DNA of 64,000 nucleotides, from contig JANWZA010000047.1 of NCBI GenBank assembly GCA_025054775.1, positions 1 to 64,000 on the forward strand. Reading direction: 5' to 3'. The stretch is from Microscillaceae bacterium. GTDB lineage: Bacteria > Bacteroidota > Bacteroidia > Cytophagales > Microscillaceae. The notes below the pieces were generated by a model that had not been told where the DNA came from, searched no databases, and worked only from the letters and a program-made list of their open reading frames with translations. Made by a program: the position numbers and the translations under genes. Below are positions 1 to 64,000 of this stretch, one piece after another. The first letter of the stretch is position 1, and the number at the start of each line of letters is the position of its first letter.

Positions 1-48
1 AGTTTGAACATAACTTTGCAGTCAAGGATTTAGACTAAACACGTATTT

Positions 49-597
49 TTATTCTCCGTGTTTCCATTCTTTGTAAAGGTCTGTAATTTCAAAAAAGCCT
101 TGTGTAAGCCGATATTTTTTGAGAAAAAGGCTGGTATTGAAGTGATAAATTTGTGATAAAGCCTCTAACATTTTCGCTTTAATAATAGGATTTTGCTTAA
201 AAATATCAAAGATATTCACTTGGGGAATAACTATCAATTCACACTCTTCACTCTCTACAATAGCATTATAGGTACGACGCGTATTAGCAAGTAAGGCACT
301 AATCCCTAGGGCTTTGTATTCAGTCAAGTGTGTAAAGACTTCAAAATTAGTTTGCATATCCAAACTCAAAGCAACAATGCCTTTTTTTATCAAATATAAA
401 GCTCGCGAAGGGTCATTACGAAAGAATACGACTTCATGCTTTTGATATTGCCTCGTATAAATGTAAGAGGTAAAAAGGCTTAATTCTTGATATGATAAAT
501 TTTGGAATAATTCATTTTTAGATAAGAACTCAAAAATAGTTAATTCTGATTCTGTATATTTTTGTTGAAATAGGAGTTTACTCCAAGTTATTTTCAT
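49..597 (-). CDS. Crp-like cyclic-nucleotide-binding-fold protein without DNA-binding domain
   Basis: The 182-residue protein has the alternating pattern of a cNMP-binding beta-barrel from about residue 28 to 145: a Y-x-K-x-E-V-V-F-F strand, then RALYLIKKGIVAL, then a phosphate-cassette-like segment around LGISALLANTRRTYNAIV. The cassette is degenerate: the Gly-Glu pair that holds the ribose in CAP is replaced by Gly-Ile. Only about 35 residues follow the barrel, so there is no room for the usual Crp winged helix. It is probably a ligand-sensing or purely structural stand-alone barrel rather than a transcription factor. It lies downstream of an FkbM methyltransferase gene on the same strand, with a 58-base gap. 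Its partner and ligand cannot be told from the sequence. Confidence 0.75.
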   Translation of the reverse strand: MKITWSKLLFQQKYTESELTIFEFLSKNELFQNLSYQELSLFTSYIYTRQYQKHEVVFFRNDPSRALYLIKKGIVALSLDMQTNFEVFTHLTEYKALGISALLANTRRTYNAIVESEECELIVIPQVNIFDIFKQNPIIKAKMLEALSQIYHFNTSLFLKKYRLTQGFFEITDLYKEWKHGE

Positions 598-655
598 GTT
601 ATTTTTTGTGGTATAGCAAAAAATATTTGCTCTGTTGTTTCTAAGTCAAAACTTC

Positions 656-1498
656 TTATGTTTTCAATCCAATTCTTATAGCTGTTTCAGGGCTACAAAG
701 TAAATAATTATAGAAGTCTCTTTGCTCTATTTTCGCAGTTTGAATTAGTCCTGTCTTTTCATTTATATTAAAATACAGATAACCTAATTCCCTGACGAAG
801 TTGTTTACTTTTTCTGCTATCTCTTGATTCAAGATTTCTATGAGCATTGTTGGCTTAAATTGGGTCAAATAGTTTGAAAATCCTGCGAGTACTTGCGGCT
901 CGTGAGTTTCTACATCTATTTTCATTAAATCAATTTTAGATAAGTTATTTTCTTGCACAAATGTATCTAAGGTTTGACAATCTACCAAGATAGATTTTGC
1001 TGCTGCGGCATAATCATCTATCTCTATTTTTCTATTGCTATCTGAGACAGCTTTATTGAATGCCTTTATATCAAAGTTATTTAATCGAATATTTTTTTGC
1101 AAACACTCAAAAAACATGGGGTGTGGTTCAAAAGCATACACAGATGCTCTAGGATTTATTGTCTTAGCTACTAAGGCATATACTCCTGTATTAGCACCAA
1201 TATCTATAATGACTTGTGCCTCCTCACAAAGTTTTATCCAAACTTTAAGTGATTCCTTTTCCCAGCCCGCACCTAATCCTCTCCAAAAAATTTCATTCTC
1301 AATCTGAAATCCAAAATGATTTATCTTAAACTTCTTTTGCTTATTGATACACACCGTAAACACGCCTTTGAAATGGAGATGCTGAAATATGGATTTCTTA
1401 GGTTTCCAGACTATGCGTAGTATTGAAAAGATACTACTCTTAAACGGAATAAGAGCATATAGTTTTTTGATAAGTTTTTTCATAAATTGAAACTTCAA
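656..1498 (-). CDS. FkbM family SAM-dependent methyltransferase
   Basis: The 280-residue protein carries the SAM-binding glycine loop IDIGANTGVYALVA near residue 97, followed by an acidic strand end (YAFEPHP), then the LMKIDVETHEPQVLAGF segment that is characteristic of FkbM-type methyltransferases. This family usually O-methylates sugars or secondary metabolites. The N-terminal 70 residues are basic and hydrophobic and fit no domain I recognise. A second ATG (MKKLIKKL) lies five codons in, at 1483, and is an equally good start. The stop is 12 bases from the start of a receiver-domain gene on the same strand, so the two are probably co-transcribed. No other glycan genes surround it, so the substrate is unknown. 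Confidence 0.85.
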   Translation of the reverse strand: MKFQFMKKLIKKLYALIPFKSSIFSILRIVWKPKKSIFQHLHFKGVFTVCINKQKKFKINHFGFQIENEIFWRGLGAGWEKESLKVWIKLCEEAQVIIDIGANTGVYALVAKTINPRASVYAFEPHPMFFECLQKNIRLNNFDIKAFNKAVSDSNRKIEIDDYAAAAKSILVDCQTLDTFVQENNLSKIDLMKIDVETHEPQVLAGFSNYLTQFKPTMLIEILNQEIAEKVNNFVRELGYLYFNINEKTGLIQTAKIEQRDFYNYLLCSPETAIRIGLKT

Positions 1499-1510
1499 AT
1501 ACTCTATCTA

Positions 1511-1900
1511 CTATTTGGAATTAATAAGAGCAATACTATTTTTCAGTTTATCTACTGAAAGAGGCTTCCTAATATAGGAAAGTACTTCAGCATATTTTTT
1601 AGCTATCTCCATATCATAATCATCTATTGAAGAGGTGAGCATAAAAATAGGTATCTTCAGGGATAAATTTCTGAAAGATTGCAGAAATTCCCAACCATTC
1701 ATTATAGGCATATTTATATCTAGCAAAATAAGACAAGAGTTTATTTTAGGGTTTTTCTTAAAGAAGTCAAGGGCTTCGGGAGCACGCTCAAAAATAACTA
1801 CCTCTATATTTTGATTGAATTGTCTAATTATCTCCTTGTTTATCAGGTTATTTATTTTGTCGTCATCAATCAAAATAATTTTTTCAAATTCTTTGGTCAT
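1511..1900 (-). CDS. Single-domain response regulator receiver
   Basis: The 129-residue protein is a complete CheY-like receiver and nothing more. It has the acidic pocket IDDD (residues 11-14), the phospho-acceptor Asp61 in LLDINMP, the switch Thr89 in MLTSS and the conserved Lys112 in RKPL. Without an output domain it must act by protein-protein contact or phosphotransfer. No histidine kinase lies in the window, so its partner is elsewhere. It is divergent from nuoJ with about 115 bases between the starts, and it is the first gene of a likely three-gene minus-strand group with the FkbM and cNMP-domain genes. Confidence 0.92.
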   Translation of the reverse strand: MTKEFEKIILIDDDKINNLINKEIIRQFNQNIEVVIFERAPEALDFFKKNPKINSCLILLDINMPIMNGWEFLQSFRNLSLKIPIFMLTSSIDDYDMEIAKKYAEVLSYIRKPLSVDKLKNSIALINSK

Positions 1901-1982
1901 CTTCTTAATAGTCCTGTTAAGTAAAAAAATGATAAACGCTAGAATTTAGCAACGTTATGGCACAAAGTTATGCTTTTTTTGT

Positions 1983-1990
1983 TAGTTTTG
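1983..1990 (+). promoter_or_regulatory. Putative -7 element (TAGTTTTG) of nuoJ
   Basis: TAGTTTTG matches the Bacteroidota TAnnTTTG -7 consensus and lies 25 bases before the nuoJ ATG. I see no well-spaced TTG upstream, so the -33 part is weak. On the opposite strand 1973-1980 reads TAACTTTG and could serve the divergent receiver gene. Confidence 0.45.
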
Positions 1991-2015
1991 CAATAAAAAC
2001 GTAAGACGAACAAAA

Positions 2016-2516
2016 ATGTTATTTTATCTATTTGGGTTTGTAGTATTATTAACTACTATCATTTCACTTTTTTTACGTAATATATTGCATTTTATTTTTG
2101 GGGTTATGCTTATTTTTTTAGGCATAGCATCCGTCTTTGTTTTGTTAGGCGCGGATTTTTTAGCTGTTTCACAGATTATTATTTACGTGGGTGGTATTCT
2201 TGTCTTGCTAACATTTGGGCTAATGCTTAGCTACCCAGTACGAGACATTTCGCAAAAAAATTTGTTACCTACTGCTCCTCTTCAATCTTTGGGGAGTGGT
2301 TTAGCATTAAGCTTACTACTTCTAGGCATGCTATCTAAATTTATTTTAGATTATGCTTGCCAAAATAATGTGATTCACAAGGAAAATCAAAAAATAACTA
2401 CTATTTACTTAATTGGTACACAATTTCTTACTACTCATCTTATGGCTTTTGAAACGATTGCTCTTCTTTTGCTGATTGCCTTAGTGGGAGCGGTCTTGAT
2501 AGCAAAAGACGTTTAA
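2016..2516 (+). CDS. nuoJ: NADH-quinone oxidoreductase subunit J
   Basis: The 166-residue protein is an integral membrane subunit of complex I. Five hydrophobic helices are visible, with the subunit signature GADFLAVSQIIIYVGGILVL (about residues 45-64), which includes the pi-bulge helix of TM3, and the closing ALVGAVLIAKDV. In complex I it sits beside NuoA and NuoK at the entry of the proton-transfer axis. The oddity is its setting: it stands alone. No nuoA-I gene precedes it, no nuoK-N gene follows, and a convergent esterase begins about 100 bases downstream. Either the complex I genes are scattered in this genome, or this is a second or displaced copy. Confidence 0.9.
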   Translation: MLFYLFGFVVLLTTIISLFLRNILHFIFGVMLIFLGIASVFVLLGADFLAVSQIIIYVGGILVLLTFGLMLSYPVRDISQKNLLPTAPLQSLGSGLALSLLLLGMLSKFILDYACQNNVIHKENQKITTIYLIGTQFLTTHLMAFETIALLLLIALVGAVLIAKDV

Positions 2517-2610
2517 CTAAATTTATGAGAAGAAACTTTCTATGGAAGAAGTATCCTTTGAAAATCAGTGGTTTACAAAATAAAATTTTCTGACTTACTA
2601 AATTTAACCT

Positions 2611-3321
2611 TCAAAAATTGATTTGTGAAAGATAATGAGGAAACATTTCGCGCCAAATAGGCCAATCGTGGTTAGCCAGAGGGCGAATATCTAACCAATG
2701 TGGAATACCTTTTTGGTGCAAAATATGTGAAAGGTATTCATTATCGCCTCTGCAAATATCATATTCGGAAGTACCTAATACGATGCCCATTCTATAAAAA
2801 TGTTCATTAAAGGCATTTGGAATAAAATCTACGGGATTGTTGAAGTATACGTTCTCGTCATAGTAACCGTGTAAAAAACCTTTAATGTCAAAAGCCCCGC
2901 CCATGCTAAAAAGATAGCCCACTTTTTCAGGGTGCTTGAAGGCGAAGTTCACAGCGTGGTAGCCTCCAAAGCTACAACCAGCTACACCAATTTTGCTCGT
3001 ATTACATTCCCATTGAATTGCAGGTACAAGTTCCTCGTTCAACATTCGGTCATAGCACGTATGGTTATACACTCTCACAGCAGGATGCAAGTGGTAAGCA
3101 TACCAACTATCTACATCTATGCTATCAATGCAATAGAGTTTAATTTTGCCTGTTTCTATGAACCAACGAGCCGATTCTACTAATTTGAAATCTTTGGCTT
3201 CATAATATCGCCCGCGTGAAGTTGGAAAAATCAGCACAGGGTAGCCCCAGTGCCCAAACACAAGCATTGAAATTTCACGCCCTAAGCGATGTGAGTAGAA
3301 GCGGTGATAGCTTTCTTGCAT
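2611..3321 (-). CDS. Alpha/beta-hydrolase, esterase D-like
   Basis: The 236-residue protein has an alpha/beta-hydrolase core of the esterase D type. The nucleophile elbow GCSFGGYH is near residue 115, a later Asp is in TSEYDICRGDN, and the catalytic His is in NHDWPIW near residue 222. The N-terminus (Y..F.S..LGREISM..FG..G.PVL.FPTS.GR) is typical of a family of small cytoplasmic esterases common in Bacteroidota. There is no signal peptide. The substrate is unknown. It lies between convergent nuoJ and a minus-strand lipoprotein gene and appears to be transcribed alone. Confidence 0.85.
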   Translation of the reverse strand: MQESYHRFYSHRLGREISMLVFGHWGYPVLIFPTSRGRYYEAKDFKLVESARWFIETGKIKLYCIDSIDVDSWYAYHLHPAVRVYNHTCYDRMLNEELVPAIQWECNTSKIGVAGCSFGGYHAVNFAFKHPEKVGYLFSMGGAFDIKGFLHGYYDENVYFNNPVDFIPNAFNEHFYRMGIVLGTSEYDICRGDNEYLSHILHQKGIPHWLDIRPLANHDWPIWREMFPHYLSQINF

Positions 3322-3445
3322 AGTTTTTTTAAGGTTTTTGTAATAATGCTAAATGACTTTTGATAAATGATTTTTTTAATTCTACCCGTGAAATAGAGCT
3401 GTTTTTGCAAGAGTATAAGAAAAAACTAGAATAAACTCGAAATAT

Positions 3446-3494
3446 GGTGGTTTAGAATGTATGAGATTATTTTAATATCATACATTTTATACCA
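3446..3494. repeat. Short inverted-repeat element, MITE family 2 (internally shortened copy)
   Basis: The left arm GGTGGTTTAGAATGTATGA (3446-3464) and the right arm TCATACATTTTATACCA (3478-3494) are imperfect inverted repeats, matching at 14 of 17 positions. The arm sequence recurs at 41351-41449, 11673-11690 and at the end of the IS1 relic near 27770-27785. Confidence 0.6.
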
Positions 3495-3500
3495 ATGTCA

Positions 3501-4520
3501 TTATTTTACTCTCAATATCAAAGTAGTTTGTGCCTCTTCATTTTCTTCGGCATATTCCTCTACCCTTGTCGGTGAGGCAAGCATAAAAGGTTCTTTGGGT
3601 TTAACGTCTGTAATTCCTTCCTCGTGTAATTTCCTGATTATCAGTTTATTAGTTTGTTCTTGTGTTTTGCTCTGTTCGTTCATGACTTGCATAGCGATAC
3701 TGTTTTTTTGTTTGCGGACTGTTTGAGCTACATTTTTTAATATATCTATACCATCTTTTTCTAATTCTTTTTGATTGGGGGAAAATAGGAGTTTATTAGG
3801 CATAACCAAAAAAATATAGCCACCGTATGTATTAATTCTCAGATTGTCTTCTTGGTAATCTTTGAGTGAGTGTGCTAGCTCTATAGCTATTTGATTGGCA
3901 AGGCTGTCTTGGCGTTGGATTGCTTGAGCTATGCTATCTCTCAAACTTTGGTACTTTTGAGTCAGTTCTCTAAGAGCAATTATTTTGTCCTGCAATTTTT
4001 CCTCTTGTACTTCTAGATCTTTTTCCAGATTCATAATAAAAAGATTTGCCTCTTTCAAGGCGGTATCTTTTTTAGCCACAAGACTTTGGCACTGAGCGAG
4101 GGCTTTGCGTTGGGTTTCAGCTTGCTGCTCCATTTCTAGCAAGTCTAAGCCTATTTGTTGTAATATAGAATCCTTACGAGCTATCAAAATCTGGTCTTTA
4201 TACTGTTCCTTAATAAGTGCTTGATAAATTTTATTTAGTTGAAAAAAGCGGCTTTCTAATTCTTTTTTTTGGTTTTCAGCTAATTGAGTAAGGTGTTTTA
4301 TGCTATCTTGCAAAGCAATATTCTCCTCTGCAAGGCGAAGATTCTCTCTTTTCAGACTTTCCTTAAATGCTTTATGTTGTTCTATTTCAATTTGATTTTT
4401 TTTATTCTCTTCTAAACTTAGGTTATATTTCCCCTGCAAATCATTATACTTTTGCATAGAAACACAAGCCGACAGCCCTAGAAGACCCAACAAAGACCAA
4501 GCAAACAATATCTCTTTCAT
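3501..4520 (-). CDS. Coiled-coil lipoprotein with degenerate OmpA-like C-terminal domain
   Basis: The 339-residue protein opens with a lipoprotein signal peptide ending in LSAC (Cys19). A long Glu/Lys/Gln-rich coiled coil (about 25-215) follows. The C-terminal third resembles an OmpA peptidoglycan-binding domain: YIFLVMPNKLLFSPNQKELEKDG matches the usual opening, and residues near 322-338 match the closing strand. The Asp- and Arg-containing motifs that bind diaminopimelate (the GHTD and NRR-type motifs) are absent. The middle instead reads MQVMNEQSKTQEQTNKLI and the end EEAQTTLILRVK. It is probably an outer-membrane lipoprotein that has lost or changed wall binding. It is divergent from the rlpA-like gene, with 69 bases between the starts. 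Confidence 0.8.
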   Translation of the reverse strand: MKEILFAWSLLGLLGLSACVSMQKYNDLQGKYNLSLEENKKNQIEIEQHKAFKESLKRENLRLAEENIALQDSIKHLTQLAENQKKELESRFFQLNKIYQALIKEQYKDQILIARKDSILQQIGLDLLEMEQQAETQRKALAQCQSLVAKKDTALKEANLFIMNLEKDLEVQEEKLQDKIIALRELTQKYQSLRDSIAQAIQRQDSLANQIAIELAHSLKDYQEDNLRINTYGGYIFLVMPNKLLFSPNQKELEKDGIDILKNVAQTVRKQKNSIAMQVMNEQSKTQEQTNKLIIRKLHEEGITDVKPKEPFMLASPTRVEEYAEENEEAQTTLILRVK

Positions 4521-4589
4521 ATTAGAACTTTGTTAGTAGTTTGCCGTATTATTTTTTGTTATGAATTTATGCAAAAATACACCGACTTT

Positions 4590-5174
4590 ATGAAAAAGCA
4601 TCTTTTATTAGTAAGTTTTTTTTCTGCCAATCTAGTAGCGAATTTTCTTATATCCTTATTTATAGTTTTAGGAATAACTGCTTGCGAATTATTACAAAAT
4701 TTACCCAGGAATCACAAGAATCAAAATGTAATAGCTGCTCCTAAACCGCGCCCAACTGTTATCAACCCTAAACCTAAACCTACTACTTCTGTTCCTAAAC
4801 CTACCACCTCTGTTCCTAAACCTACCGCTACTACGACTAAACCACCTACTAATCTCTCTACTACCACCACACCTACTAGTTTGAAAGTAATCACAGGGAA
4901 AGCCTCATTTTATGGTACAAAATTCCATGGCAGACGTACTGCCAGTGGTGAAATTTATGACAAAGAAAAACTAACTGCTGCACATAAAACTCTGCCTTTC
5001 CAAACACAAGTGGAAGTGATGAACCTTAAAAATAACAAAAAGGTTACTGTAATCATTAATGACAGACTGCCTGCCAACTCTAAAAGAGAGATAGATCTGT
5101 CTGAACGTGCTGCAAGGCTATTGGAAATGATTAAGGACGGGGTAGTAGATGTGCAAATTACTATTTTGAAATAA
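4590..5174 (+). CDS. rlpA: RlpA-like double-psi beta-barrel lipoprotein
   Basis: I start the protein at the ATG at 4590 because it begins a clear lipoprotein signal, with a hydrophobic stretch ending GITAC; the earlier ATGs at 4530 and 4569 add only non-signal residues. A low-complexity linker of repeated S-V-P-K-P-T-T units follows the acylated Cys. The last 95 residues form the RlpA barrel: GKASFYGTKFHGRRTASGE and then INDRLP...REIDLSERAA. RlpA proteins cleave naked glycan strands at the septum in Pseudomonas. The catalytic-region motif usually reads NDRGP; here Gly is replaced by Leu. There is no SPOR domain. The gene is convergent with the two ompH genes. Confidence 0.82.
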   Translation: MKKHLLLVSFFSANLVANFLISLFIVLGITACELLQNLPRNHKNQNVIAAPKPRPTVINPKPKPTTSVPKPTTSVPKPTATTTKPPTNLSTTTTPTSLKVITGKASFYGTKFHGRRTASGEIYDKEKLTAAHKTLPFQTQVEVMNLKNNKKVTVIINDRLPANSKREIDLSERAARLLEMIKDGVVDVQITILK

Positions 5175-5184
5175 AATAACATCC

Positions 5185-5219
5185 TTTTCTTGCCAAGGCT
5201 TTCTTTCTTGGTAAGAAAA
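5185..5219. terminator. Intergenic hairpin between convergent rlpA and ompH
   Basis: TTTTCTTGCCAAG (5185-5197) pairs with CTTGGTAAGAAAA (5207-5219) over 13 positions with one G-U type pair and a 9-base loop. It sits between two convergent stops. No clean T run follows on either strand, so it may be a weak or shared terminator. Confidence 0.5.
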
Positions 5220-5255
5220 CGATGCTAAACAGGTAAAACAACAAAAGTTACGTGC

Positions 5256-5792
5256 TTATTTTTTATCTGAACTTGCAGGTGGGGGAGTAACTCCCATCTT
5301 TTTCAATACAAGGTCTGAAATATTACCCTCTGGAATTTCAAAGAGTAATGATTTTTTATCAAAGATGTAGGTATAATTATTTTCCTTTGCTACCTCTTGC
5401 AAGGCTTTTTCTATTTTTTCCAAGATAGGTGCCATGAGTTGTTGATACTTTTCTTCTGATTTTTGTTGTGCCATTGCTTGGAATTCGTACAATTGTTTTT
5501 CTAGAGCCTGTAATTCTTTAATCTTAATTTCTTTGATTGCCTCATTCATTGTATTTTGAGCTTGTTGAAAAGCTTGAACTTTTTGCTTAAATTCGTTAGT
5601 TTTGTTTTCCTCTTCTGTTTTAAGCTGTTTGTTAAATGTGCCTAGTTCAGTCTCAGCTTGTTTGTAGGCAGGGAGCAGAGGGAGTACATAGTTCAAATCA
5701 AAATAACCCAATTTAAGATTAGTTTGTGCAAAGGACATTTCAAAGCTAGTGCCTAACAGCACAATAAAAGAAATAAAAAACTTTTTTCTCAT
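5256..5792 (-). CDS. OmpH/Skp-family periplasmic chaperone (second of pair)
   Basis: The 178-residue protein begins with a signal peptide (cleavage after SFAQ) and continues with the Skp opening LKLGYFDLNYVLPLLPAYK. A long charged coiled coil (about 45-130) follows, then the closing strand YTYIFDKKSLLFEIPEGNISD. Skp trimers hold unfolded outer-membrane proteins in the periplasm with their coiled-coil arms. It is the downstream gene of a tandem pair, 75 bases after the other ompH gene. Tandem ompH genes are common in Bacteroidota. Confidence 0.9.
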   Translation of the reverse strand: MRKKFFISFIVLLGTSFEMSFAQTNLKLGYFDLNYVLPLLPAYKQAETELGTFNKQLKTEEENKTNEFKQKVQAFQQAQNTMNEAIKEIKIKELQALEKQLYEFQAMAQQKSEEKYQQLMAPILEKIEKALQEVAKENNYTYIFDKKSLLFEIPEGNISDLVLKKMGVTPPPASSDKK

Positions 5793-5867
5793 GGATCTTA
5801 ATTAACAAGTGAATAGGTAAAACAATAACGTAAAACAATAACTATAATTTGCTTACAAATATACATA

Positions 5868-6497
5868 TTATTTTTGATCTTCACCTTGCTTATATATGGA
5901 TTTGACGTTTTTATTCATGATAGAGTTGTTCGTTCCTATATTATTTTTCTGAGAGTTTGTATTTCCTCCTTCTTTATTTTCTTCATTTAGCCCTAATTCC
6001 TCTAATACTGCTTCTGTATAGTCGTGGCGTGGTTCGGCAAAAACAATTGTTAGCCCTTCAGAATTAGAAAAAAGAAATTGAATACGCTTTTTACGCGCAA
6101 CTCTCTCTATTGCTTTGTACAATTTTTCCATTACAGGTTTCATAATTTCCTGCTTTTTAGCGTAGAACATGCCTTCGTAGCCAAATATCTTTTTGTTTAG
6201 TTCTTTTGCTTCTTTGTCTTTTTCATTGATTTTTGCTAGGCGTTCTTGTTTCATCTCATCGGTGAGCAAAATTTCTTCTGCCTGATACTTGCGTTTCATG
6301 TCCTCTACGGCTTGCATACGCAGGTATACCTCCTCTTCCCATTTACTTGCTGCTGCATTGATTTCTTGCTGAGCGAGTTGATACTCAGGCATCTTTTTCA
6401 GAATAAAATCCACATCTATAAACCCAAATTTTTGGGCATATGAACCATAACTTCCTAAAAAAGTTAATAAAAATGCTACCCATTTTTGTATCATCAT
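5868..6497 (-). CDS. OmpH/Skp-family periplasmic chaperone (first of pair)
   Basis: The 209-residue protein has a signal peptide (cleavage after SYAQ) and the Skp opening KFGFIDVDFILKKMPEYQ. A Lys/Glu-rich coiled coil runs from about residue 45 to 125, and the closing strand is QFLFSNSEGLTIVFAEPRHD. Compared with its downstream paralogue it carries an extra 40-residue polar tail rich in Asn, Gln and Lys, which looks disordered. Two adjacent ATG codons (MM) make the exact start uncertain by one residue. It probably works with the BAM assembly machinery, which is not in the window. Confidence 0.9.
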   Translation of the reverse strand: MMIQKWVAFLLTFLGSYGSYAQKFGFIDVDFILKKMPEYQLAQQEINAAASKWEEEVYLRMQAVEDMKRKYQAEEILLTDEMKQERLAKINEKDKEAKELNKKIFGYEGMFYAKKQEIMKPVMEKLYKAIERVARKKRIQFLFSNSEGLTIVFAEPRHDYTEAVLEELGLNEENKEGGNTNSQKNNIGTNNSIMNKNVKSIYKQGEDQK

Positions 6498-6955
6498 GCC
6501 GTTAAATTTTTGAGTAATAAAATATCACTTTTGACGATATATTTTTTGAGTGTTTCTCTCATCCATTTTTCAGCTCGCTGTTTGTTTTTCTGCTCTCTAA
6601 ACAATCTCTAAACAAAAAATACATAGCAGGCAACGAGGGGCTAATGCACAGTTTGCTTTTTGTTATTATGCTTCGCTAAATGTTTCGCAGTATGCAAAAC
6701 AAGCAAGGTGCTATCCGCATTTCTAATTGCGTAGCTTAATTTAACAGGTAACGCAAAATCACATAAAAAAGTATAGCAAAGGTACTATTTTCTTAATAAT
6801 TATTCTTAGTAAGGATTAAGAGCAGTAGAATTCTACGATACCTTTCAAAAAGAATAAATATAATTGTAAAATGAGGTAATTTTGAGTATAGTTTATCAAA
6901 GTTTTTTAATCAAAGAAAAGGAGAACTTGGCTCTCCTCTTCTTCTTAGGATAGTT
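6498..6955. other. Gene-free interval
   Basis: No convincing ORF lies in this interval. It holds an exact 11-base tandem duplication (TCTCTAAACAA at 6594-6604 and 6605-6615) and, at its right end, the terminator of the S46 peptidase gene. I see no clear TAnnTTTG promoter for the ompH pair. Confidence 0.5.
6911..6937 (-). terminator. Rho-independent terminator of the S46 peptidase gene
   Basis: Read on the minus strand, AGGAGA and TCTCCT (6932-6937 and 6919-6924) form a 6-bp stem with a 7-base loop, followed by TTTTCTTTG. It lies about 20 bases after the peptidase stop. Confidence 0.7.
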
Positions 6956-9055
6956 TTATTTCTTTTGTTCTAACAATTCTTTCCATAGGCGATCGGCTTT
7001 GTAGATATAACGCAAAGCTGCTATTATACCTCCTGCATGAACGCCCACGGCACGGTTTTTAGTATCGTCGTAGATAAAGTTACCAGGTAAACTTTCGATA
7101 TTACCATCAAAAACCAACCCTATGGCTTCTCGGTTGCGATTTATCATGGGGCTGCCTGAATTACCGCCAATAATATCATTTGTAGTTACAAAATTCATAG
7201 GACTTTGTAGCAATTCGGCAGGAGGGTTGAGCCAACGCTTAGGTAGAGACCAAGGAAATTTTTTATCAAAAGAGTAGTAGCGGTCATACATACCATAGAA
7301 AGTGGTTTTGATAGGGGCAGTAGTACCATTATATTCGTAGGATTTTACCACACCATCATTGATACGTAATGAAAAAGTGGCATCAGGGGGAATACTTGTA
7401 CCATAGACTTCAAAAAGCAGACGAGCTAGTTTGCCATTCAGAGCTAAAGCTTTACCTTGCATAGCACGCAGAGCGTCGGAGGCTTTTTTGCCACGTGCCG
7501 AAGCAATTTTTGCTAATACAAAAAATACTTCATTTTCTGCCGCTTCAGGTTTTTCTAGAAAGTTGGCTATAAAAGATTTGTCATAGAGTTTGGTTTTTTC
7601 TATCAATCCTTTGGCAATTGCTTTCCAGTTCTCGGGGTTAGCCCCAGAGAGTTGTGTAGCTTTTTGAATAAAATCATCATTTTTGCCAAGTAGGAGAGCT
7701 GTCTCCTCTAAGTAAGCGGCTAAAATTGCTTCTTCTACGCTCATGACTTTGGGTTTGCTGAATTTTTCAATTGTGGGCTTATTCTTGGGATTTTTTGTTT
7801 CAGCAAAATCTGCCATGAGCATAGCTATCATCATAGTTTCTCCCATTTGCATAGCACTTGGTGTAAAGCAGTTAGCATCAGGAAATAGCTTACGTTGCTC
7901 TTGTACCAAGGCTTCTATATCTGCCCAAACCTTTTCATCTGGTGCTAATTTGGGGTTGTTTTTCACTGCTGCTCTAAATTGATTTTGGAAGGCTTTACGT
8001 CTTGTCATTGTATAGGCATCTTGCATACCTCTTAACATGCCATTTTGGGCTTTGTAGCTATTTTCTAAACTAAAGACTTCGTTAATAAGGCTATCTCTTT
8101 CTGCTTGTGTAGGAGCTATTTTAGCATATTCCTGCAAGATAAGTGAGCGGTTCTTCAGCATTCGTAGAGTAGTGGGTAGTTGCAAATCGCGACGGAACTC
8201 TAGATTAGCAATCGTAGTAACGCGGTTAGTGCGTCCAGGATTTCCGATTACAAATACAGGTTCGTTTTCCTTCACTCCATCAATATTAAATTTGAAGTAA
8301 TATGGGGGTCTAAAGGGTTTGCCCTGCTCGTCATATACTCTGAAGAAGGTACAATCTAAGGCATAACGCGGATAGGTAAAATTATCGGGATCGCCACCAA
8401 AGAAGCCCAAATCTAATTCAGGAATAAAAACTAGGCGCACATCGTTGTATCGCTTGAAGCCATAGATAGAGTATTTGCCGCCGTTATAAAAAGTAATAAT
8501 TTGCAATGTAAGGTCTTTCCATTCAGGTTTGGCCTTGTAGGCTTCGCGAATTTCTGCAAAGGCTTTGTCGCGGGCGGTAGCTTGTTCGCTTTCAGGCACA
8601 CCTGCAAGGGCTTTTTCTACTTGGTCTGTAATGTCCTCAATTTTAAGGAGTTGATCTACAAACAAATCAGGAACTTTACGTTCGTCAGCAAGTTTGGGAG
8701 CGTAGAAACCGTTAGCTAAAAAGTTTTCACCTGCTCTTTGTACTTTCAATGCTACATCACGAGAGCAATGGTGATTAGTCATTACTAAGCCATCAGCTGA
8801 AACAAAAGAAGCAGAACACCAAGTAGCAAAACGCAGTGCGGATAAGCGTACTGCTTCCCACCATTGCTTGTCAGGTTTGAAACCGTAAGTACGTTCAAAA
8901 TGCTCTACAGGGGGTATGTCAAAAGTCCACATTTTGCCGTTATCAAATCGCCCTGCACGTACCGTGTCAGGGTCAAAAGTGGCTTGAGCTATAGCCAAGT
9001 ACGGCAATAAAGCCATTAAAAAGCATAGGTTTGTAAGAGAGATTGTTTTTTTCAT
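6956..9055 (-). CDS. S46 family dipeptidyl-peptidase (DPP7/DPP11 type)
   Basis: The 699-residue serine exopeptidase has a signal peptide (cleavage near AIAQA). The catalytic His lies in MTNHHC (about 95-96), the Asp is probably in the GGDPDNFTYPR segment, and the Ser is in GGNSGSP (Ser633). S46 enzymes act in the periplasm, removing dipeptides from oligopeptide N-termini, and the N-terminal chymotrypsin fold is interrupted by a helical domain as expected for this length. The specificity residue separating DPP7 from the acidic DPP11 lies in the C-terminal region; here that region reads GVHAGGIIAAL. I would not assign specificity from sequence alone. The gene is monocistronic with its own terminator. 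Confidence 0.93.
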   Translation of the reverse strand: MKKTISLTNLCFLMALLPYLAIAQATFDPDTVRAGRFDNGKMWTFDIPPVEHFERTYGFKPDKQWWEAVRLSALRFATWCSASFVSADGLVMTNHHCSRDVALKVQRAGENFLANGFYAPKLADERKVPDLFVDQLLKIEDITDQVEKALAGVPESEQATARDKAFAEIREAYKAKPEWKDLTLQIITFYNGGKYSIYGFKRYNDVRLVFIPELDLGFFGGDPDNFTYPRYALDCTFFRVYDEQGKPFRPPYYFKFNIDGVKENEPVFVIGNPGRTNRVTTIANLEFRRDLQLPTTLRMLKNRSLILQEYAKIAPTQAERDSLINEVFSLENSYKAQNGMLRGMQDAYTMTRRKAFQNQFRAAVKNNPKLAPDEKVWADIEALVQEQRKLFPDANCFTPSAMQMGETMMIAMLMADFAETKNPKNKPTIEKFSKPKVMSVEEAILAAYLEETALLLGKNDDFIQKATQLSGANPENWKAIAKGLIEKTKLYDKSFIANFLEKPEAAENEVFFVLAKIASARGKKASDALRAMQGKALALNGKLARLLFEVYGTSIPPDATFSLRINDGVVKSYEYNGTTAPIKTTFYGMYDRYYSFDKKFPWSLPKRWLNPPAELLQSPMNFVTTNDIIGGNSGSPMINRNREAIGLVFDGNIESLPGNFIYDDTKNRAVGVHAGGIIAALRYIYKADRLWKELLEQKK

Positions 9056-9236
9056 ATAAAAGCAATAAAAGTTTGAAAACAGACTAACAAATGCTTACAA
9101 AAGTGCAAAATTTTATCCAAAAAATATAATTTAGTGGGTATAATTAGCTTATTTCGTATAAAGTGTATTGCCTTGGCACAAAAAGGACAAGGTGTTTTTT
9201 GAATTGAGGTTATTGTTAATTATATGACTTTAATGC
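9056..9236. other. Gene-free interval upstream of orphan terminator
   Basis: It contains the minus-strand leader of the S46 peptidase gene and a small CCTTG/CAAGG hairpin near 9170-9192. I see no TAnnTTTG promoter on the plus strand that would account for the terminator at 9291-9320. Confidence 0.4.
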
Positions 9237-9320
9237 ACGAATTAGAGGCAAGCTAATTTGGTTAAAAGTTTCTGAATTCGTAGCAACAAGACACTTTTTT
9301 AGAAAAAGTGTTCTTTTTTT
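9237..9320 (+). ncRNA. Candidate small RNA 3' end with orphan rho-independent terminator
   Basis: ACACTTTTT (9291-9299) and AAAAAGTGT (9303-9311) form a 9-bp stem with a 3-base loop, followed by C and seven T. This is a good terminator on the plus strand, yet there is no plus-strand gene for 6.5 kb upstream except the shadow of the minus-strand peptidase gene. Just upstream, two alternative stems share the same bases: ACGAATT (9237-9243) with AATTCGT (9275-9281), or AATTAG (9240-9245) with CTAATT (9253-9258). A small RNA ending here would explain all of this. Its 5' end and promoter are not identified. Confidence 0.4.
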
Positions 9321-9500
9321 ACAAAACTAAGAAATAATTTACGAAAACTTAATTAACTGTACAGAAAAGCAGTTGTTGTAAAAATAACTACCTACCTCAA
9401 AGGAAAATGAACAATTTCAGAAAATTACTACGTGCTCAAGATTGGTGCGAAGTGGCTTCTTAAATGATATGCAGAATTTTTAGGGTAAGGCAGGGGTAAC

Positions 9501-10904
9501 TTACATGATTTGTTTTAGAATACCAAAAAAAACTACGGAGAGTAAAATTGAGATAGGCAGAGTGAGTATCCAAGCGATTAAGATATTACGAATAGTACTA
9601 CTTTGTAGGTTAGCTAATCCTTTATTAGCCACCATACTACCTGCCACTCCTGAGGAGAGTACGTGAGTGGTGCTTACGGGCAATCCAAAAAATGTAGAGA
9701 CACCTATTGTGCTAGCAGCAACTATTTCTGAACTTGCACCTTGGGCATAGGTAAGGTGTTCTTTGCCAATTTTTTCACCAATCGTAACTACGATGCGTTT
9801 CCAGCCTATCATAGTACCTATGCCCAAAGAGAAGGAAATAAGCAACACTACCCAAAAGGGAGCATACTCTACAAAACTTTTCATATTTTGAAGGTGCTTA
9901 TTTAGTATAGCTTTGTCCTCTTTGCTTATTTTTAGCTTATTTTCTTTAACTAATTTGCCTAATTCTTTGGTTATTACCATAATATTTTTGCGTACAGCAA
10001 AGCGTTGATTCTCAGGGATTGTGGTGGCTTTTTCTGTTTCTTTGAGCATAAGGTCTAATTCAGCAATTTGCGTGTGTATCATAGCTAATTTTGTTTTGCT
10101 TTCTTGCGAAAGTTTGTTGATTTCTACGTTTTTGAGCACTTGTTCAATGGCTTGTATATTATGCCTTACTTCAGAAGGTTTGAGGTTATCAACCAAAGCA
10201 AATTGAATGGGTACGATTGCAATTAAAATAAGCATCATTAAACCTACCCCTTTTTGCCCGTCGTTTGAACCATGTGAAAGGCTGACCCCTGAGCAGGTTA
10301 GAATCAAAATCCCGCGTATCCACCAAGGAGGAGTCTTGTCTTTTTCGGGTTCTTGAAAAATTTTTGGATTTTTCACCAAAGTTCGTAGTAAAAACATGAG
10401 CAGGATTGTAAACCCAAACCCAAATAAAGGTGAAATAAGCAAAGATAAGCCAATTTCCCCTGCTTTTTCCCAATTTACATTGCTTAAAGCCCCATTTCCA
10501 AACACCGAATAGCCTACTCCTGCTCCAATAATTGCTCCAATTAGGGTATGTGAGCTTGAACAAGGAATACCATAATACCACGTTCCTAAATTCCAGATAA
10601 TAGCAGAAAGTAAGATAGATAGAATTAAGGCAATGCTTTGGTATAAGCTACTTGATTGTAAGAAGATTTCCATAGGCAGTAAATTGACAATGCCCATAGC
10701 TACACTTATTCCACCAAAAATTACACCTGTAAAATTGAGAATACCTGAAAGTACAACTGCCGTGTAAGGTTTGAGCGAATTAGTATAGATTACAGTAGCT
10801 ACTGCATTTGCCGTATCATGGAAACCGTTAATAAACTCAAAAATGCAAACAGCTAAAAGGCATAGAAAGAGGAGTATAGTTAGTTCAATATTTAATCCAA
10901 ACAT
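9501..10904 (-). CDS. PiT-family inorganic phosphate transporter
   Basis: This membrane protein carries both PiT signature repeats: GFHDTANAVATVIYT near the N-terminus and SHGSNDGQKGVGLM in the middle, plus the closing GLPVSTTHVLSSGVAG. About ten hydrophobic segments surround a charged, coiled-coil cytoplasmic loop (roughly residues 240-340), which is larger than in Escherichia coli PitA. PiT proteins import phosphate, usually as a metal-phosphate complex, driven by protons or sodium. I chose the ATG at 10904 (MFGLNIEL). The upstream ATG at 10946 would add MTVRSVKIFATIFF and is possible. No phosphate-regulon gene or PhoU homologue is adjacent. Confidence 0.9.
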   Translation of the reverse strand: MFGLNIELTILLFLCLLAVCIFEFINGFHDTANAVATVIYTNSLKPYTAVVLSGILNFTGVIFGGISVAMGIVNLLPMEIFLQSSSLYQSIALILSILLSAIIWNLGTWYYGIPCSSSHTLIGAIIGAGVGYSVFGNGALSNVNWEKAGEIGLSLLISPLFGFGFTILLMFLLRTLVKNPKIFQEPEKDKTPPWWIRGILILTCSGVSLSHGSNDGQKGVGLMMLILIAIVPIQFALVDNLKPSEVRHNIQAIEQVLKNVEINKLSQESKTKLAMIHTQIAELDLMLKETEKATTIPENQRFAVRKNIMVITKELGKLVKENKLKISKEDKAILNKHLQNMKSFVEYAPFWVVLLISFSLGIGTMIGWKRIVVTIGEKIGKEHLTYAQGASSEIVAASTIGVSTFFGLPVSTTHVLSSGVAGSMVANKGLANLQSSTIRNILIAWILTLPISILLSVVFFGILKQIM

Positions 10905-10946
10905 AAAGAAGATAGTAGCAAATATTTTTACTGACCTGACGGTCAA

Positions 10947-11350
10947 AGAGTTATACTTAGTTGAGTATATTTTTCGGCTTCAAAGTTAGTTGTTTTTTCT
11001 CAAATACAAAATTTAGGCATGTTTCTTACAAAATTCGTATATACATTTTACGTTTTTGCAACTAAAATTTGAAATACCATTGTGTAAGTGCATTTGCATA
11101 TTTCTATTTTTTATTAGAGGACATTAGCTAGGCAAAAAAAGCATTAAACCTCTTATCCTATCGCCTGTCTTTTGCTACAAAAGGTGAGTAGAAAAATGAG
11201 GGCTTACAAGCGGAAGTTTATACAAATTTACAAGAAATTAGCCTTAATTAGGCTTAGTAGATATAAAAAAAAATGAATTGTAAGTTAAAATTTTATGTAT
11301 GTAAGTTTATTTATCAAAAATTAAATCAAAAGATCTGATAACTTTCTTAG
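10947..11350. other. Gene-free interval upstream of the phosphate transporter
   Basis: About 400 bases between the transporter start and the 3' end of the candidate small RNA. The sequence is very AT-rich and has no credible ORF. I do not find a well-spaced TTG/TAnnTTTG pair for the transporter. Confidence 0.4.
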
Positions 11351-11489
11351 ATAAAAAAGATAACTGGAGAAGGCGACACCTGATGTCTGCACCTCTCCAA
11401 TATCTTTCAACCAGCTATGGAAAGAAAGACTTATTTGAGTGATAAACCTTTATTAACCAGCCCTAAAGGTTCTACCAAGTCTTTTCTTA
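11351..11489 (-). ncRNA. Candidate structured small RNA of about 140 nt
   Basis: Read on the minus strand, a perfect promoter (TTG, 19 bases, TACATTTG) is followed by a stem of 11-12 bp (11477-11488 with 11422-11432). This encloses a perfect 8-bp hairpin (AACCTTTA 11445-11452 with TAAAGGTT 11464-11471). Next come an unpaired stretch and a compound terminator stem (TATCTTT 11401-11407 with AAAGATA 11356-11362; inner TCTCC/GGAGA) running into six T. The word GCTGGTT appears twice in unpaired positions: the apical loop and the linker. There is no ORF in it. I do not recognise it as 6S, SRP RNA, tmRNA, RNase P or a known riboswitch. The phosphate transporter lies 450 bases downstream on the same strand. 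Confidence 0.65.
11353..11407 (-). terminator. Terminator of the candidate small RNA
   Basis: The outer stem of 7 bp (11401-11407 with 11356-11362) continues after a small internal loop into TCTCC/GGAGA and a further GACA/TGTC pairing. The minus-strand product ends in a run of six T (complement of 11353-11358). Confidence 0.75.
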
Positions 11490-11494
11490 CAACA

Positions 11495-11524
11495 CAAATG
11501 TAAGTAATAAAAAGCAAACTACAA
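11495..11524 (-). promoter_or_regulatory. Promoter of the candidate small RNA
   Basis: On the minus strand TTG (11522-11524) and TACATTTG (11495-11502) are 19 bases apart, matching the Bacteroidota primary sigma consensus TTG-N(17-23)-TAnnTTTG. The predicted start, about 6 bases on, coincides with the base of the first RNA stem. Confidence 0.75.
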
Positions 11525-11917
11525 AATTTTTTGCCAAAAAAATATTACTTTTTTGCAAATTCATCTTGTATTAGTACTAAAAATACCGATTTATTTGGTA
11601 TACAACAGAAAACGCCAAATAAAGTATGCTCTTTTTTAGGTAAAAAAAGCTAAAAGCATAAGATAGAAGGCTGTGGTTCAAAGTGTATGATATTTGTGCT
11701 TCGCACTCAAAAATACAACTTAGCACTTTAATTACTAACAAGATTTTGTAGCTATTACCCCACTCCTTAGATAACATTAGGGAAAGAAAAATGTAACCTA
11801 AAAAAGTTATTAGATTACAGGTTTTAGAGGCTAATTTTCTTACAAAAATCGTATATTTACGTGTTAATCTAAACACAAAAAATATTTGTTTCACAATTTA
11901 ATGAAATTAAAAAAACT
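11525..11917. other. Gene-free interval with one isolated MITE family 2 arm
   Basis: It holds the 18-base arm GTGGTTCAAAGTGTATGA at 11673-11690, related to the repeats at 3446 and 41351, without a visible partner arm. A 105-codon minus-strand ORF spans it but looks like chance: it is very AT-rich and overlaps the repeat. Confidence 0.45.
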
Positions 11918-12292
11918 ATGAGCTTTGATTGGAGAGATGAATGGGAAAGACATGCGGAAAAAGAGTCAAAAGCCCAACAAAGTAGAAGTGTAAGCGAACT
12001 TTTAGAGGATGTGCGGGAAGGCTGGTTTGATGGTTACTATAAGATTTGGTACACAATTGCTCGAAAGGCTACCGCACACCAAGCCTTACCCACACTCTTA
12101 GAAGCGGCACGGAAAATGCTTAAACAAACAGATTTCATGGATGACTTGCAAATAATTCATTGTTTGACAGCTATTTGTAAGCTGTTGCAAATTCCTGACA
12201 AAGAGGCTAAGGAATATATTTATGCCCAAGATAAATTACAGGCTGTCCAAATGCTGAGTGAAATATTTGAAAAATTACCTCAAAATAAATAA
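11918..12292 (+). CDS. Hypothetical helical cytoplasmic protein
   Basis: I do not recognise a family for this 124-residue protein. It has no signal peptide or membrane segment, and its pattern is all-helical and charged. The N-terminus is notably rich in Trp and acidic residues (FDWRDEWERHAEKE), followed by VSELLEDVREGWFDGYYKIWYTI and two or three further helices. The ATG opens straight into a soluble sequence and no better start exists. The gene is followed after 150 bases by fabH on the same strand, but fabH has its own -7 element, so co-transcription is not needed. Coding is supported by normal amino-acid composition and the lack of a competing ORF. Confidence 0.7.
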   Translation: MSFDWRDEWERHAEKESKAQQSRSVSELLEDVREGWFDGYYKIWYTIARKATAHQALPTLLEAARKMLKQTDFMDDLQIIHCLTAICKLLQIPDKEAKEYIYAQDKLQAVQMLSEIFEKLPQNK

Positions 12293-12365
12293 AACCTTTT
12301 TGAATATTTGAAAACATTTGAAAGTATTTAAAATTTCATATTCTTTCAAGAAAAAATATATTTTG

Positions 12366-12373
12366 TAATTTTG
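12366..12373 (+). promoter_or_regulatory. Putative -7 element (TAATTTTG) of fabH
   Basis: It is a full match to TAnnTTTG 70 bases before the fabH ATG. No TTG lies 17-23 bases upstream, so only the -7 part is supported. Confidence 0.4.
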
Positions 12374-12443
12374 CCTAAATTATCATTTTTAGGATGTACT
12401 AAACAACTTCTGTTTTGCTCTTTTATTTCACAAACGTAGTTTT

Positions 12444-13442
12444 ATGTATCGGTCGCGCATTACAGGTTTAGGATTTTACGTACCTGAAAATATTATTACT
12501 AACCATGATTTGGAAAAATACATGGACACAAGCGATCAATGGATTCGTGAACGCTCAGGTATAGAACAACGTCGCTTTTTCACTGAAGGTAAGGACACGG
12601 TTTCGCTCATGGGGGCGCGTGCTTCTGAAATCGCTTTGCAAAGAGCAGGACTTGAACCCAAAGATATTGATTTTATCATCTTTGCTACTCTTAGCCCTGA
12701 CTATAACTTTCCAGGATCAGGTTGTTTACTACAACGGCACTTGCCTTTTCGTGAAATCGGCGCCTTGGATATTCGTACACAATGCACAGGTTTTATCTAT
12801 GGCTTGTCTATTGCTGACCAATACATTAAAACAGGAATGTACCGTAATATTTTGGTAGTGGGTTCTGAAATTCAATCTAATATTTTGGAATTAAGCACGC
12901 GTAATCGTGATTTTGCTGTCTTGTTTGGGGATGGGGCTGGAGCTGCAGTAGTGCAACGTTCTGATAATCCTCGGCATGGTATTCTTTCCACGCACCTACA
13001 TTCAGAGGGTAAATACGCCGAGGATTTAGTGTTAGAACATCCTGGAAGCAACCTCAAAAATCGTATGTCTATAGAAATTATTCAGCAAGGGAAGCACTTA
13101 CCCTTTATGCGAGGCAATGCTGTGTTTAAGCATGCAGTACAGCGTTTTCCCGAGGTAATTTTAGAAGCATTAGAAGCTAATAACTTGACCATCCATGATT
13201 TGGATTTATTAGTTCCGCACCAAGCTAACCTGCGTATTTCTAAACTTGTGCAAGAGAAATTAGGTCTACGCGACGATCAAGTGTATAACAATATCCAACG
13301 CTACGGCAATACTACCGCTGCTACCATTCCTATTGCTTTGAGCGAATTGTGGGAGGCTAATCGTTTACAAGAAGGGATGCTCGTGTGCCTTGCCGCTTTT
13401 GGAAGTGGCTTTACCTGGGCTTCTGCTTTGATAAGGTGGTAA
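12444..13442 (+). CDS. fabH: 3-oxoacyl-ACP synthase III
   Basis: The 332-residue thiolase-fold enzyme starts fatty-acid synthesis by condensing acetyl-CoA or a branched acyl-CoA with malonyl-ACP. The catalytic triad is visible: Cys114 in RTQCTGFIYG, His259 in VPHQANLRI and Asn289 in RYGNTTAAT. The length is as expected for the family. The sequence also carries the FGDGAGAAVV loop and the closing AFGSGFTWASALIRW. Several Bacteroidota have two or more FabH-like proteins, so this could be the housekeeping copy or a paralogue; fabD is 11 kb away, and plsX and acpP are absent. It is convergent with the RluA-family gene, with two bases between the stops. Confidence 0.93.
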   Translation: MYRSRITGLGFYVPENIITNHDLEKYMDTSDQWIRERSGIEQRRFFTEGKDTVSLMGARASEIALQRAGLEPKDIDFIIFATLSPDYNFPGSGCLLQRHLPFREIGALDIRTQCTGFIYGLSIADQYIKTGMYRNILVVGSEIQSNILELSTRNRDFAVLFGDGAGAAVVQRSDNPRHGILSTHLHSEGKYAEDLVLEHPGSNLKNRMSIEIIQQGKHLPFMRGNAVFKHAVQRFPEVILEALEANNLTIHDLDLLVPHQANLRISKLVQEKLGLRDDQVYNNIQRYGNTTAATIPIALSELWEANRLQEGMLVCLAAFGSGFTWASALIRW

Positions 13443-13444
13443 CT

Positions 13445-14167
13445 TTACGCCCACTTCTCTAATTGATTGAGTAGTGCTTCCATATCTTTAGGGTAGGGGG
13501 CTTCTGCTATGATTTCATTGCCTTGTAAGTCTTTGAAAATCAAGGAAAAAGCATGTAAAGCTGCACGTTTGATGAGTGGTTGCTCTTCAGTGTCTTGTTT
13601 GAGCTTAAATCTTTTCTTGATTTCAGATAAAAAAATTGGCTTGCCACCGTATAATTCATCAGCTACAATAGGAGCTTTTAATACGGATAAATGAATACGA
13701 ATTTGGTGCATCCGCCCTGTGAGAGGCATGCATTTGACCAAAGTATGTTGTGAAAAGGCTTTTACGGTCTTGAAAAATGTAAGAGCCTCTTTACCTGCAC
13801 GGTAGTCTATTTGTACTATCCCTGTTTTAAGGGGTAAAATAGGCATGTTTACAGCCACGTCCTCAAAATTATGAATACCATTCACTACGGCATGATAAAT
13901 TTTTCCTACTTGACGAGCCTCAAATTGCATAGCTAAGTGCCGATAAGCCTTAGCGTTTTTAGCTATGGCTATGGCTCCAGAAGTTTCTTTATCTAACCGA
14001 TGACATACCTGAGCACTAGAACAATATTCCCTAGCTAATCGGATAATGCTCGGCTTGCCTTCTTTGGCTATCCGCTCATCAAGAGTGGAAACATAAGGGG
14101 GTTTATTTACCACAAAATAATCCTCGTTTTCAAAAATTATGAGGTTTTTCAAATCAATTTGTTTCAT
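13445..14167 (-). CDS. RluA-family pseudouridine synthase
   Basis: The 240-residue protein isomerises uridine to pseudouridine in rRNA or tRNA. The signature HRLDKETSG holds the catalytic Asp59. The downstream motifs KIYHAVVNG, RMHQIRIHL and IVADELYGG are all in the expected order. No S4 domain precedes the catalytic domain, so it is a short RluA/RluC/TruC-like member and the target nucleotide cannot be named. The opening IIFENEDYFVVNKP is typical. The gene starts 63 bases from the divergent superoxide dismutase gene and ends two bases from the fabH stop. Confidence 0.92.
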   Translation of the reverse strand: MKQIDLKNLIIFENEDYFVVNKPPYVSTLDERIAKEGKPSIIRLAREYCSSAQVCHRLDKETSGAIAIAKNAKAYRHLAMQFEARQVGKIYHAVVNGIHNFEDVAVNMPILPLKTGIVQIDYRAGKEALTFFKTVKAFSQHTLVKCMPLTGRMHQIRIHLSVLKAPIVADELYGGKPIFLSEIKKRFKLKQDTEEQPLIKRAALHAFSLIFKDLQGNEIIAEAPYPKDMEALLNQLEKWA

Positions 14168-14230
14168 ATTTTGTTATTTCTTACTAAAAGACAGCTGACT
14201 AAAAATCTTACAAAGTTACAACAAAAAACT

Positions 14231-14992
14231 ATGATGGACAAGCGAACTTTTTTGAAAACCAGCCTATTGGCAGGCATGGGCATAATTCTCAACCCTATGT
14301 GGACATTAGCAAATAATCATAACACTACTACACAATCCGAAGAAACTACGCCTCAAATCGCTCTTAATTCTTTATTCACCTTACCTAATTTACCTTACCC
14401 TACCGATGCATTAGAGCCGTATATTGATAAGCAAACGATGGAAATTCATCATGGCAAACACCATGCAACGTATGTGAAAAACCTGAACGAAGCCCTTGAA
14501 AAAAATCCTGCATTTACTGGATTGACCATAGAGCAAATCTGCCAAAAAGTGACCTATAAACATGCCGCACTTCGCAATAATGGAGGAGGGCATTACAATC
14601 ATTCTTTTTTTTGGGAAATTCTTACCCCTGCTCAGGAAGGCCGAACTAATCAACCTACAGGTAACTTAGCAAAAGCTATCAATCAAACCTTCGGTAGTTT
14701 TGAGAAGTTTCAGGAGGAGTTTACCAAAGTAGCACTCTCTCACTTCGGTTCTGGATGGGCATGGCTTTGTATGGATAAAAACAAAAAATTGTTTATTAGT
14801 TCCACACCAAATCAAGATAATCCACTTATGAGCGAATTAGTAAAGCAGATAGGAACTCCTATTTTAGCACTTGATGTGTGGGAGCATGCTTATTACCTCA
14901 AATATCAAAACCGTCGTGCTGACTATGTAAAAGCCTTTTGGAATGTCGTAAATTGGGAAAAAGTAGCACAAAATTTTGAGAAAATTAAATAA
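14231..14992 (+). CDS. Exported Fe/Mn superoxide dismutase
   Basis: From the ATG at 14231 the protein has a leader MMDKRTFLKTSLLAGMGIIL that resembles a Tat signal with Lys-Arg in place of Arg-Arg. A 35-residue spacer follows, then a complete superoxide dismutase: EIHHGKHHATYV and GGHYNHSFFW supply two His ligands, and LDVWEHAYYLKYQN supplies Asp and His. The GGHYNH and FGSGWAWL motifs favour manganese or cambialistic use. The longer upstream reading frame starting at 14159 would put 24 charged residues in front of the signal and is less likely. An exported dismutase would protect the envelope from superoxide. Confidence 0.9.
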   Translation: MMDKRTFLKTSLLAGMGIILNPMWTLANNHNTTTQSEETTPQIALNSLFTLPNLPYPTDALEPYIDKQTMEIHHGKHHATYVKNLNEALEKNPAFTGLTIEQICQKVTYKHAALRNNGGGHYNHSFFWEILTPAQEGRTNQPTGNLAKAINQTFGSFEKFQEEFTKVALSHFGSGWAWLCMDKNKKLFISSTPNQDNPLMSELVKQIGTPILALDVWEHAYYLKYQNRRADYVKAFWNVVNWEKVAQNFEKIK

Positions 14993-15044
14993 CCTGAAGT
15001 TTTGTTCTTTATTTCAGAGGTTCTAATTTTTAACTATTTTTACT

Positions 15045-15701
15045 ATGCTATCTATTCAAACCTTTACCTTTAATCAATTTGCAGAAAATACATTTTTATT
15101 ATATGACCAAACTGGCGAAGCTGTTATTATTGATGCAGGGTGCTATAGTTATGCAGAGCAACAAATGTTGAAAAGGTTTTTGCAAGAAAAAAACTTAAGA
15201 ATAGTAAAAATCTTGAATACTCATTGCCATATAGATCACGTCTTGGGCAATGCCTTTGTCAAAAGTTTGTTTCCGAAAGCTCCTATTATTATGCATCAAG
15301 CCGATCTACCTACTTTAGAGGCCTGTAAAGGTGTAGCTTTGATGTATGGTTTTTCCAATTACCAACCTACCGAACCTGACTCGTTTGTGCAGGAAGGTGA
15401 TAAAATTACTTTTGGTACACAGAAATTAGAAGTGCTTTTTGTCCCTGGGCATGCCTTAGGGCATATTGCTTTTATCCATCACGAGCAAAAAAGGTGTTTT
15501 AGTGGCGATGTGTTGTTTGAGGGAAGTATTGGTAGGTATGATTTTCCAGGATGCAATCTCAATGATTTGATACATAGCATCTTGCATAAATTGTTAGCTT
15601 TGCCTAATGATTATACTGTACATCCAGGACATGGCAACCTTACCACTATCGGCAAAGAGCGTCAATACAATCCTTTTGTACGTGAGTGGATGGGCAGGTA
15701 A
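15045..15701 (+). CDS. Metallo-beta-lactamase-fold hydrolase, glyoxalase II-like
   Basis: The 218-residue protein carries the dinuclear metal site of the fold: THCHIDH (His60, His62, Asp64, His65), then VPGHALGH, SGDVLF and a late HPGHG. The length and the FNQFAENTFLLYD opening match the hydroxyacylglutathione hydrolase-like subgroup common in Bacteroidota, whose substrates are mostly unassigned. The first 200 residues contain every ligand, so it should be active. It is followed after 32 bases by a WbqC-like gene and is likely co-transcribed with it. No glyoxalase I gene is nearby. Confidence 0.9.
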   Translation: MLSIQTFTFNQFAENTFLLYDQTGEAVIIDAGCYSYAEQQMLKRFLQEKNLRIVKILNTHCHIDHVLGNAFVKSLFPKAPIIMHQADLPTLEACKGVALMYGFSNYQPTEPDSFVQEGDKITFGTQKLEVLFVPGHALGHIAFIHHEQKRCFSGDVLFEGSIGRYDFPGCNLNDLIHSILHKLLALPNDYTVHPGHGNLTTIGKERQYNPFVREWMGR

Positions 15702-15733
15702 ATCAAATTTTTTCAGTACCTTATACCCAAGCT

Positions 15734-16348
15734 ATGACCATTATTACTGAATTACACTACTTACCTACAATTCCCTACTTTAAGCAACTTAAATCTGCAG
15801 AGGTAATTTACCTCAATTTGCATGAATTTTATCTTAAACAAACTCTTAGAAACAGAACTTTTATTCTCACAGCCAACGGAATACAAAGTTTATCCGTACC
15901 TATACTAAAACACACTAGCAAAGGGCTTACTAAGGAGGTAGCAATAGATTATTCGCAAAAGTGGCTTAACGTACACTGGCGGGCAATTCAATCAGCTTAC
16001 GGAAAGGCTCCTTTTTTTGAATATTTGGCAGATGAATTTCAGCAAGTTTATAGGCAAAGACCTGCCTTTTTAGCAGACCTAAACCTACAGCTTCTGACAA
16101 TTTGTCTAAAATGCTTAGGCTGGCAAAAAAATATATACATCAGCCAAGCACCGTTGGCAGAATTACAATTGCAAAAAGAGGCATACCGAGACTTAAGTAA
16201 CACTATTACTGTACGTACCTTGCGTGAATTGAATAGTCAAAAAGATATAAAAGCATACAAACAAATTTTTGGCAAACCTTTTGTCCCAAATTTGTCAGTT
16301 ATTGATTTGCTATTCTGTCAAGGGCTACAAAGCCTTCAGTACTTATAA
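15734..16348 (+). CDS. WbqC-like family protein
   Basis: I start this protein at the ATG at 15734, giving TIITELHYLPTIPYFKQL, because the earlier ATG at 15686 overlaps the end of the upstream hydrolase gene and adds nothing conserved. The 204-residue protein matches the WbqC-like pattern: early Y.P....F..L, then LRNRTFILTANG, LSVPI, and later WRAIQSAYGKAPFFEYLAD. WbqC proteins are found in O-antigen clusters and near ligases but their reaction is not established. There are no glycan genes here. It probably forms a two-gene unit with the hydrolase upstream. Confidence 0.85.
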   Translation: MTIITELHYLPTIPYFKQLKSAEVIYLNLHEFYLKQTLRNRTFILTANGIQSLSVPILKHTSKGLTKEVAIDYSQKWLNVHWRAIQSAYGKAPFFEYLADEFQQVYRQRPAFLADLNLQLLTICLKCLGWQKNIYISQAPLAELQLQKEAYRDLSNTITVRTLRELNSQKDIKAYKQIFGKPFVPNLSVIDLLFCQGLQSLQYL

Positions 16349-16609
16349 TGTTAAAGGGGTAGGAAGAGCCCCTCGTAGCTAACTTTGAGGTATTGAAAAA
16401 AATAATTTTTTTTGTACATTTTATACATTTTTTCAGAAAAAAAAACTATATTTCGGTTTCAAAACTAATGCTCAACAAATTGTTATATTCTTAACCAATG
16501 AAAAGCCCTTGCCTCTAATAAGGATAGCATGGGTGAGTTGGTTCAGTAAATATTTAGTAATCTTAAATAGGCGTTTTATTAACATCCATATATAAGCCCT
16601 TTTATCCGT

Positions 16610-19126
16610 ATGAAAGATGAAGCTAAATTTTCTAACCGCGTGAAAGAGGTGATGTCTTACAGCCGAGAGGAAGCTCTCCGCTTAGGACATGACTACATTG
16701 GCACTGAGCACATTCTCTTGGGCATACTTAAAGAAGGGGAAGGTGTTGCCGTCAGTATCCTTCGTAAATTAGGATTACCTTTTGACGAAACTCGCAGACT
16801 AATAGAACAATACACAAAAGGGAACGCTACGCATAATATAAAAAATGCAGCAAATATTCCACTTACTAAGCTTTCGGAAAGAATCCTGAAGACAACTCAT
16901 TTAGAAGCCCGTATCTTTAAAAGTGAACTTATTGGTACAGAACATCTGTTACTTTCTATCTTGCGCAACGAAGACAATCTAGCCTCACAAATTATGGCTA
17001 GATATAATATTACTTACGATGTAGTAAGAGAAGAGCTAGAAAACCGTTTCAATACCCCTATGAATGCTGCCGATGCTGATAATGATGACGACGACAGCGG
17101 CAGAATATTCGGACCAGGAAAAGATATTAAATCCTCAGAAAAAACACGCACACCCGTTTTAGATAACTTTGGACGCGATCTCACCAAACTAGCCGAAATG
17201 GGTAAACTGGACCCAATCGTAGGACGCGAAAAAGAAATAGAACGTGTAGCTCAAATCCTTAGCCGTAGGAAAAAGAATAATCCTATCTTGATTGGTGAAC
17301 CAGGGGTAGGCAAAACTGCTATTGCCGAAGGACTAGCCCTACGTATCGTGCAGAAAAAAGTTTCAAGAGTACTTTTTGGTAAGCGCGTGGTTACCTTAGA
17401 TTTAGCTTCATTGGTGGCAGGTACAAAGTATCGTGGGCAATTTGAAGAACGTATGAAAGCCGTAATGAATGAATTAGAAAAATCCCCTGACGTGATTCTA
17501 TTTATTGATGAATTGCACACGATTGTTGGAGCAGGGGGCGCCTCAGGCTCGCTAGATGCTTCTAACATGTTCAAACCTGCCCTTGCCCGTGGCGATATTC
17601 AGTGCATCGGAGCTACTACCCTTGATGAGTACCGCCAATACATTGAAAAAGATGGCGCCCTAGCTCGCCGTTTTCAAGTAGTTATGGTAGACGCCACCTC
17701 GCCTGAAGAAACCCTAGAAATATTGAACAATATTAAAGATAAATACGAAGATCACCACCACGTTATTTATACTAAAGAAGCCTTAGAGGCTTGCGTGAAA
17801 CTTTCTGACCGATACATCAGCGACCGCTTTTTGCCTGACAAAGCCATAGATGTAATGGATGAAGTAGGAGCAAGAGTACACATTAACAATATTCAAGTAC
17901 CTGATTACATCTTGGAACTAGAAGCACGCATTGAAAACGTGAAAAAAGAAAAGAACCTTGTAGTAAAAAACCAAAAATACGAGGAAGCCGCCCAACTACG
18001 CGACAAAGAAAAACGCCTACAAGAGCAACTAGAACGTGCTAAAATTGAGTGGGAAGAAGAAACTAAAAAGAAACGCTACATCGTTACCGAGGAAAATGTT
18101 GCCGAAGTAATTGGCATGATGACAGGCATACCCGCCACACGCATCGCCCAAAAAGAAAGTCAAAAAATATTAAGTATGGGCGAAGCCTTGAAAGGTAGGG
18201 TAATAGGGCAAGAGGAAGCTGTACAAAAATTAGTCAAAGCTATTCAACGTACACGCGTAGGATTGAAAGACCCTAAAAAACCTATCGGTTCGTTTATCTT
18301 CCTAGGCCCTACAGGTGTAGGAAAAACTGAACTAGCCAAAGCACTTGCCGCTTATCTGTTTGACAGAGAAGATGCCCTTGTGCGAATTGATATGAGCGAA
18401 TACATGGAAAAATTCTCCGTTTCGCGACTCGTGGGGGCACCTCCCGGCTATGTAGGCTACGAAGAAGGAGGACAGCTTACTGAAAAAATAAGACGCAAAC
18501 CTTACAGCGTTATTTTACTTGATGAAATTGAAAAAGCACACCCTGACGTGTTTAATATCTTATTGCAAGTGCTTGATGATGGTATCCTAACCGATGGATT
18601 AGGCAGAAGAGTAGATTTCAAAAACACAGTTATTATCATGACCTCTAACATCGGGGTAAAAGACCTTAAAGACTTTGGGGCTGGCGTGGGCTTCGCTACC
18701 AAAGCTAAACAAGAAGCCCAAGACGAGTATATGAAAAGTACTATCCAAAATGCCTTGCGAAAAGCCTTCTCCCCTGAATTTTTGGGCAGGTTAGACGATA
18801 TAATTATTTTCAACTCCTTACAACGAGAGCATGTTCACCAAATTATTGACCTTATGCTCAAAAAAGTATTTGAGCGTATCAATGCCTTGAACTATAAAAT
18901 AGAACTCACAGAGAGAGCTAAAGATTTCTTAACTGAAAAAGGCTACGACCCTCAATACGGAGCAAGGCCTCTAGCAAAAGCTATCCAACGCTATCTGGAA
19001 GATGCCGTAGCAGAGGAGATTTTGAAGGGTGAAATTGCCGAAGGAGAAACTATTGTGGCTGATTACTTAGGGGAAGGTGAAAAACTTACCCTCACTATTA
19101 AGCAAAAGGAAGAAACAACAATTTAA
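16610..19126 (+). CDS. clpC: ATP-dependent Clp protease ATP-binding subunit ClpC
   Basis: The 838-residue AAA+ unfoldase has all ClpC parts. Two ClpN repeats (about 5-145) are followed by an acidic linker and the first ATPase with Walker A GEPGVGKT (229-236). The middle coiled coil contains a UVR-like segment ([19 protein letters not shown], about 460-478), and the second ATPase has GPTGVGKT near 566. It closes with the small C-terminal domain ([21 protein letters not shown]). It threads unfolded proteins into ClpP; clpP is not in the window. The 260 bases upstream show no CtsR- or CIRCE-like operator that I can recognise. The gene is monocistronic, closed by a strong terminator. Confidence 0.97.
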
Positions 19127-19154
19127 GTACTCTTAATCACTCAAAAAAGTGAGG

Positions 19155-19182
19155 AAGCAGTTTGAATTATATCAAACTGCTT
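19155..19182. terminator. Terminator shared by clpC and the convergent dehydrogenase gene
   Basis: AAGCAGTTTGA (19155-19165) and TCAAACTGCTT (19172-19182) form a perfect 11-bp stem with a 6-base loop. T-rich sequence follows on the plus side (TTCTTGTTT), and on the minus side CCTCACTTTTTTG follows. It can serve both directions. Confidence 0.8.
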
Positions 19183-19205
19183 TCTTGTTTGAAGTACATC
19201 TCTTA

Positions 19206-20411
19206 TTAAAGAGATACAAAATCAGCCAAATAGCTAAACCTAGGTGTTAGTTCACCATACTGAGCAATCGTAGCCCGTGCTAAAACACCATCTTTATCCT
19301 CCCCTAAAAGAGCAGGTAGAACATATCTCACAAATTGTGTACCAAAATAATCAGACGCATCTTTAGGTAATTCGCAAGGCAAGTTATCTATTGCCATAAT
19401 CGTTATGTTTCTTGTATCGGAGAAAGGTGGTTCTACTTGTTCGGTATAAGGATTATAGTCATAGAAAGGATTGTCTATAGTACTGGTTTGCACAGTGCAG
19501 GGGACAGAGCCGTTGATGTCACATGAAATATCTCCAATAACTTTTATTTTGAAATCGGCTTGTCTTGCTTCTTGCAAGGTAAACAACTTAGGTGCTTGTG
19601 GACTCCAAAAGTGTGTAGTGATTAATACATCAGCCACGCGTGCATATTTTATGAAGTCTGAAATATAATTTTGTGGGAATAGATAGAAATTCTGTGAAGC
19701 AATATCTATATTTTCTTTTAGCTTATGATATTCCAAAGAGTGTAAGGCTGTAAATACGGGTTTGGCATAGTTCTTTGTCAAAAAATTTTGTGGACTGACT
19801 TGCTCAACACCTGCCATATGCATTATTTCTACTGCTCCTTTGCCTACGCGCCCTGTACCTGTAATCACGATTTTACAAGCAGGTAAATAAATCGTTTTGA
19901 GAATTTGCTGAATCTCACTTAAATCTTGGCACTGGTAAGCAGGTTTGAGGTCTTGTTTTTGATAACGAAGTAAAATAGCTCTTAATGTATTATAAGCCCC
20001 TACTAATCCTGCAAATCTACCAAAAGCAATTAGGCGTTCTCCTAAATCATTGGTAATACACTCATAATCAATCAAACGGATATTTTTGGCTAATATATTT
20101 TGCAAAAGAACTTTATTATGGCTTTGCTTTTTGATAGTATGCGAAAAAAACAGATAGGTTTTATTAGGTAAAAGTAGCTCAGGTTTTACTTCTTTAATAC
20201 CTAACAGAATATCGCAATCACTCAAATCCTCAGTAAGATATGCCCCTACCTGAGCGTACTCCTCATCGGAAATGCATCTGTGTGAATACGGTTGAACATA
20301 AAAAGATATGTTAGGATAACGCTCTTGAATTTGTTGTAAATGTTTAGGTAATAAAGCCACTCGCCGTTCTACAGGTACACGACTTTCGCGAAGAATACCG
20401 ATTTTTTTCAT
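19206..20411 (-). CDS. Saccharopine/alanine dehydrogenase-like NAD(P)-binding enzyme
   Basis: The 401-residue protein belongs to the alanine dehydrogenase / lysine-ketoglutarate reductase superfamily. The N-terminal domain opens KIGILRESRVPVERRVALLP as in these enzymes. A Rossmann motif VITGTGRVGKGAVEIM lies near residue 186. The C-terminal part holds IGDISCDINGS and IDNPFYDYNP, which is more like the lysine-forming saccharopine dehydrogenase and LKR group than alanine dehydrogenase. The family reduces an imine formed between an oxo acid and an amine. Which amino acid it uses here is not certain. It is a single gene, convergent with clpC. Confidence 0.8.
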   Translation of the reverse strand: MKKIGILRESRVPVERRVALLPKHLQQIQERYPNISFYVQPYSHRCISDEEYAQVGAYLTEDLSDCDILLGIKEVKPELLLPNKTYLFFSHTIKKQSHNKVLLQNILAKNIRLIDYECITNDLGERLIAFGRFAGLVGAYNTLRAILLRYQKQDLKPAYQCQDLSEIQQILKTIYLPACKIVITGTGRVGKGAVEIMHMAGVEQVSPQNFLTKNYAKPVFTALHSLEYHKLKENIDIASQNFYLFPQNYISDFIKYARVADVLITTHFWSPQAPKLFTLQEARQADFKIKVIGDISCDINGSVPCTVQTSTIDNPFYDYNPYTEQVEPPFSDTRNITIMAIDNLPCELPKDASDYFGTQFVRYVLPALLGEDKDGVLARATIAQYGELTPRFSYLADFVSL

Positions 20412-20792
20412 TCTGAGAATAAGTAATAAGTTCTACAAAGTTTTAGGTAAGACAATGATGCTATAAAATAAAACGCAAATTTCGTGGTTTTAGCTTAAAA
20501 AGTATCTACTTTTACAAGTACTTTTTTGGTACATTGAAGGCCGAACTACTTCTCTGGGTACACGTTGTAAAATTGATACTTTGTTGTTTTTTTATAGATT
20601 AGTCATTAAAATCATGCCTCAATAAACCCAAATAAGAAATTTTACTCTGTCTTATTCAAAAGCTCAAACTTCAAAAGTTGAAGTAAAATAAAAATCACAA
20701 AAACACAAATTAAAGGTAAAGACAAGAAAACAAACACAATTGAAAGACAGCCAAATATTTACGTATATCTTACGATTTTTCTATTGCGTTAG
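20412..20792. other. Gene-free interval between divergent genes
   Basis: Leader region for the dehydrogenase (minus) and mpl (plus). It is AT-rich, with a small CTTCAAAAGTTGAAG palindrome near 20670-20684. No ORF or longer structure is convincing apart from the mpl promoter at its right edge. Confidence 0.4.
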
Positions 20793-20822
20793 TTGTACCT
20801 AATAATGATATGCTTAACTTTG
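20793..20822 (+). promoter_or_regulatory. Promoter of mpl
   Basis: TTG (20793-20795) and TAACTTTG (20815-20822) are separated by 19 bases. The sequence after the -7 box (CAACCG) is identical to that after the serB-serA promoter. The mpl ATG is 53 bases downstream. Confidence 0.75.
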
Positions 20823-20874
20823 CAACCGAATTCTTATATTCGCTTTCTTTTAATTTTTTTCGCTTTGTAGAGTA

Positions 20875-22245
20875 ATGCAAACACAAGCCAAGAAAGTCCA
20901 TTTTATTGCTATCGGTGGGAGTGTAATGCACAACCTCGCCCTTGAACTTTTGAGCAAAGGTTATCAAGTCTCAGGTTCTGATGACGAGATTTTTGAACCT
21001 GCTAAAAGCCATTTAGCCGCCCATAATCTTTTACCCGAGCAATTAGGATGGTTCCCTGATAAAGTAACACCTGACTTAGAAGCTGTTATCGTAGGAATGC
21101 ACGCCAAGGCAGATAACCCCGAGCTACAAAAAGCCTTATCGTTAAACCTCAGAGTGTATTCTTTTCCTGAATACATTTACCAACATTGCCAAAACAAACA
21201 CCGCATCGTGATAGCAGGTAGCCACGGTAAAACTACCATTACGGCTATTATTATGCACGTCCTAAAAGTGAATAAGCGAAAATTTGACTACGTAGTCGGC
21301 TCAAAATTAGAAGGTTTTGAACGTACCGTTAGCCTTAATCCTAAAAATCCTACCATTATTATTGAGGGTGATGAGTATCCAAGCTCCCCTTTGGATAAAA
21401 CACCTAAATTTTTACACTATAAACATCACATTGCTGTAATTACTGGAATAGCTTGGGATCATTACAACGTATTTCCTACTTTTGAAAGTTATTTGAAACC
21501 TTTTGAGGATTTAGTAAATCAAAGTGAAAAAGGAGGTTTTTTGATTTACAGCAAGGATGATAAATGGGCTACTAAACTTTGCACTGAAAAGGAAATCCCC
21601 GATGTAATGCCTATCGGCTACCACGTACATAACCATAAGATTGTCAATGGACAAACTATTTTGATAGCTGAAAATGGAAACAAATATCCTATCCAAATTT
21701 TTGGGGAGCACAACCTCCGCAATATTAGTGCTGCTCATATAGTATGCGACAAAATTGGTATCACCGAAGAGGAATTTTATGAGGCACTTACCACCTTCAA
21801 AGGAGCAGCACAACGCCTAGAAAAGTTTGCTCAAAATGAATATAGCACTTTTTTTAGAGATTTTGCCCATGCTCCCTCCAAAGTACAGGCAACAGTAAAG
21901 GCCGTAAAAACACAATTTCCTAAACGAAAGCTAGTAGCTTGTTTAGAATTGCACTCTTATAGTAGTTTGAACACACAATTTATTCCTCAATATAAAAATA
22001 CGCTCAAGGATGCCGACGTAGCAATCGTATATTTCAACCCTAAAACCCTGAAGAACAAAAATTTACACCTCACCGAAGACCAAGTAAGACAAGCCTTTGC
22101 TTACAAAAATCTTATTGTAATGCAGGATTCTCAAGCCCTTTGGCAATGGCTCCAAGAACAAAACTGGGAAAATAAAAATTTGTTACTCATGAGTTCGGGA
22201 AATTTTGATAATCTCAACTTTGAGGAATTAGCTAAAAAATTGTAA
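20875..22245 (+). CDS. mpl: UDP-N-acetylmuramate:L-Ala-gamma-D-Glu-meso-DAP ligase
   Basis: The 456-residue Mur ligase attaches recycled tripeptide to UDP-MurNAc. The opening HFIAIGGSVMHNLALELLSKGYQVSGSDDE is of the MurC/Mpl type. The P-loop GSHGKTTITA is near residue 115. The conserved Glu follows in IIEGDEYPSSPLDKTPKF, whose lysine and D-K-T pattern fits Mpl better than MurC. The C-terminal domain opens RDFAHAPSKVQATVKA. It is cytoplasmic and part of murein recycling. A well-formed promoter lies just upstream, and the nucleoside phosphorylase gene that follows has its own. Confidence 0.9.
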   Translation: MQTQAKKVHFIAIGGSVMHNLALELLSKGYQVSGSDDEIFEPAKSHLAAHNLLPEQLGWFPDKVTPDLEAVIVGMHAKADNPELQKALSLNLRVYSFPEYIYQHCQNKHRIVIAGSHGKTTITAIIMHVLKVNKRKFDYVVGSKLEGFERTVSLNPKNPTIIIEGDEYPSSPLDKTPKFLHYKHHIAVITGIAWDHYNVFPTFESYLKPFEDLVNQSEKGGFLIYSKDDKWATKLCTEKEIPDVMPIGYHVHNHKIVNGQTILIAENGNKYPIQIFGEHNLRNISAAHIVCDKIGITEEEFYEALTTFKGAAQRLEKFAQNEYSTFFRDFAHAPSKVQATVKAVKTQFPKRKLVACLELHSYSSLNTQFIPQYKNTLKDADVAIVYFNPKTLKNKNLHLTEDQVRQAFAYKNLIVMQDSQALWQWLQEQNWENKNLLLMSSGNFDNLNFEELAKKL

Positions 22246-22273
22246 ATCAAATTATATTTTTTTTCTATTTTTG
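22240..22273 (+). promoter_or_regulatory. Promoter of the nucleoside phosphorylase gene
   Basis: TTG (22240-22242, inside the mpl stop region) and TATTTTTG (22266-22273) are 23 bases apart. The start codon lies 30 bases beyond the -7 box. Confidence 0.65.
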
Positions 22274-22302
22274 CCTTATCTTACAAGTATAGATTTTCTT
22301 TT

Positions 22303-23175
22303 ATGCCTACTCAACAAATTGCCTCTTCCGAACTAGTTATTACACCACAAAACCGCATCTACCATTTAGGGCTAGCCCCTGAAGAGATTGCTGATACCAT
22401 TATTACCGTAGGCGACCAAACACGCGTAAGCCAAATTTCTAAATATTTAGATAGCATAGAAATACAAAAGCAAAACCGCGAATTTGTAACTCATACGGGC
22501 TACTTGGGTAATAAACGCCTTACCATACTCTCATCAGGCATTGGTATTGATAACGTAGAAATTCTAATGACCGAACTGGATGCCTTAGTAAATATTGATT
22601 TTGAGACACGCACTCCTAAATCCACTTTGCAAACGCTTAAGATTATTCGTATAGGTACTTCAGGTAGCATTCGCGCTGAAGTTGAGATAGATAGCTTTTT
22701 GGCTTCCAAACAGAGCGTAGGATTAGATAACGTTTTAGATTTTTATCACCTGCCTCAAACCGAAAGTGATTTAGCACTTACCAAAGCACTTCAAGAAACT
22801 TTGAATTTACCTTTGCAACCATACTGCACTAGTTGTGATGAAGACTTACGCCAAGCCCTTGCCTTTGACATTCCACAAGGAAATGCAATTGCGGCACCTG
22901 GTTTCTACGCCCCACAAGGTAGAGAACTGCGCACCCCCCTTAAAAGACAAAACTACTTAGAAAAGTTAATGCAATTTCATTGGAACGGTTTTTATTTTAC
23001 TAATTTTGAAATGGAGTCATCTGCTTATTATGCTTTTGGGCAATTGTTAGGACACAAAGTACTATCCGTTAATGCTATCATTGCTAATCGTAAGCAACAA
23101 CGCTTCTCTACTAATCCTACGCAAAGCGTAGAGAAACTTATTCAAGTGCTTTTACCACGTATTGCTCAACTTTGA
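22303..23175 (+). CDS. Nucleoside phosphorylase, uridine phosphorylase-like
   Basis: The 290-residue protein has the PNP/UDP phosphorylase fold. TIITVGDQTRVSQISKYLD is the phosphate-binding opening, and SSGIGIDNVEILMTELDAL and IIRIGTSGSIRAEVEI are the middle strands. NFEMESSAYYAFGQLLGH near the C-terminus supplies the sugar-binding Met-Glu. The final SVNAIIANR replaces the usual Asp-containing purine motif, which favours a pyrimidine or uncertain substrate. The enzyme would split nucleosides with phosphate in the cytoplasm for salvage. The protein has no signal peptide. The gene lies between mpl and an MCE-domain gene on the same strand. Confidence 0.85.
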   Translation: MPTQQIASSELVITPQNRIYHLGLAPEEIADTIITVGDQTRVSQISKYLDSIEIQKQNREFVTHTGYLGNKRLTILSSGIGIDNVEILMTELDALVNIDFETRTPKSTLQTLKIIRIGTSGSIRAEVEIDSFLASKQSVGLDNVLDFYHLPQTESDLALTKALQETLNLPLQPYCTSCDEDLRQALAFDIPQGNAIAAPGFYAPQGRELRTPLKRQNYLEKLMQFHWNGFYFTNFEMESSAYYAFGQLLGHKVLSVNAIIANRKQQRFSTNPTQSVEKLIQVLLPRIAQL

Positions 23176-23291
23176 GCAAAGATAGAACATTTGAACATTT
23201 GCTATTGTCAGGCTTTTTAGATACCTTTGTGTTTGGTATGTCGGTTTGAAACTAACCCCCTTATGGTTTTTTTCTAAAAAAATATTTGGCT

Positions 23292-24233
23292 ATGAATAAA
23301 GAACTCAAAATTGGTTTACTTGCTTTAGTAGCAGGTGTTATGCTGTATTCAGGATTCAACTTTTTGAAAGGTACTGACTTTTTCTCTTCTACTCGTACTT
23401 ATTATATTTTGTATGACAATATAGAAGGGCTTACCATCTCAAACCCAGTAATCTACAATGGGCTGCCTGTAGGGCGCGTAAGTAGCATACAAATTTTGCA
23501 CCAACGCAACGGGCTAATGCTCGTAGGAGTAAGCATTCGTAAAGATTTATCTATTTACAATAATACTAAAGCTGTTTTAGGAAGTAGTGGTTTATTGGGA
23601 GGGAAAGCTATTGTTTTAGAATTCCCCAAAGACAAAAAAGGCAAATTGCTTGAACACGGCGATACGCTCATAGCAAGCAAAGAAATAGGAATGATGGCAA
23701 TGGTAACAGAAAAAGCCCAGCCCTTGCTCAATAAAACCGACTCTATCATGCACAAAGTAAATATTTTGTTAGGTTCTTTACAGGGAGCAGGACAAAAAAT
23801 CGATGCAATCCTTACTGATTTTCGGCAAATCGGAGCTACTACGAAAAACCTTTTGCAAGCCAATCAAGATAATTTGAATGCTATGTTTGCTAATTTTGCT
23901 CAACTTTCTAAATCGTTGAAGGAAACAGAAAAGTCCCTTAAACCCCTGCTAACTAAAGCTGATACTTTTGTTACCAAGTTGAATAAGTTGGAACTGCAAA
24001 ACACTGTGCAAAACGCTAATCAATCCATAAAACAACTTAATTTGCTAATAGAAAAAGTGAATAAAGGTGAAGGTAGTGCAGGGGCCTTGATAAATGATAA
24101 GACCTTATACCAAAATATCAACCAATCTACCGAAAGCCTAAATAAACTTATGACCGATTTTAGAGAAAGCCCTCAGCGATACGTCAATATTTCGGTATTC
24201 GGTAAGAAAAACAAAGAAAAAGACAAGAAATAG
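23292..24233 (+). CDS. MCE/MlaD-family phospholipid-transport protein
   Basis: I start at the ATG at 23292 (NKELKIG); a TTG two codons earlier is in frame but less likely. One N-terminal membrane helix (IGLLALVAGVMLYSGFNFLKG) anchors the protein. A single MCE domain follows (about 35-120, with YYILYDNIEGLTISNPVIYNG and GLPVGRVSSI), and then a long helical region containing LNKLMTDFRESPQRYVNISV near the end. MlaD rings carry lipids between the membranes with an ABC transporter. The usual mlaE and mlaF partners are not adjacent. It is convergent with fabD. Confidence 0.88.
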   Translation: MNKELKIGLLALVAGVMLYSGFNFLKGTDFFSSTRTYYILYDNIEGLTISNPVIYNGLPVGRVSSIQILHQRNGLMLVGVSIRKDLSIYNNTKAVLGSSGLLGGKAIVLEFPKDKKGKLLEHGDTLIASKEIGMMAMVTEKAQPLLNKTDSIMHKVNILLGSLQGAGQKIDAILTDFRQIGATTKNLLQANQDNLNAMFANFAQLSKSLKETEKSLKPLLTKADTFVTKLNKLELQNTVQNANQSIKQLNLLIEKVNKGEGSAGALINDKTLYQNINQSTESLNKLMTDFRESPQRYVNISVFGKKNKEKDKK

Positions 24234-24253
24234 ACCACTAAAAAAAGATAAGG

Positions 24254-24298
24254 AAGCAATTTATCATTTTTTATAGTAACAAATTTGATAAATTACTC
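24254..24298. terminator. Imperfect hairpin between convergent MCE and fabD genes
   Basis: GCAATTTATCA pairs with TGATAAATTAC over 10 of 11 positions, with a loop of about 19 bases. It lies between the two stops and may act as a weak two-way terminator. Confidence 0.35.
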
Positions 24299-24333
24299 CC
24301 CCGATTTTGACATAAAACTTTGCTTTCTGATAG

Positions 24334-25212
24334 TTAAGCTATTGAACCTACCTTTGCCGAAGGGGCTATTTTTTTTACCAAGCCTTGTAAAACTTTACCC
24401 GGTCCGCACTCTATAAATTGTGTAGCTCCGTCTTTTACCATATTTTGGATGGTTTGTGTCCAACGAACAGGAGCGGTAAGTTGGGCAATCAAGTTAGCTT
24501 TAATGGTAGCTACTTCTGTGGTAGGTAGCGCATTTACGTTTTGGTAGATAGGGCAAATTGGCACATAAAAAGTGGTTTTTTCTATGGCTTCAGCTAATTC
24601 TTGACGTGCTGACTCCATAAGAGGTGAGTGAAAGGCGCCTCCTACTTGCAAAGGCAACACGCGCTTTGCACCTGCTTCTTTGAGCAAAGGCGTAGCTTTT
24701 TCTATTCCTTGAAAAGAACCTGAAATAACCAGTTGCCCTTGGCAGTTGTAATTTGCCGCAACCACTATTTCGTCGGTAATGCTACGGCATATTTGCTCTA
24801 CTTTTTCGTCATCTAGTCCTAAAACGGCAGCCATAGTAGAAGGGTTTTGTTCACAGGCTTTTTGCATAGCCAAAGCTCGCTGATATACTAAGCTTAGAGC
24901 GTCTTCAAATTGTAAAGTTTTATTAGCTACCAAAGCAGAGAACTCTCCAAGTGAATGTCCTGCTACCATATCAGGCTGAAAGTTAGGAGTAGTGAGGGCT
25001 AAAATAGCAGAGTGCAGAAAAATAGCAGGTTGGGTAACTTTGGTCTGCTTCAAATCTTCTTCTGTACCTGCAAACATAATGTCTGTAATACGGAAGCCTA
25101 AAATTTCGTTAGCTTGCTCAAAAAGTGCTTGGGCAGTTGCGCGTGTTTCGTATAGTTCTTTACCCATACCTACAAACTGCGAACCTTGCCCAGGAAAAAT
25201 ATATGCTTTCAT
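24334..25212 (-). CDS. fabD: Malonyl-CoA:ACP transacylase
   Basis: The 292-residue enzyme loads malonyl groups onto acyl carrier protein. It has the FPGQGSQFVGMG opening, the active Ser in GHSLGEFSAL near residue 85, the malonate-binding Arg in YQRALAMQ and the catalytic His in GGAFHSPLM near residue 195. Length and ends match the family. It is not in a fab operon: the neighbours are a convergent MCE gene and, upstream on the same strand after 111 bases, a large unassigned gene. Confidence 0.95.
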   Translation of the reverse strand: MKAYIFPGQGSQFVGMGKELYETRATAQALFEQANEILGFRITDIMFAGTEEDLKQTKVTQPAIFLHSAILALTTPNFQPDMVAGHSLGEFSALVANKTLQFEDALSLVYQRALAMQKACEQNPSTMAAVLGLDDEKVEQICRSITDEIVVAANYNCQGQLVISGSFQGIEKATPLLKEAGAKRVLPLQVGGAFHSPLMESARQELAEAIEKTTFYVPICPIYQNVNALPTTEVATIKANLIAQLTAPVRWTQTIQNMVKDGATQFIECGPGKVLQGLVKKIAPSAKVGSIA

Positions 25213-25323
25213 AGAATTGGGATAAAGTTGAGTTGTGAGAGAGGATAGTTTTCTAAAAAATTGCGGTACAAAATAGATAAAAAATTTGATAGTGTATAAG
25301 CCTATAATATGCTTGTTTACCTT

Positions 25324-27033
25324 TTAGCTGTTGGGCCGACGCAGAATACTATTCAAAATTTTAATGGTAATAAGATAGGTAGGTTTTACGCCAATTTCAC
25401 CTAAACTGCCTGAGGCCAAGGTACTGCCTGAAACGAGTGGATTATCCGAAGCATAATAAGCGTATCGCAGAGTTACATTGGGTTGGATATGCTTACGTAT
25501 TAGAGCGGAGGCTTGAATGGCTTTATGGTAATGCGCCCCTTCCATTTCTAGCCCGATGGCTCGCCAAGTAGAGTTTTTGAAATATGAAAGTACATCTTTG
25601 TTTTGCAAGGAAGTTCCCAAAACAGTAATCATGCAACCCTCAAAGACTTGTAAATCACTATCTTCAAAATCTTTTTTGGTAAATTGGTTTTGGATAGGGT
25701 AGTTATCTGCAGTGCCTTCGAATACAAAACTTGTAGGTATCATGATATCACCTTTTCCGCCATGTAAAATTCCTGCTTTGCCCATGATAGAAATAGAACT
25801 TACATTCATGGGGAAAGTCCCTTGTTCGGTTTTGAAAGGTTTAAGCAGTTCGTCCATAGTTTCAAAGGCTTGTTCTCCGAAGGCATAATCCATAACCAAA
25901 ATAACAGGCTTTTCACATTGAATATACTCTAAGTCAAAGGTAATTTCAGGAGAGAGTTGGTCAAAAGGTAATTTGGTAGTATCAAAAATTTGTACAGGCA
26001 TAAAAGTTCCTGATTTTACAGGCAAGTCATACATTCCATGTTTCTGGGCAAATTGTTCTATTTCCTTTTTTATAGACTGGTTTTCGGGCTTAATCAATTC
26101 CAAGGCAATGCTATTAATGCTAAATTGTTGTTTATATTTTTCTAAAAACACAGGGTAGGCAAAAAAACTGTTCATAACGCTGTGCATATTCGCACTAATG
26201 ATGTGGAGTGGGCGGTCAAGGAGTTGTAGTTCTTGTAATTTTTGCTTAATGAGCAAAGCCCATCTCTCTCCATAGATGTGTTTACCGATTCGTTCGCGTA
26301 AGATAGGGGTAAAGGTAATAATGCGGTCTTTTCCTAGGGTATACTCTTCTATGGAAATCCGCCCTAACCAATAGACAATGTGAAATAAGTCGTTGTTGGT
26401 TTTAGGGTGTGCGGCTAATCGTTTGTAGGCATGCACTACCTCGTCAAAGGTACGTCCTAAGATAGTGGTAAGGTAGGTAAAAGCGATTTCTTGCTCTTGT
26501 GGATTAAGGCTTTTTTGTTGTAAAACTAGTTGCTCCAAATAGTTCCACTCGGGTAATTTTTCTTGATTAGGTAAAGTTACTTTTCGTCTAATTTTTTCGG
26601 CTTCATTGTAAAGGAAAGTAAGGTGCGTAAGAATATCATAAATTTCACTTTTACCTCGGGTAACTTCAATGAACATTTGCTCGGCGTCAATGCGGTAGCA
26701 GTTGCGGATACGGCTTCGTGGAATAATTTTCTCAAAATGAGATTTTTCATAGCCTTCTTCGGAAATGAGTTTAATCAATCGGCACATTTCAATACCTTTG
26801 GGCAATCGGTCAATTACGTACACTATGCCTTCTAATTCTACTTTCTCAGGGTCATTAATAGAGCCGTAAATTTCAGGGCGAAGAGTAAGTAATGCTTCAA
26901 TCAGCGGTTTGCCTGTACGTCCTGTAGGTTTGAAGTAGCCATTGTTTAATACGTGTCGCATTTCAATATATAATTTTTCTATTGCCATGCGCGACTCTTG
27001 AGCGCGAGTAAGCTCCTCAAAAAAGGTATTCAT
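25324..27033 (-). CDS. Large uncharacterised protein with nucleoside-phosphorylase-like C-terminus
   Basis: I do not recognise the 569-residue protein as a named family. Residues 1 to about 390 are soluble, mixed helical and rich in charged residues. The C-terminal 160 residues look like a PNP/UDP phosphorylase fold: ISIMGKAGILHGGKGDIMIP (about 410-429) resembles the strand-turn with GD that lines the active site, GLEMEGAHYH (about 496) corresponds to the ribose-binding Met-Glu, and YYASDNPL (about 525) resembles the Ser-Asp that protonates the base. A phosphorylase or nucleosidase activity is therefore an inference. There is no signal peptide. A minus-strand TAACTTTG at 27078-27085 is a possible -7 element. 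Confidence 0.75.
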   Translation of the reverse strand: MNTFFEELTRAQESRMAIEKLYIEMRHVLNNGYFKPTGRTGKPLIEALLTLRPEIYGSINDPEKVELEGIVYVIDRLPKGIEMCRLIKLISEEGYEKSHFEKIIPRSRIRNCYRIDAEQMFIEVTRGKSEIYDILTHLTFLYNEAEKIRRKVTLPNQEKLPEWNYLEQLVLQQKSLNPQEQEIAFTYLTTILGRTFDEVVHAYKRLAAHPKTNNDLFHIVYWLGRISIEEYTLGKDRIITFTPILRERIGKHIYGERWALLIKQKLQELQLLDRPLHIISANMHSVMNSFFAYPVFLEKYKQQFSINSIALELIKPENQSIKKEIEQFAQKHGMYDLPVKSGTFMPVQIFDTTKLPFDQLSPEITFDLEYIQCEKPVILVMDYAFGEQAFETMDELLKPFKTEQGTFPMNVSSISIMGKAGILHGGKGDIMIPTSFVFEGTADNYPIQNQFTKKDFEDSDLQVFEGCMITVLGTSLQNKDVLSYFKNSTWRAIGLEMEGAHYHKAIQASALIRKHIQPNVTLRYAYYASDNPLVSGSTLASGSLGEIGVKPTYLITIKILNSILRRPNS

Positions 27034-27294
27034 AGCAGATAATCAAGAAAAAGGTCGTACTTTGGTAGGTGTGGCTTCAAAGTTACAATCTTTTTTCGGT
27101 TGTGTCTAAAAATGCATGATGACTATTAAGCGAATTAGGCAATACGTTTTTACTTTTATGTTATACATTAAGTAACGATAAAAGTAATTGCCCTGATTGT
27201 CTTAGAACAAAGGTAGTAAAAATGTTCGTAAAAAAGACAGAACCTAAAACTTTTTGCGTAGAAATCGTGAGAAGCAATTTTAGAGTTGCTACAA
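27034..27294. other. Gene-free leader region
   Basis: Leader of the 569-residue protein gene, then sequence leading into the IS1-family relic. No left inverted repeat of the relic could be found here. Confidence 0.35.
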
Positions 27295-27787
27295 GTCAGT
27301 TTTGTGCGGTTTTACATATGTTCCTGCAAGCGGGTAGGGTAAGCCTGTATTGAGCCGAAGTTGAGGTATTATCCATAGTGTGAAATATGAATTGTGGTCT
27401 GATGTAGGGCAAAAATACTAAAAAGGCTAGATAGTATATGCCTATGCTCTTGCAATGGTAAAATGTTAGCTTGTGTGATAGGGCAAATACCTTCTATGGT
27501 TAGGAAACTTTACGAGAGGCTCAAACATTTGCAAATAGATGCGTATTGTATACTAATAATTGGAAGGCATTTGCGGCGAGTGTTTAGCAAGGAAAATCAT
27601 CAGCTTGGGTAAGGTTTGTACCAAACACATGAAAAGGGTAAATACTTGATTGCGAGTCAGAAACAGGCGATTTGTCCGAAAACTTACTTATTTTTTCTAG
27701 AAAGTCTCTTATCACGATGCTTCTGTTAAAATTATGTTTCAGCATAGAAATTTACCGCTATTTGCACATTCTAAACCACTACTTAAT
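27295..27787 (+). pseudogene. Decayed IS1-family transposase
   Basis: Translated with several frame changes, the stretch gives a recognisable IS1-type transposase. VKYELWSDVGQKY lies at about 27380-27415, equivalent to the catalytic D-E-L/M-W-S-F-V-G segment. NGKMLACVIGQIPS and VRKLYERLKHLQIDAYC (27454-27549) continue it, followed by TNNWKAF. At 27620-27787 are TKHMKRVNT, stop, LRVRNRRFVRK and VSYHDASVKIMFQHRN. The RVNTWLRVRNRRFVRK-type motif is characteristic of IS1, and here the Trp codon has become TGA. At least three frameshifts and several stops rule out function. The end at 27770-27785 reads as a family 2 repeat arm, and a family 1 element begins a few bases later. Confidence 0.8.
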
Positions 27788-27792
27788 GTTTG

Positions 27793-27873
27793 CTTGAGAT
27801 TGCCATAAAAGAGCTATTTTAGATTAAAACCCTAAAATACACCTTTGGCAGAAAACCTTTTACAATCCTAGAC
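27793..27873 (-). repeat. MITE-like repeat family 1, eroded copy
   Basis: The 23 bases at 27804-27826 are an exact reverse complement of 38571-38593. The flanking terminal segments also match: GTCTAGGATTGTAAAA (minus strand, 27858-27873) and a shortened inner end near 27793-27802. It lies directly behind the IS1 relic. Confidence 0.65.
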
Positions 27874-27894
27874 AACCTCATTATCTTATTTTCT

Positions 27895-27902
27895 TATCTT
27901 TG
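27895..27902 (+). promoter_or_regulatory. Putative -7 element (TATCTTTG) of the cyclase-family gene
   Basis: A full match to TAnnTTTG, 62 bases before the start codon. No TTG lies at the expected distance upstream. Confidence 0.4.
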
Positions 27903-27964
27903 TGAAAAGCAATATAAGATTACCTCAAAAAATTTTGCCTTGAAACGTACATATTAACTAAACC

Positions 27965-28747
27965 ATGCCGATTAACAAGATATTTTTTGAGTATGATAAG
28001 AGTACTTACTGTTTCGATCCACAACAACCGTTGGATATTTCTATTCCTTTATCTGAAGGAGAAAATCAAGTAAATTGCTATTACGCTGAACCCATTAGGT
28101 TTCAGACCTACCGCATTGGTAATTTTGTAGGCAGTGTGGCTGAAGGGGGAAGTTGTAATTACCAAAAAATTAGCCTAACCCCTCACGGCAATGGCACCCA
28201 TACCGAATGTTATGGACATATCTCTGCTGATAAAGAAGCTACCATTCAAAACTGTCTACAACAGTTCCTCTTCTTTGCTCAACTTGTTAGTGTTGTACCT
28301 ATCTTCCAAAATGGGGATAGTATCATTACTTTATCTCAAATTGAGCCGCTTCTCACTGCTCCTATGCCTGAGGCGTTAATCATTCGCACTTTGCCGAATA
28401 CTCCTGAGAAACTGCATAAAAAATACTCTAACACAAATCCAACTTATTTAGAATCAGCAGTTTGCGAATTTTTAGCAAAAAAAGATGTAAAACACTTGTT
28501 ACTTGATGTGCCTTCAGCGGATAAAGAGAAAGACGGGGGAAAGCTATTAGCACATAAAAGTTTTTGGCAATTTCCAAATGCTATTCGTAAGAGTTGCACA
28601 ATTACCGAACTTGTTTATGTGAACAATGACATTCCCGATGGCAATTATTTGCTCAATTTGCAAATTATTAGTTTGCAAACTGATGCAAGCCCTAGTAAGC
28701 CTATTTTATATGCCTTACAAGAGATTAGTCCTAAAAAAAAGGCTTAA
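27965..28747 (+). CDS. Cyclase-family metal-dependent hydrolase (kynurenine formamidase-like)
   Basis: The 260-residue protein fits the cyclase family. LTPHGNGTHTECYGH (about 76-90) is the metal-binding HGTHxD/E-type motif, here with one residue inserted after the Gly. LLLDVPSADKEKDGGKLLAHKSFW (about 178-201) is the second conserved block; its late His completes the site. Family members hydrolyse N-formylkynurenine, cyclic amides or isatin. No other tryptophan-degradation genes are nearby, so the substrate is open. The protein is cytoplasmic and the ATG at 27965 opens the conserved N-terminus directly. Confidence 0.85.
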   Translation: MPINKIFFEYDKSTYCFDPQQPLDISIPLSEGENQVNCYYAEPIRFQTYRIGNFVGSVAEGGSCNYQKISLTPHGNGTHTECYGHISADKEATIQNCLQQFLFFAQLVSVVPIFQNGDSIITLSQIEPLLTAPMPEALIIRTLPNTPEKLHKKYSNTNPTYLESAVCEFLAKKDVKHLLLDVPSADKEKDGGKLLAHKSFWQFPNAIRKSCTITELVYVNNDIPDGNYLLNLQIISLQTDASPSKPILYALQEISPKKKA

Positions 28748-28813
28748 ATTTTGTGGCTATAAAATAAATTGTAATATTTTCTTTGAATAATGTAAGTTTT
28801 AACCAAAAAGTAT

Positions 28814-28821
28814 TATTTTTG
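28814..28821 (+). promoter_or_regulatory. Putative -7 element (TATTTTTG) that fixes the next gene's start
   Basis: The box ends eight bases before the first ATG of the downstream frame (28829). The transcript would therefore start at or after that ATG, which makes the second ATG at 28856 the better start. Confidence 0.45.
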
Positions 28822-28855
28822 TAAGAAAATGTTTTTAGCAAAAGAAGAATGCATC

Positions 28856-29245
28856 ATGACAGACTATAAAAATATGACAAGCGAACAGAAAAAAGTCATT
28901 CTGTTGCTTAAGTCTGTAATATTTCACTATCATGGCTTGGATAGTGAGGAGCAGGCTATTCTAGATCAAACTGCAGAGAAATTTGATGCCTGGGAAGAAC
29001 TAAAATGGGCTAATGAATTTATCGCCTTAGATTACTATACTGCCTTTGAGCGCGCACGCGAATATTTGAACGAAGTGGGAAATACCTTAGATAAAGACTT
29101 GAAACTCAAATATCTAAATATGGTGTGGGAAGCTAATAACGTAAAAGGATACGTTACTGAAATGGAAGCTACTGCTATACTCAAATTAGCCAAAGACTGG
29201 CAAGTACAAAAAGAACTCATGATGATGGTAAGAAAAAAAGTTTAA
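28856..29245 (+). CDS. Small all-helical protein, TerB-like
   Basis: The 129-residue protein begins TDYKNMTSEQKK at the ATG at 28856. The composition is helical and acidic, without membrane segments. The run of helices with repeated aromatic and acidic positions (AEKFDAWEELKWANEFIAL, DYYTAFERAREYLNEV, LKYLNMVWEANNVKGYV) resembles the TerB-like helical fold seen in tellurite-resistance and phage-related proteins. The similarity is weak and no ter genes accompany it, so a role in metal or stress response should not be assumed. It is monocistronic, with its own -7 box and a strong terminator. Confidence 0.72.
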   Translation: MTDYKNMTSEQKKVILLLKSVIFHYHGLDSEEQAILDQTAEKFDAWEELKWANEFIALDYYTAFERAREYLNEVGNTLDKDLKLKYLNMVWEANNVKGYVTEMEATAILKLAKDWQVQKELMMMVRKKV

Positions 29246-29368
29246 TCACCTTCATTCAAGAAATCAAACTAATTGCTAAATTACTCCTAATACTCTGATA
29301 TCCCCTACACTCCTAAAATAGTGAATAAACTGCTTTATCTGCCTGAACTCACGATAGTTAGCTACTTA

Positions 29369-29419
29369 AAGCCATGTTTATAGTTATTAGTTTGTAAAAC
29401 TATAAACGTGGCTTCTGCT
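29369..29419 (+). terminator. Strong terminator after the TerB-like gene
   Basis: AAGCCATGTTTATAGT (29369-29384) and ACTATAAACGTGGCTT (29399-29414) pair along 16 positions with one wobble pair and a 14-base loop. CTGCTTTTT follows. The HD-domain gene starts about 25 bases later. Confidence 0.7.
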
Positions 29420-29442
29420 TTTTAGACTTAACTTCTTTGGCT

Positions 29443-30669
29443 ATGAATAAGAAAAAAATTATTAATGACCCGCTGTATGGTTTTGTCCAAATTACCAGTC
29501 CACTAATTTTCGATATTATCCAACACCCTATTTTTCAAAGACTTAGGCGTATTAAACAACTCGGATTAGCCGAATTAGTTTACCCGGGCGCCTTGCACAC
29601 TCGCTTTCACCATGCCTTGGGAGCTATGCACCTTATGACTATTACACTAGAAAATTTACGCAGTAAAGGCTACACCATCACTGAACAAGAGCAAGAAGCA
29701 GCACAAATCGCTATCCTATTACACGATGTAGGACATAGCCCCATGTCCCATGCCTTAGAGTACTCCCTTCTGCATAACATACACCACGAAGAAATTTCCT
29801 TACTCCTGATGCAAAAACTTAATGCCGAAATGCATCAGCAGCTAGCACTTGCTTTACAAATTTTTCAAAATCAATACTCGCGTAAGTTTTTACACCAACT
29901 TATTAGCAGTCAGTTAGATATGGATAGGCTAGATTATCTGCAAAGAGACAGCTTTTTTACAGGTGTTCATGAGGGAACAATCGGAGCAGACCGTATTATT
30001 AAAATGCTCGCCCTGCATAACGATGAGCTAGTAGTAGAAGAGAAAGGTATTTATAGCATAGAAAACTTCTTACATGCCCGCAGGCTCATGTACTGGCAAG
30101 TTTACCTGCATAAAACTAATATTGCTAGTGAGCAGGTTCTTATTCAAATTTTTCAACGCGTTAGACATTTAATTGCTCAAAAGCAACCATTACAAGCTAT
30201 GCCGAACTTGCAACCTTTTTTAGAGCAACGCATTGACCTTGAACTACTTAGTACACAAGAAACTTACCTTCAACATTATATTCAACTAGATGATTATGAC
30301 ATTTGGGCAAGTATCAAACTTTGGACACGACACCCTGACCGCATCCTAGCCACACTTTGCCAAATGCTTTTAGAACGAAAACTTTTCAAAATCACAATAA
30401 GCATGCAACCTTTTGACCATGCCTGGATAGAGCAACAAAAGCAGATAGTTTTAGAAAAATTGACCCGAAAGCAACTCCCCGTAGAAGCACTACCTTACTT
30501 CTTTGTATTAGGTTCTACCCACAACAAGGCTTATGCCTCCACCGAAGAACAAATTAAAATCTTAACCAAACGAGGAGAAGTGCTAGATATCGCCCAAGCC
30601 TCCGATTTACCCACTATCAAAGCCCTACGAAAGATGGTTACCAAATATTACTGTTGCACCATAGCATAA
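29443..30669 (+). CDS. HD-domain phosphohydrolase, dNTPase-like
   Basis: Read from the ATG at 29443 (a TTG at 29437 is in frame but less likely), the 408-residue protein has NDPLYGFVQI at the start, HTRFHHALGAMHL with the first His, and ILLHDVGHSPMSHALE with the HD pair near residue 98. A later SQLDMDRLDYLQRDSF segment supplies the final metal Asp. This set is shared by SAMHD1-like and YdhJ-like dNTP triphosphohydrolases. The likely role is control of the deoxynucleotide pool or of a nucleotide signal; the actual substrate is not shown. It is cytoplasmic. A phosphoprotein phosphatase gene follows after 66 bases on the same strand. Confidence 0.9.
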   Translation: MNKKKIINDPLYGFVQITSPLIFDIIQHPIFQRLRRIKQLGLAELVYPGALHTRFHHALGAMHLMTITLENLRSKGYTITEQEQEAAQIAILLHDVGHSPMSHALEYSLLHNIHHEEISLLLMQKLNAEMHQQLALALQIFQNQYSRKFLHQLISSQLDMDRLDYLQRDSFFTGVHEGTIGADRIIKMLALHNDELVVEEKGIYSIENFLHARRLMYWQVYLHKTNIASEQVLIQIFQRVRHLIAQKQPLQAMPNLQPFLEQRIDLELLSTQETYLQHYIQLDDYDIWASIKLWTRHPDRILATLCQMLLERKLFKITISMQPFDHAWIEQQKQIVLEKLTRKQLPVEALPYFFVLGSTHNKAYASTEEQIKILTKRGEVLDIAQASDLPTIKALRKMVTKYYCCTIA

Positions 30670-30735
30670 ACATATTTTTTACTTATTTTTACGCCCTAAT
30701 CTCACTTTATTTTTTTACTGCTATCATAAATTCGC

Positions 30736-31443
30736 ATGGTAAAACGATGGGTAATTCCTGATATACATGGCTGTTGGCACACTCTACGCACTTTAATTGA
30801 AAATCAAATTGTTCCCTCTCACGAAGACCAACTCTTTTTTCTAGGTGATTATATTGACCGCGGCAAGTTTAGCAAACAAGTATTAGATTATCTAATATAT
30901 CTACAATCCGAAGGCTATGCAACCGTCTTTATCAGAGGTAACCATGAGGACGTATTGTTGAGATGCTACGAAAACCAGCAAAAGCCTACCAAAATTGGTT
31001 TTTACACCCTGCAAGAGAGTTGGTTCCAATTCGGTGGAGAGGCTACATTGAAAAGTTTTGGTGTAGAAGATGTATTACAAATTCCTGAACACTACATTTC
31101 ATTTCTACGAACTATGCCTTACTTTTGGATACAAGAGAAGGAAATCTTGGTACACGCAGGGCTAAATTTTTTGATAGAAAACCCTTTTTCTGACCAATTA
31201 GCTATGCTTTGGGCAAAAAATTATACCATACAACCACAAAAAATCCATCATAAAAGACTTATTCACGGACATACACCCAAAACTTTTGATTATATTTTGC
31301 AACAACTAGAAAACTCTACCTACGAACTTTGTTTAGATAACGGCTGTGTCTTTTATAAGGAGGAAGGACTTGGCAATTTATTAGCCCTTGAACTCAATTC
31401 GCATACCCTTTTAGTACAACCTAATTTAGATAAAGAGAAATAA
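30736..31443 (+). CDS. PP2A/PrpA-type serine/threonine phosphatase
   Basis: The 235-residue metallophosphatase carries all signature motifs in order: PDIHGCW (residues 8-14), FLGDYIDRG (about 36-44), RGNHEDVLL (about 73), VHAGLN and HGHTP. It belongs to the bacterial PrpA/PrpB group, which dephosphorylates Ser/Thr or His or diadenosine polyphosphates, depending on the member. No kinase gene is next to it. It may be co-transcribed with the HD phosphohydrolase upstream. There is no signal peptide. Confidence 0.9.
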   Translation: MVKRWVIPDIHGCWHTLRTLIENQIVPSHEDQLFFLGDYIDRGKFSKQVLDYLIYLQSEGYATVFIRGNHEDVLLRCYENQQKPTKIGFYTLQESWFQFGGEATLKSFGVEDVLQIPEHYISFLRTMPYFWIQEKEILVHAGLNFLIENPFSDQLAMLWAKNYTIQPQKIHHKRLIHGHTPKTFDYILQQLENSTYELCLDNGCVFYKEEGLGNLLALELNSHTLLVQPNLDKEK

Positions 31444-31471
31444 AAAAAGGCTTTGACAATAAGCCAAAGCC
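31442..31471 (-). terminator. Terminator of the small secreted protein gene
   Basis: On the minus strand GGCTTTG (complement of 31465-31471) pairs with CAAAGCC (complement of 31449-31455), with a 9-base loop followed by seven T. It overlaps the stop of the convergent phosphatase gene. Confidence 0.7.
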
Positions 31472-31499
31472 ACAACCGACAAACAACCTTTGTTATTAC

Positions 31500-31943
31500 C
31501 TACTCTGTTATCAATACTTTTCTTATTTCCCGTTTAGTTGCATTGCTTATCACTACCGTGTAGATCCCTGTTTCCCATAGGTCGGTATGTATAGTAATTT
31601 TAGCACGCACATCTGTGTACCTTTTCATTAATCTACCCAAAGTAGTATGGATACGCACTTGATAAAAGTTCTCTTGGTCTGACATGTTTATTACCAAAGG
31701 CTCACCTCTGCGTACAATAATAGGGTTGTCTGTTTTAATAATTTTTATTTCCTTATTATCCACAGCGGTTGTAGCTTCTATTTTTGAAATAGACTTTTCC
31801 TTCTTGAGTCTGATAGCTAAAAGGCTATCCCTTGTTACCTTAGGATTTGAAGCCAATGCTAAATGCACAACAAAACACGTGCATACAAAGGTAAATAAAC
31901 TTTTACTCATATTTTGGGCAAACGATGAGTAGTTATGTTTCAT
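31500..31943 (-). CDS. Small secreted protein resembling a stand-alone type IX sorting domain
   Basis: The likely start is the ATG at 31943 or 31910; the latter gives MSKSLFTFVCTCFVVHLALA, a clear signal peptide. Only about 110 residues remain. The last 70 look like the C-terminal beta-sandwich of type IX secretion substrates: GEPLVINMSDQENFYQVRI, then TLGRLMKRYTDV, then DLWETGIYTVVISN and a short basic ending. The pattern is strand, G-x-L/V turn, strand, GIY strand. If so, it is a sorting-type domain with almost no cargo. No database check was possible. The gene has its own terminator and follows batA after about 280 AT-rich bases. Confidence 0.65.
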   Translation of the reverse strand: MKHNYSSFAQNMSKSLFTFVCTCFVVHLALASNPKVTRDSLLAIRLKKEKSISKIEATTAVDNKEIKIIKTDNPIIVRRGEPLVINMSDQENFYQVRIHTTLGRLMKRYTDVRAKITIHTDLWETGIYTVVISNATKREIRKVLITE

Positions 31944-32237
31944 GCTTGGTGTCAAAAAAACATTAAGTGATAGACTTTTTTTATTTTTACGTCGTAAAAA
32001 TACATAAAAAAAATAAAAAAAAGCTTATTATTTTTTTACCTTCTTTTTAGGCTGTTCAGATAAAATTTGCAAACATGGGAAAAGCATAAATAAAATAAAT
32101 TTTGATTACAAAACTTACATTCGGTTATATCATAAAAAATATAATTTTGTTACAAAGGAAGGCTTTTTTAGTAAAAAAACTATTTTTTTCTTGAAATTAG
32201 CTTACAAGTGTAAATTTTTAATAAAAAGTATTATTTT

Positions 32238-33266
32238 TCAATCTTCTAAGATATTAGATAAGTACGTACTTTTGAGCAATAACCAAACTAAAAAAAAGCA
32301 GATAGCCCAACTGAGGTAAATAGTATAAAAATCCTTGGTACTTTTGTAGCGGATTTCTGTAAAAACTGATTTTTCGTATTGGTCAATTTGTTGGAAAACT
32401 TTTTCAAGGCTTTGGTTATCAGCAGCTCTAAAAAATTTGCCTTCGCCTATGTGGGCAAGTTCTTTCAAGGTTTGTTCGTCAATTGTATTTTTGAAAATGC
32501 GCGGTCTCCCTAGGCTATCGGTTCCGAATTTTACTTCACCCTCAAAACCTACCAAAATAGTATATAGCTTAATGTTATGATATGCAGCTAAATGGGCTGC
32601 GGTAACCGGAGATAAATTTCCACCTCTGTTATCCCCGTCGCTAATCAAGATGATAACTTTTGTTTTGCTCTCCGACTCTCGCAGGCGGTTAGTAGCTACG
32701 CCAATAGCTGTACCGATAGCTGTTCCTGGGGTAGTAATCATACTTGGCTCTATGCTTTGAATATACTCTTTAATGAGGGCATGGTCAGTAGTTAGTGGAG
32801 CCAGAGAAAATGCCTCACCTGCAAAAACTACTATACCAATTCGGTCATGGGTACGGGCTGACACAAAGTTAGTAGCTACTTGTTTGGCAAAGGCTAAACG
32901 ATTAGGTTGCAAATCCTCACCAAGCATGGACTCCGAAATGTCTAACACAAGCATAATATCTATACCTTCGGTAAGTTTTTCGGTGTCTTCGTAGTTTCTT
33001 TGAGGGCGTGCCAAAGCGATAAGTAGACAAATTAAACATAGCCATAGAAAAGTGATAGGAATATACCGCAAAACGTAGGTGTAGTTTTGCTTAATTTGCC
33101 CACGATGCAGAGCTACCTGTACTTTTTGCCTAAAACGTGAATTGATGAGTCGTCGGAGAGCAAAAATGAGTGGGAGAGCTGGCAATAAATACAATACCTT
33201 CGGATTTTCCCACTCAAATTGAGTCAAGACCTGAGGTAGAAACCATTGCCAAGAAAGCCACTCCAC
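32238..33266 (-). CDS. VWA-domain membrane protein, BatA-like
   Basis: The 342-residue protein has a hydrophobic segment near residue 60-85, then a von Willebrand A domain (about 90-290) with the MIDAS motif DISESM, a later Thr in APLTTDH and SDGDNRGG. A final membrane helix spans about 315-335. This layout is BatA, part of the Bacteroides aerotolerance set that works with a MoxR ATPase. Here it stands alone: batB-E and the DUF58 gene are missing, and moxR is 20 kb away. The start is set by the MEWLSWQWFLPQ opening. Confidence 0.88.
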   Translation of the reverse strand: MEWLSWQWFLPQVLTQFEWENPKVLYLLPALPLIFALRRLINSRFRQKVQVALHRGQIKQNYTYVLRYIPITFLWLCLICLLIALARPQRNYEDTEKLTEGIDIMLVLDISESMLGEDLQPNRLAFAKQVATNFVSARTHDRIGIVVFAGEAFSLAPLTTDHALIKEYIQSIEPSMITTPGTAIGTAIGVATNRLRESESKTKVIILISDGDNRGGNLSPVTAAHLAAYHNIKLYTILVGFEGEVKFGTDSLGRPRIFKNTIDEQTLKELAHIGEGKFFRAADNQSLEKVFQQIDQYEKSVFTEIRYKSTKDFYTIYLSWAICFFLVWLLLKSTYLSNILED

Positions 33267-33380
33267 ATTAGTTAGAACTTAAAGTAGATGTAAATACTTG
33301 GCAAAAGTAGTAATTTTTATGAATGAAGGCTATACGACTTCCTGAATGTCATAGGTTTTGTATCAAAAAAATTAGAAAAT

Positions 33381-34532
33381 CTATTTCAAAATAGCTCTTG
33401 AAATAACTAATTTTTGAATTTCAGACGTACCTTCACCGATAGTGCAAAGTTTGGAGTCACGAAAGAATCGCTCTACGGGAAAGTCTTTTACATAGCCATA
33501 TCCTCCTAAAATTTGTATGGCTTCTGTAGCTACCCTCACGGCGGTTTCAGAGGCATAGTATTTTGCCATAGCTGCCTCTTTGGTAACAGGTTTGCCCGCA
33601 TCTTTGAGTTCACCTGCTCGGAAGGTGAGCAATTTAGCGGCCTCAATTTCGGTAGCCATATCTGCTAATTTGAAAGCAATAGCTTGAAATTTGGAAATGG
33701 GTTGTCCAAACTGCTGCCGCTCTTTAGAATAAGCCAGAGCCACTTGATAAGCCCCTTCAGCAATACCACAAGAGAGTGCAGCAATAGAAATACGCCCTCC
33801 ATCAAGCACTTTAAGAGCCTGAATAAAGCCTTCCCCCACTTCACCTAATACTTGGCTTTCGTGAACATAGCAATCTTCAAAAATCATTTCTGCTGTTTCA
33901 GAGCAACGCATGCCTAATTTATCTTCTTTTTTTCCTGCAGAAAAGCCTTTGGTACCACGTTCTACAATAAAAGCAGTCATGCCGTGTGAGTCTCCTAGTT
34001 CACCTGTGCGGGCAATTACTACAGCCACATTACCTGATTTGCCATGCGTGATAAAATTTTTGGCACCATTGATTACCCAATATTCCCCTTCTTTACGAGC
34101 AACGGTGCGCATGTTAGCTGCATCAGAGCCTGTATTAGGTTCGGTAAGACCCCAGGCTCCAATCCACTCGGCAGAGGCTAATTTAGGCAAATATTTATGC
34201 TTTTGCTCTTCGTTGCCAAACATGAGTATGTGGTTAGTACATAATGAATTATGCGCTGCCATAGACAAGCCGATGGAGCCATCAAATTTAGCTAATTCTA
34301 TGATAGCATTGATATACTCCTTATAGCCCAGACCCGTTCCGCCATATTCTTGTGGAACGAGTACGCCCATTAGCCCAAGTTCTCCGAGTTGTTTAAATAC
34401 TTCTATTGGGAAATACTGCTCCTCGTCCCACTTACGAATAAAAGGGGCAATATATTTCTCGCCGAAGCTACGAATGGATTGTACCATTTCGGCAATTATC
34501 TCCTCTCGTGAGGTTAAAACTTCTGCATTCAT
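33381..34532 (-). CDS. Acyl-CoA dehydrogenase
   Basis: The 383-residue flavoprotein oxidises an acyl-CoA at the alpha-beta bond. The FAD and substrate motifs are present: WIGAWGLTEPNTGSDAANM (about 130), GNVAVVIARTGE, ERQQFGQPISKFQAI (about 270), and the catalytic Glu region CTIGEGTSEIQKLVISR near residue 370. The pattern fits short/medium-chain butyryl-CoA dehydrogenase-like enzymes. Electron-transfer flavoprotein genes are not adjacent. The gene is on its own, with nearly 1 kb free of intact genes upstream. Confidence 0.95.
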   Translation of the reverse strand: MNAEVLTSREEIIAEMVQSIRSFGEKYIAPFIRKWDEEQYFPIEVFKQLGELGLMGVLVPQEYGGTGLGYKEYINAIIELAKFDGSIGLSMAAHNSLCTNHILMFGNEEQKHKYLPKLASAEWIGAWGLTEPNTGSDAANMRTVARKEGEYWVINGAKNFITHGKSGNVAVVIARTGELGDSHGMTAFIVERGTKGFSAGKKEDKLGMRCSETAEMIFEDCYVHESQVLGEVGEGFIQALKVLDGGRISIAALSCGIAEGAYQVALAYSKERQQFGQPISKFQAIAFKLADMATEIEAAKLLTFRAGELKDAGKPVTKEAAMAKYYASETAVRVATEAIQILGGYGYVKDFPVERFFRDSKLCTIGEGTSEIQKLVISRAILK

Positions 34533-34983
34533 AAAATTAGTGAAATTTTGAAGTAATTAAAGATAAAAGGTAATTCTATTTTTTTGCTTTTAACGAGCAT
34601 GTCTCACTTTACAACCGCTTGAAAAAGCCTTTTGTTAGAATTGCTGAAAAAGCAGCTAATAGTATTAGTTAGTTACGAAGAATATGAATATTTGATGCAA
34701 AAATAAGATTTTTTTAAGATATAATGAAATTTGGAGGAGAGATTTCTTGCCTTTTTATTTGAGGTTGGGTAGTATTAGTTTTTTACATATGCTCAAACTC
34801 TGAAATGCAAATTCAACATTATGCTTTTTTGGAAAAAGATAACGTTATTGACTAAACAACTAAATCATTGGCTCGTACTATTTCATATATATGTTTAGAA
34901 AGCTCTATTTTCTTCTCTACCTTTCTACACATAGCCTCAGAAAGGCAGGTTATAGGATTTCCAAGAGTCTGGAAAATCGTATA
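34533..34983. other. Gene-free interval upstream of the acyl-CoA dehydrogenase gene
   Basis: AT-rich, without a credible ORF. A minus-strand TATTTTTG at 34698-34705 could be a -7 element for the dehydrogenase, but no spaced TTG is present. The IS1-type relic starts to its right. Confidence 0.4.
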
Positions 34984-35026
34984 TTGTAAACAACTATGTG
35001 GCAATTTTCACCACAAGTGTTTACAA
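34984..35026. repeat. Long hairpin flanking the second IS1 relic
   Basis: TTGTAAACA (34984-34992) pairs with TGTTTACAA (35018-35026). An inner GTGG/CCAC stem (34998-35001 with 35011-35014) encloses a 9-base loop. GGAAA occurs outside both arms in inverted orientation. It may be joined or nested ends of a lost element. Confidence 0.5.
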
Positions 35027-35048
35027 CTTTCCGTATTGCTATAAAACA

Positions 35049-35436
35049 TTATTGTTTGTTCTGGTTATTTTCTACTATCCCGATGTAGTTGGATTGGCTT
35101 TCAAGCGTAGGTAAGAAATATAGTTCATCCATTTTCAGTACAGAGTTTGGCATTGCCTCTTGAAAGGCTTCTTGAAGGGCATTAAACTTTTGGTTTCTTA
35201 GCTTATTATATAAGGTTACGTGGCTAATTTTGTGTGGCTAACTTTGAAAATACAACCTATGCAACACGCTAGCTATTTCGTTCTTCATAGTTACGCATCC
35301 TTATTTACCTTTTTTCCTATACAACATCCGATAAACACCACAATCTTTGCAATGATAAGTAGAGGTGTCGCTCTTATTTTTGCCATTGAGCACCAAATTG
35401 ATGGTATCACATTTTAGACAAGCATAGTTCTCACTA
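35049..35436 (-). pseudogene. Decayed IS1-type transposase, N-terminal part
   Basis: On the minus strand, codons from 35429 read NYACLKCDTI, NGKNKS, STYHCKDCGVYRMLYRKKGK, stop. This is the four-cysteine zinc ribbon of IS1 InsA, including the CKDCGVYR word typical of a Bacteroidota/cyanobacteria branch. After a stop and a frame change come an HTH-like stretch (SHVTLYNKL), then ALQEAFQEAMPNSVLKMDELYF, which corresponds to the start of the catalytic domain. No ATG opens it, and the remainder of the catalytic core is absent. It is unlike the 27.3 kb relic in its N-terminal wording and probably came from another element. Confidence 0.65.
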
Positions 35437-35507
35437 CACCATATTTTTTATTTCTTTGCAAAGAGATGTGAAAATTAGTTAGTTTTTCGCATTACTGAAC
35501 TTACTTT

Positions 35508-35780
35508 TTAGGCTTGTGCCGCTGGTTGTACAGGCTCTACATATACCAACGAGCGATTGTTGCGCCCTCGCTTGAAGCGTACAATACCATCTACCAAAGC
35601 AAAAAGGGTGTGATCTTTGCCCATGCCCACGTTGGTATGTGGATGATATTTTGTACCACGTTGCCTCACAATAATATTACCTGCTTTAGCAAATTGACCA
35701 CCGAATAATTTTACACCTAAACGTTTACTTTCGGACTCTCTACCATTTTTGGAACTACCTGCTCCTTTTTTATGTGCCAT
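35508..35780 (-). CDS. rpmA: 50S ribosomal protein L27
   Basis: The 90-residue protein matches L27 end to end: [24 protein letters not shown], then [32 protein letters not shown]. The N-terminal tail of L27 reaches into the peptidyl-transferase centre. No Firmicutes-type N-terminal pre-sequence is present. It lies 74 bases downstream of rplU in the conserved order rplU-rpmA and shares its promoter. The C-terminus ends in a short Val/Pro/Gln/Ala tail. Confidence 0.98.
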
Positions 35781-35854
35781 AGTTTTAGAAAATTTATTTT
35801 TGGAACAATACTTTCAATGCTTACTCTTGTAACTTTTTACAAAATATACTTACC

Positions 35855-36166
35855 TCAAAACACAATATTTTCTATCATTAATTTGGTTAATTCTTGGCGA
35901 TGTCCTATGGTTTTTTTGTAGCCTTTACGTCTTTTTTTCTTGAATACGATTATTTTTTCTCCTCGCAAATGCTTCATTACTTTGGCAGATATTTTAGCGC
36001 CAGCTACAGTAGGCTTCCCTACGCTGACACTTCCGTCATTGTCTATAAGCAACACCTTGTCAAAGGTAAGTTCTGCTCCTTCTTCTGCATCTAAACGATG
36101 CGTATAAATATATTTATTATTTTCTACTTTGAATTGCTGACCAGCGATTTCTACGATTGCGTACAT
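35855..36166 (-). CDS. rplU: 50S ribosomal protein L21
   Basis: The 103-residue protein is L21: MYAIVEIAGQQFKVE at the start, VLLIDNDGSVSVGKP in the middle, and KVMKHLRGEKIIVFKKKRRKGYKKTIGHRQELTKL towards the end, the conserved rRNA-binding stretch. It is the first gene of the rplU-rpmA unit. A promoter with perfect spacing lies 72 bases upstream. Confidence 0.98.
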   Translation of the reverse strand: MYAIVEIAGQQFKVENNKYIYTHRLDAEEGAELTFDKVLLIDNDGSVSVGKPTVAGAKISAKVMKHLRGEKIIVFKKKRRKGYKKTIGHRQELTKLMIENIVF

Positions 36167-36237
36167 ATTTTACTTAAATACGAGTGACACATTTCTCAAA
36201 AGCTTGCTTTTGAGATATAGCTATTAAAATTAGGCTG

Positions 36238-36267
36238 CAAATTTAGGCTTTTTTTCCTAATTCGCAA
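36238..36267 (-). promoter_or_regulatory. Promoter of rplU-rpmA
   Basis: On the minus strand TTG (36265-36267) and TAAATTTG (36238-36245) are separated by 19 bases, a full match to the Bacteroidota consensus. Confidence 0.75.
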
Positions 36268-36403
36268 AATAAAAAAAGAAAAGTTTTCAGGCTTTTACAA
36301 CTTTATTTTCACCAAAGTTTATTCCTTAGCTCTATGGTAAATTTCTATTACGATTTATCAATAGAATGTTAAAATTTGTAGCTATGGGCAAAGAAATACC
36401 TCT

Positions 36404-36434
36404 TTGTGAACTCTTAAAAAAAAACGTACCTTTG
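36404..36434 (+). promoter_or_regulatory. Promoter of the serB-serA fusion gene
   Basis: TTG (36404-36406) and TACCTTTG (36427-36434) are 20 bases apart. The expected start point near 36441 excludes nothing, but it places the ATG at 36470 about 30 bases downstream, which fits a normal leader. Confidence 0.75.
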
Positions 36435-36469
36435 CAACCGCATTTTATCAATCTTTGCATAAACTAAAC

Positions 36470-38365
36470 ATGGAAGGCTCTAAAAAATATATCATTATTG
36501 ATTTTGATAGTACTTTTACCAAAGTAGAAGGTTTGGATGTATTAGCAGAAATTGCTTTGGAAAATCATCCTCAAAAAGAACAATATTTGGCAGAGATCAA
36601 AAAACTTACTCAGATGGGCATGGAAGGTAAAATTTCCTTCGCCGAATCATTGAATAAACGTATCCAACTTTTGCATGCTCATAAAAAACATTTTCCTACT
36701 TTGGTAGCAATTCTTAAAACTAAAATCTCAGACTCGTTCCAAAGAAATAAAACTTTTTTTGAGCTTTACAAGGAAAATATTTTAGTTGTCTCAAGCGGAT
36801 TTAGGGAATTTATTGAACCTATTGTAACCGAATTTGGAATTTTGCCTCAAAATATTTTTGCTAACGAATGTGTATTTGACGACCAAGGCAATCTCATTGG
36901 ATATCGCCCTGAAAATGTACTTTCAGAAGATAAAGGTAAAGTAAAATTGCTCAAATCGCTCAATTTGCAAGGCGATGTATACGTCTTGGGAGATGGTTAT
37001 ACTGACTATGAAATTCGCGAAGCAGGTTTAGCAAATAAGTTCTATGCCTTTACCGAAAACGTAGAGCGTCAAACCGTTACTCAAAAAGCTGACCACATTG
37101 CTCCAAGTCTAGAGGAATTTTTATATGATAATAAGTTGCCAATGGCAATCTCATACCCTAAAAACCGTATCAATGTACTGCTTTTAGAGAATATTCACCC
37201 TGTGGCTATTGAATATTTTAAGCAAGAGGGCTATACAGTAGAAATTCTAAGAGAGGCATTAGATGAGGATGAGTTAGCTAAGAAGATTAAAAATGTTTCT
37301 ATCTTAGGCATTCGCTCAAAGACGCAGGTTACACGAAAAGTCTTAGAGAATGCTAACAAACTCATGCTTATTGGGGCCTACTGTATCGGCACAAACCAGA
37401 TTGACTTAGAGGCTTGTTTGGAGAAAGGGATTGTTGTGTTTAATGCACCTTACAGCAATACGCGTAGTGTAGTAGAGCTTGCCATAGGTGAAATGATTAT
37501 GCTTATGCGAAAAATCTTTGATAAAAGCCAAAAAATGCACCAAGGGGTTTGGGATAAGAGTGCAGAGGGTAGTTTTGAAATTAGAGGCAAGAAATTAGGC
37601 ATTATAGGCTATGGTAATATTGGCACACAACTTTCAGTGTTAGCAGAAAGTTTAGGATTAGAAGTATATTACTATGACATAGTGGAAAAACTTGCCCTCG
37701 GAAATGCTAAAAAATGTAAGTCTTTGCACGAATTATTAGCCCTTGCCGATATTGTGAGCCTCCATGTAGATGGCAGACCTGAAAATGATAACATGATTAG
37801 CTATGCCGAATTTGAAATCATGAAAAAAGGTGTGATTTTCTTGAACCTTAGCCGTGGCTCTGTGGTAAATACTGAGGCCTTGGTACAGGCTATTCGAACA
37901 GGAAAAGTAGCGGGAGCAGGTGTTGATGTGTTCTTAAACGAACCTAAAACAAACAAAGACCCCTTCGTTTCATCTCTGCAAGGTTTGCCTAATGTCATTC
38001 TTACCCCGCACATCGGCGGTAGCACCGAAGAGGCGCAAGCTAATATCGGCGAATTTGTAGCTAATAAAACTATTCAATATATCAATAAAGGTGATACTTT
38101 TGGTAGTGTAAACTTCCCTAATTTACAGTTACCTTTGCAAAAAAATTCTCATCGTTTAATACACATACACGAAAATGTGGCGGGAATTTTGGCAAAAATT
38201 AATCAAGTTTTAGCTAAAAATGGAATCAATATCTTAGGGCAATACCTAAAAACTAATGAAAAAATAGGGTATGTGATTACAGATATTGATAAAGAATATA
38301 ACAAGCAAGTAATTGCCGAACTCCGCAATATCCCTAATACGGTCAAGTTTAGAGTGTTATTTTAG
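36470..38365 (+). CDS. serA: Fused phosphoserine phosphatase - 3-phosphoglycerate dehydrogenase
   Basis: The 631-residue protein joins the first and last steps of serine synthesis. Residues 1-215 are a HAD phosphatase of the SerB type: IIDFDSTFTKVEGLDVLAE carries the nucleophile Asp and DxD-S-T, VVSSGFREFIEP is motif II, and VLGDGYTDYEIRE supplies the final metal Asp pair. Residues about 230-540 are a D-isomer dehydrogenase with the NAD motif GYGNIGTQ (about 381), LNLSRGSVVN and LTPHIGGSTEEAQ. Residues 565-631 are an ACT-like domain (HENVAGILAKINQVLAKNGIN). SerC is not fused or adjacent. I start at the ATG (EGSKKY), not at the TTG five codons earlier. Confidence 0.92.
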   Translation: MEGSKKYIIIDFDSTFTKVEGLDVLAEIALENHPQKEQYLAEIKKLTQMGMEGKISFAESLNKRIQLLHAHKKHFPTLVAILKTKISDSFQRNKTFFELYKENILVVSSGFREFIEPIVTEFGILPQNIFANECVFDDQGNLIGYRPENVLSEDKGKVKLLKSLNLQGDVYVLGDGYTDYEIREAGLANKFYAFTENVERQTVTQKADHIAPSLEEFLYDNKLPMAISYPKNRINVLLLENIHPVAIEYFKQEGYTVEILREALDEDELAKKIKNVSILGIRSKTQVTRKVLENANKLMLIGAYCIGTNQIDLEACLEKGIVVFNAPYSNTRSVVELAIGEMIMLMRKIFDKSQKMHQGVWDKSAEGSFEIRGKKLGIIGYGNIGTQLSVLAESLGLEVYYYDIVEKLALGNAKKCKSLHELLALADIVSLHVDGRPENDNMISYAEFEIMKKGVIFLNLSRGSVVNTEALVQAIRTGKVAGAGVDVFLNEPKTNKDPFVSSLQGLPNVILTPHIGGSTEEAQANIGEFVANKTIQYINKGDTFGSVNFPNLQLPLQKNSHRLIHIHENVAGILAKINQVLAKNGINILGQYLKTNEKIGYVITDIDKEYNKQVIAELRNIPNTVKFRVLF

Positions 38366-38514
38366 TCAGATGTATCTAAGAGTTGTATTAGTTGAGATAG
38401 TGTTTTAATAAATCTTCACAGAAATATTTGGCAGAGACATAAAATGAGTGGCGATAGCTTGCGAAATTTTATTAGAATTAAACCGCTAATTACGTTTTTT
38501 AGTATCTGAAGTTA

Positions 38515-38614
38515 TTTAGGATTGTAAAAAACTTATAATTATTATCAAAGATTTATATTTTTAGGGGGTCTAATCTAAAATAGCTCTTTTATGAGAATTT
38601 TTTACAATCTTAAA
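38515..38614 (+). repeat. MITE-like repeat family 1, complete 100-base copy
   Basis: Terminal inverted repeats TTTAGGATTGTAAAAAA (38515-38531) and TTTTTTACAATCTTAAA (38598-38614) match at 16 of 17 positions. The interior holds the near-palindromic 23 bases at 38571-38593 that recur at 27804-27826. There is no coding capacity. It follows the serB-serA stop by 150 bases. Confidence 0.7.
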
Positions 38615-38672
38615 CAATTTAAGAATAAATAACTTGGAGAGCCAAAAATTACTTGTTATTAAAATTCGGAAA

Positions 38673-39857
38673 TTATTGAATAGCGACTGATTTAGGAAGT
38701 AAGGGAGTAGTCTTTTTTAATTCTACAATATCAATAGGCTTAAAGCTAAATGAAATAATAAGGATAAAAAATGCCAAATAGGCTAAAATTTTACGTTTTA
38801 AGTCTATAGGAGTGTCATCAGCGGCGGCAGGGTGATATACTCCTAAAAAGCGAGCAATGATAAAGCAAAAAATAAGCCAGCTACTATATCCTTGCACTGT
38901 TGGAAAAAAGAAGCTAAATACGTACTGCCCTGCAAAAATGCTCATACTCAATAAGAAAGCAGTTTGGCTTTGGGATGTAATGCGAATAAACATAAGGTAA
39001 AGCCCTCCTATGTAAAGTGGAGTATAGATCAGTAAATCTATTGTTTCATAGCTTGGTGAAATAATACCGATTCCTGCAAAAAATAGAAAGAGACTGAAAA
39101 AAACAGGAGCTAAAATTCGGTGTTTTTTTTCTCCTAAAAGCCCATAGAGTATATGTCCCCCGTCTAATTGCCCGATAGGAAAAAGGTTCAATGCTGTAAA
39201 AACCAGCCCTAAGTGTCCTGCAAAAATATAGGGGTAGTGCATCATTTCATATTGGTTGGGTATGAGGCTTTTGTCTGAAACCACGAAATTTTCAAAGAAT
39301 AAAATCAACAAACTCTTACCAATGGCAATAGTATAGCCGTCTTGGTTGTAAGCGTATAGGGCATAATCTCTCCCAAATTTGGCATATTCAGGGTGGATTT
39401 GAAAAATGTACTCAATAGGTGGTAAAGTCAAATAACCATACAACAGGGTAGCAAAACAAACTACAAAACCTGCCAAGGGCCCTGCTATGCCAATATCAAA
39501 AAATTGCCTTCGGCTGTGAATATTGCCTTTGATACGAATGAAGGCTCCAATTGTACCAATGCTCATATCTATCCCAAACCAAAGTGGAATGTAATAGGGT
39601 AGGGTTACACGCACTCTATACCAAAGGGCTGTGAAGTAATGCCCGAACTCATGGACTGTAAGGTAAAGTAAAAAGGGTATAGAAAAGTGAAATCCTTGTA
39701 AAAACTTTTCTTTAGTAAGCCATTTACTCCAACCTATTCCGTCTTCGTTTACAAAAAACAGTCTTCCGTAAATCCACTCTGAACCTGCCAAGGTGCAAGT
39801 AATTACACAGATAGCAAATAATACGAAATGTAACAGATATTTGAACGTAGGTTTCAA
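38673..39857 (-). CDS. Site-2-type M50 membrane zinc protease
   Basis: The 394-residue protein has several membrane helices. The zinc motif HEFGH (His69, Glu70, His73) lies in LLYLTVHEFGHYFTALWYRV, and the third ligand lies in NLFPIGQLDGGHILYGL (Asp about 229). GPLAGFVVC is the usual helix-breaking G-P. No PDZ domain is inserted. Such proteases cut substrates within the membrane, often anti-sigma factors. No anti-sigma or sigma gene is adjacent, so the target is unknown. The start ATG opens a hydrophobic segment (FKYLLHFVLFAICVITC) consistent with TM1. Confidence 0.9.
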   Translation of the reverse strand: MKPTFKYLLHFVLFAICVITCTLAGSEWIYGRLFFVNEDGIGWSKWLTKEKFLQGFHFSIPFLLYLTVHEFGHYFTALWYRVRVTLPYYIPLWFGIDMSIGTIGAFIRIKGNIHSRRQFFDIGIAGPLAGFVVCFATLLYGYLTLPPIEYIFQIHPEYAKFGRDYALYAYNQDGYTIAIGKSLLILFFENFVVSDKSLIPNQYEMMHYPYIFAGHLGLVFTALNLFPIGQLDGGHILYGLLGEKKHRILAPVFFSLFLFFAGIGIISPSYETIDLLIYTPLYIGGLYLMFIRITSQSQTAFLLSMSIFAGQYVFSFFFPTVQGYSSWLIFCFIIARFLGVYHPAAADDTPIDLKRKILAYLAFFILIISFSFKPIDIVELKKTTPLLPKSVAIQ

Positions 39858-39975
39858 GGGAATTACTTACTTAAAGTGATTTGACTATGAATAACTTACA
39901 ACTTGTGCCTTCTAAAGAGGCTTTCAAACAGGTAATTATAGATTGCAAAGATAACTTTTTTTTGCTTAAAACTGT

Positions 39976-41217
39976 TTAACCATGAGGTAAGAGCAGAGAT
40001 GAGTCACCATAACTTAAAAATCGGTATTGGTTTGTTAAGGCTTCTTGATAAACCTTTCGCCAATCCTCGCCGATAAAAGCGGCTACTAACAAAATAAGTG
40101 TAGTGGCAGGCAAATGGTAGTTGGTTATTAATCCTCTACACATTTGGAAATGGTAACTTGGAAAAATAAAAATTTCAGTTTCGCCCATAAGTTGCTCTAA
40201 TTGATGCTGTTGCATATAGTTAAGTAAGTGTTCTAAAGCTGCTCTCGGGTGTGGTAATTCGGTACTATTTATTTGGTAAGGTGCTAACTTTTGGACTTCG
40301 AAGGGGTGCAGTTCGTGCAATGACTTTTGCATTAATTCTGCTCCAAACCAGTATAAGCTTTCCAAGGCTCGCATGGAAGTTGTACCAACTGCAATAATAT
40401 TTCCCCAATTCTTTAGTAGATTTTCTATATTTTTTCTTGAGAAAATCACTTGTTCGCTATGCATAGGGTGTTGCACCACATTATTTACCTTGATAGGTTG
40501 GAACGTGCCACCGCTTACGTGCAAAGTAATAAAGTCAGTTCCTAATCCTTTGATTTTGAGGCTATTCAATACATTTTCAGTAAAATGTAACCCAGCAGTA
40601 GGGGCAGCTACGGCACCTTCTTTTTTAGAATAGACGGTTTGGTACTGTTCTTTATCCTTTTCAGTGGCTTTGCGTCTAAGATAAGGAGGCAAAGGCATTT
40701 CCCCAAAAATTTGTAAAATTTGGTGAAAAGCAAATGCAGGACTATCCCAAGAGAAAGAAATTATATCTTGAGCTGGGTCTAGCAAGCGTGCCGAAAGTTG
40801 AATCTTTTGTTCTTTACCGTTTTGGTTAATGATTTGCATTTGAGCAAGTTCTTGATGCTGGTTCCATCGCTTGCGGTTACCAATGAGACATTTCCAACTA
40901 CATTCTGAGGTAACTTGCATAGCTTGACTCACGAGAGTAGGTTGATGAGGTTGAAGTAAAAAAATTTCAATAACCGCTCCTGTGGGTTTGGCAAAATACA
41001 ACCTTGCGGGAATAACTTTGGTATCATTGAATACTAAAAAACTATCTTCAGGCAAATGCTCAACAAGCTGAAAGAACTGCGAATGGTGGATCTGTCCCTG
41101 CTTGTAGACTAATAATTTGGCTTGGTCACGCTGGGGTAGAGGTTCTTTAGCGATTCGCTCTTCGGGTAAGTCATAGTAATAGTTATTAAGGTCTATTTCG
41201 GGCAGTTGATGTGGCAT
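39976..41217 (-). CDS. queA: S-adenosylmethionine:tRNA ribosyltransferase-isomerase
   Basis: The 413-residue enzyme transfers and isomerises the ribosyl part of SAM onto preQ1-tRNA to give epoxyqueuosine. Recognisable blocks are LPEERIAKEPLPQRDQAKLL at the start, FLVFNDTKVIPARL, AAPTAGLHFTENVL, TDFITLHVSGGTFQP and NYHLPATTLILLVAAF near the end. It is longer than the 350-residue E. coli enzyme, with insertions in the middle (around 105-160 and 300-330). queE lies 10 kb away and serves the same pathway. The gene appears monocistronic. Confidence 0.95.
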   Translation of the reverse strand: MPHQLPEIDLNNYYYDLPEERIAKEPLPQRDQAKLLVYKQGQIHHSQFFQLVEHLPEDSFLVFNDTKVIPARLYFAKPTGAVIEIFLLQPHQPTLVSQAMQVTSECSWKCLIGNRKRWNQHQELAQMQIINQNGKEQKIQLSARLLDPAQDIISFSWDSPAFAFHQILQIFGEMPLPPYLRRKATEKDKEQYQTVYSKKEGAVAAPTAGLHFTENVLNSLKIKGLGTDFITLHVSGGTFQPIKVNNVVQHPMHSEQVIFSRKNIENLLKNWGNIIAVGTTSMRALESLYWFGAELMQKSLHELHPFEVQKLAPYQINSTELPHPRAALEHLLNYMQQHQLEQLMGETEIFIFPSYHFQMCRGLITNYHLPATTLILLVAAFIGEDWRKVYQEALTNQYRFLSYGDSSLLLPHG

Positions 41218-41350
41218 GGGTTTTAGAAAAAGGGAGAATTAAAGAGTTTAGCAAATTTCCAAGTTTAATAAGCATAAAGGTAAAGGTTATGAAACAAGGT
41301 ATCGTGCTATGACTAATCTTTTTGTTTTCATTCATAGCAGTTAAAATGTA

Positions 41351-41449
41351 GGGTAGTGGTGTAAAATGTATGATGTTGTGAAAATAGATAAAAAATTTTT
41401 ATTGACAAAGTGATTTAATAATTCCGCTCATACATTTGAACCACTGCCC
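41351..41449. repeat. MITE-like repeat family 2, 99-base copy
   Basis: The left arm 41351-41373 (GGGTAGTGGTGTAAAATGTATGA in two parts: GGGTAGTGGT and GTAAAATGTATGA) mirrors the right arm 41428-41449 (TCATACATTTGAACCACTGCCC in two parts: TCATACATTT and GAACCACTGCCC). About 19 of 23 positions agree. The interior is AT-rich and non-coding. Confidence 0.65.
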
Positions 41450-41531
41450 TTTTGCGTTATGTGTGAAATTAGAGCAGGAGACGGTACTACATACAAGTAA
41501 GGCTCTACATCAATCAAAAATAAAAGAAAGG

Positions 41532-41548
41532 AAGCAAAAAATTTGCTT
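41532..41548 (-). terminator. Probable terminator of the small membrane-protein gene
   Basis: AAGCAAA (41532-41538) pairs with TTTGCTT (41542-41548) with a 3-base loop. On the minus strand CCTTTCTTTTATTTTTG follows. It lies 20 bases beyond the stop. Confidence 0.5.
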
Positions 41549-41567
41549 ACTTTATTGCGTTGTTTCC

Positions 41568-42020
41568 TTAAAATCTGAGCCAAGGTCTAGAAGACCAAGG
41601 AATAGAAATTAGCACTAATGCCATAGCTATTCCAAAGAAAATTAATTCCATTCGGAAACGCTTGGTATCGGTTTTGGCTTTTTTGCCCGCGCTTCTACCT
41701 ATTTGAGCAATAATAACAGCAACAAGCATAGTGCTAATATGCTCAACGGCCCAAAAACGATTGTCAGGGTTTTTCATAACGGCTTTTATGCTCTGACTGA
41801 ATAGGGGCAACCCCAAAGGGCTGTACACAAAATACAGCAGTAAGCCAATAACTAACTGCAAGTGCATAGTACCGATAAAGCCTGCAGAAATTCTATTATT
41901 AGCCTGAGTATAATCTTTTTTACTCAAAAAACCTAACAAGGCTTGTGCTACAGCGGCTATGGCTAACACTATTAAAAGCCAACGTAACCAAGAGTGTAAA
42001 AAAACAAGTGTAAGATACAT
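41568..42020 (-). CDS. Four-helix membrane protein with conserved histidines
   Basis: The 150-residue protein has four hydrophobic helices (about 5-28, 45-68, 90-108, 125-142). A His lies at or near each of the first three: LHSWLRW (His9), MHLQLVIG (about 53) and VEHISTMLVA (about 94). This suggests a b-type haem site in a cytochrome-b-like bundle, but the family has no role that I know. The closing SIPWSSRPWLRF is strongly conserved in style. It lies 41 bases upstream of the dxs stop, on the same strand and downstream of dxs, so it may be read from the dxs promoter. Confidence 0.78.
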   Translation of the reverse strand: MYLTLVFLHSWLRWLLIVLAIAAVAQALLGFLSKKDYTQANNRISAGFIGTMHLQLVIGLLLYFVYSPLGLPLFSQSIKAVMKNPDNRFWAVEHISTMLVAVIIAQIGRSAGKKAKTDTKRFRMELIFFGIAMALVLISIPWSSRPWLRF

Positions 42021-42061
42021 AACTTGTATAGGATTAAAAAAATGAAAATGAAATACTTATT

Positions 42062-43990
42062 TCAAGCATAAACCGAAGTAGTTTCAAGCATAGTTTTTAC
42101 GGTTTGCACAATTTGCTCAGGAGCTAAACCTACTTCACGGTGCAATTCTATTTGCTCACCATGCTCTATTACGGTGTCAGGAATCGCTAGGCGTTTCAGG
42201 CGTGAGGTGTAACCATTATCTACCATAAATTCGGCAATTGCACTACCAAAGCCTCCAGGCTTACAACCATCTTCTATGGTAATTACTTTATCAAATGTTT
42301 GGAAAATGGTGTGTAAGAGTTCCTCATCTAAGGGCTTGGCAAAACGCATATCGTAATGAGCAACTTCAATACCTTCTAGTGCTAATTGTTCTGAAGCCTC
42401 TACTACATAGTTGCCAATGTGCCCGATACTCAAAATAGCAAGGTCTTTACCCTCGCGTATTTTTCTACCTTTGCCAATAGGTATTTTTTCAAAAGGTTTG
42501 CGCCAATCGGGAATTACTCCTTGCCCACGCGGATAGCGAATAGAAATAGCAGATTTCAATTTCTTAAACTCATCCAATGAAACGGTATACATGATATTTC
42601 GTAACTCAATTTCATTCATTGGAGCGAAAATGATCATGTTAGGTATGCACCGCATGTAAGCTAAGTCATAATTTCCGTGGTGGGTAGGTCCGTCTGCTCC
42701 TGCGAAACCTGCTCGGTCGAGGCAAAAGATTACAGGTAGTTCTTGGATACATACATCGTGAATTACTTGGTCGTAGGCACGTTGCATAAAAGTTGAATAG
42801 ATATTACAAAATACCGTCATACCTTGTGTAGCCAAGCCAGCAGAGAGGGTTACGGCGTGCTGTTCGGCAATACCGACGTCAATAGCACGGTCAGGCATTT
42901 CCTTCATCATAACATTGAGTGAAGAGCCCGAAGGCATAGCAGGGGTAATGCCCATGATTTTAGGATTTTCTCTGGCGAGTTCGAGAATAGTATGTCCAAA
43001 GACATCCTGATATTTAGGAGGTTGAGGTTTGTCATAATTTTTTTTGTAAATTTCACCTGTGATTTTATCGAATAAGCCAGGGGCATGCCACTTAGTTTGG
43101 TCTTTTTCAGCTAGAGCATAGCCCTTACCTTTCACTGTAACACAATGCAGTAGTTTAGGACCAGGTATTTTTTTAAGGTCTTGTAATACGCTTACTAAAT
43201 GGTTGATATCATGCCCATCTACAGGGCCGAAGTAACGCAAATTGAGAGATTCAAAGAAGTTGCTATGTCGTAAGATAGTACCTTTAATAGCATTTTCAAC
43301 CAAAGAGGCTAGTTTTTGAAATTTAATGCCAAAGCGGTTAAATTTACCTAGAATCTTCCATACTTCATTGCGGAAGCGGTTGTAGAGGGCTGAGGTGGTT
43401 ATGTCAGTAAGATAATCCTTTAGGGCGCCCACGTTAGGGTCAATAGACATGCAGTTGTCATTTAAGATAATAAGCAAATTAGTACCTGAAACACCTGCGT
43501 GATTCATACCCTCAAAAGCGAGTCCTGCGGTCATAGCACCATCGCCGATAATTGCAACATGTTGGCGCTCCTCTCCTTTTAATTTAGAGGCGATTGCCAT
43601 ACCGAGTGCTGCTGAGATAGAAGTAGAGGAGTGCCCTACGCCAAACGTATCATAAGGGCTTTCTTTACGTTTGGGGAAGCCTGAAATGCCTTTATAGGAA
43701 CGGTTAGTATGAAAAACATCACGTCTCCCAGTGAGGATTTTATGTCCGTAGGCTTGATGTCCCACGTCCCATACAAGTAAGTCATAAGGGGTGTTAAAGA
43801 CGTAGTGTACGGCTACTGTGAGTTCTACTACACCTAAGTTTGCCCCGAAATGCCCTCCGTAGATAGAAACATTATCTATAATGAATTGCCGTAGTTCTTG
43901 GCATACCTGGTAGAGTTCTGTTTGAGGTAAGGCTCGCAAATCAGCAGGGCTGTTGATTTTTTTGAGTAATTCTCCGGCTTCTATTAGCAT
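42062..43990 (-). CDS. dxs: 1-deoxy-D-xylulose-5-phosphate synthase
   Basis: The 642-residue thiamine enzyme condenses pyruvate and glyceraldehyde 3-phosphate, the first step of the MEP isoprenoid pathway. The substrate-binding VGHQAYGHKILTGRRD is near residue 75. The thiamine-diphosphate motif GDGAMTAGLAFEGMNHAG runs into LNDNCMSID near residue 180. The transketolase-like half has DVGIAEQHAVTLSAGLA and DRAGFAGADGPTHHG. The length is as expected. No other MEP gene is in the window. A minus-strand TAACTTTG at 44055-44062 is a possible -7 element. Confidence 0.97.
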   Translation of the reverse strand: MLIEAGELLKKINSPADLRALPQTELYQVCQELRQFIIDNVSIYGGHFGANLGVVELTVAVHYVFNTPYDLLVWDVGHQAYGHKILTGRRDVFHTNRSYKGISGFPKRKESPYDTFGVGHSSTSISAALGMAIASKLKGEERQHVAIIGDGAMTAGLAFEGMNHAGVSGTNLLIILNDNCMSIDPNVGALKDYLTDITTSALYNRFRNEVWKILGKFNRFGIKFQKLASLVENAIKGTILRHSNFFESLNLRYFGPVDGHDINHLVSVLQDLKKIPGPKLLHCVTVKGKGYALAEKDQTKWHAPGLFDKITGEIYKKNYDKPQPPKYQDVFGHTILELARENPKIMGITPAMPSGSSLNVMMKEMPDRAIDVGIAEQHAVTLSAGLATQGMTVFCNIYSTFMQRAYDQVIHDVCIQELPVIFCLDRAGFAGADGPTHHGNYDLAYMRCIPNMIIFAPMNEIELRNIMYTVSLDEFKKLKSAISIRYPRGQGVIPDWRKPFEKIPIGKGRKIREGKDLAILSIGHIGNYVVEASEQLALEGIEVAHYDMRFAKPLDEELLHTIFQTFDKVITIEDGCKPGGFGSAIAEFMVDNGYTSRLKRLAIPDTVIEHGEQIELHREVGLAPEQIVQTVKTMLETTSVYA

Positions 43991-44215
43991 GGTTCTGTAA
44001 GGTAAAAGAGTAAAGAGTATGCAATAAGATTACAAAGATTACAAACAGATATGACAAAGTTAAAAAATCATATCCTATAAAATCAAATTGAGGGCAAATT
44101 GTTTACGGTAAAGGTGGTATAAGTTGAAATATTTTATCAAACTTTGTTAGCAATTAGGTATATTTCTCAAATGTGAGGAAAAATTTTGGCAATTATGCAT
44201 ATAAAACGTTAGTAT

Positions 44216-46498
44216 CTACTCTAAAACAGCTACTTTGCTCACAAGAGCCTCTTTGCCGTCTTCGGTAGCACTGAAAATGAGGTACACTCCTGACTTGGCA
44301 CGTCTGCCGTTGTAATCCTGTACGTTCCATGTAGCGGTGCCGCCTTGGGCTCGGGTTTGATAAATAAGTTGCCCGTTAATATCTGTAATTTTCACGACAG
44401 CATTTTCTACTAAACCCGCAATAGCCACCACACCGCTAAAATCAGGATAGACAGGATTAGGAAAAACTTTTACATCTGTATTGACTTCAAAACCTTGGGT
44501 GGCATCACTCCGGTAGGAAACAATGCCTTTAGAGGTAGCAATAAATACCTCTCCTGTGGTTTGGTTAAGAGCGAGACTCAAAATTTGGTTGGAGGGCAAA
44601 GGGCTATTCTCTTCGTTAAAGTGATGCACTAATTGTGAACCTGTGGAATTGAAAAGCCACAAACCATTATTTGTACCAATCCATTTGCGGTTGCCACCGT
44701 CTATGGCAATGCAAGTGACCACTTCGGCACGAAGCAATGGACGAGCCTCAAAAATAGGCAACCCTGCATCAATATTTTCAAAGGCACGGCTTGGGTTGAA
44801 AAAGATAGCTATGCCGCGGTCTGTACCTACCCAAATTTGTCCTTCTAGGTCTTGGGCGAGGCAATTTACGTTATTAGTGGGCAAACTACCTTGATTAAAC
44901 GAGGTATTGAGTACACGACTTCGGTTGGTTTTTTCGTCAAAAACCAAAATACCTCCTCCTGCTTGGCTGTTAAGTGGTAACCACTTGACACCGTTGCGTG
45001 CTACTATCAGGTCTAGTGGATTACGTTCAGCAGGTGAGGCAAAGGTGTAGGTTTGCCATGTGCCGTCAGGTTTGCGTAAGTAGAGTGAGGGTTGGTTGTT
45101 ACCCATGTTTGCGGTAGCTATCCATAGTCCTACACGTGGTTCAAATGCCATGCCTACTATGCGAATTTCATTGTTGGCATTAGGTTGAAAAGGATTGCCG
45201 TTTATGCGTTCAAAAGTGCCATTAGGTTTGCGAATAAGTAAGCCATCGCCTAACGAACCTATGTAAAGGCTTTGGTCATTTGGGTTGTAAGCTATTGAAA
45301 AGCAGTCTTTTATGTCGGGAATAGGTTTTGCGTTGCGTGTATCGTAAGCATTGAAGTTTGTCCAAGTGGCATTATCAAAAACATAGAAACCTGCATTGTT
45401 ATTAAGCCGTTGCCCTGCATGATTTAATCCACCGCTAGTAGCAATAATCTCTTGTCCATTTGCCAATAAGCGGGCTACTGCCTGACGTGCCACACCATTC
45501 GGAACGTATTGCACAAAATCATTGCCTGCTTCACGTTTTACTAACCCATTTTGCCCATCGGCTATCCAAAGCGTATTATCTTGCAAAGTAGCATCTTGCG
45601 GATTGACAAGTAAGCTATGGCTAATATTGCTCACATTATCGCTCAAATCTAAAAATTGAACTACATTTTGGTTTGCAATAATCACACTATTAGCCACTTG
45701 ACGCAAACTTTTGATTTGCGGGCTTGTGCCAATATTCACATTTTGCCACGTAGTTTGATGCGAATATTTGAGCAGTTGTGTACCATTCAAAGAAGCATAG
45801 ACTACGTTGTTTCGGCTAACAATATGGCGAAATACTTGATTAGTAAGGCTGTTGCCCGCTCTTCGCCATTGGTTAAAATCTTTGAGGTTAATATTTGCAT
45901 TAAAGGCTGCTATTCTGACCCCTTTTTCAGTGGCAATGAGTATGCTATCGCGTGAAAGTGTAGCTCCAAATACAGCAATCGTTTCACCATTTGCCCCTAA
46001 ATTTTGGTAGGTATCGCGAAGGTTGCGTCGTTCTAAATCAATGACTACCATGCCAAAATCAGTAGAAAGATAGGCTATATTTTGGTGAAAAAGTACGTGG
46101 TTAATGCGTTTACTTCCTGTCAAGCGAGCATTTTTTATGGTATTGATATTGAGAATATCCAAAAGAACACCACGAAAAGTTACTAAATCAATATTCCCAT
46201 TTTGGTAACCTAATACTAAAGTATTGGTAGGGGCGTGGAAAGCCATTGCCTCAATATTTACCTCACTCAATCTGTCAATTTTACTCCAAGTTTCAAGAGT
46301 ATTTTCCTCTTTGTCTAAATAAAAAAGTCCGTTTTCGGTAGCACAAAAAATGTATTTAGGCGATTCAGCTACCTTTTTGGCTGGTAGGTATGCGGCGTGG
46401 GTTCGCCATGTGCCAATGGGGATATTTTGGGAAAAAACAAAAATTTTATGAGAAAAAACAAAAATTAACAATAAAAAAATGCGAGTAAATTGAGGCAT
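44216..46498 (-). CDS. porZ: Type IX secretion system protein PorZ
   Basis: The 760-residue protein has a signal peptide (IFLLLIFVFSHKIFVFSQ). Two beta-propellers of the two-component-regulator type follow (about 25-675), made of repeated W-x-G-T-x-x-G-I/L units such as IWVGTDRGIAIF and KWIGTNNGLWLF. A C-terminal sorting-type domain (about 680-760) begins VFPNPVYPDFSGVV and contains KITDINGQLIYQTRAQGG and KSGVYLIFSATEDGKEA. This layout matches PorZ, the surface component of the attachment complex that reads A-type lipopolysaccharide and works with the PorU sortase. The other por genes are not in the window. Confidence 0.9.
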   Translation of the reverse strand: MPQFTRIFLLLIFVFSHKIFVFSQNIPIGTWRTHAAYLPAKKVAESPKYIFCATENGLFYLDKEENTLETWSKIDRLSEVNIEAMAFHAPTNTLVLGYQNGNIDLVTFRGVLLDILNINTIKNARLTGSKRINHVLFHQNIAYLSTDFGMVVIDLERRNLRDTYQNLGANGETIAVFGATLSRDSILIATEKGVRIAAFNANINLKDFNQWRRAGNSLTNQVFRHIVSRNNVVYASLNGTQLLKYSHQTTWQNVNIGTSPQIKSLRQVANSVIIANQNVVQFLDLSDNVSNISHSLLVNPQDATLQDNTLWIADGQNGLVKREAGNDFVQYVPNGVARQAVARLLANGQEIIATSGGLNHAGQRLNNNAGFYVFDNATWTNFNAYDTRNAKPIPDIKDCFSIAYNPNDQSLYIGSLGDGLLIRKPNGTFERINGNPFQPNANNEIRIVGMAFEPRVGLWIATANMGNNQPSLYLRKPDGTWQTYTFASPAERNPLDLIVARNGVKWLPLNSQAGGGILVFDEKTNRSRVLNTSFNQGSLPTNNVNCLAQDLEGQIWVGTDRGIAIFFNPSRAFENIDAGLPIFEARPLLRAEVVTCIAIDGGNRKWIGTNNGLWLFNSTGSQLVHHFNEENSPLPSNQILSLALNQTTGEVFIATSKGIVSYRSDATQGFEVNTDVKVFPNPVYPDFSGVVAIAGLVENAVVKITDINGQLIYQTRAQGGTATWNVQDYNGRRAKSGVYLIFSATEDGKEALVSKVAVLE

Positions 46499-46622
46499 GA
46501 GATAAGCGAGGCAATCAGTTAATATGAAAATGCTAATTTTGAACGATCAATGTAGATTTTTGCACAAAATTAGCATTTTTTATCAAAATTGATATTTCGT
46601 TTGCCGCAAGTCTTTTTATAGC

Positions 46623-47171
46623 TTACTTATCCTTTTTGTAAAATTTTAGCAAACTTACATTGCTCTCACTCTGTTCGGCAATTTTAGTTTTCAAGGTCAG
46701 TTTTTTGAGTTTTTTATCCCAAAAAATAGTAGGCATAAAGTCAGGACCTTGTTTGCCGTTACTTTCTTGTACTTTTTCATCAGAAAAGAGTGCTAAATTA
46801 AACATATAAGGGCTGTTTTTGTCATATTGATAAACTTTGACTTGCTCTAATTTATCAAAGCTAATAATCACCTCTCCGTTAAGTTTACCGTTCTCCTCGT
46901 ATAAGCGTTTAGAAACAATTTTTGCATTAGGAAAATCCTCTTGTATGCGGCTGCCATTGAGATAGTTTTCTACAAGTTCTTGATAATCTTTTTCTGCAGG
47001 AGATTCGGTATCATCTTTTTGTTGAGATGAGAGAATGCCTATGTATCTTATAGTCAAATTACCTCCTCCTTTGCCGTTGAGTTCAAAAATGTACTCCTTT
47101 TGTTCAGCAGTGAGGCAACTAGTAAGTAAAGTGATAAGTAGGCAACAAAACAAGAAAACAAGCTTTTTCAT
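46623..47171 (-). CDS. Small lipoprotein of unknown function
   Basis: Starting at the ATG at 47171 the 182-residue protein has a lipoprotein signal peptide (KKLVFLFCCLLITLLTSC). The in-frame ATG at 47258 would put 29 unrelated residues in front of it and is rejected. The mature part is polar, with beta-like segments (YIFELNGKGGGNLTIRYIG) and a Lys-rich end (LLKFYKKDK). I recognise no family. It lies downstream of asnS on the same strand with 87 bases between, and may be read from the asnS promoter. It probably faces the periplasm. Confidence 0.75.
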   Translation of the reverse strand: MKKLVFLFCCLLITLLTSCLTAEQKEYIFELNGKGGGNLTIRYIGILSSQQKDDTESPAEKDYQELVENYLNGSRIQEDFPNAKIVSKRLYEENGKLNGEVIISFDKLEQVKVYQYDKNSPYMFNLALFSDEKVQESNGKQGPDFMPTIFWDKKLKKLTLKTKIAEQSESNVSLLKFYKKDK

Positions 47172-47258
47172 AAAAGTAGTATTTTGTAAGTGGAAAAATA
47201 TGTAAATAATACAAAGATAGTTTTTTTTTAGATTGTTAATATTTTTGAGAGGCTGCAC

Positions 47259-48707
47259 CTAAAACTCGATATTTTGGGGGGTTCGTGGGAAGGGAATCAC
47301 GTCGCGAATATTATTCATACCTGTAACAAATTGTATTAAGCGTTCAAAACCTAACCCAAAGCCTGAGTGGGGGGCAGTCCCAAAGAGGCGAGTTTCTAAG
47401 TACCACCACATAGCTTCAGGATTGATACCTACTTCTTTCATACGTGTGAGTAGTTTTTCGTAATTCTCCTCACGTTGCGAACCGCCTACAATTTCACCAA
47501 CTCCTGGAAACAGAATATCCATAGCTCGCACTGTTTCTTTTCCTACGTCTTCTCCTTCATTTTGTTTCATGTAAAAGGCTTTGATTTTTCTTGGGTAATT
47601 AGTCAAAATGACAGGTTTTTTGAAGTATTTTTCTACTAAATACCGCTCATGTTCGGATTGGAGGTCAATACCCCATGCCACTTCATACTGAAATTTCTTT
47701 TTCTTATGGGCAGGTGAGTCAAGTAAAATTTGGATTGCCTCGGTGTAAGTTAAACGTTCAAATTGATGCTCTAACACAAAATTTAACTTTTCAAGCAAGC
47801 CCATTTCGCTTCGCTCCTCTTTTTTCTTTTTGTTCTCCTCTTCGGCATAGCGTTTATCAAGAAAGGCGAGGTCATCAGGGCAGTGCGTTAAGGCATATTG
47901 TATGAGGTATTTCAAAAACTCTTCGGCTAAGTTCATGTTGTCGTGAATGTCATAGAAAGCCATTTCAGGTTCAATCATCCAGAACTCGGCAAGGTGGCGT
48001 GTGGTATTAGAATTTTCAGCTCGGAAGGTGGGACCGAAGGTGTAAACTTTTCCTAGGGCTAAGGCGGCTAATTCTGCTTCTAGTTGTCCTGAAACGGTAA
48101 GATTAGCTTCTTTTCCAAAAAAATCTTGCTTGAAGTCAATTTTCCCTTCGGCAGTACGTGGTGGATTTTCTAAATTTAGCGTAGTTACCTTAAATAATTC
48201 TCCTGCTCCTTCGGCATCTGAGGCAGTAATGATAGGACTATGCAAGTAGAAGAAGCCTCTGTCATTAAAAAATTTATGTATAGCAAAGGCTAAGTGATGC
48301 CTTACTCGGAAGACTGCCCCAAATGTAGTGGTACGCATGCGTAAGTGAGCCTGCTCCCGCAAGAATTCAAAGCTATGGGGTTTGGGCTGAATAGGGTATT
48401 TTTCAGCGTCGGCGTGTCCTAGAATCAAAATTTCTTGTGCTTTCACCTCAAAAGGCTGTTCCTTTCCTTGGGATTTGACAAACCAGCCTCTCACTTCTAG
48501 ACAAGCTCCTACGGTGCATTGCTTTATTAACTGCTCAGCAAAGTCTTGGGCTTCGGCTACAATTTGTAGGTTATGGATAGTTGAGCCATCGTTAAGGCTG
48601 ATAAAAGTTACATATGCATTACCTCGGCGGTTACGTACCCAACCTTTTACAACAACTTTGGTATCAAGCGGGGGATTTTGGAACAGGCTACGAATGTCTA
48701 TATGCAT
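47259..48707 (-). CDS. asnS: Asparaginyl-tRNA synthetase
   Basis: The 482-residue class IIb synthetase begins with an OB-fold anticodon domain ([25 protein letters not shown]). The catalytic core includes motif 2 in [28 protein letters not shown] (about 225) and motif 3 in [29 protein letters not shown]. The PEMAF wording distinguishes it from AspRS. A Lys/Glu-rich insertion sits near residue 285-305 ([17 protein letters not shown]). A promoter with 19-base spacing lies 43 bases upstream. Confidence 0.97.
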
Positions 48708-48749
48708 AAAAAGTTACTCTTAAAGTTAGCTTCACAAAAAACTGGATTG

Positions 48750-48779
48750 CAAAGCTAATTATTTTTTAAGGAAAAACAA
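48750..48779 (-). promoter_or_regulatory. Promoter of asnS
   Basis: On the minus strand TTG (48777-48779) and TAGCTTTG (48750-48757) are separated by 19 bases; both parts match the Bacteroidota consensus. Confidence 0.75.
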
Positions 48780-48914
48780 GAAACTCTTTTAACATCCTTG
48801 ATGGATTAGTCAAAAAGCGAAACTTTATATCAATTGCATTAGGCGTATCATTACAATTTAGGCTCTCTCTATCCTTTCAAGGAAAAGGTTGCTTTTCAGC
48901 TAATTAAATACTAA

Positions 48915-48949
48915 CTAAAAAACCTTTTACCTTATTAGGGTAAAAGGTT
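48915..48949 (-). terminator. Rho-independent terminator of dnaK
   Basis: AACCTTTTACC (48921-48931) and GGTAAAAGGTT (48939-48949) form a perfect 11-bp stem with a 7-base loop. On the minus strand it runs into TTTTTTAG. It lies 25 bases beyond the dnaK stop. Confidence 0.85.
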
Positions 48950-48973
48950 TGTATGATTTTGACTTCTCTGCGA

Positions 48974-50860
48974 TTACTTTCCTACTTCTTCGTAGTCTAC
49001 GTCAGTAGTATCTGTATTAACATTGGTTCTTGCACCGCCCATATTAGGGTTTGCTCCTGTTTGGTAAAGCTCTTGTGAGGCGGCTTGCCAAGCACTATTC
49101 AAGCTGCTCATTGCTCTGTCAATGGCAGGAATGTCTTTGGCAGCGTGAGCCATGCGTAAATCTTTGAGCGCGCTTTCAATATTCGCTTTACTATTAGGTG
49201 TTAGCTTGTCGCCATATTCTTTGAGTTGTTTTTCAGTTTGGAATATGAGCGAGTCAGCTTGGTTAAGTTTCTCTACGCGTTCTCTCTCTTCACGGTCACG
49301 AGCTTCGTTTTGAATAGCCTCGCGTTTCATTCTTTCTATTTCTTCTTTGCTCAATCCAGAGGAGGCTTCGATCCTAATTTTCTGCTCCTTGCCTGTGCCT
49401 TTGTCTCGGGCGGATACGTTGAGAATACCATTAGCATCAATATCAAAAGTTACTTCAATTTGAGGCACGCCACGAGGGGCTGGTGGAATACCATCTAAAT
49501 GGAAACGACCTATTGTTCGGTTATCTTTTGCCATAGGGCGTTCTCCTTGCAATACGTGTATTTCTACTGAAGGCTGATTATCGGTTGCAGTTGAAAATAT
49601 TTCAGACTTGCGAGTAGGAATTGTTGTATTAGCTTCGATCAATTTGGTAAATACTCCCCCTAAGGTTTCAATACCCAAAGAGAGCGGTGTTACATCAAGC
49701 AAGAGTACATCTTTCACCTCTCCTGTTAATACGCCTCCTTGGATAGCTGCTCCTATTGCCACTACCTCGTCAGGGTTTACTCCTTTGGAAGGTTTTTTAC
49801 CGAAGAACTTTTCTACCTCTTCTTGAATACGTGGAATACGTGTAGAACCTCCTACTAAGATTACCTCGTCAATTTGGCTAGCTGATAATTTGGCATCTTG
49901 CAGAGCTTTGCGGCAAGGTTCTAAGGTTTTTTGAATTAGGTCATCAATTAACTGCTCAAATTTAGAACGTGTGAGAATACGTACCAAGTGTTTAGGCACC
50001 CCATTTACGGGCATGATATAAGGCAAGTTGATTTCAGTTTGCATAGAGCTTGAAAGTTCAATCTTTGCCTTTTCAGCGGCTTCTTTAAGGCGTTGCATTG
50101 CCATGGGGTCTTGTCTCAAGTCAGCTCCTTCATCGCGTCTGAACTCCTCTACTAACCAGTTAATTATTCTTTCGTCAAAGTTATCTCCTCCAAGGTGTAC
50201 ATCACCGTTAGTAGATTTTACTTCAAATACGCCATCCCCTAGTTCAAGGATAGAAATATCAAACGTACCGCCACCGAGGTCAAATACGGCAATTTTCATG
50301 TCTTTGTGGCGTTTGTCTAGGCCGTAGGCTAATGCTGCGGCTGTGGGTTCGTTAATGATACGTTTTACTTCTAATCCTGCAATTTGTCCTGCTTCTTTTG
50401 TAGCTTGTCGCTCTGCATCATTAAAGTAAGCAGGTACGGTAATTACGGCTTCGGTAACGGGGGTTCCCAAGTAATCTTCTGCGGTTTGTTTCATTTTTTG
50501 TAAAATCATTGCAGAGATTTCTTGAGGTGTGTAAAGCCTCTCACCGATACGTACACGGGGAGTGTCGTTAGGTCCTTGCTCTACTTTGTATGGCATCATA
50601 GCGGCTTCATTGACTACATCTTTGTATTTTTTGCCCATGAAGCGCTTGATGGAGTAGATTGTATTTTTAGGGTTAGTAATTGCCTGACGTTTTGCAGGAT
50701 CTCCCACTTTACGCTCCCCATTGCCATTATCCAAAAAAGCTACGATAGAAGGTGTAGTACGTTTGCCCTCGCTGTTAGGAATTACCACAGGTTCGTTACC
50801 CTCCATCACGGCTACGCAAGAGTTGGTAGTTCCTAAGTCTATTCCAATGATTTTGCCCAT
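48974..50860 (-). CDS. dnaK: Chaperone DnaK (Hsp70)
   Basis: The 628-residue Hsp70 begins [19 protein letters not shown]. It has the ATPase signatures [17 protein letters not shown]-like ([13 protein letters not shown]) and [13 protein letters not shown], the linker [16 protein letters not shown], a substrate-binding domain and an acidic lid ending in [12 protein letters not shown]. The length and the 24-residue loop characteristic of Gram-negative DnaK are present. grpE and dnaJ do not adjoin. The leader, 59-107 bases upstream of the ATG, contains a 13-bp inverted repeat that may regulate it. A strong terminator ends it. Confidence 0.98.
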
Positions 50861-50918
50861 ATTTAATTCAAAGGTTTAGTTATGATACAATTAAGATAAT
50901 TCAATTAAGAAGTAGCAC

Positions 50919-50967
50919 CTAACTAAACTACCGTCCAACTCGGTCTTTAGTGTTGTAGTTTAGTTAG
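50919..50967 (-). promoter_or_regulatory. 13-bp inverted repeat in the dnaK leader
   Basis: CTAACTAAACTAC (50919-50931) and GTAGTTTAGTTAG (50955-50967) are perfect inverted repeats with a 23-base loop. The wording is unlike CIRCE (TTAGCACTC/GAGTGCTAA), and the spacing is much longer. It may be an operator or an RNA hairpin of the dnaK transcript. Confidence 0.55.
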
Positions 50968-51122
50968 TACGCTTTTAATTTTACAACTCTTATACCAAGC
51001 CTTTTTTGGCAGATTTTTGAGGAGATTTAATGCCATTTTGGCAGTTTTTTTAAATGAATTGAAAACATTTTTTCAATATGACGGCTTTTTGTCATTTTGA
51101 GCTATCGGAATTGACTGAATAA

Positions 51123-51296
51123 TCATAATTGCTTTTTTCTGTAAGGGCAATGCTTACAACCACTCTTACAACAGTAGCCGCGTTTAAGATGGTAAGCTTC
51201 TGTGAATACCATTAGCCCCTGTTCGTTGAAATAATAATCTTCAGGAGTGAGGGGAGGGTGCTGTTCTTTGGGTGGTTGTTTAGGGTTTTTTCTCAT
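51123..51296 (-). CDS. Small Cys-rich protein (DUF5522-like)
   Basis: The real gene is 57 codons from the ATG at 51296 (RKNPKQPPK); the longer open frame reaching 51500 is AT-rich and overlaps the queE start. The core EDYYFNEQGLMVFTEAYHL, then KRGYCCKSGCKHCPY, is a strongly conserved pattern of small Bacteroidota and other bacterial proteins known to me as DUF5522. Four cysteines in CC-x3-C-x2-C arrangement suggest metal binding. The function is not established. It is divergent from queE with about 180 bases between. Confidence 0.85.
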   Translation of the reverse strand: MRKNPKQPPKEQHPPLTPEDYYFNEQGLMVFTEAYHLKRGYCCKSGCKHCPYRKKQL

Positions 51297-51476
51297 ATAA
51301 CCAGTAATTAGAATTTTTTCATTAAAAACTAAACATAAAAATAAGTTTAGTTGTTTGTATCTGCTGTAATGTGATATCATATTTTGCAAATTTCGTGATA
51401 ACTTAAAAACAATAGCTTTTTGATTGTTATAGAATTTTTTATGTATTTTAGGTAAAATTGCTTTAAGGTGGATAAA

Positions 51477-52106
51477 ATGGCACAACATAATGAAAATCAA
51501 GTTTTTACCACTGATTTACCTTTGATGGAAGCCTTTTATACGTTGCAAGGTGAAGGGCATTTTCAAGGGAGGGCGGCTTACTTTATTCGCTTGGCAGGTT
51601 GTGATGTGGGTTGTCATTGGTGCGATGTGAAGGAGTCCTGGGAGGCGGCGAAATACCCTAAGGTAAATGTGGAAGAAATTGCTCGTGAAGCGTCGCAATT
51701 TCCCTCGAGATTAACGGTGATTACAGGAGGCGAACCCTTGATGTATGATTTAACGGCTCTTTGTAGGGCTTTACATGCTTATGGCTTTCAAATCAATATA
51801 GAAACTTCGGGGGCATATCCTCTTTCAGGAGAATTAGATTGGATTTGTTTTTCACCTAAAAAATTCAAGCCACCCCTGTCTGAGTTTTATGAAAAATCTA
51901 ATGAATTAAAAATTATTATTTACAATTCAAGCGATTTTGCGTGGGCAGAGAGTTTTGCTAGCAAGATGCACTCTAATTGCCAACTCTTTTTGCAACCTGA
52001 GTGGTCAGTAATGCCTAAAGTGCTACCCAAGATAGTAGAATATGTAAAACAAAACCCTCAATGGCGTATTTCATTACAAACGCATAAGTTTATGAATATT
52101 CCTTGA
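51477..52106 (+). CDS. queE: 7-carboxy-7-deazaguanine synthase
   Basis: The 209-residue radical-SAM enzyme makes the deazaguanine core of queuosine. The cluster motif is shortened to CX3CX2C (Cys42, Cys46, Cys49 in GCDVGCHWCDVKESW), as in QueE. The opening LMEAFYTLQGEGHFQGRAAYF and VITGGEPLMY (glycine motif) are diagnostic. I take the ATG at 51477 over an in-frame GTG three codons upstream. The queC and queD genes are not here; queA is 10 kb away. Confidence 0.94.
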   Translation: MAQHNENQVFTTDLPLMEAFYTLQGEGHFQGRAAYFIRLAGCDVGCHWCDVKESWEAAKYPKVNVEEIAREASQFPSRLTVITGGEPLMYDLTALCRALHAYGFQINIETSGAYPLSGELDWICFSPKKFKPPLSEFYEKSNELKIIIYNSSDFAWAESFASKMHSNCQLFLQPEWSVMPKVLPKIVEYVKQNPQWRISLQTHKFMNIP

Positions 52107-52210
52107 ATAGACAGGGTATAATGGTTCAAAAATATACGATATGCATTTTCATACTCAAAACCAGAACAGAATTGGCAGTTTAGTTTGCAATACAATTTTA
52201 TATTTTATAG

Positions 52211-52393
52211 CTATTTCACAATATCCATCATTTTATTATCAAAAATTACAGGTCGTGTAGGGTATAGTTGTCTTGGAATTGTGAAATATTGCTCTTCAAT
52301 ACTCTTTTCTTCACATAGGGTATGCCGCTTCAATTTAAGAAACTCATAAAATTCTAACTTAGATGTCTTAATAAAGAAGTTTCTTTTTGTCAT
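52211..52393 (-). CDS. Hypothetical 60-residue protein coupled to moxR
   Basis: The ATG at 52393 overlaps the moxR TGA in the arrangement ATGA, the usual sign of translational coupling. The product (TKRNFFIKTSKLEFYEFLKL at the start) is basic and soluble, with no recognisable domain or signal. The frame stays open upstream through the moxR sequence in another frame, which is shadow. A degenerate inverted repeat lies just beyond its stop. In other genomes the gene after moxR is usually a DUF58 protein; this is not one. It could be a chance ORF. Confidence 0.45.
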   Translation of the reverse strand: MTKRNFFIKTSKLEFYEFLKLKRHTLCEEKSIEEQYFTIPRQLYPTRPVIFDNKMMDIVK

Positions 52394-53358
52394 CGTGGGA
52401 CTTCTACTTTTTGAATAACTTGTTGTAAAACTGTGCGAGTGCTTATGCCTTCCATTTCTTTTTCGGGGGTAAGTGCTACACGGTGAGCCAAAACAGGCAA
52501 ACAAACAAATTTTATATCATCAGGGCTTACAAAATCTCTACCTTGCATAGCTGCCCAGGCTTTGGAGGCACGCAAAATAGCTAGCGATGCCCTGGGGGAA
52601 GCTCCCAAAAACAAAGCGGGATGCTGCCGTGTGTGATGTACAATTTGAGCTATATAGTGTAACAAGGGATTTTCTACGTGAATTTCTTGTACTTTCTGCC
52701 TAAATTGCAAAAGTTTCTCTGCCGTAAGTACAGGCTGTAAATCTACACGGGTAATGTCGCCTTGGCGTTGTTGGGCTTTTTCCAAGATTTGAGTTTCTTG
52801 GCTTAGAGTTGGATAATGTACCTCAATCTTAAATAAAAACCTATCTAATTGAGCTTCTGGCAGTGGGTAAGTTCCTTCTTGTTCTATTGGGTTTTGGGTG
52901 GCTAATACCATAAAGGGTGGGACCATAGGATAGGTAGTGCCGTCAATGCTAATTTGGCGTTCTTCCATTACCTCAAATAAAGCCGACTGGGTTTTAGCAG
53001 GTGCGCGGTTTATCTCATCAATGAGCACCAAATTAGTGAAAATGGCTCCTTTTTTGAATTCAAAGTCTGCGGTTTTTTGGTTGAAGATAACAGTTCCTAA
53101 CACGTCGGAGGGCATCAAGTCAGGAGTGAATTGAATACGTGCAAACTTTACAGCTACTAATTGAGCTAATAACTTAGCAGTGAGTGTTTTTGCCACTCCA
53201 GGAACGCCCTCAATTAGTACATGTCCGTCAGCTAAAAGGGCTACCAAGAGCAGGTTAATCATTTCCTCTTGTCCTACAATAATTCTTCCTATCTCTTGGC
53301 GAATACATTGCACGAGTTGGCTTAATTCTCCTAACGAAATACGGTTTTCAAAAATCAT
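52390..53358 (-). CDS. MoxR-type AAA+ ATPase
   Basis: The 322-residue ATPase has Walker A in GVPGVAKT (about 52-59), Walker B in LVLIDEINRAPAKTQSAL (about 108-125), sensor 1 in VLATQNPIEQEGTYPLPEAQLDRFLF and the closing lid domain (LGASPRASLAILRASKAWA). MoxR proteins remodel or activate VWA-domain partners, as in the Bat aerotolerance set. The BatA-like gene is 20 kb away and the DUF58 gene is missing, so the set is split in this genome. It may be followed by a coupled 60-codon ORF. Confidence 0.93.
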   Translation of the reverse strand: MIFENRISLGELSQLVQCIRQEIGRIIVGQEEMINLLLVALLADGHVLIEGVPGVAKTLTAKLLAQLVAVKFARIQFTPDLMPSDVLGTVIFNQKTADFEFKKGAIFTNLVLIDEINRAPAKTQSALFEVMEERQISIDGTTYPMVPPFMVLATQNPIEQEGTYPLPEAQLDRFLFKIEVHYPTLSQETQILEKAQQRQGDITRVDLQPVLTAEKLLQFRQKVQEIHVENPLLHYIAQIVHHTRQHPALFLGASPRASLAILRASKAWAAMQGRDFVSPDDIKFVCLPVLAHRVALTPEKEMEGISTRTVLQQVIQKVEVPR

Positions 53359-53719
53359 AAAAAAGCAAAGAAGTAAGGTGAAATGTATATTTTCTGAAAA
53401 AAGAATGGATGCATTACTACTTTTGCTCTAATACGAATTGACAATAAAAGTAAAGTGTACCCATCGCTTTAGAGCAAAGGTAATAAAAAAGACGGAATAC
53501 AAAATTTCTTGGGTTAGGAATTGTAGCAAAGGTTTCAAACTTAGCATCGGTATAGAGGCTAACTTGTTCTACTATGCTTTGGTAGCAAGTTTAGTTTGTC
53601 AGCAGGGTTGTTGAGGAATTTAGAAACAAGTGGTTCTAAAAAGCATGTTTTTCAAGTGCTTAGTGTTTCATGTAAATCTATTTTTGTAAACTTCGTAGAA
53701 ATACCTAAAGTATAAGTTT
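53359..53719. other. Gene-free interval upstream of moxR
   Basis: Leader of moxR, then AT-rich sequence with no clear ORF. A plus-strand TATTTTTG at 53679-53686 lacks a spaced TTG. Confidence 0.35.
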
Positions 53720-53753
53720 TTGAATTAAATTAAAGTTCAAAACTTTATCTTTG
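53720..53753 (+). promoter_or_regulatory. Orphan promoter before an 18-codon ORF
   Basis: TTG (53720-53722) and TATCTTTG (53746-53753) are separated by 23 bases, a full consensus match on the plus strand. No ordinary plus-strand gene follows; trxB lies on the opposite strand. Confidence 0.5.
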
Positions 53754-53754
53754 T

Positions 53755-53811
53755 GATGAAAAAAACTAAAAAATCAGGAACTCAAGAATTTTTTTATATT
53801 CCAAACTTGTG
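53755..53811 (+). CDS. Possible 18-residue peptide ORF
   Basis: Immediately after the orphan promoter is an ATG-initiated frame encoding MKKTKKSGTQEFFYIPNL followed by TGA. The ATG would be at or almost at the transcript start. The peptide is basic at the front and aromatic at the back. It may be a chance ORF; the transcript could equally be antisense to the 3' end of trxB. Confidence 0.2.
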
Positions 53812-53851
53812 AATTCATAGTCAAAAAACGATGTAAAGGGGGGAGTCAAAC

Positions 53852-54793
53852 TTAATGTATCTCCAAAGTAGCCAAATACCGTTCTGCGTCAAGAGCAGCC
53901 ATACACCCTGAGGCGGCAGCAGTTATGGCTTGGCGATAAATTTTATCCTGTACATCACCACAGGCAAAAACTCCTTCAATATTTGTATGTGTACTACCCT
54001 TTCGTGTGATGATATAGCCCTGCTCGTCAAGGGCAAGATAGTCTTTAAAGATAGCTGTATTAGGTTGATGTCCAATAGCAACAAAAAAACCACTCAATTC
54101 TATTTCCCGTATTTCGTTAGTTAGTACATTTCTAAATCTAGCTCCAGTAACTGTTTGCTCACCTAATATTTCTACCGTTTCGGTATTCCATAGGATTTCT
54201 ACATTAGGTAAACTCATAACACGTTTTTGCATGATTTGCGAAGCACGCATCTTGTCTCTGCGCACCACAAGATATACCTTACTGCAAATTTTGGCTAAGT
54301 ATGAGGCCTCCTCTGCGGCACTATCCCCTCCTCCTACCACAGCAACAGGTTTACCCCTATGAAAAAAGCCATCACAAACAGCACACGAGGATACTCCCCC
54401 TGCACGTAACCGTGACTCAGACTCTAAACCCAGCCACTTGGCAGAGGCTCCTGTGGCAATAATTACGGCATCCGCATGTATCTCTTTCTCATCATCTATG
54501 ATTACTTTTTTAGGTGAGGTGCTAAAATCCACTCGCGTAGCTACTCCTGTACGAATATCTGCTCCAAACCGACTAGCTTGCTCTTGTAAATCACTCATCA
54601 TTTGTGGTCCTAGAATTCCGTGTGGATATCCAGGAAAGTTCTCTACTTCGGTAGTAAGCATGAGCTGGCCTCCAGGTTCTGCTCCTTGATACAATACGGG
54701 TTGTAACCCTGCACGGGAGGCATAAATAGCAGCCGTATAACCTGCAGGTCCAGAACCTATAATCAGACAATGTACTTTTTCTACATTATTCAT
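53852..54793 (-). CDS. trxB: Thioredoxin reductase
   Basis: The 313-residue flavoenzyme passes electrons from NADPH to thioredoxin. The FAD motif IIGSGPAGYTAAIYASRA is at the N-terminus, the redox disulfide CAVCDG near residue 136-139, the NADPH motif VVGGGDSAAEEASYLAKI near 155, and the closing GVFACGDVQDKIYRQAITAAASGCMAALDAE in place. Its length is as expected for the low-molecular-weight bacterial type. A minus-strand TAATTTTG at 54817-54824 is a possible -7 element. No thioredoxin gene is adjacent. Confidence 0.97.
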   Translation of the reverse strand: MNNVEKVHCLIIGSGPAGYTAAIYASRAGLQPVLYQGAEPGGQLMLTTEVENFPGYPHGILGPQMMSDLQEQASRFGADIRTGVATRVDFSTSPKKVIIDDEKEIHADAVIIATGASAKWLGLESESRLRAGGVSSCAVCDGFFHRGKPVAVVGGGDSAAEEASYLAKICSKVYLVVRRDKMRASQIMQKRVMSLPNVEILWNTETVEILGEQTVTGARFRNVLTNEIREIELSGFFVAIGHQPNTAIFKDYLALDEQGYIITRKGSTHTNIEGVFACGDVQDKIYRQAITAAASGCMAALDAERYLATLEIH

Positions 54794-55004
54794 AGTTGGT
54801 TAAAGAAAGAAAATAGCAAAATTAGATTAATTGAGTAAATATACTAGCACTTTCAAAAAACGAAAGAGATTTGCATTTGGTTTAGTTCAAAATCAATCAA
54901 ATAAGACAACCAAGACCATAAAGGATAAAAAAAATAGACTAACCTTTCTTCAAGTCAGTCTATTTCTAATACCTTAAATCCAGAAATGAACTTTACTTTT
55001 TTAG

Positions 55005-55077
<73 letters not shown>

Positions 55078-55125
55078 ATGTAATCTGGATTGCAAAGTTA
55101 AAAAATTTTTTTTGCAAAAAACAAG

Positions 55126-55133
55126 TATTTTTG
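55126..55133 (+). promoter_or_regulatory. Putative -7 element (TATTTTTG) of era
   Basis: It lies 48 bases before the chosen era ATG and downstream of the earlier in-frame ATG at 55112, which supports the later start. The upstream TTG is at an unusual distance. Confidence 0.45.
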
Positions 55134-55180
55134 TAGAAAAAAATTTCTACTTAATCTTTAGGTCTGATTTTCAGAGATTT

Positions 55181-56098
55181 ATGATACAAGAAAATACACA
55201 AGCCAACGGGTATAAGGCAGGTTTTGTAAATATTATTGGAAAACCTAATGTGGGTAAATCTACTTTAATGAATGAACTTTTGGGCGAAAAGTTATCAATT
55301 GTTAGTTATAAAGCCCAAACTACTCGTCATAGGATTATCGGGGTTCTCAGTGGGGCAAATTATCAAATCGTTTTTTCTGATACTCCTGGCATTATTCAGA
55401 GTCCTAGCTATGTTTTGCATGAAATTATGCTGAATACCATCAAAGAAGCTTTTGAGGATGCCGATATTCTTGTGCTTGTGTTAGATGCTCAAAATGATGA
55501 TAATCAACAAATAGATACAAAGATTTTACCTATGTTAGAAAAAAGGCAGGTACCTTTGTTTGTCTTACTTAATAAAATAGATAAAGTAAAAGAGGCTGAA
55601 ATACCCCCTAAAATAGCATTTTGGAAAGCCAAACTCGCTCCTGAGGTTATTTTACCTATCTCCGCTCTATACAAGCAAAATACTCAAGGTCTGATTCCTT
55701 TGTTAGTAGAGTACCTGCCCCAACACCCTGCCTACTACCCCGAAGATACCCTAACCGATAGAACAGTACGATTTTTAGCTTCAGAAATTATTAGAGAAAA
55801 AATATTCCTTCTTTATGAACAGGAGTTGCCCTATTGCTGTGAGGTAGTTATTGATGAATTTAAGGAAAAACCTACCATCACGGTAATTCGTGCTATCATT
55901 CTAACAGAACGTGATAGCCAACGCAAAATCATGATTGGTAAAGACGGGAGTATGCTCAAAAAATTAGGGATTCAAGCTCGGCAAGATTTGGAGCATTTCT
56001 TAGGAGTAAAAGTATTTCTGTCCCTTTATGTAAAAGTAGAATCCAACTGGCGCAAGCGAACCGATAAGTTAAAGAAATTAGGCTATTTGAATAGCTAA
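55181..56098 (+). CDS. era: GTPase Era
   Basis: From the ATG at 55181 the 305-residue protein has G1 GKPNVGKST (about 20-28), G2 KAQTTRHRIIG, G3 DTPG, G4 NKID, G5 ISAL and the C-terminal KH RNA-binding domain with GKDGSMLKKLGIQARQDLE near 260. Era helps mature the 3' end of 16S rRNA and assemble the small subunit. The ATG at 55112 would add 23 residues and begins before the likely promoter, so I reject it. It is divergent from the tRNA-fMet gene, with the two starts about 100 bases apart. Confidence 0.96.
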   Translation: MIQENTQANGYKAGFVNIIGKPNVGKSTLMNELLGEKLSIVSYKAQTTRHRIIGVLSGANYQIVFSDTPGIIQSPSYVLHEIMLNTIKEAFEDADILVLVLDAQNDDNQQIDTKILPMLEKRQVPLFVLLNKIDKVKEAEIPPKIAFWKAKLAPEVILPISALYKQNTQGLIPLLVEYLPQHPAYYPEDTLTDRTVRFLASEIIREKIFLLYEQELPYCCEVVIDEFKEKPTITVIRAIILTERDSQRKIMIGKDGSMLKKLGIQARQDLEHFLGVKVFLSLYVKVESNWRKRTDKLKKLGYLNS

Positions 56099-56277
56099 AT
56101 CCAAGTTAAGCAAAAATTTGGACTTTTCTCAAAATTTTTTATCCATTCAAGTAAAAACCGCTTAATTTGCAACCTATAAGCAAATTTATATCTTTACATA
56201 GCAAAATTTCGTATAATTGTATGTTAAAAAAAAAGCTATAAACTTGCCTTTTTGTTATTACCAAAACTGCAATATCA

Positions 56278-57471
56278 ATGCTTACAACTTCAGAACAACG
56301 CTTGGCAATTCTAAAAAAAGTAGGCATTTTTGCCCAAACTAATGAAAATGTACTTCAAAAATTAGCCGATGCAACCAAAGAAGTATATTTAGAGGCAGAC
56401 CAAAACCTGTTCAAAAAAGGAGATGAGGGGACATCCATGTATGTGATTGTAGAAGGAGCAGTGCGCGTACACGAAGGTAATTATGACTTTGCCGTATTGC
56501 GAAAAGGGCAAGTCTTCGGTGAATATTCTTTGTTAGATACTGACAATCGCACACGTTCAGCCTCGGTTACGGCAATAGTCAAAACGCATTTGCTCATGTT
56601 AGAGCAAGATATATTTTACGATATCATGGCAAATCAAATCGAGATTGTTAAAGGTATTCTCAAAGTACTCATCAAGCGAGCACGTAGACAAAATTATTTC
56701 GAAGAGAAACTAGCTGAAACTAATGACCAAATCCAAAAACAGTCTGACCTAATTAGGCAAGAAAAAGAAAAAGCAGAACGCTTACTACTGAATATCTTAC
56801 CTAGTGAGGTAGCTGACGAATTAAAAGTAAAAGGTAAAGCCGATGCCCAATTCTACAAATTAGCCACAGTTATGTTCGCCGATCTTAAAGGCTTTACCCA
56901 AGCCACCGAACATCTCAGCCCTAGAGAAGTAGTAAGCATTTTAGAGGAGCATTTCTCTGCCTTTGATGAAATTACTACTAAATACAACGTAGAAAAAATA
57001 AAAACAATCGGAGATGCGTATATGTGTGTAGGAGGTGCTCCTATTCCTAATAAAACTAATCCTATTGACACTGTTTTAACTGCTCTAGAAATGCAATACT
57101 TTATGCAAGAGAGCATAAAAAAACGCCGAGCTAATCACGAAAAGGTATGGGAACTTAGCATCGGAATACATACTGGACCACTCATTGCGGGGGTTATCGG
57201 TAAGAAAAAATTTGCTTATGATGTTTGGGGAAGTACCGTGAATATCGCTGCACAATTTGAAAACAAAGGAGAGCCAGGACATATTAACATCTCCTCTGAC
57301 ACGTATAACCTTATCAAAGATTATTTTATTTGCGAAGCCTGCAGCAAACACATCGGCAAATTAGAGATGTTTTTTGTAAGACGTCTCAAGCCTGAATTCT
57401 CTGAAGATAAAGAAGGTTTTTTCCCTAATGCCAAGTTAAGAATGAAACTCAAAGAATTAAGTAAATCCTAA
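56278..57471 (+). CDS. Class III nucleotide cyclase with N-terminal cNMP-binding domain
   Basis: Residues 15-135 form a cNMP-binding barrel that keeps a usable phosphate cassette (FGEYSLLDTDNRTRSASV). A coiled coil follows (140-175), then the cyclase signalling stretch LLLNILPSEVADELK and a class III catalytic domain (about 193-375). The metal Asp202 (FADLKGF) and Asp246 (KTIGDAYM) are present, with the adenine-selecting Lys242 and Asp315 (YDVWG) and Asn322. The transition-state Arg of the N-x-x-x-R motif is Gln326 (VNIAAQ), so turnover may be altered. Its own product could bind the N-terminal domain as feedback. Confidence 0.9.
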   Translation: MLTTSEQRLAILKKVGIFAQTNENVLQKLADATKEVYLEADQNLFKKGDEGTSMYVIVEGAVRVHEGNYDFAVLRKGQVFGEYSLLDTDNRTRSASVTAIVKTHLLMLEQDIFYDIMANQIEIVKGILKVLIKRARRQNYFEEKLAETNDQIQKQSDLIRQEKEKAERLLLNILPSEVADELKVKGKADAQFYKLATVMFADLKGFTQATEHLSPREVVSILEEHFSAFDEITTKYNVEKIKTIGDAYMCVGGAPIPNKTNPIDTVLTALEMQYFMQESIKKRRANHEKVWELSIGIHTGPLIAGVIGKKKFAYDVWGSTVNIAAQFENKGEPGHINISSDTYNLIKDYFICEACSKHIGKLEMFFVRRLKPEFSEDKEGFFPNAKLRMKLKELSKS

Positions 57472-57533
57472 CTGTATCTTTCAATTACCCTAACTTCAAG
57501 CAATGTAGTGGCATGAATTATTTTTCTAAAATA

Positions 57534-57899
57534 TCATTTCTCTAAACCTATAAGAATAACACCTACGCTAATAAGCAATAAGCCTATTACTTTTTTCCAT
57601 GTAATTAGCTCTTGGAACAGAAAATAACTTAATACAAATACCAAAACAAAAGATACCATAGAAAAAGGATACAAGTATGAAAGAGCAAATTTGCTCATAG
57701 CTGCCATCCAAGCTATACTTGCTACGAAAGTAGCTATCATACCTGATAAAATGTAAATATCAAACAAGGCTCTGAGTAAGAACCAACTTTTAGCTAACCA
57801 ACCCTCGGGAAATTCACCTAACATGTTTATACGCCACTTTAATACTACCTGACTATAAGTAGTAAGCAAAATATTGATTATCAGATAGATATAACCCAT
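57534..57899 (-). CDS. Small EamA/SMR-like four-helix transporter
   Basis: The 121-residue protein has four hydrophobic helices (about 1-20, 38-60, 65-95 and 100-118). The pattern ILLTTYSQVVLKWRINM at the start and VLSYFLFQELITWKKVIGLLLISVGVILIG at the end is that of half-size DMT-superfamily proteins such as ArnE/ArnF or EmrE. The invariant Glu14 of EmrE is not present in TM1, so drug export by that mechanism is unlikely. The conserved E in LFQELI is kept. It is located 27 bases downstream of a conserved 67-residue protein gene on the same strand. Confidence 0.8.
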   Translation of the reverse strand: MGYIYLIINILLTTYSQVVLKWRINMLGEFPEGWLAKSWFLLRALFDIYILSGMIATFVASIAWMAAMSKFALSYLYPFSMVSFVLVFVLSYFLFQELITWKKVIGLLLISVGVILIGLEK

Positions 57900-57926
57900 A
57901 AACTGCTCCTATAGAATAGCAAAACC

Positions 57927-58130
57927 CTAAATCTCTAATTTTTGTAGTTTGCCAAAAGGCATAGTCTCAATCAAGCGGCGCAGGGCTTCTTCTTTGCCTG
58001 CTAAATTATACTTTTCTAAATTCTTGAGAGGACGGTCTGCTCTAAAATAAGCTACCAACACAAAATTATCATCTCGTAGTTGAATATAATCAGGAATCTT
58101 GGCTTTGCCTTTTACTTTAATAATATACAT
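57927..58130 (-). CDS. Conserved 67-residue protein
   Basis: The conserved protein is the last 67 codons of a longer open frame. I start it at the ATG at 58130 (YIIKVKGKAKIPDYIQLRD) because the phylum-wide pattern begins there: KAKI-x-DYIQ-x-RD-x-NF, AYFRADRP and a final PFGKLQKLEI. The longer frame up to 58532 overlaps pdhC and is a shadow there. I do not know its function. It shows an alternating strand-helix pattern, no signal peptide, and probably is co-transcribed with the small transporter downstream. Confidence 0.75.
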   Translation of the reverse strand: MYIIKVKGKAKIPDYIQLRDDNFVLVAYFRADRPLKNLEKYNLAGKEEALRRLIETMPFGKLQKLEI

Positions 58131-58395
58131 AAAAAAAATAACAAACAGTATAGCAGTTAGAATATGCTTTTTTGCTAAAACATAAAAAAAATATAAATTG
58201 TTCAGCAAACAATAAACCAATATTACACATCTACTAAGCATCATAGGTAAAGGATATAAAATTGCAAAAACGTTTAGGTAGTATGTAACCCAAAAGATTA
58301 TTTTCGCAAAATAACGTTTTTTCAAGTTTTTTATGCAAATTTGCCAAAAATCCATTCTTTTGCAAGTATATATACAAATAAGCATACACAATATT

Positions 58396-60015
58396 ATGGC
58401 AGAACTCGTATTGATGCCCAAAATGAGCGACACTATGCAGGAGGGCGTAATTGCCACTTGGCTTAAAAAAGTAGGTGATACCGTGAAAGCAGGTGAACCT
58501 ATTGCCGAAGTAGAAACTGACAAAGCTACCATGGAACTTGAAAGCTATTTCTCTGGTACTATCCTTCATATCATTGCCCCTGAGAAACAAGCTATTCCCG
58601 TTAATGCCCCTATTGCAATTATTGGAAACCCTAATGAAGATTTTTCACATCTTTTAGCTGATAGTGGAATTAAAAAAAGCCAAGTACAAGCAACTACTAC
58701 CATTACACAGACTACTGAAGTGGTTACAGCTACCCAAACGATTTCCACACAAAAGGTAACCATTCCCCCTAACATTCGCCCTATAACTTTGCCTAAAATG
58801 AGCGACACTATGCAGGAGGGCGTATTAGTCAATTGGCTTAAAAAGGTAGGTGATACTGTGAAAGAAGGTGAACCTATCGCCGAAGTAGAAACTGATAAAG
58901 CTACCATGGAGCTGGAATGCTATGAAAAAGGTACTATTCTTTACCAAATTGAACCAGGAACTACCGTGCCTGTAGACGGGTTGATTGCTATCATAGGTGA
59001 GGCAGGAGCAGACTACAAGCCTTACTTGGAAATATTAAAGAGTGGCAAGTCCCCTGTTAGTTCTAATATACAAAATACTAAAAGAGCTACCGAGCCATCT
59101 CAGCCCACGCTTACTACCCAAACCAATGGTAGTGTAGAGAGTAGAATAAAAATATCGCCCTTAGCAAAACGATTGGCAAAAGAATTAGGTTATGATATAA
59201 CCAAGATCAAGGGTACTGGTGAAGGAGGTAGAATTGTAAAACGAGATATTGAGAACTTTATAGCTCAATCCCAACCTACTCCCCCCAAAGAAATTCCCTC
59301 TACCAAAGTTATTCAAAGCATACCTCTCGGACAAGAGAGCTATGAAGAAGTGCCCGTTTCGCAAATGCGTAAAACTATCGCCCGCCGACTCTCTGAAAGT
59401 AAGTTCTCTGCACCTCATTTCTACCTCACGATAGATATTGATATGGATAAAGCTATAGCTGCACGTGAGGCTATGAACCAAGCCTCACCTGTTAAAATAT
59501 CTTTTAACGATATGATAGTAAAGGCAACTGCTATGGCATTACGTAAAAACCCCAAAGTTAATGCATCTTGGTTAGGGGATAGAATTCGCTATAATCATCA
59601 TATACATATTGGTGTAGCTGTGGCTATAGAGGAGGGGCTACTTGTGCCTGTGGTTCGCTTTGCCGATACTAAATCACTTTCACAAATCGCCGCGGAAACT
59701 AAAGAATTAGCCAAAAAAGCCAAAGACAAAAAACTTCAACCTGCCGACTGGGAAGGCAATACTTTTTCAATCTCTAATTTAGGAATGTTTGGCATTGAAG
59801 AGTTTACAGCTATTATCAATCCACCTGATGCTTGTATTTTAGCGGTAGGAGGTATTAAGCAGGTACCCGTAGTTAAAAATGGACAAATCGTAATAGGAAA
59901 TGTTATGAAAGTTACCCTCTCTTGCGACCATCGGGTAGTAGATGGAGCTCTAGGGGCAGCATTTTTACAGACCCTCAAAGAATTCTTAGAAGAACCTGTT
60001 AAAATGTTGGTATAA
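58396..60015 (+). CDS. pdhC: Dihydrolipoamide acetyltransferase, pyruvate dehydrogenase E2
   Basis: The 539-residue protein has two lipoyl domains (about 1-80 and 126-205) with modified Lys43 and Lys168 in VETDKATMEL. An E1/E3-binding domain follows (about 258-294, ISPLAKRLAKELGYDITKIKG split by GTGEGGRIVKRDIENF). The catalytic domain has the active His in DHRVVDGA near residue 512. Pro/Thr-rich linkers join them. It moves acetyl groups to CoA in the pyruvate dehydrogenase complex. I start at the ATG at 58396 (AELVLMPKM); the earlier ATG at 58333 adds an unrelated leader. The E1 and E3 genes are not adjacent. Confidence 0.95.
   Translation: MAELVLMPKMSDTMQEGVIATWLKKVGDTVKAGEPIAEVETDKATMELESYFSGTILHIIAPEKQAIPVNAPIAIIGNPNEDFSHLLADSGIKKSQVQATTTITQTTEVVTATQTISTQKVTIPPNIRPITLPKMSDTMQEGVLVNWLKKVGDTVKEGEPIAEVETDKATMELECYEKGTILYQIEPGTTVPVDGLIAIIGEAGADYKPYLEILKSGKSPVSSNIQNTKRATEPSQPTLTTQTNGSVESRIKISPLAKRLAKELGYDITKIKGTGEGGRIVKRDIENFIAQSQPTPPKEIPSTKVIQSIPLGQESYEEVPVSQMRKTIARRLSESKFSAPHFYLTIDIDMDKAIAAREAMNQASPVKISFNDMIVKATAMALRKNPKVNASWLGDRIRYNHHIHIGVAVAIEEGLLVPVVRFADTKSLSQIAAETKELAKKAKDKKLQPADWEGNTFSISNLGMFGIEEFTAIINPPDACILAVGGIKQVPVVKNGQIVIGNVMKVTLSCDHRVVDGALGAAFLQTLKEFLEEPVKMLV
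58420..58824 (+). repeat. Direct repeat within pdhC (two lipoyl-domain segments)
   Basis: The 30 bases at 58420-58449 are identical to 58795-58824, and similarity continues to the lipoyl lysine codons of each domain. The 375-base spacing is a whole number of codons. It points to recent duplication or gene conversion between lipoyl domains. Confidence 0.85.
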
Positions 60016-60135
60016 TACTCCTATGAAAGGACGAGGCTTCCTGTTCCTCGTCTTTTGTGTTATTCTTGCTTATCTTGCGAGTTCATACTATACTACTCTA
60101 CTATTTTTCTTTTCATTTCCAAAGTTAGCAGATTC

Positions 60136-60693
60136 ATGCAAAAGAACCATAAGCTGGTTTATATCAATGGCAAGACTTTTGAGGTGTTACTTACTCAAAC
60201 ACACATACAGGCACGTATCCGTGAATTAGCCTGGCAGATTCACCAAAGTTATCCTCAAGAACAGACAATTTATTTGATAGGGGTTTTGAATGGAGCATTC
60301 CGTTTTGTAGCTGATTTATTAACTTACTTTCCTCAGGATAGGCAATTGTGCGTAGATTTTACAAAAATCAGTTCTTATGCAGGTACTTATTCCACAGGGG
60401 AAATCCACCCAATAATAGGCTTAAAACAAGGGCTAAAAAATAAACATGTACTTTTGGTAGAGGATATTATAGACACAGGGCTTACCATACAATACCTAAC
60501 AAAACAAATACAACAACAACAACCCTTCTCTGTAAAAATAGCAACCTTGCTCTTTAAGCCCCAAGCCCTGCGGACATCCCTTCAGCCCGACTTCATAGGT
60601 TTTGAGATAGAACCTCTGTTTGTTATAGGGTATGGTTTAGATTACAACGAGCAAGGTAGAAATTTGAATGATATTTATGTACTAAAAGATTAG
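60136..60693 (+). CDS. hpt: Hypoxanthine phosphoribosyltransferase
   Basis: The 185-residue enzyme makes IMP or GMP from the base and PRPP. The PRPP-binding motif VLLVEDIIDTGLT lies near residue 110-122. The IYLIGVLNGAFRFVADL segment and the closing FVIGYGLDYNEQGRNLNDIYVLK fit the HPRT family. I take the ATG at 60136 (QKNHKLVYING), since the open frame from 60055 only adds a hydrophobic run without conservation. A 68-codon overlapping ORF at 60023 is a frame shadow. It follows pdhC by 120 bases on the same strand. Confidence 0.95.
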   Translation: MQKNHKLVYINGKTFEVLLTQTHIQARIRELAWQIHQSYPQEQTIYLIGVLNGAFRFVADLLTYFPQDRQLCVDFTKISSYAGTYSTGEIHPIIGLKQGLKNKHVLLVEDIIDTGLTIQYLTKQIQQQQPFSVKIATLLFKPQALRTSLQPDFIGFEIEPLFVIGYGLDYNEQGRNLNDIYVLKD

Positions 60694-61068
60694 CTCTACT
60701 TTGGCACCAAGTTTATACTCAGTAAAAAGTAGCTTGGAGAGTAGATGTATTAAGCTACAACAAATTAGGCTCTTACGTTTCAAAGAATGTTAAAAAAATG
60801 TTAAAATGGTGAGTGATAATGAGGATTCCTTGTTGAGAATATAATTTAACAACAGCCCTTATGGGAGTAATTATTTTCTTAAAAAGACTCGATTACGATG
60901 TGACCCTTAGGGCTATGTTTTAGCCAAAAAATCACCTCAATCGTTAAATCATTACTAAAAATTTGTAAAAAAACTAATCAAACCATACGCTTCGCGCCAC
61001 TATTAAAACTTTTTGTTCTTTATTTTTATCTATATATCATCCACTCGCATTTATTGAGTAAACTAAGG
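60694..61068. other. Gene-free interval between convergent hpt and aldehyde dehydrogenase genes
   Basis: No ORF of note. It holds AATGTTAAAAAAATGTTAAAA (two copies of a short word near 60785-60805) and a small GGCTA/TAGCC hairpin near 60912-60926. No convincing terminator was found for either gene. Confidence 0.4.
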
Positions 61069-62520
61069 TTAGCTATTTTCTATTTTTAGGCAAATATTTT
61101 TCTCTTCCGAAAAGAAATCGAGTGCGTAAAATCCACCCTCTCGCCCTACTCCAGAGGCTTTCATGCCGCCAAAAGGAGTACGTAGGTCGCGCATAAGCCA
61201 TGTGTTTACCCAAATCACTCCTGCATCGAGGGCATGGGCTACTTGGTGTGCGGTATTCAGGTTAGTAGTCCAAATATTAGCAGCGAGGCCATAAGGAGTG
61301 TTATTAGCTTGTTCTACTACTTCTTGCCAAGTATCAAAAGGTTGTAGTGTAACCACGGGTCCAAAGATTTCCTCTTGGTTGATTGAGCATTGAGGGGATA
61401 GCCCTTCGATAATGGTAGGTGCTACGAAAAAGCCATTCGCATTTTCGCCGAGCATAATTACTTTCTTTCCCCCCGTCAGGATAACTCCGCCCTCTTTTTC
61501 GGCTAAAGCAATGTAAGACTCAATTTTTTGTTTGTGTTTTTCAGAAATGACTGCTCCTATTTGTGTTTGAGGATCCAGAGGGTTTCCAATCTTGAGATGT
61601 TGTGTGCGTTTTACAAAATCGTGCTTAAATTGTTCATAAATAGTTTTTTGCACAAAAATTCGTGAACCACAAAGGCAAATTTGCCCTTGGTTAGTAAAAG
61701 CACTTTGCAAGGTAGTTTCTAGTGCCTGTTCGTAAGGAGCGTCAGCGAAAATAATAGTAGGATTTTTGCCTCCGAGTTCTAGGGAAAGTTTTTTGAAGGA
61801 AGGTGCGGCAATGCGTGCAATTTCTGCTCCTGTGGCAGTACCTCCTGTAAACGAAACGGCTTTGATGTCGTGATGTCCTACCAAAAATGCTCCTGTTTTC
61901 GCTCCTATGCCATGCACAATATTAAGTACTCCAGCAGGTAGTTGGGCTTCTATGCAAAGTTGGCTTAAAAGGAAGGCGGTCATAGGAGCAAGTTCCGAAG
62001 GTTTACCTATCACACAATTTCCTGCGGCCAAGGCGGGAGCGATTTTCCAAGTGAACAAGTAGAGAGGCAGATTCCAAGGCGATATACAAGCTACCACTCC
62101 TAGAGGCACACGATAAGTATAATTCAAAACTTGGGCATTTGTTTGAAAACTTTTGTCTTGTTGGTGCAAAAGTGCTGTAGCGAAAAAACGAAAATTAGCA
62201 GCAGCACGCGGAATATCCATTTGCAAAGCCAAATGTAGAGGTTTGCCCGTATCAATACTCTCGGCTAAAGCCAATTTCTCATGATTTTTTTCAATCAAAT
62301 CAGCTATTTTAAGCAAAATTTCACAACGATAGGCAGGAGTGGTTTTCGCCCAAATGGGAAAGGCTTTTTTAGCAGCGGCAATGGCTTGTAAAATATCAGG
62401 CGAGGCAGAGTCAGGGATTTGACTATACACCTGCCCTGTAGCAGGATTGACATTAGGCAAATATCTATCATTGAGTGGAGCTATCAATTTTCCATCAATA
62501 TAGTTAGCAAGAATAGTCAT
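61069..62520 (-). CDS. NAD-dependent aldehyde dehydrogenase
   Basis: The 483-residue enzyme oxidises an aldehyde to the acid. The ISPWNLPLYLF cofactor region, the general-base Glu in LELGGKNPTII, the catalytic Cys in NQGQICLCGSR (two Cys, the first being the usual nucleophile) and EEIFGPVVTLQPF are all present. The overall wording is closest, to my eye, to 2-aminomuconate-6-semialdehyde and betaine-aldehyde dehydrogenases, but substrate assignment from this is unsafe. It stands alone, with convergent hpt on one side and an AT-rich leader on the other. Confidence 0.93.
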   Translation of the reverse strand: MTILANYIDGKLIAPLNDRYLPNVNPATGQVYSQIPDSASPDILQAIAAAKKAFPIWAKTTPAYRCEILLKIADLIEKNHEKLALAESIDTGKPLHLALQMDIPRAAANFRFFATALLHQQDKSFQTNAQVLNYTYRVPLGVVACISPWNLPLYLFTWKIAPALAAGNCVIGKPSELAPMTAFLLSQLCIEAQLPAGVLNIVHGIGAKTGAFLVGHHDIKAVSFTGGTATGAEIARIAAPSFKKLSLELGGKNPTIIFADAPYEQALETTLQSAFTNQGQICLCGSRIFVQKTIYEQFKHDFVKRTQHLKIGNPLDPQTQIGAVISEKHKQKIESYIALAEKEGGVILTGGKKVIMLGENANGFFVAPTIIEGLSPQCSINQEEIFGPVVTLQPFDTWQEVVEQANNTPYGLAANIWTTNLNTAHQVAHALDAGVIWVNTWLMRDLRTPFGGMKASGVGREGGFYALDFFSEEKNICLKIENS

Positions 62521-62551
62521 GAATACTTATGAATTAAGTTTGTAGAAAATC

Positions 62552-62580
62552 TTGTATGTAAATATAAACTTTTAGTTTTG
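62552..62580 (+). promoter_or_regulatory. Orphan promoter before a 28-codon ORF
   Basis: TTG (62552-62554) and TAGTTTTG (62573-62580) are 18 bases apart on the plus strand. The promoter faces away from the aldehyde dehydrogenase gene, and no ordinary plus-strand gene follows. Confidence 0.55.
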
Positions 62581-62620
62581 TGTCATAAGTAGGATTTAGC
62601 AACTATTATATTTAACAATT

Positions 62621-62707
62621 ATGAAAAGATTTAGTAAAAAGAAAGGGCTTATCAGAGACCATAGCATTTTGAATGCGCCTTATTACCCAACTCCTTTTCT
62701 TTCTTAG
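62621..62707 (+). CDS. Possible 28-residue basic small protein
   Basis: An ATG 40 bases after a consensus promoter opens a 28-codon frame: MKRFSKKKGLIRD and then HSILNAPYYPTPFLS, stop TAG. The N-terminal half is strongly basic and the C-terminal half aromatic and proline-rich. No terminator is visible close behind. It lies between two minus-strand genes, so it is not a leader of either. The frame may be chance, but promoter, spacing and start agree. Confidence 0.3.
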   Translation: MKRFSKKKGLIRDHSILNAPYYPTPFLS

Positions 62708-62907
62708 CAAAAATAGGAAATTTTTGTAAACTTTTTCAAGTTGATTTTGGAATATGAGTAAGAGAATTAAGAGGTTTTTTTATGCAAAATTTAATATATA
62801 AATAATATTTTCAAATAATTGAAAATCAATTACTTAAATTTGTGAGCTATTTTGGCATGATATGTGTGTATGTAGCCTTACTATGTAGCTATTGAGTTTG
62901 AGTTGTT

Positions 62908-63543
62908 TTAGAAATTGAGTGGGTCAAAACGCTTGAAATGTCCGTTCATACGGATAAGGCTTTTAGTACGCTCTATTTCCTTTACAATAGGAATAGCATG
63001 TTTAAGATGCTCTACTAAGTACATTTGGCGCTCTATTTCGGTAGGAAGCCCTAATAGCTCATACTCTTGCTCAATAGATAAACCTACTCTGTGAGCTAAT
63101 TGATAAGATAGAAAAGTTGCCTGTTCGGCGTTAATAGCTATAGAAACTTGCAGAATTTGGTAAAGTTCTTTTACTAAACTAATCAACTGTTCCGTAAGCC
63201 ATAAATCTGCATGGCTGAGGTTCTCGTCTTCCAGAAATTCTACACTTCCCCCTGCATATAGCTTTCCTGCTAGTGGGTTTTCAAAGGAGATTATTTTGAA
63301 GCGTCTTATGCCACGCGTTTCAATATCCATTCTACCATCAAGATACTCTCGGTAAATTTGCACCAGTTGCATTTCTGTGCCTATGGTAGCTATGCTATTA
63401 TTGATAAAAGGCAATATACCGAAAGTCTTTTTTTCTCGTAGGCACTCTTTTATGAGTTGCTTATATCGTGTTTCAAAAATGTGTAGATTTAGCCTTTCAG
63501 TAGGAAAAGGCACTAAATTAAGTGGAAAAAAGGGTAAAATCAT
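62908..63543 (-). CDS. LON substrate-binding-domain protein
   Basis: The 211-residue protein matches the N-terminal domain of Lon as a free-standing protein: LPFFPLNLVPFPTERLNLHIFE, then RYKQLIKECL, then MQLVQIYREYLDGRMDIETRGIRRFKI. A helical tail with LAHRVGLSIEQEYELLGLPTEIERQMYLVEHL follows. There is no ATPase or protease part. Stand-alone LON-domain proteins bind substrates or partners, but their role is not well defined. The gene is 33 bases downstream of a partly visible membrane-protein gene and is probably co-transcribed with it. Confidence 0.88.
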   Translation of the reverse strand: MILPFFPLNLVPFPTERLNLHIFETRYKQLIKECLREKKTFGILPFINNSIATIGTEMQLVQIYREYLDGRMDIETRGIRRFKIISFENPLAGKLYAGGSVEFLEDENLSHADLWLTEQLISLVKELYQILQVSIAINAEQATFLSYQLAHRVGLSIEQEYELLGLPTEIERQMYLVEHLKHAIPIVKEIERTKSLIRMNGHFKRFDPLNF

Positions 63544-63576
63544 ATCAGATAATAGCTTATACTTTTTTTCACGATA

Positions 63577-64000
63577 TTAGTCTATATCAATTACAACATT
63601 TCCCAAATCTATGTCATCTTTTCGCAAAGATTTCAGACGTTCAATCTCATTCAATTCATCACGTAAGCGATTGAAAACATAACTTATTGAACCTGTTTGA
63701 GAGTCTACTTCCATATCCCCCCAGAGGTCTTGCACGAGTTGTTTCATGTGGCTTTTGATAGTTGCTGTGCTTAAAGAGGCTTCTTTGCCTGCGTTAATCC
63801 AGCGCTCCAACTTTTCTAAAGTAATGGGTTCGTTATAGTGCTGAAAAATAGCTTTCATTACACGTTTGCGAATGTTATTCTGTACCCTTCGGTAGCGGGC
63901 AGGTTGAATGTAGAAGTATCGTAGAATAGGCACTGTGAAAAATATAGTTGAAAACAATGTAGGAATTGTTCCTAAAAAAAGTGAAATGTAATAAATTTGT
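63577..64000 (-). CDS. Membrane-anchored protein, 5' part beyond the window
   Basis: The frame stays open to the last base of the window, so the start is not included; a TTG at 63957 is not a convincing start. The visible part begins with a hydrophobic segment (YYISLFLGTIPTLFSTIFFTV split over the edge), then a basic turn (RRVQNNIRKR), and about 110 cytoplasmic residues. These look helical: KAIFQHYNEPITLEKLERWIN, then STATIKSHMKQLVQDLWGDM. The end is acidic (DDIDLGNVVIDID). I do not recognise the family. A membrane segment followed by a winged-helix-like soluble part is the most that can be said. Confidence 0.7.
   Translation of the reverse strand, partial: QIYYISLFLGTIPTLFSTIFFTVPILRYFYIQPARYRRVQNNIRKRVMKAIFQHYNEPITLEKLERWINAGKEASLSTATIKSHMKQLVQDLWGDMEVDSQTGSISYVFNRLRDELNEIERLKSLRKDDIDLGNVVIDID

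Follow-up and report, generated by a model that had tools for sequence, protein, structure and literature searches.

The window analysed here, a whole stretch of 64,000 nucleotides from a Microscillaceae bacterium, contains on its minus strand a predicted small RNA of about 136–138 nt (positions 11353–11490), and comparison of sequences indicates that it belongs to a conserved RNA family of the order Cytophagales that is new to Rfam. In our assessment, with a probability of roughly 0.6, this is a family of multicopy, trans-acting sRNAs with Rho-independent termination, of which the window RNA is a long-form member. The exposed core, the intrinsic terminator, and the many copies point to the anatomy of a trans-acting base-pairing sRNA. 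Outside Bacteroides, knowledge of sRNA regulation in Bacteroidota is limited.

Predicted RNA Gene and Its Surroundings

The putative promoter occupies positions 11495–11524 of the minus strand, where a TTG (11524–11522), a 19-base spacer, and TACATTTG (11502–11495) can be read directly; GTAAGAAA follows TACATTTG without a gap on this strand. The initial annotation had described a minus-strand promoter running into stacked stems and a terminator with six T, and all of these elements were found in the window sequence. The 5′ end of the RNA is deduced from the promoter and the 3′ end from the terminator, and the prediction is based on the stability of the fold and on homologues. Among the 13 long homologues whose promoter regions were printed, the window copy included, TAnnTTTG stands at the matching place in seven; four copies are one letter off, and two do not fit. 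A simple consensus scan of the window listed neither the promoter nor the terminator of this RNA; the promoter pattern of that scan is of the sigma-70 type, not the Bacteroidota type.

Two frames on the sense strand of the RNA run into TGA and TAG codons at the core, and no conserved ATG was seen by eye. The predicted RNA has its own promoter, an intrinsic terminator, and no conserved reading frame, which are the features by which we class it as an sRNA.

The gap between the reading frames around the RNA measures about 970–1010 bases, and the phosphate transporter gene (first ATG at 10904) lies about 447 bases downstream on the same strand, close to the 970 and 450 bases given in the initial annotation. 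Among the 43 RNA loci compared, most of them with about 1.5 kb per side, the transporter is a neighbor of the window copy only; its place beside the RNA is incidental and not that of a conserved neighbor. A short GC hairpin followed by a T-rich tail is located between the RNA and the transporter gene (11254–11240, minus strand). A 124-aa protein encoded divergently from the RNA (11918–12292, plus strand) has no Pfam or NCBIfam match at E 0.001.

No family of Rfam 15 matches the RNA. At the gathering threshold, the sole match in the window is a tRNA gene elsewhere (55005–55077, minus strand), and a search at E ≤ 10 around the RNA returned only a chance microRNA match at 10997–11045. The 20 homologue-bearing loci gave no matches, and at E ≤ 1 ten loci gave two weak ones, both in a single locus (L229) and far below threshold. 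The earlier statement that the RNA corresponds to no standard RNA agrees with these scans, and the proposal of a new structured small RNA with its own promoter and terminator is supported by them together with the compensatory changes described below.

Fold of the RNA and Compensatory Changes

For positions 11489–11351, RNAfold gave −43.9 kcal/mol, compared with −29.24 kcal/mol (sd 3.38) for shuffled sequences (z −4.34), and none of 200 shuffles was as stable. The minimum-energy fold consists of an outer stem, a nested 9-pair stem with an 11-nt loop, and a long terminator stem, after which come six T. The 5′ domain (11422–11488, minus strand) comprises the bulged outer stem, in which 11488–11474 pair with 11440–11422, and the inner stem, in which 11472–11464 pair with 11452–11444. 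The intrinsic terminator (11353–11408, minus strand), identified also by its covariation score, has a long stem with an apical hairpin and ends in the U run at 11358–11353.

Taken alone, the 5′ domain of the window genome is not clearly beyond shuffles (z −1.47, 15 of 200 shuffles), which indicates that the terminator carries most of the fold stability of the RNA; support for the 5′ domain comes from the relatives, not from its own stability in the window genome. Two alternative partners exist for UCUUUC in the linker (11432–11402, minus strand), namely the 5′ arm of the outer stem and GAAAGA at the terminator's foot. This GAAAGA also pairs with AUCUUU, which gives a possible alternative fold, and the consensus fold prefers the linker pairing.

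As a check, the initial annotation had called for compensatory stem changes among relatives, and such changes were found in both structured parts. In the terminator, 92.4% of the alignment cells pair, versus 78.0% in shuffles (0 of 500 reach), two-sided changes occur in 9 of 14 pairs (2 of 500 shuffles reach), and the number of further pair types is 20 (15 of 500). The covariation score of the terminator is 0.503, compared with 0.226 for shuffles (0 of 500), and falls to 0.26 or less when the partners are slid by one to three columns; coding constraint contributes to this signal in L017 and L024, since these 2 of the 16 rows overlap lutB.

In the inner stem of the 5′ domain, two-sided changes were observed at 7 of 9 positions across 11 long forms. 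With the best offset per sequence, own arms pair at 8.5 of 9 positions and swapped arms at 7.1 of 9, and 15 of 110 swapped pairs reach 9; the arms were extracted by script because some rows of MAFFT alignments A2 and A3 have the inner stem one base out of place. The mean energy of the outer stem is −10.3 kcal/mol for own arms versus −7.3 kcal/mol for swapped arms, with 18 of 110 swapped pairs reaching the own mean. Of the 21 loci that entered the folding of the 5′ domain, all except L047 yielded one (L061 and L088 have identical sequences), and by reading, the outer stem with the nested hairpin is common to 17 of these 20 domains, with L025, L026, and L045 differing. Judged from such patterns of substitution, the fold of the RNA family is under selection.

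Distribution, Short Form, and Copy Number

A DNA search of 57 genomes revealed clear homologues with 73–83% identity over about 74–136 bases. Covariance model R1, which represents the 3′ half of the RNA, was built on 16 of the 20 core-bearing loci (alignment A1), leaving out the near-duplicate L021 as well as L022, L025, and L026. At E ≤ 0.01 it has matches in 31 of the 57 genomes, the window genome included, and it matches all 15 genomes of the window's family. The core pattern CATAGCTGGTTGAANGAT, with 17 fixed bases of 18, is present in 46 of 390 Cytophagales genomes and in 14 of 15 in the window's family; as a control, the pattern read backwards gave one match seen in the table of the 390 order genomes.

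Among 395 sampled genomes of the class, including 16 that are the window genome itself or members of the same order, the core pattern was found in the window genome and in one other, this being the one match among the 379 genomes of other orders. At that site, the opposite frame is open over the 60 residues printed, and the model gives 22.6 bits over part of its length. A model search in a sample of 395 genomes of the phylum returned the window genome only, which is weak evidence of absence, since 12 candidates per genome were scored and few near relatives were drawn.

A scan of named genomes yielded 31 stretches with the core pattern, reduced to 26 before counting by setting five aside. Three of these are lutB ends without a T run seen (L064, L068, and L081; the model still gives 31.1, 25.2, and 38.7 bits), and two were judged by eye to be without the RNA (L083 and L086; 27.1 and 17.1 bits); L022 and L049 were counted though doubtful by eye. 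All 26 belong to Cytophagales or to genomes placed there (Microscilla, Rhodocytophaga, Xanthocytophaga, Sporocytophaga, and metagenome genomes), and the cultured members Rhodocytophaga aerolata and Xanthocytophaga flavus carry copies. This conservation in relatives shows that the RNA element is not a product of chance. Spread by phage was considered and rejected, as the core pattern occurs in no viral contig.

The window RNA is a long form, that is, one carrying the 5′ domain. In the short form, which would measure about 65 nt, a promoter box is followed by the core, at or next to the predicted 5′ end, and immediately thereafter by the terminator. Among 77 distinct instances, 22 have TANNTT(T/A)G at most 22 nt upstream of the core, against a background of 49 in 3076 random windows (1.6%), and in 17 of these 22 the box ends exactly 5 nt before the core (CATAGC), in four at 7 nt. 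A looser box further upstream was found in 33 of the 77, which include long forms, and the remaining 22 have no box by the rule, several of them with near-miss boxes.

The family reaches about 17 copies per genome: the model gives 18 matches in G012 (one being the lutB end itself), 13 in G004, 10 in G003, 6 in G006, and 1 in the window genome. The flanks differ from copy to copy, and some copies are in tandem (L190, L203, and L204). In L203 (G029), three tandem copies about 380 bases apart, with near-identical leaders, are located at 4948–5788, and a fourth copy is on the other strand at 407–476.

The Core and the Repeated GCTGGTT Motif

The proposed pairing region is the core CCATAGCTGGTTGAAAGAT in the linker (11402–11420, minus strand), whose 3′ end overlaps the foot of the terminator stem. 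As RNA, the nearly fixed core reads CCAUAGCUGGUUGAARGAU (19 nt). CCATAGCTGGTT and GAT are kept in 16 of 16 rows of alignment A1, whose rows had been selected for the core, one mismatch being allowed. Fixation is not absolute, and G001, G008, G029, and family f4 have variants of the core.

GCTGGTT occurs twice in the window RNA, at 11461–11455 within the apical loop GGGCTGGTTAA (11453–11463, minus strand) and at 11415–11409 in the linker, and both copies had been annotated as unpaired. This is correct for the loop copy, but the linker copy is partly engaged in a 3-pair mini-hairpin, CCA/UGG, in the minimum-energy fold. The linker copy is the nearly fixed one, and the loop copy is kept in part of the family. 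In the form of GGGCTGGTT or AGAGCTGGTT, the loop copy is present in 11 long forms, which were chosen by that motif; it is absent from other long forms (for example, L018 and L020) and partly paired in a few folds (L015 and L016).

Search for mRNA Targets

Target predictions in the window genome used 588 predicted starts from 41 stretches (the window and 40 stretches of 20 kb), or about 0.86 Mb of the 3.01 Mb of the genome; some of these starts are wrong, since they were taken as the first ATG of long frames. The exact complement of the core, AACCAGCTATGG, occurs in this genome at the RNA itself only. Sites within two mismatches of the core complement number 221, versus 154 for the pattern read backwards.

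Pairing of the core over the 588 starts was weaker at the starts than in mid-gene windows (mean −7.5 vs −8.2 kcal/mol), and 7 of 100 shuffled cores reached the start-minus-gene difference. The core alone did not rise above shuffles, with six pairs or more at 7 of the 588 starts (274 of 2000 shuffles reach) and worse results for other lengths. With CAU fixed on the start codon, the core together with the pyrimidine tract gave 31 starts at −12 kcal/mol or below, compared with 9.1 for shuffles (10 of 500 reach); at −10 kcal/mol, at −8 kcal/mol, and in the mean, the observed values were reached by 57, 125, and 124 of 500 shuffles. Overall, the tests on the 588 starts were weak to negative, and the mRNA targets are putative. 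In the start context of the window genome, T stands at position −1 in 58% and C at −2 in 30%, and CAUAG complements the common CUAUG.

Ten relatives contain 29 perfect-complement sites, four of which are RNA copies, and 2 of the other 25 lie at the starts of frames longer than 300 aa, about what chance would give by a rough hand estimate. Both are in G018, which has 11 sites versus 1 for the backwards control. In L257 of this genome (minus strand), the start of a 391-aa frame resembling a secreted protein can pair with the core through an uninterrupted 16-nt stretch (one G-U) that ends on the ATG. This site is the clean one; the other, L252, may have its true start 40 codons downstream.

Pairing with the start of the adjacent DEAD-box helicase gene could be tested for 9 of 15 starts, one of which stands out (L025, 2 of 200 shuffles), and pairing with the phosphate transporter start was reached by 94 of 200 shuffles. 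On these tests, autoregulation of the helicase or transporter was rejected. The window genome encodes one RRM protein, which matches the RNA-binding regulator NF058537 above the cut-off.

Relation to lutB and Possible Origin

Read as its reverse complement, the core gives the codons for SFNQLW, which lie at the C-terminus of LutB, the product of a lactate-use gene. At nine of the 43 loci, lutB (TIGR00273) runs convergently across the core and terminator, the 3′ half of the RNA; at the other 34, the window's included, the search could see no lutB opposite. The DEAD-box RNA helicase gene is located directly upstream on the same strand in 15 of the 43 loci, and in four (L024, L077, L078, and L084) both genes are beside the RNA; the 43 loci are not all independent, several coming from one genus or genome. 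In the window genome, lutB is on another contig (C31), and the window RNA is not a cis-antisense RNA by that measure.

In relatives, the C-terminus of LutB is looser (W-G-K-R-R ... P-K-S-F-x-x-x-W), and the motif also occurs in the lutB of Chitinophagaceae (L064 and L081), where no terminator was seen. Seven of eight lutB ends without an adjacent RNA match the model on the antisense strand (15.6–38.7 bits; 22.1 bits in the window genome), by which the RNA appears homologous to the opposite strand of the lutB end. Because the LutB motif is wider in distribution than the RNA, birth as an antisense RNA would be the simpler direction. The core is nearly fixed while the lutB codons drift, and G022, G029, G030, and G045 carry the RNA with no LutB match at E 1e-20 (drafts; G045 is 84% complete). 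The predicted duplex with the lutB end has −24.0 kcal/mol in the window genome and −38.4 kcal/mol in the overlapping case of G018; over 30 lutB loci the energies range from −9.1 to −38.4 kcal/mol, the script having taken another frame in L163, L166, and L174 and a truncated one in L183.

Comparison of the sequences suggests that the family was born as a lutB antisense RNA. It may have arisen from the antisense of the lutB 3′ end in an ancestral order of DEAD-box helicase, RNA, and lutB, and then moved and multiplied. A fuller history, to which we would give somewhat less than even odds, is the traceable birth of a regulatory RNA from the antisense of the LutB C-terminal codons, with a promoter and a terminator gained between the helicase gene and lutB, escape from this place, a core kept almost unchanged without lutB opposite, a 5′ domain repeating part of the core in its loop, and a short multicopy form now regulating many genes across the order.

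Comparison with Known RNAs and Alternative Explanations

LhrC, Qrr, and OmrA/B have several near-identical copies per genome with a common pairing region. They are named as multicopy sRNA families in PMC11697453; in contrast to them, the Cytophagales RNA belongs to another phylum and has other sequences and partners, with homology compared through Rfam scans only. The closest described design appears to be that of FopS/GibS of Bacteroides thetaiotaomicron, in design and not in sequence. According to PMC11697453 and PMC7366714, these RNAs form base pairs at start codons or close to them and are bound by RbpB, an RRM protein, and FopS has 14 copies in B. thetaiotaomicron (PMC11697453). The likeness extends to multicopy paralogous Bacteroidota sRNAs, Bacteroidota-type promoters, an RRM-1 protein in the genome, and CATAG in the pairing region. 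The Cytophagales family differs in the structured 5′ domain of its long form, in the lutB link, and in not being from Bacteroidaceae; the FopS/GibS layout, a single-stranded 5′ stretch with the terminator next, fits the short paralogues by sequence, whereas the window RNA has the 5′ domain first. With the R1′ consensus of FopS, taken from the methods text of PMC11697453, the window RNA has CATAG as its longest word in common (a length that 4291 of 5000 shuffles reach); the word has 6 letters in a short form (627 of 5000) and 9 in L026 (49 of 5000; borderline). Homology to FopS/GibS was not supported, as the seed word of the window RNA is not above chance. In listings and abstract starts of open-licence PubMed Central, we found no description of this RNA or of Cytophagales sRNAs.

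We propose that the core, which lies between two helices in long forms and at the 5′ end in short ones, would pair with mRNAs, probably over translation start regions, where CAUAG can complement the CUAUG start context. The paired mRNAs would be repressed, perhaps with the help of the RRM protein of the same genome, and GCUGGUU in the apical loop may be a second contact site. Ranked next after the trans-acting sRNA, and in our view unlikely, is a decoy in which the repeated GCUGGUU is a binding site for a protein, the RRM protein for instance, and that protein is titrated by the RNA, in the manner of CsrB in other bacteria. The two motif copies of the long form, in loop and linker, would fit such a decoy, as would the many copies per genome alongside one RRM protein, a core that does not track the lutB codons, and the lack of an mRNA target found; however, short forms have one motif copy only, several long forms lack the loop copy, and the nearly fixed 19 nt exceed the usual single protein site on RNA, which is shorter.

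An RNA that regulates lutB alone by antisense pairing, in cis where the two overlap and in trans elsewhere, is distinctly improbable. Cis-antisense RNAs overlapping the 3′ ends of convergent genes are a known kind, and the Cytophagales RNA resembles them in the nine loci where core and terminator are antisense to the last lutB codons, but not in the other 34 loci. These nine loci and the two duplex energies quoted above for the window genome and G018 speak for a regulator of lutB alone; the four genomes with the RNA and no LutB match, the near-fixity of the core despite drifting codons, and the wide range of duplex energies argue against it. Less probable still is a repeat that spreads, or a terminator element in common use, with no function as RNA: it would explain why a genome can have as many as about 17 copies, including tandem ones, but not the promoter box that precedes the core at a fixed distance in 21 of 77 instances (5 nt in 17, 7 nt in four), the covarying stems, the order-wide identity of the core, or flanks that differ beyond the RNA. 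We give very little credence to a leader or riboswitch of the phosphate transporter gene, which is suggested by the common strand and the distance of about 447 bases; the terminator that closes the RNA lies far from the gene, another hairpin with a T-rich tail intervenes, the transporter is beside none of the other 42 RNA loci in the DNA compared, and no pairing with its start was found.

Implications

With the family described here, Cytophagales would gain an sRNA family that is defined and recurrent and has a nearly fixed core, by virtue of which its targets and partners become testable in cultured members. If the link to lutB is right, the family would also show the source of a new regulatory RNA.
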